A stretch of 64,000 nucleotides of DNA from Chiua virens. Taxonomy: Eukaryota; Basidiomycota; Agaricomycetes; Boletales; Boletaceae. Made by a program: the position numbers and the translations under genes. This document shows positions 1 through 64,000 of this stretch, in pieces; position 1 is the stretch's first letter; every line of letters begins with the position of its first letter. The notes beneath the pieces were generated by a model. The model worked only from the letters and a program-made list of their open reading frames with translations. It was not told where the DNA came from and did no database searches. Where the stretch lies: positions 186,001-250,000 of the forward strand of contig JAHNUO010000029.1 in assembly GCA_019787685.1 (NCBI GenBank). Reading direction: 5' to 3'.

Positions 1-2062
1 TTCTACCGCCGGTTCATTCTGGACTACTCTACCATCGCCCGACCTCTCGTCGATCTTACTAAGAAAGATGCACCCTGGGTCTGGGACTCCCCCCAGATCA
101 CTGTCTTCAAATGCCTTAAAAAGGCCTTTACCTCCAATCCGGTTCTTCAACTTCCGGATACCTCTCGACCCTTCGCTATCACCACCGACGCTTCCAAATT
201 CGCATTGGGTGGTGTCCTCCTCCAGACCGACTCAAACGGCGACTGGAAACCCTGCTCCTACCTTTCGCAGTCTTTCAACGCTGCAGAAAGGATCTATGAC
301 ATCTATGACCACGAATTACTCACCATCATCAGATCCCTCAAGGCCTGGCACCACTACCTTCATGGTAGCGCTACCCCCATGACCGTTTTCTCGGATCACA
401 AAAACCTCACCTACTTCCGACAACCCCAAAACCTCAACCATCGTCAAGCCCGCTGGCTTCTCGACCTTGCCGACTTCGACCTCATGTTCTCCCACAGTGC
501 CAGGCAAATTCCTTGATGGTCCAGACGTGCTCTCCCGCCGTCCCGATCATATTACCTCAGACTCAGATAATGAAGATGTCACACCCCTTCCGGACAACGT
601 CTTTGTTAACCTTATCACCATGGATCTCCAGGACCTGATCTCCTGCTCCTCAGCCGCAGCTCTCAGACTGGCACTACGATACTGGTGTCCTGACCTACCA
701 AGGTCACATCTACGTCCCGCCTAACCGCAAATTCCGGCAACAAATCGTTGCCCACCACCATGACTCCCACACCGCCAGACACCCCGGCTTCCTCAAAACT
801 CGCCAGCTGGTCGCTGCCAAATTTTGGTGGCCCGGCCTCGCCTCCTTCGTCCACTCCTATGTCTCTGGTTGTGCCTCGTGTCAACAACACAAGGTCAACA
901 CCCACCCGACCACTCCTCCTCTCTCTCTGATTCCCTCTGCGTGCACCCACCCATTCCAGAATGTATCTGTTGATCTCATCATGGATCTCCCAGTTTCCAT
1001 GGAGGGTTATGACTCTCTCATGGTCGTGGTCAACCATGGCCTTATGAAGGGGGTAATTCTTTGCCCCACGGTGAAAACCACCAACTCCGCAGGTATAGCC
1101 TGCCTCTTTTTTCACAAGGTCTACACGCAATTTGGCCTTTATGACAAGATCATCTCCGACCGTGGTCTGCAGTTCACTTCCACATTTGTGAAAGAGCTCT
1201 CCCAACTCATCAGATACCACCTCTCCCTCTCCACCACCTACCATCCTCAATCCGACGGTGAGACAGAATGTGTCAACCAAGAAGTCGAGACATATCTCCC
1301 AATGTATTGCCAAAACAATCCAGAGAAATGGGCCAACTTACTCCCTATGGCTGAATTCACACACAACCACTGCCCCCACTCCGTCACTGGCAAATCGCCA
1401 TTCTTCCCCATGATGGGCTACAAACCCTGTCCCTTGCCTGCTATCATTGCGGAAATGAAACTCCCCGCTGTTGAGGAACACCTCAAAACCCTCTCCACCA
1501 CTTGCGACGAAGCTCTCACCGCTCATGAACTCGCCTGCCAAGCCATAAAAGCTCGCTCCTCTAGGAAGTTCAAACCCTTCTCAAAAGGCGATCAGGTCTG
1601 GCTGGAAGCCCGCAATTTGAAACAGGAACTAATCTCCCCTAAACTCGCATCATGCTGCAAAGGACCCTTTACCATCACGGAGGTCCTCTCCCTGCTCACC
1701 TACCATCTCTGCCTTCCCAAGACCTGGAAAATCCACCCGGTCTTCCATGCTTCACTCCTTTCCCATATCGGGAAACAGAAACCTATAGACCGAACTTTCC
1801 GAAACCTCCGCCAGACCTTATTGCCAGTGAAGAGGAATATGAAATCGAGCGGATCCTCCACCACACCTGGAACCCGCGCAACCGCAAGTTCCTGATCCAC
1901 TGGAAGGGATACTCCGCTTCCAACAACTCTTGGGAACCTGAGGCTAACCTAGGAAATGCCACGGATACTGTTGATGCTTATAAACATCTCCACCCCAAGG
2001 ATTTCCCCTCAGTCTCCCGCCTCTCAGCCTATCCGCTCAATTGCCACAGAACCTCCACCTAG
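1..2062 (+). pseudogene. Degenerate Ty3/gypsy chromodomain retrotransposon pol, 3' half (cut by window start)
   Basis: The window opens inside a reverse transcriptase thumb/RNase H region reading FYRRF and the RNase H motif TTDASKFALGG in frame 1. It continues with an integrase zinc-binding region, the integrase core (IISDRGLQF near 1150, HPQSDGETE near 1245) and a chromodomain (IHWKGYSASNNSWEP near 1897-1940). The reading frame changes at least three times: frame 1 to 2 near 505, 2 to 3 near 700, and 3 to 2 near 1780. No single protein can therefore be made. The family normally encodes one Gag-Pol polyprotein that copies the element through RNA and integrates it, the chromodomain steering integration to heterochromatin. 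The first integrase motif reads VVVNH where VVVDR is usual, which is further decay. This is a different gypsy lineage from the nested pair downstream, as its sequence and codon choice (C-rich third positions) differ. Confidence 0.9.
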
Positions 2063-3876
2063 ACCACCTCGTTCCCCACTTCAACCTCCCCCACCAGTCC
2101 ATGTCACCATCAGTCTTGACCCACCACTCCTGCACAACACTTGGTGCAGCCTTGTCTTTGATCGCTCCTGCTTTGGAGGAACCCACACCTTAGCCACGTC
2201 AGGATCCCCAGCCCTAGTCGTGTACAACCGAGGGAACTACTGCCCTGGCTCCATCAGGAAAAAAGCTCAGAGCTCATAGCCACCTGCATGGGTATATTGT
2301 ATGATGTTGCCACTGTAGTGCTATGTAGTAATTTATCACTTCCTGTAGTCAACATAGCTGGACATAGTTTATCACCAGACAATACTACAATACATAGGAT
2401 AAGGTGAACTACACTGTACGATATTGCACTATCTGTCCAGTAAATATACAATATAGTCACTCAGAACATAAATTGTCGCGCTGAGTCATCATGTCCATTC
2501 AAGTTCGTGCTTGACTTGTAGTATAGTATACAAAACATCTATGTGTATACAGTACAGTCTACTAGCGGTGGAGTCCACCGCTCAAGGTCCCCCTCGCTTA
2601 GCAACCTTGATCTCTGTACCCTTGTCGACCTCTTCATTGAGTGTTTGCTCTCTTCTATGGTCATTAACTGATCTCATCCACCCTTCATTGATCAGAGTGA
2701 CGGGAACCCCTCCTTGATCCTTGAACCTCCTTTTCTCCACCATCAAGAACACCTCACCTCCCTCGTTGACCTCTTCACTGAGTGCCCTCTCATCCCCTGT
2801 GGATCACCCTCTACCCTGCTTCATCGCAGACCTGCCTGCTCCTTAGCATGAGCCTACAACTGCTTCCATTCTCTGATCCTTCATCATCCACCGACCCCCC
2901 TTATCAAACTTGCTATATCTCCTGATCTACTGCGTCGGATCCTTCGATTCTTGTACCATTGGATAGCCATCATCCCTAGCTTTCCATTGCCGTCCTGATC
3001 GCCTTGATCGCCTCACTCCTCCATGAGATATGCGCATCTTCGTCGCATCCCCTCCTGGTCATACCTGACCACTCCTTGGACACCTTTTCTTTTGTCCAGA
3101 TCCTCTCCTCGCTTGTTCCCGAGCCTCTGGGACCCTTAGGATTGTCTTCGCTTGGCATCTCGACCCCTAGCACTGGGGTAATGTTACAACTTTTCTCTTT
3201 TGCCTTGTCGACTCCATTTCCCCAATGGACTCTTACCTAGCTCTTCCGCTCTATGACCCACTCCCCGTACTTGCAGAGATCATATCGCTCCATAGCATGG
3301 TAACTTTCTTTGTTCTTTGATCAGTCGTCATTGTATGGCTCCCTCTTCTCACAAAGTATCCCTACTTCACCTTTGTTCCATTTACTTGGTTTCACCCTTC
3401 TTTGGAACACCTCTTTATATCAACGTATATAAACCTCGCAGCAATACTCCTTGTACATGATGCAATCTAGCTAGTATCACTGCTCCTCTTCAGGCTTAAC
3501 CTAAGCCATCAGCACCTCGGTCCACCCCGATCACAAGGGGCAGTCTCGGTCCTTCGGGTATAGATTCCCAACAGGACGCTCTCAGCAATGCCTGAGTTCT
3601 AACTTGTCTCACTGGTAGCAATCCACTGACCAGTAACCCTCCTTGGACTCTACAGCACGCCATGTATCAAGTGGTGGTTGTTTGAGTTATCGTAGCCACT
3701 TGGTACTTAGCACTTTTGCATCTACGCTAGGCCCTACCTGGGACTATCGTAACAGGTATCAACAAGGTAAGTACACACTATGCATACACTTGAGTAAACT
3801 CACATCTAAGTTGTTTATACTAGGAAAACTTGTACAAATATGAGAAACCAGTTGCAAAATGTTACAAGTAGATGGA
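2063..3876. other. Non-coding stretch, possibly containing the 3' LTR of the upstream gypsy element
   Basis: No gene is recognisable. A purine-rich tract followed by CTAC/TGCC at about 2230-2243 resembles the polypurine tract/LTR junction of basidiomycete gypsy elements. A TATATAAA lies at 3426-3433, and a sequence ending in TCGTAACA lies near 3751. These could be parts of a long 3' LTR, but no second LTR is in the window for comparison, so the boundaries cannot be fixed. The stretch ends at the target site of the nested element. Confidence 0.3.
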
Positions 3877-3881
3877 GTGAG
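3877..3881. repeat. Target-site duplication GTGAG, left side of outer gypsy element
   Basis: GTGAG lies directly before the LTR terminus TGAAACAACC at 3882. The same five bases follow the other end of the element at 17480-17484. A matching 5-bp duplication is the footprint of Ty3/gypsy integration and fixes the borders of the outer element. Confidence 0.9.
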
Positions 3882-4311
3882 TGAAACAACCTAGAACAAT
3901 ACTAGACTGTTAAAGTGTAGTGGTTGAGATGAGGGGGTTCAGTCCAGTGAAGAGGCGAAAACTCCAAGAGAACTTTGTTAGAGCTCTCTGGCTTCAATTC
4001 ATGGGGTTTATATACTACATGGATGTCGGAGTTCTAATCTGAGTATGAACTATGTAGATAAGCATAATGTATCCTATTGGATGATAAGGTGTGAATTTAT
4101 ATGAGTCATAGATAAGAGCATAGCCTTGCACTGCCGATGATGAGTCAGTGATAAGGGAAATGAATAGATAAGAACATGTGTTGATGGATGCTGTGTTATT
4201 GTGGCAGCCAATCGGATATGATCCTTTGGACAGCCTTGACATGAGGCATATATGTTTTAGAATAGATCGAATGTTGGAGTAATGAAGTGAGGAAAAGTTG
4301 GTATCGTAACA
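3882..4311 (-). repeat. 3' LTR of the outer gypsy element
   Basis: This is a 430-bp LTR in minus orientation, starting TGTTACGATACC (at 4311) and ending GGTTGTTTCA (at 3882), with canonical TG...CA ends. It contains the family TATA box (TATATAAA) and the AACAAAGTTCT self-primer sequence on the minus strand. It lacks the 15-bp duplication near the left end that is present in the inner element's LTRs. Confidence 0.93.
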
Positions 4312-4324
4312 CTATCCCCCTTCT
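4312..4324 (-). promoter_or_regulatory. Polypurine tract of the outer element
   Basis: AGAAGGGGGATAG on the minus strand abuts the 3' LTR. This is where plus-strand DNA synthesis is primed during reverse transcription. The identical tract precedes the inner element's 3' LTR at 12021-12033. Confidence 0.85.
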
Positions 4325-5536
4325 GTTGATCAGACTCCGGATGATCCGTTTCATAATTGAGACGATGGAGACTATCCTCATCTTCGTTTAAAGTTTTGTC
4401 GTCATAGGTTCGGAACATGGAGTTAAATTTGGTTTGTGTGACTTTTAGTTTTCTTGGGGCATCTGGATGTGCTTCGTGGAAATCAGATATGAGATCCGGT
4501 GCATTCTTTAGATTCTTTAATGGTTCCCAAGTTCTTTCGTCATCATCATAACCCTTCCAGTGTATGAGATATTCTAAGCGGCATCCCTTCATTCGGGAAT
4601 CGACAATGTAGTCTGCTTCGAATTCTTCTTCTCGGTCATCTCCAATTACTATAGGCCTTGGTTTGTATACCGGCTGATCGGGGAGATGTGCCTTATAGGG
4701 TTTGACCTGAGAGATATTTACGACTGGGTGTATTCGCATAGTGCGTGGGAGTCGAAGTTTTATAGCATTCGGGCCGTGCATGGATATTATGTCATATGGT
4801 CCAATCCACTTGTCTGTGAATTTGGGGTGTTGCTTTATTTTTAGGTTTGTGGTAGAGAGCCAGACCTTATCGCCAATTGAATAAGAGGGAGGTTCTGATC
4901 TCGATTTATCTGCAACGTTTTTCATATGTTCCGCGGCTTTATCTATATTAGACTTGGTTTGTTCTAGAACCTCGGAAAAATCCGTAATGTAGTTCTGAGC
5001 AGTCAGGTTTTTCATAGATTGTGGCATAATTCCCATTCTGGGGACATAAGAGCGTGTGATTTCGAATGGTGAGAATTTAGTGGCAGTGTGTTTTTTGCTG
5101 TTGTATGAGAATTGTGCGAGAGGGAGCCAATCGGCCCATGTGTTATCTTTCTCTGCACAAAACATGCGAAGGTATTGCTGCACTTCTCTGTTCATTCGTT
5201 CTGATTGCCCGTCTGTTTGTGAATGATGTGCGGTGCTTAATTTGGGTGTTATTTTTAACCCTGAGCATATATCTTTCATAAGTTGGGATGCGAATTGTGG
5301 TCCTCGATCTGATACGATAGTTTTAGGGAGGCCATGATGTTTCCATATGTGTGAGAGATATAGTTTAGCGAGATCCATAGATGTACACGTTTTGTGACAG
5401 GGGATGAATTCGACTTCTTTAGAGAAGCGATCCACAACTGTGAGAATGGAATCATAGGAGTGTGAAAGTGGGAGATCTGTAATGAAATCTGCTGAGATAT
5501 CTTCCCATGGTAATGACGGTGTTTCTAAGGGTTGTA

Positions 5537-5541
5537 GGAGT
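5537..5541. repeat. Target-site duplication GGAGT, left side of inner element
   Basis: GGAGT in the outer pol directly precedes the inner 5' LTR. The same five bases follow the inner 3' LTR at 12480-12484, after which the outer pol sequence resumes. Confidence 0.93.
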
Positions 5542-5987
5542 TGTTACGATACCAACTTTTCCTCTACCAACTTTTCCTCACTTCATAACTCCAACATTCG
5601 ATCTATTCTAAAAATACATGCCTCATGTCAAAGCTGTCCAAAGGATCATATCCGATTGGCTGCCACAATAACACAGCACCCATCAACACATGTTCTTATC
5701 TTTTCATTTCCCTTATCACTGACTCATCATCGGCAGTGCAAGGCTATGCTCTTATCTATGACTCATACCGATTCACACCTTATCATCCAATAGGATGCAT
5801 TATGCTTATCTACGTAGTTCATACTCAGATTAGAACTCCGATATCCATGTAGTATATAAACCCCATGAATGACAGCCAGAGAGCTCTAACAAAGTTCTCT
5901 TGGAGTTTTCGCCTCTTCACTGGACTGAACCCCCTCTTCACTACACCACTACAACTTTAACAGTCTAGGTTGTTCTAGGTTGTTTCA
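5542..5987 (+). repeat. 5' LTR of inner gypsy element
   Basis: It is 446 bp long, TGTTACG...TGTTTCA. Compared with the outer LTR it contains a 15-bp tandem duplication near the left end (two copies of an ACCAACTTTTCCTCT-like unit at about 5550-5580). It carries the promoter that drives the genomic RNA. Confidence 0.95.
5853..5898 (+). promoter_or_regulatory. LTR core promoter (TATA box) and self-primer sequence at the expected RNA 5' end
   Basis: TATATAAA at 5853-5860 is followed 35 bp from its first base by AACAAAGTTCT (5888-5898). That sequence is the exact reverse complement of the 11 bases at 5990-6000, right after the LTR. In the Tf1/sushi group the first ~11 nt of the RNA fold back to prime minus-strand DNA synthesis, so the transcription start is predicted at or very near 5888. 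Confidence 0.75.
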
Positions 5988-5989
5988 TT

Positions 5990-6000
5990 AGAACTTTGTT
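5990..6000 (+). promoter_or_regulatory. Self-priming primer-binding site
   Basis: AGAACTTTGTT begins three bases (two unpaired, TT) after the LTR end at 5987. It lacks the TGG start of a tRNA-complementary PBS. It is perfectly complementary over 11 nt to LTR positions 5888-5898 downstream of the TATA box. This is the arrangement of Tf1-type self-primed retrotransposons. Confidence 0.75.
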
Positions 6001-6082
6001 GTTTATCTTCGCCGTTGATCGACTACTGTCAAGTCACAACCTCGTCGTAGCCCCTACTACAAAATAACACAGCCGGGCCCAA

Positions 6083-6222
6083 GTAAGTCCCAAGCTTGAA
6101 AAGTAGTTGGAACATTTGCTACCAATAAGCCGAATTGCAAAAGACTCAAGGTCTAGCAATCGCAGAAGCAGATAGCGCACCCCTTGACCAGAAAGGAGAT
6201 CTTAACTGACCTGCCCAATCAG
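6083..6222 (+). other. Predicted 5' leader intron whose removal creates the ORF-A start codon
   Basis: A perfect donor GTAAGT at 6083 is preceded by A at 6082. A branch-like CTTAACTGAC lies at 6201-6210 and the acceptor AG at 6221-6222, followed by TG. Joining 6082 to 6223 makes A|TG, an AUG in frame with ORF-A. The outer copy has the same design (17165/17029, intron 135 bp) with conserved donor, branch and A|TG junction but diverged intron sequence. Splicing itself is inferred. Confidence 0.72.
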
Positions 6223-6785
6223 TGTCGAACCTACCCCTCTCAGCCATCGCAGCAGCCGCTGAGGCTTACCCTGACCTCGTCGACGAACCCTACGTCTTCG
6301 ACGCAGCTTATCTCGCAGAAGTCGTCGCTCTCGAGGACCTTGATCCCGAAGACCGTACCGACACCGAAATTTTCCACGCCTTATTAGGCCACTTCATAGG
6401 GGAAACCACTCCCTTATCAGACTACTCTAGTGAACGAGAGTCAACCCGGTCCGACAGCCCGGAACTTAGGTATCCAACTGAGGAAGTTGAGGTCAAGCGC
6501 GAATACTTTCCCGCTCCCATTCCCGAAAGAGAACCGTCACCTTTCCCACCAGCTCCTTTGAGAGAACCATCGGAGGAAAGTTTAGGAGATCCAAACGATT
6601 GGCTCCCACCCAGAGAAATTGAAAGGAGAAACGCCAGGACAGACCTTGAAAGAAAAAGGATCCTGAGACGATACAAGGCTAACAGAGTACCTACTCGCAT
6701 ACGCCCCTATTCCCAGTACGACAACTTCGAATTCCCCTACATTAGACCTAGGAATACTCTTAGGATCCCCTCCCGATTCCTCTAA
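6223..6785 (+). CDS. Accessory protein ORF-A of the inner gypsy element (187 aa, start codon made by splicing)
   Basis: This is an unrecognised protein in front of gag. The genomic frame opens after a stop at 6207 and contains no ATG. Joining A6082 to TG at 6223 gives a start reading MSNLPLSAIAAAAEAYPD. The N-terminal third is acidic (motif DLVDEPYVFDAAYLAEVV). The middle is proline- and glutamate-rich (YFPAPIPEREPSPFPPAP). The C-terminal third is strongly basic (REIERRNARTDLERKRILRR, about residues 130-155). No signal peptide, membrane segment or enzyme motif was seen. The outer copy's protein is roughly 88% identical by eye and has the same length, which argues that it is translated and selected. 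The acid/proline/basic layout would suit a nucleic-acid or capsid adaptor, but that is a guess. Confidence 0.7.
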
Positions 6786-6800
6786 ATAAGAAAATCTTTT

Positions 6801-7046
6801 ATGTCTTGGGAACTCGTCGCAATCGCACTCATTATCTCCTGTACCCTTACCACATACTTCTTTGGATATATTGCATTCTACCTTACAAACAAGGTACAAG
6901 AATCTCAAAGACCAATTTACGTTTCCATCAAACGCCGAGACTACCCTTTCGCAGTCACATTCGGTCTTTTCTCACCCTACGAAGAATACGGTACAGCAAC
7001 CGCTAACGCTTGGGGAGCACCAGAACCAGCAACTGACGCCTGGTAA
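6801..7046 (+). CDS. Accessory protein ORF-B, small single-pass membrane protein (81 aa)
   Basis: The start at 6801 is the first ATG anywhere downstream of the predicted RNA start (5888). One hydrophobic helix covers about residues 5-29 (ending FYLTNKV), followed by a basic stop-transfer-like patch (QRPIYVSIKRRDYPF). A polar tail ends in APEPATDAW. In the outer copy the last ~50 residues are identical apart from one V/I change while the membrane helix varies, so the tail seems to be the constrained part. The start context is weak (T at -3), which would let ribosomes pass on to gag. It lies 15 nt after ORF-A and 15 nt before gag. No homology is recognised; an env-like, viroporin-like or membrane-anchoring role is speculation. 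Confidence 0.75.
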   Translation: MSWELVAIALIISCTLTTYFFGYIAFYLTNKVQESQRPIYVSIKRRDYPFAVTFGLFSPYEEYGTATANAWGAPEPATDAW

Positions 7047-7061
7047 ATTGCCGAAAACAAA

Positions 7062-8246
7062 ATGGACTACCACACCGCTCTCGGAGTTCTGAACGACACC
7101 TCTCGCACAAATGGAGATCGACTACAAGCCGCATTTACCCTCGTTGCAGAGCAAGCTACCCTTATCGCCGCCCTAGAAGGGCAACTCAATGCCTTACCAG
7201 TCATACCCCCACAGGCAGCCGCCTCATCTTCAAAAGTCGAAATCTTCGCAGACCCAGGGTCATATGACGGAGAAATGGCCAAATTCGAAGAATGGTGGGC
7301 CAAAATGAAAGGATGGCTCGAAGTAAACAACCTCGCCATTCCCAAGGGCTCATACAGGGCCGTACAAGCCGTACTCTCACGGTTAAAAGGAAAGAAGGCG
7401 GCGCAATTCGCAGAAACGCGCTTAGCTAAAGGCTCCGCTCTCACGTGGGCAACATTAGTACAGGACATCGAAGGGATGTTCCGACAAAACAACAAGGTTG
7501 ATTGGGCTAGATCCCAATTAGAAAATCTCAAACAAGGAACGATGAGAGTAGAGGACTATATCGTCCAATGGGAGGCTTTGTGGCTACAAGCACACATCGA
7601 TCCTACCCATGCGATAAGACTCCTTGAGGCAAACACAGCCCACTCCATCATATACCAAATCTTCCGTGACGGACACAGGGTAGACCCCTTCCACGCCATG
7701 TACACGGACCCAAAACACGCAGAATATGAACCTGATCGTGATCACGTGGTCATCACATACCTTTCTTGGATCCGAACAGCGGGAAATGCCATGGAAGCAC
7801 TCAATTACGTGCGACCAGACCGCTACAAAAAGTATAAGGATCCCAATGCTATGGACATTGGCCAAGCCACTTACGCCGAAAGAGACGAAGATGGCTGGTT
7901 CACAGGAAAAGAAGTCAGAGCATTTGGACAAAAGAAGTCCAATAACAACAAATGCTACAATTGCGGCGGTGCAGGTCACAGAACCAATGAATGCACCAAA
8001 CCTAAAAACCAGTGCAGTGAATGCAAGTGGTACGGCGGATCCCATAAGACGCAATGTTCGCGCAAAGTCTGCTCCACAAACAAGGAAGAGAAGAAGACCA
8101 TATCTTCTACTTCCACCACTTCCCCATCTGTACCGGCTAAAGACCCCTTTGCCGCCATCCGAGGGATGTCCCCTGAGGAAGTTCAAGCATACTACTTCGA
8201 CATGTATGAAAACAAGAACGGAAAGGGAAAAGGCAAGGCGAACTGA
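7062..8246 (+). CDS. gag: Gag polyprotein of inner gypsy element (394 aa)
   Basis: This is the structural protein that forms the virus-like particle. The retrotransposon capsid region covers about residues 65-215 (FEEWWAKMKGWL, then MFRQNNKVDWARSQLENLKQG). A CCHC zinc knuckle (CYNCGGAGHRTNEC) lies near residue 305 and a second, degenerate CX2CX6HX3C knuckle (CSECKWYGGSHKTQC) about 25 residues later. The tail is basic (GKGKGKAN). The start at 7062 has a strong context (A at -3, G at +4) and is only the second ATG after the predicted RNA start. The stop at 8244-8246 overlaps the open pol frame by 37 nt. The outer copy's Gag is only about 60-65% identical by eye, although pol is about 97% identical. 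Confidence 0.93.
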   Translation: MDYHTALGVLNDTSRTNGDRLQAAFTLVAEQATLIAALEGQLNALPVIPPQAAASSSKVEIFADPGSYDGEMAKFEEWWAKMKGWLEVNNLAIPKGSYRAVQAVLSRLKGKKAAQFAETRLAKGSALTWATLVQDIEGMFRQNNKVDWARSQLENLKQGTMRVEDYIVQWEALWLQAHIDPTHAIRLLEANTAHSIIYQIFRDGHRVDPFHAMYTDPKHAEYEPDRDHVVITYLSWIRTAGNAMEALNYVRPDRYKKYKDPNAMDIGQATYAERDEDGWFTGKEVRAFGQKKSNNNKCYNCGGAGHRTNECTKPKNQCSECKWYGGSHKTQCSRKVCSTNKEEKKTISSTSTTSPSVPAKDPFAAIRGMSPEEVQAYYFDMYENKNGKGKGKAN

Positions 8247-11200
8247 GTAAACTGGGATCTCACGTTCGCACCACCCTTCCTAAAGAATATGAAAACTCTG
8301 TCTCTTTAAAGTTTGATTTTACCTATTCAGAAATTCCTCCCTGGCAAGAGGATAAACTACCTAAATCACCAAAAACAACAGAAAACGAAAGCGTTGACAG
8401 CGACTCTGCGGAGCGCGGCGGACACGATAGTTCCGTGCTTAATTCTGTCCCAAAACAAATCCCCGATGGGTCTTTCATTAGATCTACATCGGTAGAAAAA
8501 GAAATTATATTACCAATTTTGGTATCCCCAGTAAACCAAATTGGTTATGTTGGAGCAAAAGCGCTTCTTGATAGTGGAGCTAATGCGATCTTCATACACG
8601 AAGACTACGTCGCTAAACATAAATTACCCACACATGCGCTACCTCATGCCATACAAGTCTTCAATGTCGACGGAACCAAGAATCAAGCGGGTTCTATTAC
8701 TCACGCCACACAAATCCTGATTGATTACAAAGGACACAGGGAAATAGTGGATGCCGAAATTACCAACCTAGGAAAGAACGACCTTATCCTCGGATATACA
8801 TGGTTAAAGCACCACAATCCCCATATAGATTGGTCCACAGGATCGGTTGTAATGCGAAGATGCCCCGAATCATGTCATTCTCTAGAAGAAGACGACTTCT
8901 TGGATTCCATTATCGCAGAAGAACTAAAATATGCAAACTCTATCGTGGAATCTCGAATTTTTACCGCAAACATGGAAACTCCACCTCCTCCTCCTAAGGA
9001 ACGCACTCTTGAAGAGATGGTCCCACGAGAGTATATGAAATATGCTAAAGTATTTGGAAAAACGGAATCCGAAAGAATACCATTACGCAAACCATGGGAT
9101 CACAGCATTGACCTAAAAGAGTCTTTCGTTCCCAAGAAGGGTCGCTTAATACCCCTCTCTGTCACAGAACAAGAAGAGGTCTCCGCATTCATCGATGACC
9201 AATTAAAGAAAGGTTACATCAGACCCTCTAAATCCAAACAGACATCTCCGGTCTTCTTCGTCCCTAAGAAAGATGGAAAGAAGCGTATGGTCCAGGATTA
9301 CCGATACCTAAATGAACATACAAGCAAAAATAATTACCCCTTACCGCTTATATCGCAGCTTGTGGATAAATTAAAAGACGCTAAGCTTTTTACGAAAATG
9401 GATCTCCGATGGGGATACAATAACGTACGCATCAAAGAAGGCGACGAATGGAAGGCAGCATTTGTCTGTCACCGCGGGTCTTTCGAACCCATCGTCATGT
9501 ACTTCGGATTATGTAACTCACCAGCAACGTTTCAAACTATGATAAACGAAATCTTTGCCGACATGAATGGCGTCGTTGTCGTTTACATCGATGACCTTAT
9601 GATCTTTACAGACACCGATGACTATGAAACTCATGACAAAATCGTACTCGAAGTGCTTAAACGCCTCGAAGAGAACGATCTATACGTAAAACCAGAAAAA
9701 TGCTTCTTCCGCGTAAAAGAAGTGGACTTCCTCGGAATGATCGTGGGAACTGATGGAATTAAAATGGATAATGAAAAAACCAAAGCAGTCGCTGAATGGC
9801 CTACTCCCACATCAGTCAAACACATCAGAAGTTTCCTCGGACTTGCCAACTTCTATCGCAGATTCATTAAAGATTATGGAAAAATAGCACGACCTCTACA
9901 TGATCTTACTAAAAAGGATCAAAAATTTGAATGGACCTTCGCTTGTGACGAAGCATTCACTATGCTTAAAAAGGCTTTTACGACAGCCCCTATCCTTGCC
10001 TATCCGGATCAGAATGCCAAATATCGCTTAGAATGCGATTCATCGGATTTCGCTACAGGAGCAGTTCTATCTTTAGAAAAAGAAGGACTTTTGCACCCAG
10101 TCGCTTACAATAGCCACTCTATGACACCAGAAGAACGAAATTACCCAATAGCCGACAAAGAAATGCTCTCAGTTATCCGTTCTCTAGAACTATGGCGCCA
10201 CTATCTCGAGGGTGCAAAACATGAATTTGAAATATGGAATGACCACCAGAACCTTACGTGGTTCATGACACGCCAAGATCTTAATCGAAGACAAGCGAGA
10301 TGGGCGCAATACCTCTCACGCTTTAACTTCACTTGGCACCACAAGGCTGGAGTCACTATGGGAAAAGCAGATGCACTAAGCAGAAGAGAAGATCACATGA
10401 TCGGAATCGAAGATGATAACAAAGGAATCCTTCTCATGGATCCATCTAAGATCAGATCAGCCGTCACTCTCCTATACAATGGTGATCAATTCTTATCTGA
10501 CGTACAACATGAAACTATGAAACTACCACCTAATGCCATGAAACATTTACTTTCCATTGGATATAAAGTCGAGGACGCCTTCCTTAGAAAGGGGGATAGA
10601 ATCTTCATTCCGGATACATTACGCACCAAATCTATAACCATGTTTCATGACACACCGGAAGCAGGACACCCCGGTTACGACAAAACTTTAGAACTTCTAT
10701 CTCGAACCTATATTTGGCCTCGAATGAACGAAGAAGTCAAAAATTATGTCTCACACTGTGAAAGATGCGCACGATTCAAGGGTTCTAATCAGAAAACAGC
10801 AGGACTCCTGCAACCCTTAGAAACACCGTCATTACCATGGGAAGATATCTCAGCAGATTTCATCACAGATCTCCCACTTTCACACTCCTATGATTCCATT
10901 CTCACAGTTGTGGATCGCTTCTCTAAAGAAGTCGAATTTATCCCATGCCACAAAACGTGTACATCTATGGATCTCGCTAAACTATCTCTCTCACACATAT
11001 GGAAACATCATGGCCTCCCTAAAACCATCATATCAGACAGAGGACCACAATTCGCTTCCCAACTTATGAAAGATATATGCTCAGGGTTAAAAATAACACC
11101 CAAATTAAGCACCGCTCATCATCCACAGACGGACGGACAATCGGAACGAATGAACCGAGAAGTGCAACAATATCTTCGCATGTTCTGTGCTGAAAAAGAT

Positions 11201-12103
11201 AACACATGGGTTGATTGGCTCCCTCTCGCACAATTTTCCTATAACAGCAAGAAACACACTGCCACTAAATTCTCACCATTCAAAATCACACGCTCCTACG
11301 TCCCTAGAATGGGAATTATGCCACATACTATGAAAAACCCGGCTGCTCAGAATTTCATTACGGACTTTTCCGAAGTACTAGAGCAAACCAAATCTAATAT
11401 AGATAAAGCCGCAGAACATATGAAAAACGTTGCAGACAAATCGAGATCAGAACCCCCTTCCTATTCAGTTGGCGACAAGGTCTGGCTCTCCACTACAAAC
11501 CTAAAAATAAAGCAACACCCCAAATTCACCGAAAAGTGGATTGGACCCTATAACATAATCTCTATGCACGGCCCGAATGCTTTAAAGCTCCGACTCCCAC
11601 GCACTATGCGCATACACCCAGTTGTAAACATCTCTCAGGTCAAACCTTATAAGGAACATCTACCAGAACAGCCGGTTTACAAACCGCAACCTGTCGTAAT
11701 CGGAGATGACCGAGAAGAAGAATTCGAAGCGGATTACATCGTTGATTCCCGAATGAAGGGACGACGCTTAGAATATCTCATACACTGGAAAGGTTATGAT
11801 GATGACGAAAGAACTTGGGAACCACTAAAGAATCTAAAGAATGCACCGGATCTCATATCTGATTTCCACAAAGCACATCCAGATGCCCCAAGAAAATTAA
11901 AAGTCACACAAACCAAATTTAACTCTATGTTCCGAACTTATGACGATAAAACTTCACACGAAGATGAGGATAGTCTCCATCGTCTCAATTATGAAACAGA
12001 TCATTCGGAGCATGATCATCAGAAGGGGGATAGTGTTACGATACCAACTTTTCCTCTACCAACTTTTCCTCACTTCATAACTCCAACATTCGATCTATTC
12101 TAA
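8210..12103 (+). CDS. pol: Pol polyprotein: protease, reverse transcriptase, RNase H, integrase, chromodomain
   Basis: The frame is open from 8210. The first internal ATG is at 8435, but entry by -1 frameshift from gag at 8225-8231 is more likely. In order: aspartic protease (LLDSGANAIFI near 8564-8600); reverse transcriptase with the YIDD catalytic motif at 9583; RNase H (ECDSSDFATGAVL near 10030); integrase zinc finger (HX4H...CX2C near 10650-10780); integrase core with ADFITDLP (~10850), ISDRGPQFAS (~11030) and HHPQTDGQSERMN (~11115); and a chromodomain (LIHWKGYDDDERTWEP near 11778-11825). All catalytic residues are present and there are no internal stops. The last ~23 codons lie inside the 3' LTR, so the PPT is also coding. 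The gene supports copying of element RNA into DNA and its integration, probably guided to methylated histone by the chromodomain. Confidence 0.95.
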   Translation, partial: KQERKGKRQGELSKLGSHVRTTLPKEYENSVSLKFDFTYSEIPPWQEDKLPKSPKTTENESVDSDSAERGGHDSSVLNSVPKQIPDGSFIRSTSVEKEIILPILVSPVNQIGYVGAKALLDSGANAIFIHEDYVAKHKLPTHALPHAIQVFNVDGTKNQAGSITHATQILIDYKGHREIVDAEITNLGKNDLILGYTWLKHHNPHIDWSTGSVVMRRCPESCHSLEEDDFLDSIIAEELKYANSIVESRIFTANMETPPPPPKERTLEEMVPREYMKYAKVFGKTESERIPLRKPWDHSIDLKESFVPKKGRLIPLSVTEQEEVSAFIDDQLKKGYIRPSKSKQTSPVFFVPKKDGKKRMVQDYRYLNEHTSKNNYPLPLISQLVDKLKDAKLFTKMDLRWGYNNVRIKEGDEWKAAFVCHRGSFEPIVMYFGLCNSPATFQTMINEIFADMNGVVVVYIDDLMIFTDTDDYETHDKIVLEVLKRLEENDLYVKPEKCFFRVKEVDFLGMIVGTDGIKMDNEKTKAVAEWPTPTSVKHIRSFLGLANFYRRFIKDYGKIARPLHDLTKKDQKFEWTFACDEAFTMLKKAFTTAPILAYPDQNAKYRLECDSSDFATGAVLSLEKEGLLHPVAYNSHSMTPEERNYPIADKEMLSVIRSLELWRHYLEGAKHEFEIWNDHQNLTWFMTRQDLNRRQARWAQYLSRFNFTWHHKAGVTMGKADALSRREDHMIGIEDDNKGILLMDPSKIRSAVTLLYNGDQFLSDVQHETMKLPPNAMKHLLSIGYKVEDAFLRKGDRIFIPDTLRTKSITMFHDTPEAGHPGYDKTLELLSRTYIWPRMNEEVKNYVSHCERCARFKGSNQKTAGLLQPLETPSLPWEDISADFITDLPLSHSYDSILTVVDRFSKEVEFIPCHKTCTSMDLAKLSLSHIWKHHGLPKTIISDRGPQFASQLMKDICSGLKITPKLSTAHHPQTDGQSERMNREVQQYLRMFCAEKDNTWVDWLPLAQFSYNSKKHTATKFSPFKITRSYVPRMGIMPHTMKNPAAQNFITDFSEVLEQTKSNIDKAAEHMKNVADKSRSEPPSYSVGDKVWLSTTNLKIKQHPKFTEKWIGPYNIISMHGPNALKLRLPRTMRIHPVVNISQVKPYKEHLPEQPVYKPQPVVIGDDREEEFEADYIVDSRMKGRRLEYLIHWKGYDDDERTWEPLKNLKNAPDLISDFHKAHPDAPRKLKVTQTKFNSMFRTYDDKTSHEDEDSLHRLNYETDHSEHDHQKGDSVTIPTFPLPTFPHFITPTFDLF
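8225..8231 (+). promoter_or_regulatory. Candidate -1 ribosomal frameshift slippery site between gag and pol
   Basis: GGGAAAA is phased as G GGA AAA in the gag frame, which fits the X XXY YYZ rule. It lies 12 nt upstream of the gag stop. The pol frame is -1 relative to gag and is open from 8210, so slipping here gives a Gag-Pol fusion. The same heptamer in the same phase is present in the outer copy at 15054-15060. Confidence 0.65.
12021..12033 (+). promoter_or_regulatory. Polypurine tract of the inner element
   Basis: AGAAGGGGGATAG directly abuts the 3' LTR at 12034. It is the primer for plus-strand synthesis and is embedded in the C-terminal coding part of pol. Confidence 0.85.
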
Positions 12104-12479
12104 AAATACATGCCTCATGTCAAAGCTGTCCAAAGGATCATATCCGATTGGCTGCCACAATAACACAGCACCCATCAACACATGTTCTTATCTTTTCATT
12201 TCCCTTATCACTGACTCATCATCGGCAGTGCATGGCTATGCTCTTATCTATGACTCATACCGATTCACACCTTATCATCCAATAGGATGCATTATGCTTA
12301 TCTACGTAGTTCATACTCAGATTAGAACTCCGATATCCATGTAGTATATAAACCCCATGAATGACAGCCAGAGAGCTCTAACAAAGTTCTCTTGGAGTTT
12401 TCGCCTCTTCACTGGACTGAACCCCCTCTTCACTACACCACTACAACTTTAACAGTATAGGTTGTTCTAGGTTGTTTCA
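12034..12479 (+). repeat. 3' LTR of inner gypsy element
   Basis: It is 446 bp and matches the 5' LTR except for two substitutions. It contains the last 70 nt of the pol reading frame and provides the polyadenylation region for the genomic RNA. Confidence 0.95.
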
Positions 12480-12484
12480 GGAGT
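12480..12484. repeat. Target-site duplication GGAGT, right side of inner element
   Basis: GGAGT follows the TGTTTCA end of the inner 3' LTR and matches 5537-5541. The outer element's pol continues from here. Confidence 0.93.
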
Positions 12485-15060
12485 CCTGCTGTTTTCTGAT
12501 TAGAACCCTTGAATCGAGTGCATCTTTCACAGTGTGAGACATAATTTTTGACTTCTTCGTTCATACGAGGCCAAATGTAGGTTCGTGAGAGAAGTTCTAA
12601 GGTTTTGTCATAACCGGGATGTCCGGCTTCCGGTGTGTCATGAAACATAGTAATGGATTTGGTGCATAAAGCATCCGGAATGAAGATTCTATCCCCCTTT
12701 CTAAGGAAGGCGTCCTCGACTTTATATCCGATAGAAAGTAGATGTTTCATGGCATTTGGTGATAGTTTCATAGTTTCATGTTGTACGTCTGATAAGAATT
12801 GATCACCATTATAGAGGAGAGTGACGGCTGATCTGATTCTGGATGGATCCATGAGAAGGATTCCTTTGTTATCATCTTCAATTCCGATCATGTGGTCCTC
12901 CCTCCTGCTTAAAGCGTCAGCTTTTCCCATAGTGACTCCAGCCTTGTGGTGCCAAGTGAAGTTAAAGCGTGAGAGATATTGTGCCCATCTTGCTTGTCTT
13001 CGATTAAGATCTTGGCGTGTCATAAACCACGTAAGGTTCTGGTGGTCATTCCATATTTCAAATTCATGTTTTGCACCCTCAAGATAGTGGTGCCATAGTT
13101 CAAGAGATCGGATAACCGAGAGCATTTCTTTATCGGCTATTGGGTAGTTCCGTTCTTCTGGTGTCATAGAGTGGCTATTATAAGCGACAGGGTGCCAAAG
13201 TCCTTCTTTTTCTAAAGATAGAACTGCTCCCGTTGCGAAATCCGATGAATCGCATTCTAAGCGATATTTGGCATTCTGATCTGGATAAGCAAGAATAGGG
13301 GCTGTCGTAAATGCCTTTTTCAGCATAGTGAATGCTTCGTCACAAGTGAAGGTCCATTCGAATTTCTGATCCTTTTTAGTAAGGTCATGTAAAGGTCGTG
13401 CTATTTTTCCATAATCTTTAATGAATCTTTGATAGAAGTTGGCAAGTCCGAGGAAACTTCTGATGTGTTTGACTGATGTGGGAGTTGGCCATTCGGCTAC
13501 TGCTTTGGTCTTTTCGTTATCCATTTTAATCCCATCAGTTCCCACGATCATTCCGAGGAAGTCCACTTCTTTTACGCGAAAGTAGCATTTTTCTGGTTTT
13601 ACGTATAGATCGTTATCTTGGAGGCGTTTAAGCACTTCGAGTACGATTTTGTCATGAGTTTCATAATCGTCGGTGTTAGTGAATATCATAAGGTCATCGA
13701 TGTATACAACAGCAACGCCGTCCATATCGGCAAAGATTTCGTTCATCATGGTTTGAAACGTTGCTGGTGAGTTACATAATCCAAAGTACATGACGATGGG
13801 TTCGAAAGACCCACGGTGGCAGACAAATGCTGCTTTCCATTCGTCGCCTTCTTTGATGCGTACGTTATTGTATCCCCAACGGAGATCCATTTTTGTGAAT
13901 AGCTTAGCGTCTTTAAGTTTGTCCACAAGCTGCGATATAAGCGGCAAGGGATAGTTATTTTTGCTTGTATGTTCGTTTAGGTATCGGTAATCCTGAACCA
14001 TACGCTTCTTTCCATCTTTCTTGGGAACAAAGAAGACCAGAGATGTCTGTTCCGATTTAGAGGGTCTGATGTAACCTTTCTTTAATTGGTCATCAATGAA
14101 TGCGGAAACCTCCTCTTGTTCTGTTACAGAGAGGGGTATTAAACGACCCTTTTTAGGAATAAAAGACTCTTTTAGGTCAATGCTGTGATCCCATGGTTTG
14201 CGTAATGGAATTCTTTCGGATTCTGTTTTCCCAAATACTTTAGCATATTTCATATATTCTCGTGGGACCATCTCTTCAAGAGTGCGTTCCTTAGGAGGAG
14301 AAGGTGGAGTTTCCATGTTTGCGGTAAAAATACGAGATTCCGCGATAGAGTTTGCATATTTAAGTTCTTCTGCAATAATGGAATCCAAGAAATCGTCTTC
14401 CTCTTGAGAATGACATGATTCCGGGCATCTCCGCATTACAACAGATCCTGTAGACCAGTCTATATGGGGGTTGTGGTGCTTTAACCATGTATATCCGAGG
14501 ATAAGGTCATTCTTTCCAAGGTTGGTAATTTCGGCATCCACTATTTCCCTGTGTCCTTTGTAATCAATCAGGAGTTGTGTGGCGTGAGTAATAGAACCTG
14601 CTTGATTTTTGGTTCCGTCGACATTGAAGACTTGTATGGCATGAGGTAGTGCATGTGTGGGAAGTTTGTGCTTTGCGACATAATCTTCATGTATGAAGAT
14701 CGCATTAGCTCCACTATCTAAAAGCACTTTTGCTCCAACATAACCAATTTGGTTTACTGGGGATACCAAAATTGGTAATACTATTTCTTTTTCTACCGAT
14801 GTAGATCTAATGAAAGACCCATCGGGGATTTGTTTTGTGACAGAATTAAGCACGGAACTATCATGTCCGCCGCGCTCTGCAGAGACGCTGTCAACGCTTT
14901 CGTTTTCTGTTGTTTTTGATGGTTTAGGTAGTTTATCCTCTTGCCAGGGAGGTATTTCGGAGTATTTGAAATCAAACTTTAAAGAGACAGTGTTTTCATA
15001 TTCTTTAGGGAGGGTGCGAACGTGAGATCCCAGTTTACTCAGTTCGCTTTGCCTTTTCCC
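12480..15060 (-). pseudogene. Outer element pol, 5' part (protease, RT, RNase H, integrase zinc finger), severed by the nested insertion
   Basis: The minus-strand frame is open from the gag overlap near 15060 down to the insertion at 12480, after which it runs into inner LTR sequence and stops. It contains the protease (LLDSGANAIF), RT (VVYIDDLMIF near 13690-13720), RNase H (ECDSSDFATGAVL) and the integrase zinc finger ending CERCTRFKGSNQKTAGL. I count about 26 amino-acid differences from the inner Pol over about 795 residues (about 97% identity). The catalytic residues are unchanged. The continuation (integrase core and chromodomain) lies at 5541-4257. Confidence 0.92.
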
Positions 15061-16205
15061 TTCTTTTCGGTTTCGTATTTGTCATCGTAATACGCTTGTA
15101 CTTCCTCAGGGTTCATTCCTCGGATGGCCGCGAAGGGGTCCTTTTCCAGGACTGAAGAAGTTGAAGCTTTAGGGGCTTCTTTTTGTTGTGTGGTTGATCT
15201 TGCTTTTCGAGATTTCCCACATGTGGCTTTGTGGTTGCCGGCGTAGTATTTGCAATCGGGGCATTGCACTTTGGGTTTGGGACAATCCCGAGGGAAATGT
15301 CCTTGTTCTCTGCAGTTGAAGCATTTGTTGGGCTTCTTTTGCCCTGCTGCCCTGACTTGTTTGCCGGTGAACCAGCCATCTTCGTCTTGTTCATATGTTG
15401 CGGCCCCTATGTCCATTGCGTTGGGGTCTTTTGATTTCCAATTTCTTTCTCCTCGGACATAGTTGATTGACTCGAAGGAGTTACCTGCTGTGCGGATTGC
15501 AGCGAGGTATTTGGTTACTGCCTCATTCCTATCTTTTATGTAAGATGGATGGGCGGAGTTTGTGTAGATTGGATCATTCGGGTCTTGCCGTTGTCCATCT
15601 TTGAATATTTGGAATATGATGCTTCTGGCCATGTTGGTTTCCAGAAGCCTTATGGCATGTGTGGGATCAATCTGGGCTTGTTGCCACAGATTTTCCCAGC
15701 GGACTATGAAGTCTTCGACCCTCATGTTACCCTGTTTCAGGTTTTCCAATTGGGTTCGAGCCCAGTCTACTTTATTGTTTTGTCGGAACATTCCTTCTAT
15801 GTCCACGACCAATTGTGCCCATGTGAGTTTAGAACCTTGAGCTAGTCTTGTTTCAGCGAATTGGGAGCTTTTTGCTCCTTTTAGACGTGAGAGTACCGCG
15901 AGTACCGCATGGTGTGAATCAGGAGCGATGCTTCTCTGATTGATATCGAGCCATCCTTTGATTTTGGCCCACCACTCTTCGAATTTGCTTTGATCTCCAT
16001 CATAGATTCCGGGATCAGCGAATATCTCCACTTTAGAAGAACCTGTAGCAGGCGTGGTAGACATATTGTTTAGTTTGTTTTCTAGTGTGGCGACCATGTT
16101 GGTGAGTTCTTGGACCAGCCAAGCCGATGCCGTAAGACGATCCCCATCGTTCAACGATTGGTTGTTTAGATCTTTGAGGGCGGTGGCGTAGGTGTATCCT
16201 GACAT
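15039..16205 (-). CDS. gag: Gag polyprotein of outer gypsy element (388 aa)
   Basis: The ATG is at 16205, two bases after the ORF-B stop (TAA AT ATG). The capsid region has FEEWWAKIKGWLD and MFRQNNKVDWARTQLENLKQG. The CCHC knuckle is CFNCREQGHFPRDC and a second knuckle-like motif is CPDCKYYAGNHKATC. The tail is KKGKGKAN. The frame is intact, and the GGGAAAA frameshift heptamer is kept at 15054-15060. N-terminal and C-terminal halves differ strongly from the inner Gag, unlike the nearly identical Pol, which suggests a mosaic origin. It could still be made if transcribed, but the LTR promoter of this copy is deleted. Confidence 0.9.
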   Translation of the reverse strand: MSGYTYATALKDLNNQSLNDGDRLTASAWLVQELTNMVATLENKLNNMSTTPATGSSKVEIFADPGIYDGDQSKFEEWWAKIKGWLDINQRSIAPDSHHAVLAVLSRLKGAKSSQFAETRLAQGSKLTWAQLVVDIEGMFRQNNKVDWARTQLENLKQGNMRVEDFIVRWENLWQQAQIDPTHAIRLLETNMARSIIFQIFKDGQRQDPNDPIYTNSAHPSYIKDRNEAVTKYLAAIRTAGNSFESINYVRGERNWKSKDPNAMDIGAATYEQDEDGWFTGKQVRAAGQKKPNKCFNCREQGHFPRDCPKPKVQCPDCKYYAGNHKATCGKSRKARSTTQQKEAPKASTSSVLEKDPFAAIRGMNPEEVQAYYDDKYETEKKGKGKAN

Positions 16206-16207
16206 AT

Positions 16208-16453
16208 TTACCAAGCGTCAGTTGCAGGTTCTGGTGCTCCCCAAGCGTTAGCGGTGGCTGTTCCGTATTCTTCGTAGGGTGAGAAAAGACCGAAGGTGAC
16301 TGCGAAAGGATAGTCTCGTCGTTTGATAGAGATGTAGATGGGTCTTTGCGATTCTTGTACCTTGTTCGTAAGGTAGAATGCAATGTATGAAAAGAGAAAG
16401 GTGATTAAAGTGCAAGCGGCAATGAAAATGATTGCAACGAGTTCCCAAGACAT
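16208..16453 (-). CDS. Accessory protein ORF-B of outer element (81 aa, one membrane helix)
   Basis: It has the same length and layout as ORF-B of the inner copy: a hydrophobic N-terminal helix (variant residues), then the nearly invariant tail from NKVQESQRP to PATDAW. The start codon at 16453 has T at -3 (weak context). It is 13 nt downstream of the ORF-A stop and its own stop is 2 nt before the gag ATG. This tight packing suggests reinitiation or leaky scanning. No database family is recognised. Confidence 0.72.
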   Translation of the reverse strand: MSWELVAIIFIAACTLITFLFSYIAFYLTNKVQESQRPIYISIKRRDYPFAVTFGLFSPYEEYGTATANAWGAPEPATDAW

Positions 16454-16466
16454 ATACAGATTCTAT

Positions 16467-17029
16467 TTAGAGATATCTGGAAGGAATCCTAAGAGTGTTT
16501 CTAGGACGTAAGGTGGGGAATTCGAAAATATCGTATTGTGAATATGGACGGATGCGGGAAGGGACTAAGTTCGCTTTGTAGCGCCTGAGTACTCTTTTCC
16601 TTTCTAGCTCAGTCCTAGCGTTTCTCCTTTCTATTTCTCTGGGTGGGAGCCAATCGTTAGGGTCTCCTAGACTTTCCTCAGAGGGCTCTCGTAATGGAGC
16701 AGGTGGAAATGGTGACGGTTCTCTTTCGGGAATGGGTGCGGGAAAGTATTCGCGCTTAACCTCTGGTTCCTCAGTTGGATACCGTAATTCCGGGCTGTCG
16801 GACCGGGTTGACTCTCTGGTGGTTGAGTAGTCTGGGAGTGATGAATCGTCTCCTAAAAAGTGCCCTAGCAAGGCGTGGAATATCTCTGTGTCGGTGCGGT
16901 CTTCGGGATCAAGGTCCTCTAGAGCAACAACTTCTGCAAGGTAGGCGGCGTCGAAGACATAGGGTTCGTCAACGAGATCAGGGAATGCTTCCTGAGCGGC
17001 GGCGATGGCAGAGAGGGGTAATCCGGTCA
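16467..17029 (-). CDS. Accessory protein ORF-A of outer element (187 aa, start codon made by splicing)
   Basis: This is the counterpart of inner ORF-A, about 88% identical by eye, with the same acidic start, proline-rich middle and basic end. The genomic frame again lacks any ATG. It opens after a TAA, and only the predicted splice between A at 17165 and TG at 17029-17028 gives an AUG (reading MTGLPLSAIAAAQEA). One out-of-frame ATG exists inside the ORF (near 16960) that the inner copy lacks. Confidence 0.7.
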
Positions 17030-17164
17030 CTATGTTTTGTGATCTCAGTTAAGAGGACAATTAGCAACAAAAAGTGCGCTATCAGCTTCTGCGCTATATG
17101 GACCTTTGGTCTCGAGCAGCTTGTGAAGTAGATAAAATCTTCCGTTCAAAGGGTTGCGACTTAC
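17030..17164 (-). other. Predicted leader intron of outer element creating the ORF-A start codon
   Basis: The donor GTAAGT (minus strand 17164-17159) is preceded by A at 17165. A branch-like CTTAACTGAG is followed by the acceptor AG (17031-17030), directly followed by TG. It is 135 bp versus 140 bp in the inner copy. Donor, branch and split A|TG are conserved while most of the intron body is not. Confidence 0.72.
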
Positions 17165-17199
17165 TCTGTGCGCTTGTTCCTCTTGTTTAGTGGTAAGAC

Positions 17200-17479
17200 T
17201 TCTAATCTGAGTATGAACTATGTAGATAAGCATAATGTATCCTATTGGATGATAAGGTGTGAATTTATATGAGTCATAGATAAGAGCATAGCCTTGCACT
17301 GCCGATGATGAGTCAGTGATAAGGGAAATGAATAGATAAGAACATGTGTTGATGGATGCTGTGTTATTGTGGCAGCCAATCGGATATGATCCTTTGGACA
17401 GCCTTGACATGAGGCGTATATGTTTTAGAATAGATCGAATGTTGGAGTAATGAAGTGAGGAAAAGTTGGTATCGTAACA
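17200..17479 (-). repeat. Truncated 5' LTR of outer element
   Basis: Only the first ~280 bp of the LTR (from TGTTACGATACC at 17479 to the TTCTAATCTGAG region at 17200) remain. The rest of the LTR, with TATA box and transcription start, and the adjacent primer-binding site are missing. The sequence jumps directly into leader sequence. Confidence 0.85.
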
Positions 17480-17484
17480 GTGAG
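17480..17484. repeat. Target-site duplication GTGAG, right side of outer element
   Basis: It matches 3877-3881 and shows that the outer insertion is bounded here despite the internal 5' LTR deletion. Confidence 0.9.
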
Positions 17485-20386
17485 AGTCATGGTGACGGTC
17501 TGTAGGATTAGCCAGATTCATTTGGGACATGCTTGGAGTACTAGAATAAATTGTCATATTGTTTTTCTGTCTGAACAAATGTCAGAGCTACACCAGGGTG
17601 AATCTAATCTACATCCTCAACTGGATCTTGCTCATCTTCACCATCATCCTGGTTCCCTTCTGTATACAAGAGACACTAAGCCTGGGTTTTTGAATGCAAA
17701 AGAAAACCTGCTCCATCTCAACTGTCTGTGGGATCATAGCGACAATAGACACAATGTCTTGCACAAGTATGATAGAGACTTCATTTGTGATTTGCATTCT
17801 TGCAAATGTTTGTCGGGACTGTGTCAAAAGAGCATCATCTGGTGGAGTAAAGGTGCAGATGAGCGCAACATTGGCAAACTCAAAAGCCCTGTCTTCCTGT
17901 TCCACAGCAATCCTTGTGAAGTACAAGACTTCACCAATTCGAAATCCATTGTTCTTTTTGAACTGTCATTGCATGTTAGATAGATTATTGGTAGTGATAG
18001 TAAACTAAATGACTTACCTTTAACATCCTTGAGATTCATAATTTCTCTGAGGAGATGGTGTTTTCTCTCCAAGCTCTACATGCTATTTGACCATTTGGTA
18101 GTTGCAGTCATGCCCAGCGCCGGATCTTGGGGAGTGGGACATCATGGCCTAAGAAGTCTTGAATCGCTTGAGCAGTGCCATGGCTGGGTTTCACAGGCAC
18201 CTTGTCCTGCTTGCAGAGGAGCACATACTCATTGCCAAGGTCCTCTGCGCCACTGGGAAGGTGATGGGATAGGGTACCAAGTGTTGGTAATGCGGCGAGT
18301 AGTGCATTTACATGTGCTCTTCGTACACCTTCCCTACAGAAATTGGCCAGATAATTTGAGGGTTCACGAATCTCTTGCTTAAGGTTCCCGATCATACGTT
18401 CAATTGTCTACTGTGCTGTACAAACACTTGGTCCTTTTTGGAAAGTTTCTGGGGCCAAATGAATAACCTGATGAACACATGGGCGAATGAAATGTAGGCG
18501 ATCATTGCAACATTGATAATACAGCTCTTCAAATTCAAGTTCCCACAAGGCAAGAAGGGCACATGCCTTGAGCATTTCTTCATGCGTGATTTGGTGTTGA
18601 CAGATGATTTGAAAGCCACGGACAAGTTTGCACAAGTTCAACCAGTACCTTTCAGGGAGTATTCCATATAATAAACCTGGTGCAAGTCTGAACATATAGA
18701 GATAGAATTCCCAGGTTTCATAGTCCAAGTTGATTTTAGCAGCAATGTTCCATGGCTTCGTGTCGAATGAGCCAGGAATGTACAATCCAGCTTCTTCAAC
18801 AGCACATCCATGAGCTTTCCAAATCTCTTCATCACGCAGAACTGCCTAGCCCCAGGTGTCAACATTATCTGTGCATGAGCAAGTAATAGTACCACACCAT
18901 AGAGATATGAGTAGGTGGCTAAGATTGGCTGCCAGATGCATGATGTTGGTTGTCAGGCACAAAGGGACACCAAGGGAATGTTTCGGGTCTAACCCCAGGA
19001 TAAGGGGTATTTTCGTTATCCCCGTCTCGGTTCATCTAAGTTCAAATTGCCATTGATTTGGTGAGGACATGAGCTAGATCAGATTTGCCGTGTATTCATG
19101 ACTAGCAGTAGGTGGGATATGAAAGGGTAAGATGTCAGGGTGATTGCTGTCTCACAATGGATTGTGAGGGCACAAAAGTGCTGGATAATAGTGAGTGTGT
19201 CCTTGCGACGACCCCTTATCCCACAGTATATTCAGCAGCCATTTTTACCACAGTGGCCCACCAAACCATCCCAATGTGTCAATCCAGGCCTGTCAGCAGT
19301 CATAAAGAGAAGATAAATTTGGGATCTGAAAACCATATCACAAGACAAGTCCCAGACCTTGAGCCCTTCCTTTTGTAGTGCAGCCAAGTGATGCATGCCA
19401 ACAGTGAGAAAGGAATCGAGGTTTTGAGGTTTGTTTGGTCCTGGAATGAAGCCACCAGGAAGTACACGAGTTTTGCAGTAACATTTATCAGGGGCAAGAT
19501 TGGGTATGATCTATATATATATCCAACAATCTGAGTCTTTATCTTCATACAACTGTGCTCTGTCAATGGACACCATGAGTACAATGTTGTTTTCCTTGAT
19601 ATCACCAGCTAGAGAAGCACCTATGGAATCCTATCTAGTCAATATACCAGGAATAATTGCAGAGACATACCTAAAGAATCCCATCCAGCAACAATGTCAT
19701 CGATAACAGATATTTTCTTGTGTATTTCATATTCATCAAGCATGGCCTGTGTCCGCTCATGGAAGTAGCGCATGTCAAACGCGCTGTCAGGATCATGGTA
19801 GAGCGCTTGCAACTATGGTCCAAGAGGTAGTGTAATGAATGTCTTTACCGCATCGCCGTTTACTTTCTTTCAAGGGGCTTCACACATGGGGCATTCATCC
19901 AGATTAGAAAATGGCCCTGTGAATCCAACGCACAAGTTGATGCACATATCGTGCTCAATAGGTTCAATCCCTGTGTGCACCCCAATGAGGTTCTCGACTT
20001 CTTGAAAGCTAAGTAAATCAGCTGTTCCAGGCGCTTTAGTGAAATGGTGCTTTGCTGCTTGAATAACACCAGAGTAGGCATTTTGAGAGGCATGCTCAAG
20101 AGCAAGGTATGCTTCTATGCTAAACATGATGCCGGGGTTGTTGAGCTGAATTGGTATCTCAGGAGGGTTGTGAAGTCGCTCAAGCATTGTGGTTGTGAAT
20201 TTGGCAATAGGATCATCAAAAGATGCATTCTGGACACCAATAACAAAGTCGAGGCTTTGTCATAGCTTTGGGAATGTAGTTAGATGTGCGAGCTGCTCCA
20301 GATCAGCAAGTTGTGGTCTTCTCCTATCATATACAATGTGTCAGGGACGAGGTCCTTGTTTAGGTAAGGGTGAATGGTCAGGTGGG

Positions 20387-21539
20387 GGTGAATCTCGTCC
20401 GGAAGGGTCTGGAGGTGGATCGGGTGAAGGAAAGCGCTGATCTGGTGAGGGTGAACAGTCGGGTGGGGGTGAATCTCATCCAGAAGGGTCTGGAGGTGGA
20501 CTGAGTGAAGGAAAGCGCTGATCTAGTGAGGGTAAATGGTCGGGTGGGGGTGAATCTCGTCCAGAAGGGTCTGGAGGTGGATCGGGTGAAGGAAAGCGCT
20601 GATCTGGTGAGGGTGAACAGTCGGGTGGGGGTGAATCTCATCCAGAAGGGTCTGGAGGTGGACTGAGTGAAGGAAAGCGCTGATCTAGTGAGGGTAAATG
20701 GTCGGGTGGGGGTGAATCTCGTCCAGAAGGGTCTGGAGGTGGATCGGGTGAAGGAAAGCGCTGATCTGGTGAGGGTGAACAGTCGGGTGGGGGTGAATCT
20801 CATCCAGAAGGGTCTGGAGGTGGACTGAGTGAAGGAAAGCGCTGATCTAGTGAGGGTAAATGGTCGGGTGGGGGTGAATCTCGTCCAGAAGGGTCTGGAG
20901 GTGGATCGGGTGAAGGAAAGCGCTGATCTGGTGAGGGTGAACAGTCGGGTGGGGGTGAATCTCATCCAGAAGGGTCTGGAGGTGGACTGAGTGAAGGAAA
21001 GCGCTGATCTAGTGAGGGTAAATGGTCGGGTGGGGGTGAATCTCGTCCAGAAGGGTCTGGAGGTGGATCGGGTGAAGGAAAGCGCTGATCTGGTGAGGGT
21101 GAACAGTCGGGTGGGGGTGAATCTCATCCAGAAGGGTCTGGAGGTGGACTGAGTGAAGGAAAGCGCTGATCTAGTGAGGGTAAATGGTCGGGTGGGGGTG
21201 AATCTCGTCCAGAAGGGTCTGGAGGTGGATCGGGTGAAGGAAAGCGCTGATCTGGTGAGGGTGAACAGTCGGGTGGGGGTGAATCTCATCCAGAAGGGTC
21301 TGGAGGTGGACTGGGTGAAGGAAAGCGCTGATCTGGTGAGGGTAAATGGTCGGGTGGGGGTGAATCTCGTCCGGAAGGGTCTGGAGGTGGATCGGGTAAA
21401 GGAAAGCGCTGATCTGGTGAGGGTGAACGGTCAGGTGGGGGTGAATCTCATCCAGAAGGGTCTGGAGGTGGATTGGGTGAAGGAAAGTGCAGATCTGGAG
21501 AGGGAGAATGGTCAGGTGGGGGTGAATCTCGTCCAGAAG
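20387..21539 (-). repeat. 81-bp tandem array with a 162-bp (A-B) higher-order unit inside the Tnp2 coding region
   Basis: About 14.2 units of 81 bp, starting GGTGAATCTC at 20387, 20468, 20549 and so on. Units alternate between type A (CTCGTCCAG, GGATCGGGTG, GTGAACAGTC) and type B (CTCATCCAG, GGACTGAGTG, GTAAATGGTC). The array is cut by a solo LTR at 21540 and resumes at 21971 for about 54 bp. On the minus strand A units encode a Pro/Asp/Ser-rich repeat (PPPDPSGRDSPPPDH), but B units have TGA in place of the CGA Arg codon. Confidence 0.9.
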
Positions 21540-21970
21540 TGAAACAACCTAGAACAAAGCTAGACTGTAAAGTGTAGTGGATGAAGTGAGAGGGGGTTCA
21601 GTCCAGCAAAGAGGCGAAAACTCCAAGAGAACTTTGTTAGAGCTCTCTGGCTGAAATTCATGGGGTTTATATACTACATGGATATCGGAGTTCTAATCTG
21701 AGTATGAACTACGTAGATAAGCATAATGTATCCTATTGGATGATAAGGTGTGAGTCGATATGAGTCATAGATAAGAGTATAGCCTTGCACTGCTATTAAT
21801 GAGTCAGTGATAAGGGAAATGAAATGATAAGGGGCATGAGGTGATGGATGCTGTGTTATTGTGGCAGCCAATCGGATATGATCCTTTGGACAGCCTTGAC
21901 ATGAGGCGTTTATCTTTAGAATAGATTGAACGTTGGAGTAATGAAGTGAGGAAAAGTTGGTATCGTAACA
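21540..21970 (-). mobile_element. Solo LTR of the same gypsy family
   Basis: It is 431 bp, minus orientation, TGTTACGATACC at 21970 to GGTTGTTTCA at 21540, flanked by the TSD AGAAG (21535-21539 and 21971-21975). It retains the TATA box and self-primer sequence and lacks the 15-bp duplication. It inserted into the 81-bp array and was reduced to one LTR by recombination. Confidence 0.93.
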
Positions 21971-22776
21971 AGAAGGGTCTGGAGGTGGATCGGGTGAAGA
22001 AAAGTGCAGATCTGGAGAGGGAGAACACTGTGACAGTCCTACAGACTGTGAAGGAGGCCACGAAAGAGAATGACTGCTCAGATGAGCACACTTCCTCTTT
22101 CCAGCACGGCGATAGGATTCTGGTGCTTCTCGAGCCCTCTTAGCAAGTATTTGTTTAGTTTCCAGCTGGCAAGCGTATCAGGAGATTCCAATACTTGAAG
22201 CAGGTTGGTTATCACGAAGTTCTTGAGATAATAAGTTCATATTGAGAATCCTCACAGCGGCATCAAGCGACAAGGGTTTAATGAGGAGCATCTTGCATCA
22301 TTCTTCATCATCTTCGGTTGCCTTTAGGTGACGTTGAAAGGTTTTCTCAGATACCACATGAGGCCAGCCATCACATTGTTTCCTACAGACACAAACGCAC
22401 TTCTGGACTTCAGTGGACGTACTGGAGGACCCTGGATCCATTTGAGACTGTAAAGCAGGTCAGTCGTCTGATGGGATTTGACAACTTGGGTCTGTTACTG
22501 GTGTATGCTGCGCCAGCGTGAGTGTAGGTTGCAAATGTAATGAATTGGTGTGGTGTAATTACAACGTGCATTACACTGTACAGTTGGAAAGGAAAAACAT
22601 GAATGGATCGTGGTGTCGTGCATTGATGCGAGACAAATCATTACATTGATGTATTGGCATCACAAAAAAAAAATCATACTACAACATCCGAAAGCCGACA
22701 AGTTGAGGTCCCATGATACCCGGTCACACCACACAACAACCAAAGTTCACTGGGACTCACTGGCAAGGGTCATGGC

Positions 22777-23316
22777 ATGTGGTCGACTAGCGGAGGATGC
22801 CGAGCGGGCCTGGTAACCCTTACATTTCATGGCGATTCTTACGGAATGGCTGAACTACTTTTCCGCGAACACTGTTTCGAGAGGGGCATAAATATGGCAT
22901 CTAAGGTGTCCGTAATCGCTTTTATTTTGGTGCTGCAGGCCCGCAGCCGGAAGCCCCCTTTCTTGACTAATGACCCAACGGTTCACGAATGCACCTGTGA
23001 GGACTATACTAGTAAGGCTGTGCCCATGGGTCGTGATGAATTAATTGACGGTGCGTTTCAGGAAGGCAAAAGTGCGTCGACCCCGTCACTCAGTGGTGTG
23101 GATAGTTACGAAGACGAGTTTGTGAGGTCCGTTGAAACGTGTCGAAAACGACTGGTTGAATGGTCCTACCGAATGAATTGTTTCAACAGGGTTCAAATCC
23201 TACATGGATATCAGGGACCACTCAGTGCAACCCTAGTAGGTCTGCGGTTGGCTGTGACGCTTCGAAAAGTCATGCAAAGTTCAGACCCTAAGTTACGTTG
23301 CTTGGGTCGGATTTAA
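22777..23316 (+). CDS. Unrecognised ORF (179 aa)
   Basis: It has an ATG start and a single exon, and no known motif beyond one moderately hydrophobic segment (SVIAFILVLQA, about residues 45-55). It ends 11 bp before a perfect 26-bp inverted repeat. Nothing in the neighbourhood supports expression. It could be chance or a remnant of a mobile element. Confidence 0.2.
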   Translation: MWSTSGGCRAGLVTLTFHGDSYGMAELLFREHCFERGINMASKVSVIAFILVLQARSRKPPFLTNDPTVHECTCEDYTSKAVPMGRDELIDGAFQEGKSASTPSLSGVDSYEDEFVRSVETCRKRLVEWSYRMNCFNRVQILHGYQGPLSATLVGLRLAVTLRKVMQSSDPKLRCLGRI

Positions 23317-23326
23317 CTTTACCCGG

Positions 23327-23352
23327 GAGAGCGATCCGAACGGATCGCTCTC
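23327..23352. repeat. Perfect 12-bp inverted repeat with 2-bp spacer
   Basis: GAGAGCGATCCG, AA, CGGATCGCTCTC: the two 12-base arms are exact reverse complements. It could form a hairpin or be a palindromic protein-binding site. Confidence 0.85.
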
Positions 23353-25405
23353 AAGTTTGTAGACTTTGTCCCTGTTTCAGCGCAGTATGAGAACACTTAT
23401 TACCAGTGGGACTGTTCAGATTGAGTATATTCTATCACTCGGTGCAGTCAAACGTTCTCCAGAATGTCCGAGTCGGTGCAACTGGATCTGAGTAGTCTAT
23501 TTGTCCGTCGGTGAGTACCATCACGATCCGCTTTCCGTTGGATCATTGATCTGATCTATCAGGCTTCTGGCTGTTGGGGGCCAGAGTTTGCTGCTGTATG
23601 ACTATTTTCTTACATTTCCTCACGAGGTGCGTGCTTCTTTCCTTTCCAAGGTAGTTTCCTGAGAGCTGGCTTTCGCAAGCTGGACCATGTTTGGCATGCA
23701 AAATGGAGTACAGTCAAGGCCGTCTTCCTTGTCAATCGGTACGGTATCCTGGTGGGACAATTCCTTTATACGCTCCAGGAAGTCAACCTCTTCGTTTCGA
23801 GTTCAGACAAGGTGCTTTCTCACAGTCTACCTCTGCGTGTTCGAGGACGCTCAAACCAAGCTTGCCACACACCAGTTTTGCCTCTATTTTGGGTGGTTTA
23901 CTGCTCTTTTTGGAGTCTTTTCAGGGGAAACCATCCAGGGTTAGGTTCTGTTGCTGTCACAAGTTGCATTTCACTGACGTTTCGAAAAATACAGTTTTAG
24001 TTATACTACGAGCATGGCCCATCTGGGGCTGCACGCGTCCTGTCGCTATTACATTGATATCCACATATATTGTCTATTTCACGATATGTGCTAGTTTCAC
24101 CTTTTATACCATGGCGATGGCTTCGGTACATGGCGCGTCATTTGATTTCGGCAGAAACATGACATTGATCTTGGAGTAGATCCTGCACTCTTGGTTGTGG
24201 AGGGTACTAGTGTATGTGCACCACGGGGAACTTGTAAGTCGTTCTACTCGTCATTTTCTCCTGGAAATTGACAACTTGGAATGTTCAGTGAACGCTGTGA
24301 GTTCGCTGCACCATAGCCGCCTAAATGGGGACATCAGCTTATATCTGCTCTGCATAATCGCAGTGGATCGTGCCGTGTGTAGGGTAGGTGATTTTTGGGC
24401 GAGATCTGCACGTCAGAGATGACGGGAACGGTAGATTACTTCTTGATGTCTTCGCGTCTCTTATGGTAGCATATCCCCTCGTTAAGATCTTCAGAAGGAC
24501 GCAGCAATTCCGCCATTCACTGATTTATCGTGTTCTGGCTAGAGACGGTGGGGCTGCGCAGTTTCTTTGTCCAGCGTTGACTGACCACTCGTTCAGCGTT
24601 TTTATTCTTCTTTGTACGTGATCACTTGGACGTATGCATGCTAGGCGATTATTCTACTCAACGCTTCTTGTAGACAAGTATCCTCTCCTCGGTAATGACC
24701 ATCGTATCCCAGTTAAGTCTTTTCTTCAGATATTCGTGCAGCAACTCATGCTCGCTCTATCAGGAGCGTTTTTGTGAATGTAAGCCAGTGTAGTTGCGTC
24801 TCTGGGACACTAATCAAGCTCCGCCGTAGGACCCACTTTCGCAGATCTCGTTGGCGTACGTGACGACCACAACGATCGCGCCCACTTGACACCTGACATC
24901 GTCATACAGATTCTTTCACCCATTGTCTGCTGTCGTCGGTCAGCGAGTCGTCCTCAACCTTCGTAAGCTTCGTTCGCAATCTTCGTCGGAGAGCATCATC
25001 AACTCGACTTTGGAGAGACACATTGGTGTGACGCGCTGAGCGTCGTTTGCACGGAGAGACGATCCTTTGAACGCTAGCAACAACCAAGGTGTTTCGCAGG
25101 ACATTGTGTTCAGGCACGATACCACGCCGAGTATGATAGAGATGTCGGACATGGCCAGGTTGTGGTAGGTTTTTTTATGGTATGGACGGGCATCTCTCCC
25201 TTTTCTTTCCGTTCACCTTTGTGGAGAAGGCTTCTCTCTAGTCAGTGATTCAACTGTGCAACTGGATTCCTCATCACTTGAACATGACGGAAAAAAATTA
25301 CAGTTTATTCTTTATTCCCCACTGCCATACGACCATTTACTACTATGTACTTGAATTACTTAGAACAACCGTCTTCACGTCTGTTCACTTTCTCTCGCAT
25401 GGTCA

Positions 25406-26440
25406 TTAAAACGGACTCGCCAATGTCAGGTTGGTTAGATATGTCATCGCCTCTGCACGATACGTATCACTCGACAACACCTGTGGAATCAACCCATCCA
25501 AGAATTCCAGCGTCGTCCGATTGGTCGCTGGATCAGTATTGTGGCCAATATATGTCTGTACCTCTCCGACATTCGGATCGAGATTGGTGGCGAAACGAAC
25601 GAGGTAAGAGGTCATATCCCCGACACCATACACGTTGAGTAAATCGGAAGCGTGGAGCTGAAGTCGTGAGAATAATGGGTTCAGTACATGAGGATAGGAA
25701 AGGGGCAATGAAGATAGACTCACGGAGCCGAGGAAAGGATTTTTCCTTAGTCGTGAGTCATGACGGACAATACGTCCAGATATTTTGTTTCCCAGACTGA
25801 TTCTGTACGAAGAACCGTCACGGCGCCTGAAACACCATCCGCTTGAACTGCAGTGTGTGCATACAGGTTACCCATACCGAACAGGCGATCCTCTCGCAGT
25901 ATTTCATCAATTGCCTGAGTTCCGTGGCCGATGCATTTGGTGCCTAGTACGCGTACGTGTGGATGTATTCCTCGAATTGGGCGTCTATCCTGGTACACAG
26001 AAGGTTGAGTCTTACCGACGTCGATTCGCGTGCCAAAATACTCACGTGATGTTGAGAGTTGAGAAAGAGAAAAAAGTGCCTTCGTCTTCGCAATCGCTTT
26101 GAGTGCTAAATAACCAGGATCCGTCGGAAAAGCTAGCAAAATGAGAACACAACTTACTGGTAATGAAAGGTATGTTCGCAACAGATCCTTGTTGAACTAG
26201 ATGTCGTGGATCGCCCGTCAAGAACACACCAGTCTACACGAAGTAGCCAGGCCAATGGGGAAGAAACGGAGATTTCCCGTTGTGTTTCGAGACGTAAGAT
26301 CAACAAGTTAAATCAATGACATGTGAAATGTTTGGGTGAGTTGACGCACGGAGGTTGGGAGAATGGAATACCAAGGTAGCGATTAGTAGATCCTGAGATA
26401 ACACCTGTCACGGTCGCATTGTTAAGCATGACCGTCGGTG
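25406..26440 (-). pseudogene. Type-B carboxylesterase/lipase copy a, internally deleted
   Basis: On the minus strand an N-terminal exon (APTVMLNNATVTGVISGSTN, about 26440-26360) is followed almost at once by the second half of an esterase. That half has GDPRHLVQQGSVANIPFI, the catalytic-Glu block DCEDEGTFFSFSTLNIT, and the catalytic-His block LHASDLLNVYGVGD with SSDTYRAEAMTYLTN at the end. The whole central part with the oxyanion loop and nucleophilic Ser is missing. It is therefore inactive. Confidence 0.8.
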
Positions 26441-26889
26441 CTACACTCACTAGGACAGAGGCTGCGGTCTTTGCGAGTCTAAGAAAGCCACGAAAATGGA
26501 TAAGAATGGCCAGGCCAGTCTACAACATGATCAGCAACGATTACCAGGTGGAGATACGTGTAAGGGACGTACCTAATCGAGGCCAGGGTTGGGGTCCAGG
26601 GATCACGCGGTTTGCGTGGGGGAGATTCAAGTTGTCAGAACGATGTTCGCGAAGGTGTTTCTGCGACAATTCTGAAGTATGATGGTGCATTTGATCTTCT
26701 GTGGATATGCCAATAAGGCGGTGGAGAAGGGTTAGTTGATGTCAAATCTATTGAGACAATGAATTTTATATTCTACTGCGCTCGCCGATCCCCTTGTCCG
26801 GACTGCCACTGCTAAGCGATCGGCACCGCTTCTGCACAACGACAGCAGTGAAAAAGCCTTGTGACACGGTGTTTTTCCCGAGCTGTGCT

Positions 26890-27450
26890 CACTATGGGGA
26901 TTTTATCAGGTTTGTCAAATACACTATCGCCTTTGCACGATATATATCTTGTTAAGGCTTGTGAAATCAACCCATTCAAGGGTTCCACATCGCCCGGTTG
27001 GTCACTGCATGGTAAGCTTACCGTGACTGTACTCAGTACAGGGCTGTGCTGTCCTTGATTATAGTTGAGATTGGCGACAAAACGGACGAGTTAAGAGCCT
27101 GAGGCCAGGTCCCTGGCGGCATACACGTTGAGTAAATCATGATCGGAGGCGTGGAACTGAAGTAGTTAGAATAATTGGTTCAACGCACGGGGAAAGAGAA
27201 GGGGCAGTGCGAAATACCGAGTCACGGAACCGAGGAAAGAAATTATTGTTTTCTCATTACCAGTGATTGGAGAAAGGTAAGAATGAGGTTCAAATGAACC
27301 GAACACTCTCTGTTACCCAGTGCGACTTTGGATGAAGCTTATGATGGAACACAGCCGGCTGCTTGAAATTCGGTGTGAGTGCATACAGGTCATTCGTACC
27401 GAACGGTGGATATCCTTGAGCGGGTCAAAATTACAAGTGTTGTGCCGACC
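26890..27450 (-). pseudogene. Carboxylesterase copy b, decayed C-terminal fragment
   Basis: Short blocks correspond to the end of copy a and other esterases: the region matching the YRAEAMAYLTN end (~26910-26950), the His block region (~27120-27170) and the preceding exon (~27360-27450). They are present in minus orientation but full of substitutions and indels. Confidence 0.6.
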
Positions 27451-28560
27451 CGGAGTTCGGTGGTTGTTCCATTCGGTATCCAGGATATGCGTCTGGCAGG
27501 AGGTGAAGTACTAATGCGAATTTAGGTCGGTGTCAGCGGCACGTGACCTCCTAGAGGTAGTCTGGAGTGAGCCAGGTGGCGGTGCAAGCGGCGCGACTTT
27601 TCGTCCGCCATCTCGTGCCGGCTCGCCGGCAGCCGCTCTCCTTTTTGCAGGGCGCATCCACCAGTCTCCAACCACACGGAGGCACTCTTCTCTGGCCTCC
27701 ACTCTGCGGTTGCTGCCGCTTACCGCCCGTCGGCCCACTTTCTCATCGACGCCTGAGCGTCAACACCCAATGGTACGTCCCAAGTATTTACTGATTGGAT
27801 GCAGTGAGCTTCTGCTCAGTGGCTCTCGCAGGATTTACGCAGCCCGCGCTTTCGTGTGCGCGCCGGTGATCTGCCACATGGTCTACCAAGTCGCGTCCAC
27901 TGGAATAAACCATACGCGCACAACGGGCATCCACTGGTATAAGCCATGCACATATTACCGTGTCCACTGGAATATATTGTATCCATACACGTATAACTGC
28001 GTCCACTGGTATCAATCCATACGCATGTTCTCTCCACTGGTTCTCTCCTATGCGTCACAGACTCCTTCCTGATGGGAACGCAGCTCACTCGCCCCCAGTG
28101 GGCTTTCGCCCAAAATCCTCACTCCCACAATGTACATCACCTGCTCCAGCCCACGAGCCACCACCGTGATCGAACTTCACGGACGTTCTGCTAGAGATCC
28201 GGGTCCGGTGAGGCTGGCCGCCGCACGGCGAACATTCCGCGTTACGTCACAATTATTGGACTCGAAGAACACCCGCAACCTTGTTAGCACCAAGAAGCTG
28301 TTTAAGGCATTCATTGACCGGCTTGCTCTTACTTTCGCGAGTAATTCTGACTGTTTCGAGTTGGCATCATCGGTCCGATGTCTTCTCCCAACTCACTGGC
28401 ATTCTTTGAGAGAAGTGACTCGGACTTGTTCCATTCTAATGGATGTAACATTGATTCAAGTACCCTCCAAGATGGCCATGTAGAGACGGCTTGACTCACA
28501 CCTGAAACACGACCAAATAAGTCTGGCCACCAAAGGTGCAACTTAGCCCGAAATAAATTC
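27451..28560. other. No recognised gene; contains a short imperfect repeat
   Basis: Only unassignable short ORFs are present. At 27896-28045 the phrase TCCACTGGTAT/TCCACTGGAAT recurs about five times at 31-40 bp spacing (GTCCACTGGAATAAACCATACGC and variants), an imperfect minisatellite. Confidence 0.4.
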
Positions 28561-29570
28561 AGAATAACTTGGCGAATAAATTGCCCAACAAATAATTGGT
28601 CATACGGTACTTAAGTTTGCCATTAAAATGCAAGATTTGTTTTGCCAAAAATGAACAGCGGTCATATTCGAGATTATGCATAGCATATGTACCAAGTATA
28701 ATGTACTGATCCCGCCAGAATACGATTAGGACTATCCTAAGTTTACATATAAAATACAAAGTATAAAGTTGTGCTACATATGTTCCCTGAATGCGCCTTG
28801 ATTGAGGTACCTTAACATATTTGAGACATTTTGAAAAAATGTGCTAGAGTAAGGGCTAAGCACAAATTTGACCACTAAATTTGAAAATGTATGGCGTACA
28901 AACTCTACAGCCAGAGTGGCCCCGGCAGTGGGCCGCTCTAGCATATGCTCCAACCTATTTAGACTTAGCGATTAAAAATGTCTATTTCTCATAGTTTATA
29001 CATATCCTTGATTTGTGTTGAGATTTGTGTGCCACATGCACGCAATCTGTTTATGTACTTAACATTGCTAAATATGATTTCGAATAAAGTTGCATTCATA
29101 GAAGGAAATTAGACAAAAAATTGTCTATGTACATACTGGACATCATTTGCCGGATTCGTGTCAAATACAAAAAAGTACATATTGTATGACATGTGTAACC
29201 TATCACAATCATTCATTTTCTCAATTTGTCGAGCTCGATAAGTTCATCCATCAAATTCAGTTATATAATTAAAATTTGTTTGAGATATGTACCTAGGGCA
29301 AATCCTCTTATTTAGTTTGAATATTTTATTCAATATTTATGGACTTTGTCACTTCGACTTTTTTGTTCGTGTCTCGGGTGTCAGCAACTTGAAACAGGGT
29401 CACTTCCTTATTTACTTTGACGTCATGTAAATTGAGGCAATATGATGCAAGGGGGTAGAGCGCGGATTATCGTCGTCTGCTGACTCCTTGCTGACAACTT
29501 TTTCTCAGGCAGAACACCGTCGAGAGAATATAAGGAGGGCCAGCGTTGCGCCGTCGTGATTATCACCATT
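28561..29570. other. AT-rich non-coding stretch
   Basis: It is markedly richer in A+T than the flanks, with no ORF of note. The last part holds a TATA-like ATATAAGG at about 29528 that could belong to the gene starting at 29604. Confidence 0.5.
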
Positions 29571-29603
29571 ATAGTTGCTTCCCTTTTCTACTCGTTCTGT
29601 GAA

Positions 29604-30516
29604 ATGGCACCTGTCGGTACACTGTGGGGTCGTCCTGGCCAGCGTCAGACCAAAGTCGTACGTCAAGATTGGTTCCCCCGGCATATGTTTTCATATCAAT
29701 CCTAACTCGGGTGTGTATGTCAGATCCTTAGCGTTGCAGCCCTCAATGGCTTCGGGCTCGCACAACCTGAGTGGTCGTTCTACAACAAACCTGCGGAATT
29801 TACGGCCAAGTTTCCATACGGAAAAATCCCCACCTTCGAGGGCACAGATGGATTTAAGCTATCCGAAGGTGCCGCGATCGCTCGTTATTGTGAGTTGCAC
29901 TGCACAGTTGACCGTTACAGCGTTACCATGTGCTCATCTATCCCACTAAGTGAGCAGCATCGGGACTGTTGACCTGTTGGGCTCTAATGTGCAGGAGGTG
30001 GCACTTGTCGATCAATGGATGCGTTTCGCTGAACAAGAGATCGGAATTCCAGCGGGGATCATCATGGGAACGATCTACGGGTACCTCGCACCTTTCAATC
30101 TCGAGGTAGGTTCCTGCAATACCCGGTGTTGAATTGTTTGTCTGACCCCTGTATGATCATGAAGGATGTGAATAGGAAACACTGAGCGGATCACTCGCGC
30201 GCTTAATTCACCTCGAGTCGCACCTTGCAGCACGTCCTTCCGGTTACGTCGCCTTGAACACAGTTGACCCTTGCTGACTTTGTTCTGGCTGGTGTAATTT
30301 TCGGTGCTACATGCGATGCCAGGTGCTCTTGGAGCTGCTGAACGCACCAAGTACCCCCACGTTTTTACTCACTATTCAAGAGTGACTTCAGATGAGAAGG
30401 TGAAACAATACTGGGGAACAGAGCAATTCGTGGATGTTCGCATCACCGAATCTAAACCGCATGAACTTATCACAAGAATGTATGATGGCGAGTCTCGGGA
30501 AAATATCGGTGGGTAA
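29604..30516 (+). pseudogene. Glutathione S-transferase-like gene (EF1B-gamma N-terminal type), frameshifted
   Basis: Exons can be followed: 29604-29657 (MAPVGTLWGRPGQRQTKV), 29724-29889 (VAALNGF, KFPYGKIPTFEG, GFKLSEGAAIARY), 29951-30105 (QEVALVDQWMRFAEQEIG) and from 30176 (LSGSLARLIHLESHLAARPSGYVALNTV). An extra C near 30262 then throws the frame into a stop just before LADFVLAGVIFG. A second shift restores the frame near 30325 for GAAERTKYPHVFTHYSRVTSDEKVK. The thioredoxin-like N-domain binds glutathione and the C-domain is helical; in EF1B-gamma this module sits in the translation elongation complex. With two frameshifts it is probably non-functional, although the intron splice sites are intact. 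Confidence 0.75.
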
Positions 30517-30842
30517 TATGACCCAAATTTGCGATCTTCGAGTTGATAGCAGGTTTTGAGACCTACGATGATCTAGCGTGAAGTCAATAACTTTGTATAC
30601 TATTTATTAATTACATAACTAAATTCGCTGAATTATGAAATCGGCTTACCCGCTGTTAATCATGAGAGCAATCTCGAATACGCGGACTTTACCGTAGCGA
30701 CAAGTAGTGATATGCAGAGAACTTTAGGTGACTGCAATGACCAAAAGAATATAGACCCAGGGTTGAAATTGAAACGTGTAGAGTCTGTAGACTTGAAATC
30801 ATGTAATGTGGACCTACATAAGATACGAATAAGCAAAAACGA

Positions 30843-33733
30843 TCACAATACTTCCAACACTTCCACACGGAGATCCTGTGGAACATTGTTTCCCATCCCA
30901 CAGACGGCAATCTCCCGGTCAGCAGCAACCCGCTTGTACGCACCATCTGACTGCCTCAGAAGCAACAGTGCAGTGAAAGGTTGCCCCAAGTGAGCGATCA
31001 ACGCCAGGGCTCGTGTGTACGTGTCCGTGTGTGAGTCTGACGACGGAGGTGCGACTGGCAGCTCCTCGACCATAGGTGTATGCACCAACTCAGCATCTGT
31101 TTCCCGTGTTGTGACTGCTCCCAGCCTCTGAGCTCCACTCCAGGACTATCCGCCCCCAAAGCGCCCGGATTGCGAGCCTCTCGGAGGTGATCAATCCAAG
31201 GGTTCACAAGAACGAATCTATGTGGCTCTTTGAGCGGGAGCGCATCCGTCGTTGTGAATTCCACATCCCCGAGTCCAACCAGTCTCTGCACGATACACAT
31301 CTTCCTGCCGTCTTTCAAGGCCTTTCACGTGAAATACGATGCATGGGAGGTGAAGGCGGAAATGAGCGAATCGTACTGGCTGCGAGCGCGTCACCCAGCC
31401 ATAAGCCATCAAAGCGTTCAGTGAGTGGAATGATCTCCCGTAATTCAGCGGTTCCGCTTTTGCAACTCGTGTTCTTCAAGCTTGTAGGGAAGACAGGTGT
31501 AGTTTGACCGTAAACTGCCGGAGAGCTAGGAAGGCAACTATTGCAGCTGGATGACTTTCCAGTCCACGCAAGTAACTTCACTTCACCCGAACGAGTGATA
31601 ATCTCCTCGAGGATTTGGCCATGCAGGGGTTCTCTGTCGTCTTCGGCTAACTTGTCGGAAATGTTTTGAAGACAGTCTGAAACTTCCTTCAAGGATTCGG
31701 CGATATACAACGCTTCGCACCGTCTTTGCCATGAGATGAACTCAAGGCCCTCGAAATCCCAATTAAACACCTTTTCAAGCGCATGAGCGATATCACAATG
31801 CACTATCAGAGGGCGCACTTACGATAGATATCGTCGTCAAAGGACTGCGCTCATCGGGGGTAAAAAGGTTCTTCGCAAGACCAAGTATTTCCATGGCGTC
31901 TTTGTAGTCCCCTCGTTTCAAGTACATGTTCCCGAGAATCTATCGAAAGTGTCGGTAAAGGTGTTGCGACATGCGCTTTGCATACCTGGAGGTAGTAGTC
32001 TTTCATTTTCTCGTCCGCAGCAGGGATCAAGCTGCGAAGCCGTGATATAGCTTGTTTATGTTTATCACACACGAACATGATGATAGACTATGCGAGGAGA
32101 TCAGCGCGTCCCACAAAGAATACGTTATCCACGCACGTTAATGACCAAGAGCAGCATAATATCGCTCGGATCGCAGTTTCGGAACACGAAATCAAGATCA
32201 TCAAGTGCAATCTCCTGTTCGCCTTGACCGATGTGTGCGACAAACTTCGCTATCTGGCCGATGGGCGACTGTATTACCTGGAGAGACTTTGCATCGACAT
32301 GGGTGAACAGAGGTAGAGATACTAAGGCAGACGGTATAAGTCACCTTCTCGGCATCCTCCATTGCTGCCTTCCATTCTCCCAGATGTGCTTGTACGAGTG
32401 CCCTGGCTGCATAAGCGTTATGGCTCGGATTGGAATCCTGTTCCATCTCATCCGACAATGCTATAATGGCCTCAGAGAATTTGCCTCGCATCCACAGATT
32501 AAGTGCCCTATCACTGATTTGCATGAGTGGAAGCCGAGAGACCACAGGCAAATCCGCATAATGTTTGAGAAGAGTCTCCTCGAGATTATATAGTGTGATT
32601 CCAGAGGCGCGCCCGCATGCGAGGAACTTCCCGTCGTGAGAGATAGCAAGGCAAGTAACGAGGTTAGTGTGATTGAAGTGGGTTATAGGTTTATATGAAG
32701 TAGAGTCCCAAAGCGAAACTGAAGAGCCTGCGGAATATGCAATTAATCTGCCACTGGTTACAATAGACACTTGTGGGCTTTTGGAGTTTTGGATGGACCA
32801 CTCCGAATAAGCAGATGTGGAGGTATCGATGCAGGTGATTTTGCCCATGGATGCGACAAAGAGTTCCCGGTTATCAGAGGACCAGGCAAGTGGAGTTGTC
32901 GGCGCCGACGTGGTGCTGACCGGGATTTTGAATAACTTGTTTCCCGAGTAAGCGTCATAGACACCCACGGAATGAGAAGCTGTAGCTGTAGCAATTTGAC
33001 TACCATTGTGAGAGAATTTGACACCAATAACCTGGACCGCATGCTGCAGTGGAGAAATAAGCCTGGCACCTGTGATGATGTCGAAAATCTGGACAGTAAA
33101 ATCCTGTGATCCCGAAGCGAACCGTTTGGAGTCACTTGACACGTCGACGGCGTAGACACTACTTGTATGTTCTGCAACCTCGATCGCTTTTTGGTGAGTG
33201 ACAGTATTCCAGACAACTACCTTGTGCTCTGCACCACCGCATACTATCCATCGGCCATCAGCCGACGCAGCAACAGCGTAGACCGTCTTGCCCATTCTCA
33301 TTGTTGATGGACTGACTTCGACTCCAACTCCACCCTTGATTTTCCATTGACGAATGGCGCCGGAACTGTCTGCGCCCACAATTTGAGTACTATCTGACTT
33401 GAAGGTAATAGATGTTATATCCCTCTTATGTGGAATAAGAATAACGTTTGCGCCTAGTTCATGGCGAACTATCAATACAGCGAGTAATTGTCTCCGGAGG
33501 TTTGCATACCCATTACGAAAGTGCTGACGGTCCGGTCTGAGGTAGTTTCGGTGTTCGAGGACGCGTACTTCTGGTGGCGCTAGACCGTGACACGCAGTGA
33601 ATCGAAACGATGGCGTGGGAAACAAGGCGTGGAACTCGTTTATCCCCTCGTCCTTGATCGAGGCTCGACCTTGTCTACTCTTATGATTCTCAGGCTCGCG
33701 GCCAGACCGTTCATCTCCACTCAGGCTCACCAT
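30843..33733 (-). pseudogene. WD40-TPR protein gene of the basidiomycete WD40/HET family, HET part apparently lost, frameshifted
   Basis: A 510-codon frame (33733-32201) carries WD40 blades: DITSITFKSDSTQIVGADSS, VYAVAASADGRWIVCGG, VYAVDVSSDSKRFASGSQD and TCLAISHDGKFLACG. These are followed by a TPR-like region (RALVQAHLGEWKAAMEDAEK). Further exons continue to 31620 (EKVFNWDFEGLEFISWQRRC). The sequence then joins ILEEIITRSGEVKLLAWTGK, which in relatives follows a HET domain, so that domain seems deleted. From 31410 on, matching blocks (RLHLPCIVFHV, GLGDVEFTTTDALPL, YKRVAADREIAV) lie in different frames. HET proteins act in non-self recognition in fungi. The true N-terminus is uncertain. Confidence 0.65.
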
Positions 33734-33783
33734 ATGTCTCGAGCAGACGTAGATTCAGACGTATTCTCGGAACATTGTTAGTG

Positions 33784-34769
33784 CAGTGAGGAACCTTGAG
33801 CGTGTGCTCATATAAGCCCCCTTTCTCTCAGCATACATGTGTCTCCTTATCGGTACCACCTCGTGGCCCTATGGTATTTCACATATCCCGTCGTTGTCGT
33901 GGAGCCTTAGCGTTCTCCTTAATCCATTCGACACACGCAGAAAGCTCTACAACGAGGTACGTACAACTTGTATCCTCGCGGACGTCATTGTTAACAAGAC
34001 TGGTATGCAATTCTCTTCCTCTTTGCCATCGTAGCCTAGCATACATCTCCTTCTGTGCTACAGCACGACCAGCATCTCACATCGAGCACCTTTCAAGTTG
34101 ACATACACGACTATCATCCCGATTCCAGGGGCACTCAGCGCTCAGCTCTGTTGGGGTAGGTTGATTTCCTGTTCTAACCGCTTGGATGCGACATCACGCT
34201 CAGTTACATTGATAACGTCTACTCCCGTTCATTGACTTGAATTCGTCTTCCGCACGAGCCTACGTCGACTTCCGTGGCCCGTGAGTTCAACACGGACGCA
34301 ATGTGCAGTGATTCCATGTGCATATCAAGCCCCACAGGATTGCCATGCCCTCTGATTCTCCTTTTTTTCGAGCTCATTCACTATCCTTGGCGGTGCCTGC
34401 AGACAGAGCCTTATCCCAAATATGATTACCCCAGATACCTGTTGACAGGTAGAGCGAAGTGATCTGCGTAACTAGCTAAGGATATGGTATTTGTCATAGT
34501 AGGAGTAAGGGAATAAAGAAAGAATCCGAAACGAGCGAATGAAGTTAGTTCGATGGGTATCGTGTACGCGGGTATGAGAAGGAAAGTGTTAGATTGTACG
34601 CCGAGTGGGCTCGCGTTCTAATATGCGGGTAGCATATTTCAAAACAAAGTCGAAACAAAGGTGCAAGGTAGTAATTAAAGAGCGAGTGTTGGTACTAAAG
34701 GAATGAAAATGGTCAGACAGTCTCAGGCTTGACGATCACCAAGGCGTGCGAGTCATTTCCCCTCGCTCG
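33784..34769. other. Intergenic stretch without recognised features
   Basis: No coding or repeat signal was seen. It lies between the WD40 remnant and the end of esterase copy c. Confidence 0.5.
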
Positions 34770-37239
34770 CTACAACGGATATGCCAACGTCAGGTTCGTC
34801 AAATATGCCATCGCATCTGCACGATACGTATCCGTTGTCAACGACTGTGGAGTCAATCCGTCCGAGAACTCCATCATCGTCTGACCGTTCGTTGCATCGT
34901 ATTGCGGCCAATATAGGTCTGTACTCTTTCCCACGTTGGGATCGAGATTGGCAACAAAACGAACGAGGTAAGACGTCATATCTCCTACTTCGACGTACAC
35001 ATTGAGTACATCAGATGCATGGAACTGAAGTCAGCAAAACAATTGTTTCAGCACGTGAAGGTAACGAAGAGCCACGCAACGTCAACTTACAGAACCGAGA
35101 ATAGGAGTAATCTTCAGCCGTTTGTTTACTGATTGAAAAAATGCCAAAGGTAAGGTTCAAATAATCCGCCTGTGATTCCTTACGCACAATAGGTCCAGAT
35201 ATTCTGTTGGCCAGAGCGACTCTGAATGAAGAAGCGTCGCGGAGCCTGAAAGACGTAGTCCCCCTGTAATGCTGCCAGCCGCTTGAACTGCGGTGTGAGT
35301 GCATTCAGGTCACCTGTGCCGTACGGCGATCCTTGTGCAGGGTCGGAGGGATAGTGAGCCATCAATTGCGAGAGTTCAGCGGTCGATGTATTTGGCATCC
35401 AGTACATGCGGAGGTATTCCTCCATTTGCGCGTCCGTCCTGGTAAAAAGAGAGATTAGGCTATATGGACCGTTGATTTGGTTGACCGTAACTCACGTAAT
35501 GTTGAGGATTGAGAGGGTGAACAACGTGCCTTCGTCATCACAATCGCCTTGTGCACCAAATAATCAGGATCCCATCAAACAATTTGATGAATAGAGAACG
35601 CAACTTACCACTGATGAATGGTATGTTTGCAACAGATCCCTGTTGGACCAGACGTTGTGGGTCATCCGTCAAGAACACGCCGTCTACACGAGGTAACCAT
35701 GCTGATGCGAGCGACTTTGAGACCGCGCATATGAATAAACCAGGGACGTCAGTCACTCAGCATCGTCTAATTCTCCGGAGAACGCACTTGATACGCAAAC
35801 AACCCAGGAGATTGCCGTACCGCATTTATCAGTGTCTTGTACGGTACCTCCCGCAAACACTGCAATGTGTCCGTCGAACTAGAGCATCCCGTCTCCGAAA
35901 CGAGAGCATCATAGTAAGGCTGTCCATGCGTGATATCTCCCACGGGAAGCGGTGAACCGCTTTGCATGAATGCTGCTCGGAATAAACCATCTGGATTTCC
36001 TCCGTTCGCCACCATGTGCAGCCCGACCGACATTGCACCCGAACTATCGCCCCATCTGTAAAACGATGAAACATCTGTTAACACAAAGTAGAGCACAAGC
36101 CGAAAGCTGTTACATTGTAACCTTGGCTGGATCCCCCCCGAATGCGGCGATGTATTTTTGTATCCATTGTAGAGCAAGGCGTTCTGATTCGCGACGAACC
36201 GAGATAAGCAAAAGAACAGTAGCAGACGTGGCTGCGAAAAAACACCTACGATCCTGGAGGCCCAGATTTCCGACGCCAGCATCCTTGACTTCTTGGCTTG
36301 CCAAGAAACCAAACGCTAGACGCACGGTAATCGGTATGAATGCAGACAGAAATTAGATAAGGCGACTCACCATTCAGACTTGGGATTCCAATTCACAGTG
36401 GTCAGACTATTTGTGGTCACTATATGTACGAGAGTGCTCACCGATAATTCATGCTGACATATATGATAGGAACCCCGAGTGAGATGGCTCTCTCCACGAT
36501 GACACTACCGTCATAGCTGCAATCACCGCCAGTCAAGACCATGGTAGTGTCACAAGAGGTACCTTATTTATACGTACGTGCTTGTCCCCCCAAGCTCCCA
36601 TCCACTTGGTAACATCCACTATTTAAGAGATTCGTATAAGTGAAATTTTAGGGAACAGAGAGTGAAGGTTACTCACTACAACAACTGGTAACTTTGAGGC
36701 GGGAGTGGCGCTGGCGGGAGTGACTACATTCAATGTAAGACCTGTTTCACCAATCCCACCTTAGTCTTTAAACTAGCAGAGACAGCATGAATTCTCCACC
36801 TACAGTCCTCTGAAGCATTGATGAGAACGTCATAAACCGTGTTAATCAGATAGTCCACGGTCTCAGCAGGGAGGCCAGTGAGCAACGGGAGGCTCATTGG
36901 ATGTTGAGGACATGAATCGCCATACTCCGTCGCGGAGATACTGGTGTTATATGGTGGCAGTGGCTGCGGGAGACGAAAACGCAAGTTGCCTGTACTGTAT
37001 CGAGGGGCGAGATCAAGAAGTTAAAGGGCACACGAAAATTAATTGACATACGGAGGCTGGGCAAATGGAATCCCCAGAAACTTGTTAACAGATCCTGTCA
37101 ATGACTCGGATGTGGTACCTGTCACGGTCGCGGTATCAAGGACGACTGTCGGTGCTACACGGGCCCGTACAGGGCCTGCCGTCACGCGACACAGAACAGT
37201 GAAGAGGACCAGTAAGAATGACCAGCCCATCTGTAACAT
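34770..37239 (-). CDS. Type-B carboxylesterase/lipase copy c (multi-exon, altered oxyanion loop)
   Basis: The ATG at 37239 starts a signal-peptide-like MLQMGWSFLLVLFTVLCRVTAG. Exons separated by short introns carry FLGIPFAQPP, GDSC-type block, YDGSVIVERAISLGVP and YVSMNYR, FGFLASQEVKDAGVGNLGL and LALQWIQKYIAAFGGDPAKVT. The nucleophile block is WGDSSGAMS. They continue with the Glu block DCDDEGTLFTLSILNIT and the His block FHASDVLNVY, to a TAG at 34770. The triad is therefore present. However, the exon that reads WIYGGGFE in sister copies reads WMLPSGWELGG here (about 36590-36620), so the GGG oxyanion hole is changed. It may be inactive or altered in function. It would be a secreted ester hydrolase. 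Exon borders were inferred by eye, and one small frameshift cannot be excluded. Confidence 0.72.
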
Positions 37240-37789
37240 GCTCAGCACCAAGTGACCAACTGTTGAAAATTTAGTTCACGTAATTACAGCCGTTCGACTC
37301 AATATAAATAATGGCAGTCGCGTCGCGTCGCGAGTGATTACAAATGTAATGTATGGCCAGTTAGTCGAGACGTGAAGCGTGAAGCCACTGGCAGCTGGCA
37401 GCCATCAGATCTCACGAACAGGGAATTATTCGCCTTCAAGATATACTCGAAATCTGCGGCTCGATCTCGGAATACACGTTCTATCGCATTCCTCGTTTTT
37501 CTCTTTCCTCGTCTCCTTTCCCCGTTTCTTTCCTTTCCTTTTTCTGTTTCCCTTCCAGTCCGCTTTCCCGCTCTTAACATTGTCCCATAGTTACTGCCTA
37601 TATTGTTTGGTAGTAGTACACTTCAATACAGCTCGCTCCTCCTCTCCGTTCCTCTCTCCATCTCTCACAGGGATCATCGCGACAATCTCCCCCTCGCACA
37701 TCGTGCGATGTGCGATCCTCCATGTATCACAGCGCCATCCTCAATTTGAACGTCTCTCCATTTGGTAGCTGTTGCTGAACATTTTACAG

Positions 37790-39800
37790 ACAGGCTGGTC
37801 ATTCCTATCCATCGTCTTGGCTGTCTTGTGCCGCACAGCAGCAAACCTTAAGGTTCTGTCCGGACGAGTGTGGCACCCGGCCGGGGGTCATGCTTCACAA
37901 TGCGACCGTGACAGGTCATCTCAGAATCCACTAATCAATTCCTAGGCATTCCATTCCCCCACCCTCAGTATGTCAATTTTTACCCCAATAGCTCCCGTAC
38001 GCCATCGATTTAAGTTCCTCCTCTCGCCTCGGAATACTTAGGACAGCAAACCAGGGTTTCTGGCTCCCGCAGCCCCCGCCATTATATAACACCAGCATCT
38101 CCGCAACGGCGTATGGTCCTGCATGTTTCTAACGAGCATTCAAACTCCCGTTGCCCTATACTATTTGACGAACTCAACTTACAATATTCTCGCTCCTTCT
38201 GTCGAGGATTGTTCGTAGGGATTTCGCATCGTCTTCCGTCCTTTGCACCCAAGTCTGATGCGATATCGATAAGATGGGTCTTACATCGAATGTACATAAT
38301 TACCGATGGCGCAACTCCAGCCTCCAAGCTGCCTGTAGCGGTAAATGACTTCCGCGGATCGTTCCTTAAGAAACATTTCTTGAATAGTCAATATTTAGAG
38401 GTGAAAGTGACTGGTGGAACGAACCTGCAGTGTGGGTATCACTAAGGCACCTCTGCTTACACCGTAAGCATGGCCTTGGCTGGTGAATATGAACCTTGCA
38501 GCTATGCCACAGCACTGTTATCGTCCAAAAACTATCTCGCTCGGGGTTCCCGCCTTATACGTCAGCATGATCTATCGACGTGTAGTGAAGGTCGCGGGCA
38601 TATATATTTGATAACAGGAACTTGGGGTCCAAGTCTGAATGGTGAGCAGTCCATTGGTCGTATTAACTCCTGTCTACATGTCTTGATCCCCGCGCGTCTA
38701 GCATTTAGGTTCTTGGCAGGTCAAGAAGTCAAAGATGCTGGCGTTGGAAATCTGGGCCTCAGGAACGTAGGTATAGCTTCACATCCATGTCTGCTATCGT
38801 TCTTTTGCTTATTTCGGTTCGTCGCGAATCAGAACCCCTCGCTCTACAACAGATACAAAGCAAATCACCACATTCGGGGGAGATCCAACCAAGGTCACGA
38901 TATAACAGCTTTCGCTCTGTGCTCTCTACTTTGTGCTGACAATGACATGCCACCGTCATACAGCTGGGGCCAGGATTCGGGCGCGATTTCTGTCGGCTTC
39001 CACATGGAGACAAATGGAAACAATCCAGATGGTTTATTTCGAGCACATTCATGCAAAGCGGTTCACCGAATGCCGTGGAAACATCATGCATGGACAACCA
39101 CGCTATGAGGCCTTCGTTTCGGCGACAGGGTGCTCTAGTTCGACGGACACGTCCCAGTGTTTGCGCGAGGTACCGTACGAGACGTTGCTGGGTGCGGCAA
39201 ACCAATCTCCTGGGATATATTTGCATCAGGTATATCCGGAGAATTCAACAATGCCAGGTTAACTGACGGTCCGGGTGTATAGACGTGTCAGGGTCAACCG
39301 CTGCACCGGCCTGGTCACCTCGTGTAGATTGCGTGTTCTTGACGTCTCCACATTGCCTGCCGGGATCCTGATTGTTTTGTACGTAAGGTGATTGCGATGA
39401 CGAGAGGCCGAACTCATCGACCAACGAATTCATGCAAATGATGATGCATTACCCTTCTGATCTCGCTCAACGAGCGCTGTTCGGTATGGGTGGCCTGCAG
39501 TTCAAGTGGCTGGCTGGCTTTCAAGGCGGCGCCGCGACGTTTCTTCATACAGAATTGCTCTGGAAAACAGAGTGTATGGACGTCTAGTTCGTTGTGATTT
39601 ACTATCTGAATGCATTCGAACCTCACTCTTGATTTTCTTTAACCAGCAGACGACCAAAGATAATACCTTTCCTTGGTTCCGTGAGTCGAGCACTGCCTCT
39701 CCATCTTCATGCAGTGATCTAATTATTCCATTGACAAAGGGTATGTATCGTGCAGAGGCGTTGGGATTTGTGACTGAACATGATGTTGGCACGTTCGTTG
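37790..39800 (+). pseudogene. Carboxylesterase copy d, decayed; head-to-head with copy c
   Basis: N-terminal exon remnants (~37810-37970, HNATVTG region and TNQFLGIPF) are followed by LAFRFLAGQEVKDAGVGNLGLR (~38695-38765). The nucleophile block reads WGQDSGAISVGFHM (~38965), where Ser is replaced by Asp. Then come TGCSSSTDTSQCLREVPYE (~39125-39185) and a C-terminal remnant MYRAEALGFVTE (~39745). Stops and frameshifts are frequent. It diverges from copy c across a ~0.55-kb spacer. Confidence 0.78.
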
Positions 39801-40069
39801 TAGTGAGAAAGCAAGAGAGTGCCGACACGGGTGTGTCAGAAGACGTCTGGGGTTCGAAGTACATCATTTCGGCTGCTCTAAGTGACAAAGATGACCATAC
39901 ATATAATCTATAGTGTAATGTAGTGAGGTATAATTCTGTCCACGAACCCATCCAGCAAAGCTCGAATAAAACAACTGAATTTCCTTCGTCTGCCATGATG
40001 CGCGCCTCAGACTCTCACGTTCAACTAAGGGAAGATCTGCATAGGAACAGAAGTGCAAGAAACCTTTTG

Positions 40070-43312
<3,243 letters not shown>

Positions 43313-44652
43313 CTCCGTGCTCGCCGAAAATGCTGAAACGTCCTCGGAGGAAGGACTCGAGCTGACATAGCCGTCGTGAGGCCTTGAGGTCGGAACTCGA
43401 CTGCTGGGGAAGGAGGGGAGGGGAGGCATGACTGACCATGGACAAGCCTCCCATGGAGCCTCGGGCGCAGCCAGACTGTCAATCTGGCGACCGGGGTGTG
43501 CCGAGGACCGACGTGGTGAACGCCGCTGCCAGTACGGAGGGTCTGCCCGGGCAAAGTCTATTTGATCTTGGCCCGGGCGAATCGGGGGGACTTGATTCAA
43601 TTCCACTCACTTCGCCATTTCCGAGCCCTAGGTCCCTGCTCAGCACTGAAATACTGCTACTGCAGAGCCACAGCGACATAATCGCGAGTCTCGACATGTT
43701 CATGGCATCAGGTTCCGGCCAGTGCTACCTGACGTGCTCATGGAGTCATGGACAGCTTCCAACGACTCAATCAACCGGGTTCTCCTGAGACTTTACTTAT
43801 GTAAGTTTGAGGGTGCAGTATGGGAATAGCGTCAGAGTGCTACTGCCAGGCTGCTTGGACAATTCATCATGTGTATCAAACTCCAGAACATCTGAATCCG
43901 CTTAAATTTCTTGAGCGCTTCATTGCATTTTTAAGTATGTTGGTTCCGGGAATCCCGGTCTGTGCTCCGTGTGTGCTACCGATACCAGGTTCGAAAGCTT
44001 ACATAAGTAAGTCCGACTCTCCGAGTCCAATCGGCGGTCTCTTTGGCGGAGTTGCCAAAGTATGGGAAATTTTGACTTTTCTTCCGATTAACTTGTTGAT
44101 TCAATCAGCTGCCAGGATCTTCGTCTTCGGTGTGGGCAACTGATACACCTTGCGCAAAATCGGTCCGGGGATATCGGAAAATTACTTTACTCTTGGTGGG
44201 TGAAGTTTATGTTTGCGTTTGTATGAGGGAGCCTACTAAGTAACTTACCAGCAGCTAAGAAGTAACATCGGTGATTCGATGTCGGTTTTCGCGCTCCTAA
44301 ACAGTCCGGACGTCTGCTACAGATTGATGGACCTCATCACCGAGTATAGTCCCTAATGGTCTTGCAGTTTAAGCCAAGTCCCATCTGCCAGCTTGGATGT
44401 CAATCCCATCCATAGTTTCCTGCTGTTCAATTAGAGGTTCGTCCCTTCAGACTTCTGCCAGTGCTTCAACTCAATATATATGTGTGTGTAATCATCGACT
44501 GCTATCCCCGTTTACATGCAGGTGCCAACGTACCTGCCACGTCGCACTCTCGAAACAACCTCGGGCGAAGGGTTATATCAGGTAAAGCACTTGCACAGCA
44601 ATGCTTGCTTTGGGGTCGAGTTCGGACTTCAAGGCCTCATAACGGCTATCGT

Positions 44653-47600
44653 GTTGGCGGATATAACGACTTGGCAAGTTGATGCTGACCTGTGATGACA
44701 AGCGGCTCCAACAGTATCGGAGCGTATTCTTCCTGTTTGAGCTTGCAGGTTTCAAGTTCTACTGTGGCGATGCTAGTACCTAGTAACATGATATATCGAC
44801 TTTTAGTGTCTGTCATATATCGTATTTGGTTAGCTACCGAAGACCAGGTAGGCCCAGGTTTTAGCTCGTTCTTCATTTTCTACTGTCTACCCATTGTAGA
44901 TACTGGGCTCTCGATGATTCTCGAACATGAAGTAACTTTCCAAGTATCACCGATTCTATTCCCCTTCCCCATTTCCCTTCTAGTAGTGGACCAACACTTG
45001 AAACGAATGTCTTTTCACACATGCTGGATAGCCGAGTACCTGTCATGTCCTCGAATAAAACACATCATTAATTCGAACGATCAGGACATGTAAACGGCGT
45101 CTCGGTTGGAATACAAGTACGATTGACGGGTGACCGGTGAGTGCTGTGCCAACTAAATAATTACGTAGTATATCAGGGAATCAGACTGTCGCCAATCATC
45201 TCGCGAGGCAACATCGTTGTCGATGCCTCCATCATCCGGTTCTCACTTCTCTCCTTCGAACTCGATAAATAGCCTCTTCATCATGACCATTATCACTTCG
45301 CCATAGTTCGCACTATTCAGAAGGATCTTGCCTGTTTTTCTTTTCTTTCGATCATGCTGCGTATAGTCGTGCCATCGTTGGCACTCTTCACTGTCTTCGG
45401 TCGTGTGACTGCGGTATCTTTGCAAGTGGATACATCACCCAAGGTTACACTCGACCACGCGACCGTAACGGGCCTGGCTTCTGGTTCTATTAATGAGTTC
45501 CTAGGTATTCCATTTTCCAAACCCCCGTATGTCAAGTCATGCTTTATTGTGTTCGTCAGACCGCTGATCTCTGCCCCTTCTCTCGAAATTTGAACAGGAC
45601 CGGAAACCTACGGTTCCAACTGCCCGAGAAGTTGTCGCCATACACCACAAGCTTCTCAGCAACGCAGTACGGTCCAGCATGTCCTCAGCAGATACAGAAG
45701 CCACCGCCAGGTTTCAATGACACCTCCCCGCCAATCACGTACTCTTCAGAGGACTGTACGTACAAGATCCCGTGACATGCCCTTACCCATGGTCGCAAGG
45801 CTGAATTGGTGTGGGTACTGCAGGCCTGACACTGAATGTAATCACCCCCGCCACCGCAACCCCCACGTCTAACTTACCTGTGCTAGTGGTGAGTAACGTG
45901 CGCCAGTGACATGTCCGCCACTAAGATACAATCTTTCTGACAGTGGATTTACGGGGGTGGATTTGAGATTGGAACAGCGAGCATGTACGTCTGGTCGGTT
46001 CTTCATGCCGATTGTTTCTCTAATATAGGATTGTGATCGCAGTTACAATAGCTCCTTTGTCATGGAAAAGTCGATTTCGCTCGACGTTCCTGTCGTATAT
46101 GTCAGTATGAATTATCGGTGAGCGCCCCTGTACCACAATTACCGCGAGAATGAACGTCTGACCCCGGGAAATCGTGATTATAAGTGTGAATGGTACGTCG
46201 CAAATCACATCTCCGTTTGTGTGTACCGATCTGTGTGCTTTAGCATTTGGGTTCTTAGGAGGCCGAGAGGTCAAGGATGCCGGCGTCGGAAATTTGGGTC
46301 TCCATGATCGTATGTGTTCTCCACAGTCCTTCGTTCGCCCTTTTACATATGATGATTTGGATAAGAACGCCTAGCTCTTAAATGGGTACAAAAATACATC
46401 TGCGAGTTTGGTGGAGATCCCACCAAAGTAACCATGTAATGCATGCATTCAAACTGGCGTTATCCTTCCGTGCTGACAGTAAATTTTCATAATGTATAGA
46501 TGGGGGGACAGCGCAGGTGGTATGTCTGCCGCTTTGCACATGGTGACCAACGGAGGAAATGTAGAAGGTTTATTCCGCGCAGCAATCATGCACAGCGGGA
46601 CAACTCTTCCATTGGGAGACATCACTCAGGGACAACCATACTATGATGCCCTTGTCGCGGAGACTGGGTGTTCCGGCGCGACGGATACATTGCAATGTTT
46701 GCGGGAGGCACCGTACGAGACGTTGTCGGATGCGGTAAATCAATCACCCGGGTTTTATTCGTACCAGGTAAGTTTTCTGGAAGAGAATTTTTATGGTGTA
46801 CCAGCGAGCAGGACTGATGCGTTGGGTGCGTAGACGGTTGACTTGCCATGGGTGCCTCGTGTGGATGGGGTATTCTTGACGGCAGACCCACGACATTTGG
46901 TTCAGCAAGGCTCTGTTGCCAGCATACCGTTCATCGCAAGTATGTGGAAATTCTCTCCTGTCTGCGCTTCCTGATTGATCATGATTCCATCGGTTCGTAG
47001 GTGATTGTGATGACGAAGGAACACTATTTTCCCTCTCGACCCTAAACATCACGTAAGCTACTGTTCAGCAAACTCTAAGTTCGAGAGGCTCAACAACCCC
47101 TTTAGCACAGACGCACAATTTGAAAAATATATTAGCACTTACTTGCTATCAAATGCATCGACCGCTGAGCTCGCGCAATTGATGACATATTACCCGTCCG
47201 ACCCTGCTCTTGGATCACCATTCGACACAGGCGATAACAATGCGCTCACGCCGCAGTTCAAGCGAATTGCTGCCTTCCTGGGTGACTTCGTATTTCAAGC
47301 ACCACGACGCTTTTTATTACAAAGTCTGTCTCGAAAGCAGAACGTCTGGACATATCGTACGTAATCGGTCAAGCGATTTGTTTGCCCTCGCCTATTACAC
47401 TTTTCTTTGAACAGTGTATAAACGTGGAAAGCTTACACCCTACATTGGTGCAGTGAGTCGAACATAAATCTCTCATATCAAAATGAAGTACTGAATGATT
47501 CGATCAACGTCAGTCCCACGGAAGTGATTTACTCAATGCGTACACTGGAGGGGACATTCTTCCTTACCTGCTACGCTTCGTGACGCATCTCAATCCTAAT

Positions 47601-47860
47601 ACAGGAGAGAGCAAGGAGCTGTACTGGCCACAATATGACGCGATTCAGACAGCAGAGATGTTGGTGTTCCAGGATGGTTCGATCCCGCTGGCTTTGACCA
47701 CAGATTCATATCGTGCAAAGGCGATGGCGTATATGACGAATGTGTCGTGGACCCATCCGTGGTAGCAAGTAAGAGGGAACGTCAACAGTGTAGTATCGAT
47801 GGACAGAACGGAGAAAATGGACATGTCTCTCATCTGACGCTTCTTTCTAGTGTAAATACA
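44653..47860. repeat. Right arm of the large inverted duplication
   Basis: Reverse complement of 40070-43312. It contains esterase copy f and its upstream region. Similarity fades just past the esterase stop, near 47860. Confidence 0.88.
45354..47765 (+). CDS. Secreted type-B carboxylesterase/lipase copy f, apparently intact
   Basis: The signal peptide is MLRIVVPSLALFTVFGRVTA. The first intron starts with the donor GTATGT at 45527 (KPP|TGNLRFQLPEKL). Further exons carry SEDCLTLNVITPATATPTSN, the oxyanion loop WIYGGGFEIGTASM and EKSISLDVPVVYVSMNYR. These are followed by FGFLGGREVKDAGVGNLGL, LALKWVQKYICEFGGDP and the nucleophile elbow WGDSAGGMS. Last come the Glu block DCDDEGTLFSLSTLNIT, YKRGKLTPYIGA|SHGSDLLN with the His, and the end NVSWTHPW. 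Splices keep phase at each junction I checked, and Ser, Glu and His are all present. Relatives are Candida rugosa-type lipases and fungal type-B esterases acting on extracellular esters. It is the intact partner of copy e. Confidence 0.85.
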
Positions 47861-47865
47861 ATGTT

Positions 47866-50006
47866 TTATCCATTGTTGTTCTTGCACACACTTTCTTTGA
47901 GTTGAACGTAGAGCAACTGAGACTCCCATCGCGGGAACGAAATTCGATTGTTTTGCTTGGGCTTTTGCATGTTTATGCAAGGTCGATCATCCGGGGACAA
48001 TCAAGATGACCCTACATATACACCAGCACCAGCCTGAGTGCAACTTGAAATTACTTCTCTCATGGTTACTATCTTTTTCAGGCAAGTTGATCGTGTGGAA
48101 AAATAGAAGTAAGAAGAACACCTACGATCCTACCTCGGTATTCTCATACCACCTCAAGGCCTCAACCTCTCATCGGAATTTCACACAAACGATACCGACA
48201 TCCCGACCACGTCTACTAGTTGCATATTCCGACACCAAATCTGGAATTTGGTACCCCCTCTCGGTTTGGGTTTCGTGTCGTCCATATCGCTCATACACCA
48301 TTAGAGACATGCGGCGAGGTCGGCAGATCGCCCTATAACTACAGTAGGCGATTGTACGATTAGTTGTTGAGGATGTTGGACGACCGTAGATAGATCGGGA
48401 CGGGACTTGACACATCTTAGCACAAGCAGTGGGTCCTTCAACTTCATGGTCAAGAGTCTGAGTCACAGCGCGTCCATGTCTTTTACACATATCTGTCATC
48501 AATCAAACATCAGAGACAGAAAAGTGTCGCATCGCATGAGATTATAGTACACGGCCGATCAAGCGTCGTCATTGAATATATATGCACTATTGAGGGGTAC
48601 AGCACTATGCGAAATGAGACAATCAGTACTAAGAGAATCAGAGCTATATTTTGCGAACTCGTGCGCATAAACAGACCAGGCGATGGTACAGCAAACATTG
48701 GAGGAGCGCACATTATCACAGATCACCTCCGAGGCAAGCATGGGGATTGATATAAAGAGGAGGAGGAGTCGCTAAGGATAAAAGGGAGGTCCGTTGATGG
48801 CTTGTTGGAGCATACATTGTCGCAGATCACCTTCAAGGCAAGCACCGAGGTAAAGATGTGGAGGTGAGGCAGGAGGGATTGAGGGTAGGGCTGCATGAGG
48901 TACAAATCGTCGCAGATCACCTTCGAGGTGAGCATGAAGGTCAATATAAACAACTGATGACGCCGCAGATAAAGGACTGTCGCCAAGGCGAAATTGCACA
49001 ATTTTAGTGGTACGCCAGGCTCGGGTATGGTCCGTTTACCTTCTGGCATGTCTGTAATTGCTGGATTAGCTTGAGGGTCACGAATAAGCAAAGTCTGGAG
49101 GGGCACACCCAAATCCCGAGGGCCCCCAAATTTTGATTTCCGCGATCTTCGAATCATCCTACCGGACCTCGCTAGACGTGTTACGGGATGTCGTCCGAGT
49201 CGAATGGTATCATTTGTGTAAAACCCTGAAGAGCGGTCGAGGTGGTATGGAGGTACAATACTAGGACATTTTTCTTTGCATCTTCCCCATAGGGTCCTGA
49301 GCTTGCCCGCAAAAGACACCGGAAAAAAGGTCATTGGGAAGGTCCGCTCTTGCTGCGCGACGCGACTGCCAAGGTACATACATTGTACTCTTGCGGTTCT
49401 CTGCAAGTAGTACTTCTCATCGGATGCAAAACGGATCGCATCCTAAATCTCCATCTGGTCCTCTCTCTACCGGCGTCCAGCGGAGGAAACGTGGCCCAAT
49501 TGTGTTGGCGTGTTTGGTTCTAAGCCGGTGTTCTTGCAAGGTTTTCGCTGCGGCGGTTGCGCTTTGTTGCCAGTAACGACGTGTCAAAGCTCGAGATTTC
49601 ACTTTCCCCGAGTCTTTTTTCCTTTATCAGGATCTAGAACCCCCAGTTTCATTTATACACGTTCTGGATACTGAGTGCTGAGTACCCAATACTACTTTCT
49701 TCCTGGAATCGTCCACGGATCGCCAACTCCATTGACTAGAACGCGTGGCAGGAGTATGTCGCATGTCAAGCGTCCCAATGGGGCTTCATACACAGTCGAT
49801 ATGTATCATGCGCGAGGTGAATGCTTATTTGAGGAACCCGATTCTATTGTGGGGAGAAGTGGAGGAAGCATCGACTCGGACCGAGTACCTGAGATGGGGT
49901 GGGTGATGCGTCTCGTCAAAGTCAGCATTCGAGGCTGACTGTTGTAAATGAATGACGTTGAAGAACACCCCCGCGCACACGTCAAATATGTGGACATCTG
50001 TTATCG
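47866..50006. other. Intergenic stretch with a three-fold short repeat
   Basis: No gene is recognised. A ~25-bp phrase (CGCAGATCACCTTCGAGGCAAGCA and variants) occurs near 48710, 48817 and 48908, about 100 bp apart. A 227-codon minus frame (48723-49406) runs across these repeats and is probably fortuitous. Confidence 0.45.
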
Positions 50007-52585
50007 ATGTCATCTCTGCTCTTCTGCTCCTTCCGCGTCCGAATTCGGTATCTAAGCATTACCTTATGCGCCTTTCTTTTTCTGGCGTTCTCCACGCAAC
50101 TGAGGTGGGGACTAGCTAGAATCTTCATCCCCTACAGTGTGAGTATCTTCTCTCCTCGACATCGTGCTCCAAACGACTGTTCACTTGCTCGTGTTCTTTG
50201 TCATTTGGGCCGCAAGCCTGCAGGGGTCGTACAAGTACATACGGCGCCAACGGTCACGCTTGACAGTGCGACCGTGACAGGACTTACCTCGGGATCTACC
50301 AACCAGTTCCTTGGCGTTCCATATGCCCAACCCCCGTATGTGTTATTCGCTGCTTCTTGACTGTTCATTCCACCTTCGAACAGGACAGGAAATCTACGGT
50401 TCCAACTCCCCCAGACGCTGCCGCTGTATAATACTAGCTTCTCAGCAGCGAAATTTGGATTTGCGTGTCCTCAGCAGAATATGAGTTCTCGGTCAAAAGT
50501 CGTTCCAATCATCCCACATTTTGCAGAGGACTGTGCGTACGAGATCTCGTGACATCCCCCCAACCCCACTAATCCCAGGCTTAATGAATGCGGGTGATGT
50601 AGGTCTGACATTGAATGTGGTCACCCCCACCGACGCTTCGCCCACTTCTAACTTGCCTGTTCTGGTGGTATGTAGCATGTGACTATCACGTTTATTTGGA
50701 AGTAATATTTCCAACAGTGGATATATGGGGGTGCTTTTGAGATTGGTGGTACGGGCCTGTACGTCCTGTCGCCTCCAGTAACACACATAGCTGGTCTGAT
50801 ACAGTACCTCATACGACGACAGTTACAACGGCAGCAGTATCGTGGAGAAGGCGATCTCACTCAGCGTGCCTGTTATATATGTCAGTATGAATTATCGGTG
50901 AGGACTCATGTTTCCATAGAACTGCGAGGGGGAATATCTGACTTTCGGGAATTGTCGATCAAAAGCATGAACGGTGTGTAGCGACAGATTCACTTCGATA
51001 TCTCTATTTGTGTGTATATACTGATTGTTGTACGTTTAGCGTTTGGGTTCCTCGCGAGCCAAGAAGTCAAGGATGCCGGTGTCGGAAATTTGGGTCTCCA
51101 CGATCGTATGTGTTCTCCTACACGTCATTTGCGCACCCTCTGACTTATGGAGACCTGTTGCTGAATAAGAACGCCTGGCTCTTAGATGGGTACAGAGATA
51201 CATCCGCGATTTCGGAGGAGACCCCGCCAAAGTAACCATGTAAGAATATTTTCTTGAATTGCCTTTCCCCTTCGATTGCGGACTCTTTCCGTTATATACA
51301 GCTGGGGAGAAAGCGCAGGTGCAATATCTGTCGCCTTTCATATGATAACGAATGATGGAAATTCGGACGGTCTATTCCGGGCTGCCATCATGCAGAGTGG
51401 GTCGACTATCCCAATTAAAGACATCACCTATGGACAACCATACTACGATGCCCTCGTCGCTGCGACGGAGTGTTCTGGATTTACGGACACATTACAGTGT
51501 TTGCGCGAAGCACCGTACAAGATATTATTGGACGCAATGAATCAATCACCGGGAATACTTTCGTACCAGGTAAGTTTTCTGGAAGAGAAATTTGGTCATA
51601 TAACGAGGATGGTTGATGCGTGGGTGTGTAGTCGGTTGACTTAGCATGGATGCCTCGTATGGATGGTGTATTCCTGAAAGCGAACCCACAGTACTTGGTC
51701 CAACAGGGATCTGTTACGAACATACCGTTTATCAGCAGTACGTAAAATTCTTGTTCTCCTACACTATCCCCGACGAACAGTGATCATATAATCTATAGGT
51801 AACTGCGATGACGAAGGGACATTGTTTTCCCTCTCATCCCTGAACATCACGTAAGCTAGGCTCGAACAATCCCTTTCAAGTTCAAGAGATTCAACTTATT
51901 CTTCAGGACAGATGCGCAGTTTGAAGAATATATTCATACATATTTCGTACCGAATGCCTCGCCTGATGAACTCAAGCAGCTGATGTCACACTACCCTTCA
52001 GATCCTGCGCTCGGATCGCCTTTTGGCACGGGCAACAAGAACGTGCTCACGCCGCAGTTCAAACGAATAGCTGCCTTCCAGGGAGACTTCACTTTTCAGG
52101 CGCCGCGACGCTTCTTCATACAGAACCTGTCTGGGAAGCAGAGTATCTGGACGTATGGTAGGTGACCAACTAGTCCGAGGACTTATCCTTCACTGCACAT
52201 TTCGTTTAAAAATTACAAATGCCTTCGAACAGTAAGCAAGCGCGGAAAGTTTAGATCTCCCATTGGTGCTGTGAGTCGAACCTCTCTATTTGTTGTTGAG
52301 TATCAAGTGACTCGCTGACGCACGTAGGCCCATGCCTCTGACTTGGCTTATGTTTATGGCGGTGGTGACATTGCCTCTTACCTGCTCCGCTTCGTGACGT
52401 ATCTCGATCCTAATGTTGGCGAGATCACCACGGATCTATATTGGCCACAATACGACGCCAAGTTCTCTCCGATTATGCTTGAATTCTTGGATGGGTTTAT
52501 CCAACAAGATTTGACGACAGATACATATCGTGCAGAGGCGATCGCGTATTTGATAGATTTGACGTTGGCGAATTGGCATGCATGA
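50007..52585 (+). CDS. Secreted type-B carboxylesterase/lipase copy g, apparently intact
   Basis: The chosen start, ATG 50007, gives a hydrophobic leader (ITLCAFLFLAF), but an unusual ~80-residue lead-in precedes APTVTLDSATVTGLTSGSTN, so a 5' intron is possible. The first clear intron begins with GTATGT after AQPP. Then follow TGNLRFQLPQ, LTLNVVTPTDASPTSNLPVL, the oxyanion loop WIYGGAFEIGGTG and AISLSVPVIYVSMNYR. The later blocks are FGFLASQEVKDAGVGNLGL, the canonical nucleophile WGESAGAIS, the Glu block NCDDEGTLFSLSSLNIT, and GA|AHASDLAYVYGGGD with the His. The stop follows LANWHA. No frameshift was seen. It would be an extracellular ester hydrolase. Confidence 0.82.
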
Positions 52586-54330
52586 GGGCGGATTGATAGT
52601 GTCTCGTGTTCATCTATTTCGACTGCGTTGTCACGATCCGACGCCAGGTAGATTTATTTATTTATTTGCTCGTACTTTTGTAACTTTTGTAACGACATCA
52701 TCATAAACTAGAAATGTGAACATTCCTCAAGGATGCACTAAATGCTTGCCCACTAGTCCATCATAATGAGCATTACGGCTCTCTAGGCCACGCTTGCGAA
52801 GCTCACGACAAACGCTCTCCCCACGGCGCCTTGCGTGGGACATGGCGTTTACTGCCCTCAGACTCGTCCCGCCCGTTGGTTTGTTCGTGTAAAAAAGTTA
52901 CCAACCAACACACGATAGGTGCGTTTCCGATGGTTTCTCAAGGATGTTGATCCCATTGACGCTCCCAGATGGTATGATTTATACGATACTCTCCTACGGG
53001 CTAGTATCGACTGTACCAAGTTAATGGATCAGGAGCGCACGGAGATGAGAGCATAAATAGTTCACGAGAACGCTCGATGCGATTCGTACTGTAGTATTGA
53101 AGACAACACAACTCGGAGAAAGGTTGCGACATGGTGCGTGAGGCTGGATGTCAGGATCATCGTTCATCGCCAGAACCAATGACGATCGATGAATGTTCAA
53201 ACAATGGCCTGGACTGAGATACGAAGCATTGGGCACAGATGCTCACATGCACTGGCTGCGGATCGATCGAATCCCCGCGACTGAAATGAAATAAAACCTA
53301 CGGGCTGTACCGTACGTCGAAGAGTGGTGTTTTCTAGAATTTCAATCCATCAGTCAGCGATGGCCAGAGGAACTTGAACGGGCGACGAGCGTCCGGCGGG
53401 GGAGAGCTTCCGAAGAACAAACGACTGGCGAGAACTGAGAGGGAGAGGCATATGGATGATGCTTGAAGGTATAACATCGGCAATACTTGTAGTGTCTATA
53501 ACCGCTCCAGGTTCCCAGCCCTTCGATTCGGAACCTTCCGGGAAATTATGCTTGGAACCGATCTAGTATGATAGGCACATTTATCTCGTCCGGATCCTTA
53601 TATTTCATCTATTTTTCCGTTCTTTGCTCTCAAAGAACTCGGATTTATGAATCCAGGCGGCTCAACATTAATATTAATAGCCTCACAGCGTGCAAAATCA
53701 CCTCACCTGACCATGTGCCATGGCGTTTCAAGCTTCAAGTTTCAAAAGAATCAAACCTTTGCTTCAACAGGCTGGAGCCACAACGGAACAAGAATCCTCG
53801 GACTTGTCAAAGTGAAAACTCGTCGCGGCTTAGGTAAGCATGTGGTCTATTGCGATCATTTTCCTGAAGATGAATTTGCAGCGCTTAAACATTCTGAAAG
53901 ACCTGAAAGACCGATATGTCGCACGTCGCACACTTCTCTTGTATATGGTGGCTTCGCGAGTTTTTTCTGTAACCACTCAACGTCATTTGGTTCTTTCAGA
54001 AGTGTTGCAAGAAGACACCCATCATTGCAAGTTTGAATGTCTTCAAGTTTTCGGAGTCTCTCAACGGCCAGGGCGACCTGTCGTGCGATATCTGACCCGA
54101 AACGATGGTTAAACAAACTATTCCTCTGTGGATACAGAGCAGCAATGGTAAGTCTCATCAGAGATCTGCGTCATAGATTTCTACGCAGTTTCATGAACGT
54201 ATAGCGTAAGAAGTGATGATGGTTTCAAACCGTTTTTGTCGCAGGGATATGTGTGATGGATGAACTATATCGCTTCAATATAAAGAAGTTTGAATCCGTC
54301 GAGGTAGTACATTCAATTCGTTCCTTCTCC
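52586..54330. other. Intergenic region; laccase promoter at its right end
   Basis: No gene is recognised. Frames at 53647-54036 (+) and 53856-54158 (-) resemble nothing known to me. A TATA-like ATATAAAG at 54279-54286 lies about 50 bp upstream of the laccase ATG. Confidence 0.5.
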
Positions 54331-56433
54331 ATGAAGCTCACGACGTTCCTCCTTGCATTTTCACTATGCCTCAATTCTAATGCACAGGGCGATGCATCGA
54401 GCGTCACTGGGATTGGGCCAGTCAGCCAACTCTATATCGCGAATCATGACATCGCGCCAGATGGCTATAATCGATCGTGGGTTGATGGGGACTGTCACGG
54501 CGGAATATACTTACAATGTTTACAGGGCGACTCTTGCGAATGCTATTTTTCCCGCACCATTGATCCAAGCCCATAAGGTGAGGATTACGACGACATTAAA
54601 GTGTCATATTTGAATTTTTTAGGGTGATGAGTTTGCTATTCAAGTTTTCAACAACCTCACGGACTCTACAATGCCTTTGGAAACCAGTGTCGTAAGTGCT
54701 CGTGTATCCAATTCTGCCAATCATGTCTCCATGTACCTTCCAAAGCATTGGCACGGGCTGTTTCAACATAACTCGAGCTGGGCAGACGGTGTTTCACACG
54801 TTTCTCAGTGTCCGCTTCGCCAGCAACAATCATTCGAGTATCGATTCCAACCCACCAATCAGACTGGGACGTACTGGTACCATTCACATTATTCAACACA
54901 ATATTGCGATGGACTTCGAGGACCACTGGTCGTCTATGATCCCGATGACCCTCTTGCAGACCTGTATGATGTCGATAATGGTGGGTTACTATCGTTCTTC
55001 TTGTCGCGTGTCCTTTAACTCTCAACAGAAACCACGGTTATCACCCTCGCAGATTGGTAGGCCGATTCCTCTGCAACAAAATTTCGTTTTCGACCTATCT
55101 TCAGGTATCATACACCTTCTATTCAACTTGGAGATTCGTTCAAGGGGATACGATCAGACTCCACCCTGATCAATGGCCGTGGTCGCTACGCTGATGGTCC
55201 ATCGACTCCGCTCTCAATCTTCAATGTCACATCAGGACTGCGATATCGCTTCCGCGTGGTGTCGCTGTCTTGCGATTCTGCATTTAACTTTACGATTGAC
55301 GGTCATCGAATGACCATTATCGAGGTGGACGGCAATGAGGTAGTTCCAGTAGAAGTCGACTCCATACCCATCTATGCCGGTCAACGCTACTCTGTGGTCG
55401 TTACAGCAAACCAGACTATCAGGAATTACTGGATTCGTGCTTTGAGCAGCGTTTCTGGCTCCTCGTACGATTACGGTCAAAATATGGCGATCCTACGATA
55501 TGAAGGAACAGCAGACGAAGATCCCACATCGATAGCTACCTATGAACTTGCGTTCGATGAAGGCAACCTTCACCCGTTGGTCAACCCAGGGGCTCCTGGG
55601 GTCCCTGAGATCGGAAAGGCAGATGTGAATCTTCAATTCTCTGTTGGAACCAACTCTTCGGGTTATTTCACCATTAACAATGTGTCCTTCACCGACCCTA
55701 CCGTTCCGGTGCTCCTCCAGATTCTCAGTGGGGCAAGAGATGCTTCGCAACTGCTGCCTAATGGCAGCGTCTATGTCCTTCCTTCGAACAAGGTGATCGA
55801 AATAAGCTTCCCTGACCCTACGTCAGCTAAAGGTAGTCCTGTAAGTGTCACGTTTTATCAGAAATGGCCAAAACATGAAATTGACATTGCGTGCGGATGT
55901 TTAGCACCCTATCCATCTTCACGGTGTACGTGATTAATGGACCTTTCCTTCCCCCATCAACTGATCGTCTCGCAGCACTCATTTGATGTTGTAAGGATTG
56001 CGGGTAGCAACACGACAAACTTTGTGAATCCCGTCCGGCGCGATGTCGTTTCCATAGGCAATAGTTCCACGGACAACGTGACGATCCGCTTTAAAACGGA
56101 TAATGCCGGACCTTGGTTCCTTCACTGGTGAGAAATTGCCTAGAGAGGGGCTGAGGATGTTTTGATTCCGTTTGTTCCCGTGTAGTCACATCGACTGGCA
56201 CCTTCACCAGTACGTCAAGTTTGCGCATGCACGATGACGTCTTGGATCTGGTGCTAACCTCCTTCATTTAGTGGATTTGCTGTCGTCATGGCAGAAGCCC
56301 CGGACCTAATTGCCACACAAGAATCTGCGGCCGCACCAGGCAAGTTCATTGCTCTTGCTGTGCTTTCGGAATCTTCAGAAATACTGATCGCTTCCCACAC
56401 ACAGCCGCGTGGTATCAACTATGCCAAGATTGA
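54331..56433 (+). CDS. Laccase (multicopper oxidase), 11 exons, about 519 aa, apparently intact
   Basis: Exons by eye: 54331-54476, 54526-54577, 54623-54691, 54746-54980, 55029-55056, 55105-55840, 55905-55925, 55976-56127, 56186-56209, 56272-56339, 56405-56433. They sum to 520 codons with the stop, the usual laccase size, and every junction keeps phase. The signal peptide is [19 protein letters not shown]. Copper motifs: HWHG (exon 4), HSH in [29 protein letters not shown] (exons 7/8), and HCHIDWHLHHGF (exons 8-10). Ten residues after the copper Cys is Phe, the axial residue of high-redox-potential laccases. The enzyme oxidises phenols, including lignin units, outside the cell while reducing oxygen to water. 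Intron 10 uses a GC donor. All catalytic residues are present. Confidence 0.92.
56340..56404 (+). other. GC-AG intron of the laccase gene
   Basis: The donor is GCAAGT instead of GTAAGT and the acceptor is CACACACAG. Splicing joins ESAAAP to AAWYQLCQD and a TGA, matching the typical laccase C-terminal block. Reading through without this intron gives no laccase-like end. Confidence 0.75.
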
Positions 56434-56817
56434 GGACAAGCACAGCCCAGCAAACTTGGAGGTTACGACACATATTCGTGTTTTGATCTCAACTTTGGAC
56501 CTTATGATCTTTATTAAGGACCTTTTCCTAGCTCCTAGATTTATAATGCGTAGCGGACAGTTGTGACCTGTCACTTCAGCTAGCCTAGGCTCTTGCAAGT
56601 TAATTATTATTTGGAATGGGCGCAATGCGAAGGACAATATAACCCCCTGAATAGATGCCATTGTTTTGACTTGAAGTTCTGACATGGGCCTGTGGCCGTC
56701 TAAGCCTTCAAGTATATGATGAGGGGTACTTCGTTAACATCACCTCGGCCGCTCGATGGATGTGTGATATCAATTATCATGACGGAAGAATCAGTGTGTC
56801 GCAACGCTGATCATCGG

Positions 56818-58330
56818 CTATAAAAACTTTGTTTTGTACGTATGAATTCCGGACTGTGCCTCCTTCAGGAGAGCGTACAGCTTGTATCTATCCCCTTCTG
56901 AAAGCTTCTCGGTGTCTTCTTCCGAGAACTGCAGGTCCCTCACCCCATGTATGTCTTCCACAGAGGCAGGGGAGCCGGAGTTTCGTGAGTTGAGTAGCTG
57001 CTTCAGGACGACCCGCTTCCATATAGCCCAAACCTCGGTGGTGTCCTCGACGAGCACCTTGAACACCGCGTCTAGCTCTCGCTCACTTACTTCCTCATCT
57101 TCAACGATTAGAGTCAGAAGCACGAACGCGACCATGGCAGGCCAGTTATCCAGTGGATACCTCTTCACGTCGTCTGCACTGAGCTTGAGAATCGTTTCAA
57201 AGAGGATCTGCTGTTGTACCCGAGACTTATCAAGGGAGCACAACAATAGGATTGTAACACCACGAGACGCCAAGTGAAGCGACAAACATGATCTGGCCGA
57301 AGAGGGATCCTTGCGGAATGAGGAGGAGCTGAGCAATGAACTGGATGAGGAGAAGAATGGAGCACGCTCCGATGAATCTGTGGGAGTATCTGCCGCTAGA
57401 ATGGGATGGGAAGATAAATCTTCCATGGGTAACAGCCATAGCGGCATCTTCCCGACCTTTAACAACACGATATTGGTGGGAGTGATGAGGATGCCACTGA
57501 CGCGGCGTGACTTGGGAGTGCAAATGATCGACTTTTGATCGGACTCTTCGCCGGCGAGCATGGGACGCACGAACTTGAGCTTGACTGAGCCGATAAGGAG
57601 GCAAGAGATGCCGTTGGCGATGATGCCCAGAAGGATCAAGGAAAATGAGTACCAATCTGCCGCCGCCGCACACATGGCACAGGTACCTGCGCTGACGATG
57701 ATCGGGAACTGCGGCAAAGGCTGGAGAGTCCCAACGGGTAGGTATGGGTCTGAGTTCCATGTCATCCTGCGGGCAACTCTGCAAATCGACGATGGTGACG
57801 CCAACAGGCTGCCTCCCTTTTTGAGACGTTATTGGACATACGGTCATTGGGCACTCTTTCATGAAGACTGCCGCAAGATGATCTGTCTCGGGAATCATAT
57901 TACCCGAGTGGACTCGGAGGAATTGGGGACCCTTGCGACCATCCTAGCTCGAACAGGGAGAGCAGTTCCGCGGGGTCACCATGTCCTCCCCCAAAGAAAA
58001 AGCCGAATTTCGTGAGGAGACCGTAACGCTTGGCTACTTCGTACGAGCCAGGTGAGTTATACCATCCCCAATTCTTCCTATTCCTGAAGATGTGGACAGT
58101 GGCCATCGCGGAGATAGCTTCTGCACCACCAAAGAATCCGGCTACTCCTGAGGCATCAAGCGTGAAGCGGGATTTGTCGAGGTAGACGATGGATTGAGCG
58201 TTAAGCACTCTAGGGATGTTGGGAAGGTACATGACTGCGGAGACAGTGGTTCCAAGGGAAGTCGCTGGAATGAGAGACTTGCTGCAGGATGAGATTTTAT
58301 CACAAGCAAGGCGTTAATCTGTCATATCAA
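56818..58330 (-). CDS. Multi-exon integral membrane protein of unknown function
   Basis: The minus-strand N-terminal part reads CSKSLIPATSLGTTVSAVMYLPNIPRVLNA after an acceptor near 58285. It continues YLDKSRFTLDASGVAGFFGG and GWYNSPGSYEVAKRYGLLTKFGF to about 57900. The main C-terminal frame (57804-56818) starts RRMTWNSDPYLPVGTLQPLP. It holds hydrophobic segments (FPIIVSAGTCAMCAAA and SFSLILLGIIANGISCLLIG, ~57640-57720) and ends with an acidic helical tail. The frame changes near 57770-57900, where an intron or an indel must lie. The layout resembles unnamed membrane proteins often seen in mushroom genomes; no function can be given. A first exon upstream of 58290 is expected but not identified. 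Confidence 0.55.
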
Positions 58331-58570
58331 TCCGTTTTTACCGAAGCGCCGAGCACCCTCTAGCACCTGTAACATAGCAAGTATGATCGAGCATTCAGCA
58401 CTCTGGGGGACCCGGAAAGTACATGGCCGCAGAGGCAGTGTTGCAAGGGAAGTCTCTGGAAATCCTAAGTGAGATAAACCTGCTGCGGGATGAGGTGATA
58501 TGGCAAGGAAAGCGTCAATCTGTCATATCAATCCGTTCTTACCGAGGCGTCCGAGTGCTTTAAATTTCTA
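58190..58570. repeat. Diverged tandem duplication of ~205 bp covering the 5' end of the membrane protein gene
   Basis: 58197-58370 and 58401-58565 share an ordered series of blocks: AGCACTCT, GGAAAGTACATG/GGAAGGTACATG, CAAGGGAAGTC, CTGTCATATCAATCCGTT and TTACCGA. The outer copy has lost coding potential. Confidence 0.7.
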
Positions 58571-59487
58571 GCGTTATCGACTGCAAGTACTATCATGAGC
58601 GATCAATTGACAACCACTAACGGTAATTTGGGCAGTCTGAAAGACCATTACACCAGACTTTGATGCAAAATTACCGCAGGCGATAGTTGGAGATAATTTG
58701 ATATATTTGCCGGAATAGTTGCACTGAAAGAATTTGTAGAATAGTGTCTAATTGTTCGCCGTCAAGAATGGCCACGTGTCACTGGCACGTGGTATTGTTG
58801 ATACCGTAGACGGTTCGGGCGAACTGGGGTCCCGAAGGGGCCCCTAGTAGGCTAGTACATAGTTCTCAGTCCGTGTACAAAGGGGTGCCGTCATTCCTGT
58901 CGTGAGCGCCCGTCGGTCGCCCCTCTCCGAGGATCAGGGCCAGGCGTCAGAGCCGCCGGGGAGGGTACGTACCGTGTAGGTAAGGGGCGAGATTGGGCGT
59001 GCGTTTCGAGCCTGTGGGGGCTCTTGTCAGGGGGCTACCGCTACCCCGAGTCGGGTCCGACCACCTCCCTCCGAGGCCGCCTATGATCCTCCCACTCCGC
59101 TGCGGTAGGGAGTTGGCCCAGGGTGGACACGACCCAATGGTGTTTGGTGTGCTGGTTGGGTGATGGTGACTGGCGGGTGGGCAGTATCAACTTGTATGAA
59201 ATTCACTACACTTACTTCCCACAGTATGGAACCATAGAGCCCTCAACATCATTGAGGTACAAGCTTAAGGAGATTCAGATATTCAACTGCGATGAGGTGG
59301 TGCTCGTGACTCCAAGTTCGTTCTTTAGCATTGAGGTGATTTTTGCCAGTAAATCTTGATCAGCGTCGTGAGCACAAATCTCTGCAACAGTGACCACATA
59401 CATACATCGACACATAGTAAGTACTTGTACATTCGACGAGTTGACCTCATGGCACAGCGTCGTCGTCTCCCTCGGACCGTTCTTTCG
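58571..59487. other. Intergenic stretch with a GC-rich block
   Basis: About 58800-59130 is clearly richer in G+C than its surroundings and has runs such as GGGGCCCC. No gene, RNA or repeat is recognised. The rest up to esterase copy h holds nothing identifiable. Confidence 0.4.
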
Positions 59488-61928
59488 CTAGTACGACGTA
59501 TGCGCCAATGTTACATGTGTCAAATACGCCATCGCCTCTGCACGATACGTATCCATGGTCAACGCCTGTGGAATCGACCCATCCAAGAATTCCAGCATTG
59601 TCTCATTGGTCGTTACATCATATTGGGGCCAATACAGGTCCGTGGTCTCTCCTACATTAGGGTCGAGATTCGTCACAAAGCGGACAAAGTAGGAGGCCAT
59701 GTCCCCGCCGGAATACACGTTCAGCAGGTCAAATGTGTGGGCCTGACATGGTAAGATGGTCTTCAGTACACTTTGGATGGGAGGAAGGACATTTGCCTTT
59801 GACTCACAGCTCCAAGAAAAGGGGTATCCTTCATCCGTTTGCTCACTGTCGAAGCGGAAGATAAATAAACAAGGAAATTTGTGGCCGGACAGGTCACGTA
59901 CCATATGTCCAAATGCTCTGCTTTCCAGAAAGATTCTGTACGAAGAACCGCCGTGGCACTTCAAAGATGAAGTCCCCCTGGAAGGCGGCCATTCGCTTGA
60001 ACTGCGGCGAGAGTGCATGCTCATGGCCCGAACCAAAAGGTGATCCATGGGCAGGGTCCGAAGGGTAATGCGACATCAGTTGCGTGAGTTCAGCAGGCGA
60101 GGCATTCGGCAAGAAGTAGGTATGGATGTATTCCTCGAATTGCGCGTCCGTCCTGGAAAAAGTGAGTTGAATCTCCCGAACTCGCAACCACAGAGAATTT
60201 GTTTCTGCGCGACTGACGTGATGTTCAAGGTTGAGAATGCAAACATAGTCCCTTCATCCTCGCAGTTGCCTACGAACCACAAATCATCATTCATCAGTAA
60301 CGGCGAAGAAAGAATGCGAGTTTACAATCACCGGAGATGAACGGTATGTCTGCAACAGCTCCCTGCTGAACCAAATACCGTGGGTCGGTCGTCAAGAATA
60401 CCCCATCCACACGAGGCATCCATGCCAACGCAATCGACTACCGAGTGGGCGATCAGTCATTATCGTCGTACGTCGTACGTCGAAACATGTTTTCAAGGAA
60501 GACATACCTGGTATGCAAAAATCCCTGGTGATTGATTTACGGCGTCCAACAAGGTCCCGTACGGAACCTGACGCAAACATTTCAGCGTGTCCGTCGCGCC
60601 GGAACACCCTGTATCCGCGACCAGCGCATCATAGTACGGCTGTCCCTGAGTGATATCTCCGAGTGGAAAAGTTGATCCACTTTGCATGATTGCAGCATGG
60701 AATAGACCATTTGGATGGCCTCCATTCGCCACCATGTGAATGGCGACAGATGTAGCGCCCGCACTTTCTCCCCAACTGTGTATGATGGAAAGAGTAAATG
60801 TAACACGAAAGGGGGACGCAGTTCAATAACACGTTCTCACATGGTTACTTTGGTTGGGTCTCCTCCAAAAGCGGTGATATATTTCTGTACCCATTCAAGA
60901 GCCAAGCGTTCTGATTCAACAGTCTTCATCAACTGGAGGACGCAGAGCAAAATAAACATACGATCACGGAGACCCAAATTTCCAACGCCTGCATCCTTAA
61001 CTTCTTGACTCGCCAGGAATCCGAAAGCTAGATGGCACGCGACGATTGGTACACATGAAGGAAGATGTCGAAGTGGCTGAGCATATCCACGCACCGCTTA
61101 AACTTGACATGATTTTCCCAAGTTAGGCATTCACTGTCGCAGTATCGGAAGGCACGAAAGTACTCACCGATAGTTGATACTGACGTATATAAAAGGGACA
61201 CCGAGCGAAATTGCCTTCTCCATGATAAGGCTTGCGTTGTATCTGTGATGACATGGGGTGTGAAATGCTGGTAACCAGAGGCGAACAAGACCTACATGCT
61301 TGTACCACCAACCTCAAAACCACCCCCGTATATCCACTTCCGGAAACGTTACTTCTTCCTAGGGGGAGAAAGTGGGATGTTACTCACCACCAGCACGGGT
61401 AAGTTGGACACGGGAGTCGCGGTGTTGGGGGTGACCACATTCAATGTCAGACCTAAATCACCCATACGCGTTCAGTCTGGCATTTACAGGTGAACGAAAC
61501 GCCACAGGCTCTGATACACACAGTCTTCTGCGAAATATTTGATATTTAAAGCGGGGGGAACCATTCCTGGTGGCTGCTTCATATCTGTTGGGGACACGAA
61601 GGTCCGTATTCTGTAGCTGAAAAGCTGACATTGTATGGTGGCAACGACTGGGGAAGCTGGAACCGCAGATTTCCTGTCCTGTAAAGAAGAGCAAGAAGGT
61701 GAGGCGATTGAATGAACTATAACAGATAGTGACATTAATGACGTACGGTGGTTGGGCAAACGGAATGCCTAAGAACTGGTTGGTGTGTCCAGAGCTGATT
61801 CCTGTCACGGCTGCACTGTCGAGGATGGCCGTTGGCGCCGTGCACATTTCCACCACATGAGGCCCCGTTGACTCATGAATACCCACAGCGGCCAAGAGCA
61901 TCAACAACGATGTACTTGCATTGAACAT
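59488..61928 (-). CDS. Secreted type-B carboxylesterase/lipase copy h, apparently intact
   Basis: The ATG at 61928 starts MFNASTSLLMLLAAVGIHES, a signal peptide. It is followed by APTAILDSAAVTGISSGHTN and FLGIPFAQPP. Then come the oxyanion loop WIYGGGFEVGGTSM, EKAISLGVPFIYVSINYR and FGFLASQEVKDAGVGNLGL. After these are LALEWVQKYITAFGGDPTKVT and the nucleophile WGESAGATS. The rest is FLTTDPRYLVQQGAVADIPF, the Glu block NCEDEGTMFAFSTLNIT, and the His block AHTFDLLNVYSGGDM. The TAG stop is at 59488. About a dozen short introns separate these blocks, and no internal stop or shift was seen in the coding blocks. It is a secreted ester hydrolase, closest by eye to copy g. Confidence 0.83.
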
Positions 61929-62949
61929 GATCCGAGAACACACTACGCTAGGGTCAAGGTCGATGGAAAGAATGTTGGATCTCAAGCAAAGCCTACCTTA
62001 GTCGTTGGGCTCGGAGTATACGAGGGAACTGATATCGCGTGGTGGCTGAGTACTGGGCTAGGTCGGGAAGGCTCAGGATGAAGGATTGTTCCTATAAGTG
62101 ATCCAAATGATCTTATATGTGCCATCTCCAGTCCGAACTCCCCCATATAGTTGACGTGTTGGCAGGACCCGAATCACCACTCATACAAGAAATCCGGTCG
62201 CGGCATTAGCGAATCGATCGCATCGCATTGGATCCAATGCATATTGGTCAATATGTTATACTCTCGGGAACGTAATGGGGGTCGGCCGCAAAGGGAGGAT
62301 GTAAGAAGCTTCATCAGAGATCTGACTTAAAAAAAAATATTCAAACATTGCTGTTCTACGCGTGGAAGAGGTCGCACCGTGGACATCGTCACCAAATACG
62401 CCGGCATTCATGGTTTCAGCTTTTGATTCTAGTTCCCGAACATGAACGATGACTTCATCTCATGCGTATGGATGGTTTTCATGCTGTCTCGAAGCAAACG
62501 GAAGGACCTGATACACTGCTATGTCAGCCTATCGGGACAAAAGCTTGGTGACATGGTACATGCCCGGAGTCCTAGGACGTCTTCCAGTCGCTCGAATCGG
62601 CAGCCCTCAGTATTCAATTCGGAACGTGTGTGAACAGAAACTGAGGCTAGGCGATCCAGTTATGTAAAAGAAAAGACTCGAAGTACTTGAGTGGAGTGGA
62701 AGTTTTGAAACATCGTTTTGGAGTGCGGGTATGTGTGTATAATATTGGCCCATACATCCACAAACTTCACCATCCCTCCCTCTGACTTGCCTTCATGTAT
62801 CTCTTCTTCGACGCAGTCTGTATGACCCAACGACCAAACAAAATACGCAACCCGAAAAACGTGCAGAATATGCACCGTATCTCAATAAATACATCGATTA
62901 CACCATGATTTGTTGGTCAAACATAACAACTTCCGCCTGGTATTTGTTA
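61929..62949. other. Intergenic stretch between divergent esterases h and i
   Basis: No gene or repeat is recognised. It presumably contains the promoter of copy h. A run of A at 62331-62338 is the only low-complexity sequence. Confidence 0.5.
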
Positions 62950-64000
62950 CTGACCATGTCGCAGACAGGTGGTTCATTCTGTAAATTTCTCGACCATGTT
63001 GTGCTGCGCAATGTTCTAACTGGCAGGTTCTGTGCGGGCGCGTGTAGCACCGATGGTCATCTCATCCTGGACAATACGACCGTGACAGGTGTCATTTCAG
63101 GATCTACTAATCAGTTTCGAGGCATTCCGTTCGCCTAGCTTCCGTATGTCAAACTTACTCCAACACTTTTTATACAAGTCATTGATTTAACTTGTTAACT
63201 TGAATCCTGTCTCCAAACAGGACGGGAAACCTGCGTTTTCGGCTCCCGCAGCCACTGCCACTATATAACACCTGTATCCACGTAACGACGTATGGTCCCG
63301 CCTGTCCCCAACAGGCACGTAAATTCCCGCTACTGTCTAGTCTACCCGCCGAGATCGATTATCCTGTCGCCCATTTTGCAGAGGATTGTGCGTAGGAAAT
63401 CCACGTATTTCTAGGTCCGAGTCTGATGGGGCCTCCAGGGTCGTAGGTCTTTCCTTCAGTCTCCCATCGTTCTTTTGCTTATTTCTGTTCTTTGCGAATC
63501 AGAACGCCTTGCTCTGCAATGGATACAAAATACATCACTGCAGTTGGAGGAGATCCTACCAAGGTCTCGATGTAATAGCTTTCGACCTGTGTTCTATACT
63601 GTACGCTGACGAGGACATGCCGTCGTTGCACAGCTTGGGTCAGAGTGCGGGAGCAAAGTCTGTTGGCTTGCACATGATGATGAACAGAGGAAATCCAGAT
63701 AGTCCATTCCGAGCAGCATTCATGCAAAGTGGATCACCAATTCCCGTACATCACGCATGGACAACCATACTACGATTCGCCGGTTGCGGAGACGGGGTGC
63801 TCTGGCTCAACGGACATATCGCAATGTTTGCGCGAGGTACCACATGAGACGTTGCTGAATGCAGTGAACCAGTCTCCCGGGGTATCTTTGTATCAGGTAT
63901 ATTCTCTGGAGAATTCGAAGATACCATGTGACTGACGGTTCAGGTGTACGAATGCGTGTGGTCTCAAATCGCTCGTATTGACATGGTTACCTCGTGTAGA
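62950..64000 (+). pseudogene. Carboxylesterase copy i, decayed, cut by the window end
   Basis: N-terminal block DNTTVTGVISGSTNQFRGIPFA is followed by an in-frame TAG (~63136). The next exons are visible: GNLRFRLPQPLPLYNT (~63230-63270), QNALLCNGYK region, nucleophile block LGQSAGAKSVGLHM (~63645), TGCSGSTDISQCLREVPHE (~63795-63850). Part of the gene between the first block and the nucleophile is shortened, and frames change. It belongs with copies c and d by sequence. Confidence 0.75.

Follow-up and report, generated by a model that had tools for sequence, protein, structure and literature searches.

Several described systems resemble parts of the locus analysed here, and we compare them as they appear in excerpts of the cited sources. 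In rice tungro bacilliform virus (RTBV), no AUG occurs inside ORFs I and II over about 900 nt, and leaky scanning takes ribosomes past weak starts to stronger ones, with AUU as the start of ORF I and ribosome shunting in use as well; the RTBV P4 protein comes from a spliced RNA in which a leader uORF with an unbroken AUG is joined to a gene at the far end (PMC5902531). Drosophila Ty3/gypsy elements of the MDG1 group (for example 412) carry two accessory ORFs between the LTR and gag, the second encoding a small membrane protein; the RNAs of the group show no splicing, the first ORF is expressed from a short polyadenylated RNA, and sORF2 has an ectodomain of ~30 residues, with an N-terminal MGxxxS/T in four of six (PMC11952523). 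Gag-only spliced RNAs are described for BARE1 and copia, and spliced env for errantiviruses (PMC3735527, PMC4276936). In a survey of 25 fungal genomes, chromoviruses mostly had one or two ORFs, and an additional ORF of unknown function appears in a figure legend (PMC2864245).

The element described here, which we call element 1, has in common with RTBV and the badnaviruses (plant pararetroviruses), as far as those excerpts go, AUG-poor consecutive ORFs, a gradient of start strength and a leader whose predicted splicing serves an accessory protein; unlike RTBV, it would split the AUG itself, and its accessory gene lies before gag. It has the same two-accessory-ORF layout as the MDG1 group, a likeness of described gene order. 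BARE1, copia and the errantiviruses likewise allot spliced and unspliced RNAs to different proteins, but their splicing truncates pol or reaches env, and the excerpts describe no start codon built by splicing. With the surveyed fungal chromoviruses, as excerpted, element 1 shares a gag-pol with a chromodomain and a fungal host. The open-access literature that we searched yielded no retroelement start codon built by splicing.

Element 1 and the older copy that contains it

Both copies lie in the window, by which we mean the whole 64,000-nucleotide stretch of DNA analysed. Their features are as follows.

5542-12479, plus strand: element 1, a complete Ty3/gypsy chromovirus with paired LTRs, GGAGT repeats and pol domains
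5542..5987, plus strand: 5′ LTR of element 1, 446 bp, TG...CA, with TATATAAA at 5853
5888..6082, plus strand: predicted exon 1, between the putative RNA 5′ end and the donor; it closes on the A that would open the split AUG, and it has no ATG
5990..6000, plus strand: self-primer binding site AGAACTTTGTT, exact reverse complement of 5888-5898
6083..6222, plus strand: predicted intron, 140 nt, GTAAGT...CAG; 123 of 131 leaders keep both the branch-like block and ends that resemble splice sites
6142..6152, plus strand: conserved intron hairpin GACTCAAGGTC; 113 of 123 introns match GACYNAAGGTC exactly
6201..6209, plus strand: branch-like block CTTAACTGA, present in both window copies
6223..6785, plus strand: predicted second exon of ORF-A, with the TG of the start codon, 186 codons and a stop (6783-6785); dN/dS 0.05-0.18
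6801..7046, plus strand: ORF-B, 81-residue predicted membrane protein, at the first ATG of the unspliced RNA
7062..8246, plus strand: gag with zinc knuckle (Pfam Retrotrans_gag and zf-CCHC)
8210..12103, plus strand: pol open frame, -1 to gag, with protease, RT, RNase H, integrase, SH3_Tf2-1 and chromodomain (Pfam)
12034..12479, plus strand: 3′ LTR of element 1, 446 bp, pairing with the 5′ LTR
16467..17029, minus strand: ORF-A of element 2, TG to stop; protein 89% identical to that of element 1
17030..17164, minus strand: predicted intron of element 2, donor 17164, acceptor 17030

The two LTRs of element 1 differ at 2 positions and a GGAGT target-site duplication stands on each side, which marks it as a young, complete insertion. 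Pfam, run on pol in three pieces, gave the order protease-RT-RNase H-integrase along 8210-12100, with both the zinc-binding and the core domain of integrase (the core slightly below cut-off in the piece scanned) and, in the last piece, a chromodomain after integrase (PF00385, E 1.6e-16). By its domain content, element 1 is therefore a chromovirus-type Ty3/gypsy element with two predicted accessory genes before gag. The gag and pol frames overlap at 8210-8246; since pol lies in the -1 frame, a ribosomal frameshift between them is likely.

In Tf1 self-priming, the RNA 5′ end is complementary to the primer-binding site. In element 1, AACAAAGTTCT at 5888 is complementary to the primer-binding site in 11 of 11 bases, and TATATAAA begins 35 nt before it; we infer from this that the RNA would begin at ~5888.

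Element 1 is nested in the integrase region of an older, minus-strand element, element 2, which consists of an integrase frame (5543-4257), the remaining pol (15081-12433) and then gag and ORF-A to ~17030; the nest lies within window positions 3900-17480. The two LTR pieces of element 2, 4029-4311 and 17197-17479, share 99% identity. The earlier note on this DNA had set the two copies side by side, but element 2 is no intact control, as its 5′ LTR has neither an RNA start nor a primer-binding site.

Elsewhere in the window, an open frame at 639-1895 with integrase zinc-binding and SH3_Tf2-1 domains is the end of another Ty3/gypsy element, an array of 81-bp tandem repeats occupies 20282-21634 with the minus strand open for 350 codons, and 21573-21962 holds one more LTR-like piece, a diverged member of the same family. 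A multicopper oxidase gene was also found; together with a chromovirus, it would suit a basidiomycete host.

A predicted route past ORF-A to gag

Neither window copy has an in-frame ATG in ORF-A, just as the earlier note had claimed; in element 1 there is no ATG in any frame over 5888-6800, and the ORF-A of element 2 has one ATG, out of frame. The first ATG downstream of 5888 in the unspliced RNA of element 1 is thus that of ORF-B at 6801, 913 nt on. The splice-site-like sequences to which that note had pointed are exact in both copies (a slash marks the predicted junction): A(6082)/GTAAGT and a CAG ending at 6222 before TG (6223-6224) in element 1, and CACAGA/GTAAGT and ATAG/TG on the minus strand in element 2, such that joining gives an in-frame A/TG.

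We propose that the genomic RNA would carry no start codon for ORF-A, with A ending exon 1 and UG opening exon 2. On the unspliced RNA, ribosomes would scan ~913 nt free of AUGs and reach the weak AUG of ORF-B, from which many would continue to the strong AUG of gag. Removal of the 140-nt intron would create the ORF-A AUG as the first AUG in the RNA; this AUG would be weak as well, and some ribosomes would still get to ORF-B and gag. Such a split would allow a gene to stand before gag without an AUG that intercepts gag translation, and would tie the dose of ORF-A to splicing. An intact ORF-A AUG would be present in the genomic RNA, where it would capture gag-bound ribosomes, which suggests that the AUG is split because this protects gag translation. 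As a whole, the explanation by split AUG, splicing and leaky scanning is in our judgement probable, at about 0.82. The sequences themselves show the sites with their conservation, the selection on ORF-A, the scarcity of ATGs and the gradient of start contexts; splicing itself, the use of leaky scanning and packaging of the unspliced form are the inferred parts.

AUGs are scarce along the predicted scanning path in related copies from the same genome. We counted ATGs in 44 of 51 long loci, leaving out those with incomplete leaders or with ORFs that were broken, fused or otherwise unusual: against dinucleotide shuffles, exon 1 had 0 (28 expected) and the intron 1 (71 expected), and with synonymous codons permuted ORF-A had 23 in any frame where 80 were expected, with no internal Met codon in 8,198 ORF-A codons. 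A second count, confined to 42 of the 51 loci, whose ORF-B has 81 or 89 codons, and excluding from the control any gag stretch with a stop, found 22 out-of-frame ATGs in ORF-A (76 expected) and 9 in ORF-B (58 expected), whereas the control, up to 600 nt of gag, had 309 where 215 were expected; these copies are related and their counts not independent, and the contrast with gag is what matters.

Start contexts follow the same direction. The joined ORF-A AUG has a weak context, with C at -3 in 98 of 123 copies and G at +4 in none of the 123; that of ORF-B is also weak (T at -3 in 42/42, T or C at +4), and that of gag is strong (purine at -3 in 42/42, G at +4 in 31/42). With its upstream ORFs depleted of AUGs, its upstream starts weak and its last start stronger, the predicted layout fits leaky scanning through ORF-A and ORF-B to gag.

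These data also bear on an alternative in which the intron is real and the downstream ORFs are reached by termination and reinitiation, with ORF-A, ORF-B and gag acting as coupled cistrons. The short distances from stop to start are what such coupling would use: the ATG of the 89-residue type of ORF-B comes immediately after the ORF-A stop (0 nt; 21 of 42 copies) and that of the other 21 lies 11-17 nt after it, and the gag ATG lies 2-17 nt beyond the ORF-B stop in the 42 copies. Out-of-frame AUGs are, however, irrelevant to translating ribosomes, yet they are depleted in ORF-A and ORF-B and not in gag; moreover, ORF-A would be untranslated on unspliced RNA, from which reinitiation after ORF-A therefore cannot supply gag. 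We consider this alternative unlikely.

The predicted split start codon across the genome

A search of the same genome with ORF-A gave 152 matches, of which 150 were listed, and we scored 131 leaders, including both window copies. Among the 19 listed matches left out, 17 start at residue 28 or later of ORF-A, and the other two (C9:1140820 and C2:353239) might carry a leader. Our leader patterns required GT and AG, the presence of which consequently proves nothing, and left free the preceding A and the following TG. All of this evidence comes from one genome, whose copies are related, and the counts are not independent.

The branch-like block CTT(N)ACTGA was present in 125 of 131 leaders, as CTTAACTGA in 70, CTTTACTGA in 52, CTTCACTGA in 2 and CTTGACTGA in 1. 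Spliceosomal introns have a usual distance from branch to acceptor; in 123 of the 131 leaders, donor and block occurred together, giving GT...AG ends with a branch-like sequence at this distance. The base preceding the donor GT was A in 122 of these 123, and the sole other leader (L088) has a sequence upstream of its donor that is unlike the others. TG followed the acceptor AG in 122 of 125 leaders by script, or 123 of 125 once the acceptor of L104 was corrected, with TA instead in L083 and L087. The block was absent by pattern from six leaders (L076, L085, L094, L146, L150 and L157), of which L085 by eye retains A/GTTAAG and CAG/TG; L064 and L145 have the block, no donor, and upstream sequence unlike that of other copies. 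A genomic ATG, the finding in related copies that would have told against a start made by splicing, occurred in 0 of 125 classifiable copies, and A/TG was kept in nearly all of them.

Divergent copies gave the same picture. In 20 hand-chosen representatives, eight of them with an ORF-A just 42-51% identical to the query, the introns had a mean identity of 57% and a minimum of 37%; the last exon base was A in 20/20, and the acceptor was followed by T in 20/20 and G in 19/20. Exon positions -2 to -8 were variable, as were the first and third bases of codon 2, the middle base of which was C in 20/20; the conservation of the A is judged here against neighbouring exon bases within element copies. 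At the level of sequence, this confirmed the split A/TG arrangement as real and kept in more than 100 copies. The earlier note was right that the branch-like block is conserved; its view that the rest of the intron is not gave way to the hairpin listed above and a second island, approximately GCAGA..AG.GCACC, which is widely retained.

The distance from block to TG varies among copies (22, 23, 24, 25 or 26 nt), so that no frame crosses from the intron into ORF-A, and coding would begin at the TG. ORF-A is under purifying selection: dN/dS was 0.05-0.18 in all 66 pairs of 12 hand-chosen copies, with dS up to 1.6. Such low values indicate a protein that is used and needs a start.

That start could in principle be taken from unspliced RNA at a near-cognate GUG made of the acceptor G and TG, the intron-like signals being incidental or otherwise used. 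The genomic codon is indeed an in-frame GTG wherever TG is present (123 of 125 copies), which would account for conservation of the TG alone. GUG is an inefficient start in eukaryotes, however, and its use needs neither the A before the donor, kept in 122 of 123 leaders and in every divergent representative amid varying neighbours, nor a donor hexamer and branch-like block that are conserved and fixed in position; we regard it as very unlikely.

We found no intron-less copy among the 131 scored leaders. A first junction pattern had four matches in the genome at three places, none near a listed ORF-A match (one place, L031, proved on reading to be unrelated sequence), and a second had no match with up to 3 mismatches. 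A third gave 38 matches with 3 mismatches, mostly the unspliced donor, and at the remaining ones (for example C23, C56 and C62) there was no listed ORF-A match. Keeping spliced RNA out of particles would account for the absence of intron-less copies, which is no proof of splicing. The least probable alternative, in which there is no intron, the conserved blocks of the leader serve replication or packaging and only resemble splice sites, and ORF-A is expressed otherwise, draws on this absence, on the other conserved islands of the region, including the hairpin, and on the expectation that retroelement leaders carry such signals, but it leaves a strongly selected gene startless and makes a coincidence of the in-frame A/TG in nearly every copy.

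Returning to splicing combined with leaky scanning, the spliced RNA would probably also yield some ORF-B and Gag, as ribosomes leak past the weak ORF-A start. The claim that splicing switches ORF-A on is supported in its core, given the conserved junction, the lack of any genomic ATG and the selection on ORF-A, and gives way in its strict on/off form to what we read as a dosage switch.

The intron hairpin, the accessory proteins and their relatives

The hairpin is missing from spliced RNA, which makes it a candidate packaging or export signal. Among 120 matches to a wider pattern, four of them off-target by eye, its inner pair was T-G in 76 and C-G in 40, and it appears in the centroid fold of the element 1 intron; the whole-intron fold was no better than shuffles (z 0.14), and Rfam gave no match over 5500-7200 at E 0.5. 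Several divergent copies carry ATGs in the intron, where depletion is thus less than universal. CG/TG changes are seen there in the divergent copies L075, L077, L079 and L081 (TACGAAGC in L079, TATGAAGC in L075), and some intron ATGs look like CG-to-TG decay of the cytosine methylation or RIP-like kind.

The first part of ORF-A is acidic (pI about 4), whereas residues 127-161 are basic, with 13 Lys/Arg, and helical in a low-confidence structure model (pLDDT 56, pTM 0.19, two sequences). Pfam gave zero matches to it, and no relative outside this genome was detected at E 1e-3 among 187 candidates.

The 42 copies of ORF-B fall equally into two diverged types, one of 81 and one of 89 residues (21 copies each), which are ~26-32% identical to one another; they sit on otherwise similar elements (for example L021, L022, L024, L066 and L072), and the types suggest an exchange of modules. 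The most hydrophobic 19-residue segment begins at residue 6 in type 1 and residue 2 in type 2, and the N-termini in nine aligned copies read MSWEL... or M(L/F)A.... Unlike MDG1 sORF2, as excerpted, or a FAST-like fusogen, ORF-B thus has neither an ectodomain of ~30 residues nor the myristoylation motif MGxxxS/T. Pfam returned just an enolase-like match far below cut-off for type 1 and nothing for type 2, and a search with an alignment as query detected no relatives at E 1e-3 among 173 candidates.

Gag has relatives elsewhere, 15 proteins of 35-44% identity, 13 of them from ENA assemblies. By these searches, the predicted split-start system is known from one genome, with outside relatives for Gag and none detected for ORF-A and ORF-B. 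No relative was confirmed in the viral contigs searched; in bacterial genome contigs, 110 pattern matches held 2 loci, both beginning inside gag and without a leader. Gag-like sequences are filed as Shewanella canadensis and Neobacillus notoginsengisoli (L159 and L160, contig coverage below 1), and a Gag-like nr protein (P0003) is labelled Oceanobacillus profundus; these bacterial-labelled sequences are probably contamination with fungal DNA.

At long odds, element 1 could be a fungal element resembling a complex retrovirus, in which ORF-A, with its acidic first part and an arginine-rich basic helix towards the C-terminus, would be a regulator made from spliced RNA only and would act via the intron hairpin on export, packaging or translation of unspliced RNA, and ORF-B would move particles between compartments or joined hyphae.

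Retroelements keep several genes behind one cap, on an RNA that is both translated and packaged. With its AUG split over an intron, a gene before gag could not draw ribosomes from gag. The arrangement would also give a rule for detecting hidden genes: where a conserved ORF without any AUG stands between the LTR and gag, its start may be split and so escape ORF finders. Finally, a chromovirus in a fungus-like genome would here have a pair of accessory genes ahead of gag, as is known from those Drosophila elements that pass from cell to cell.
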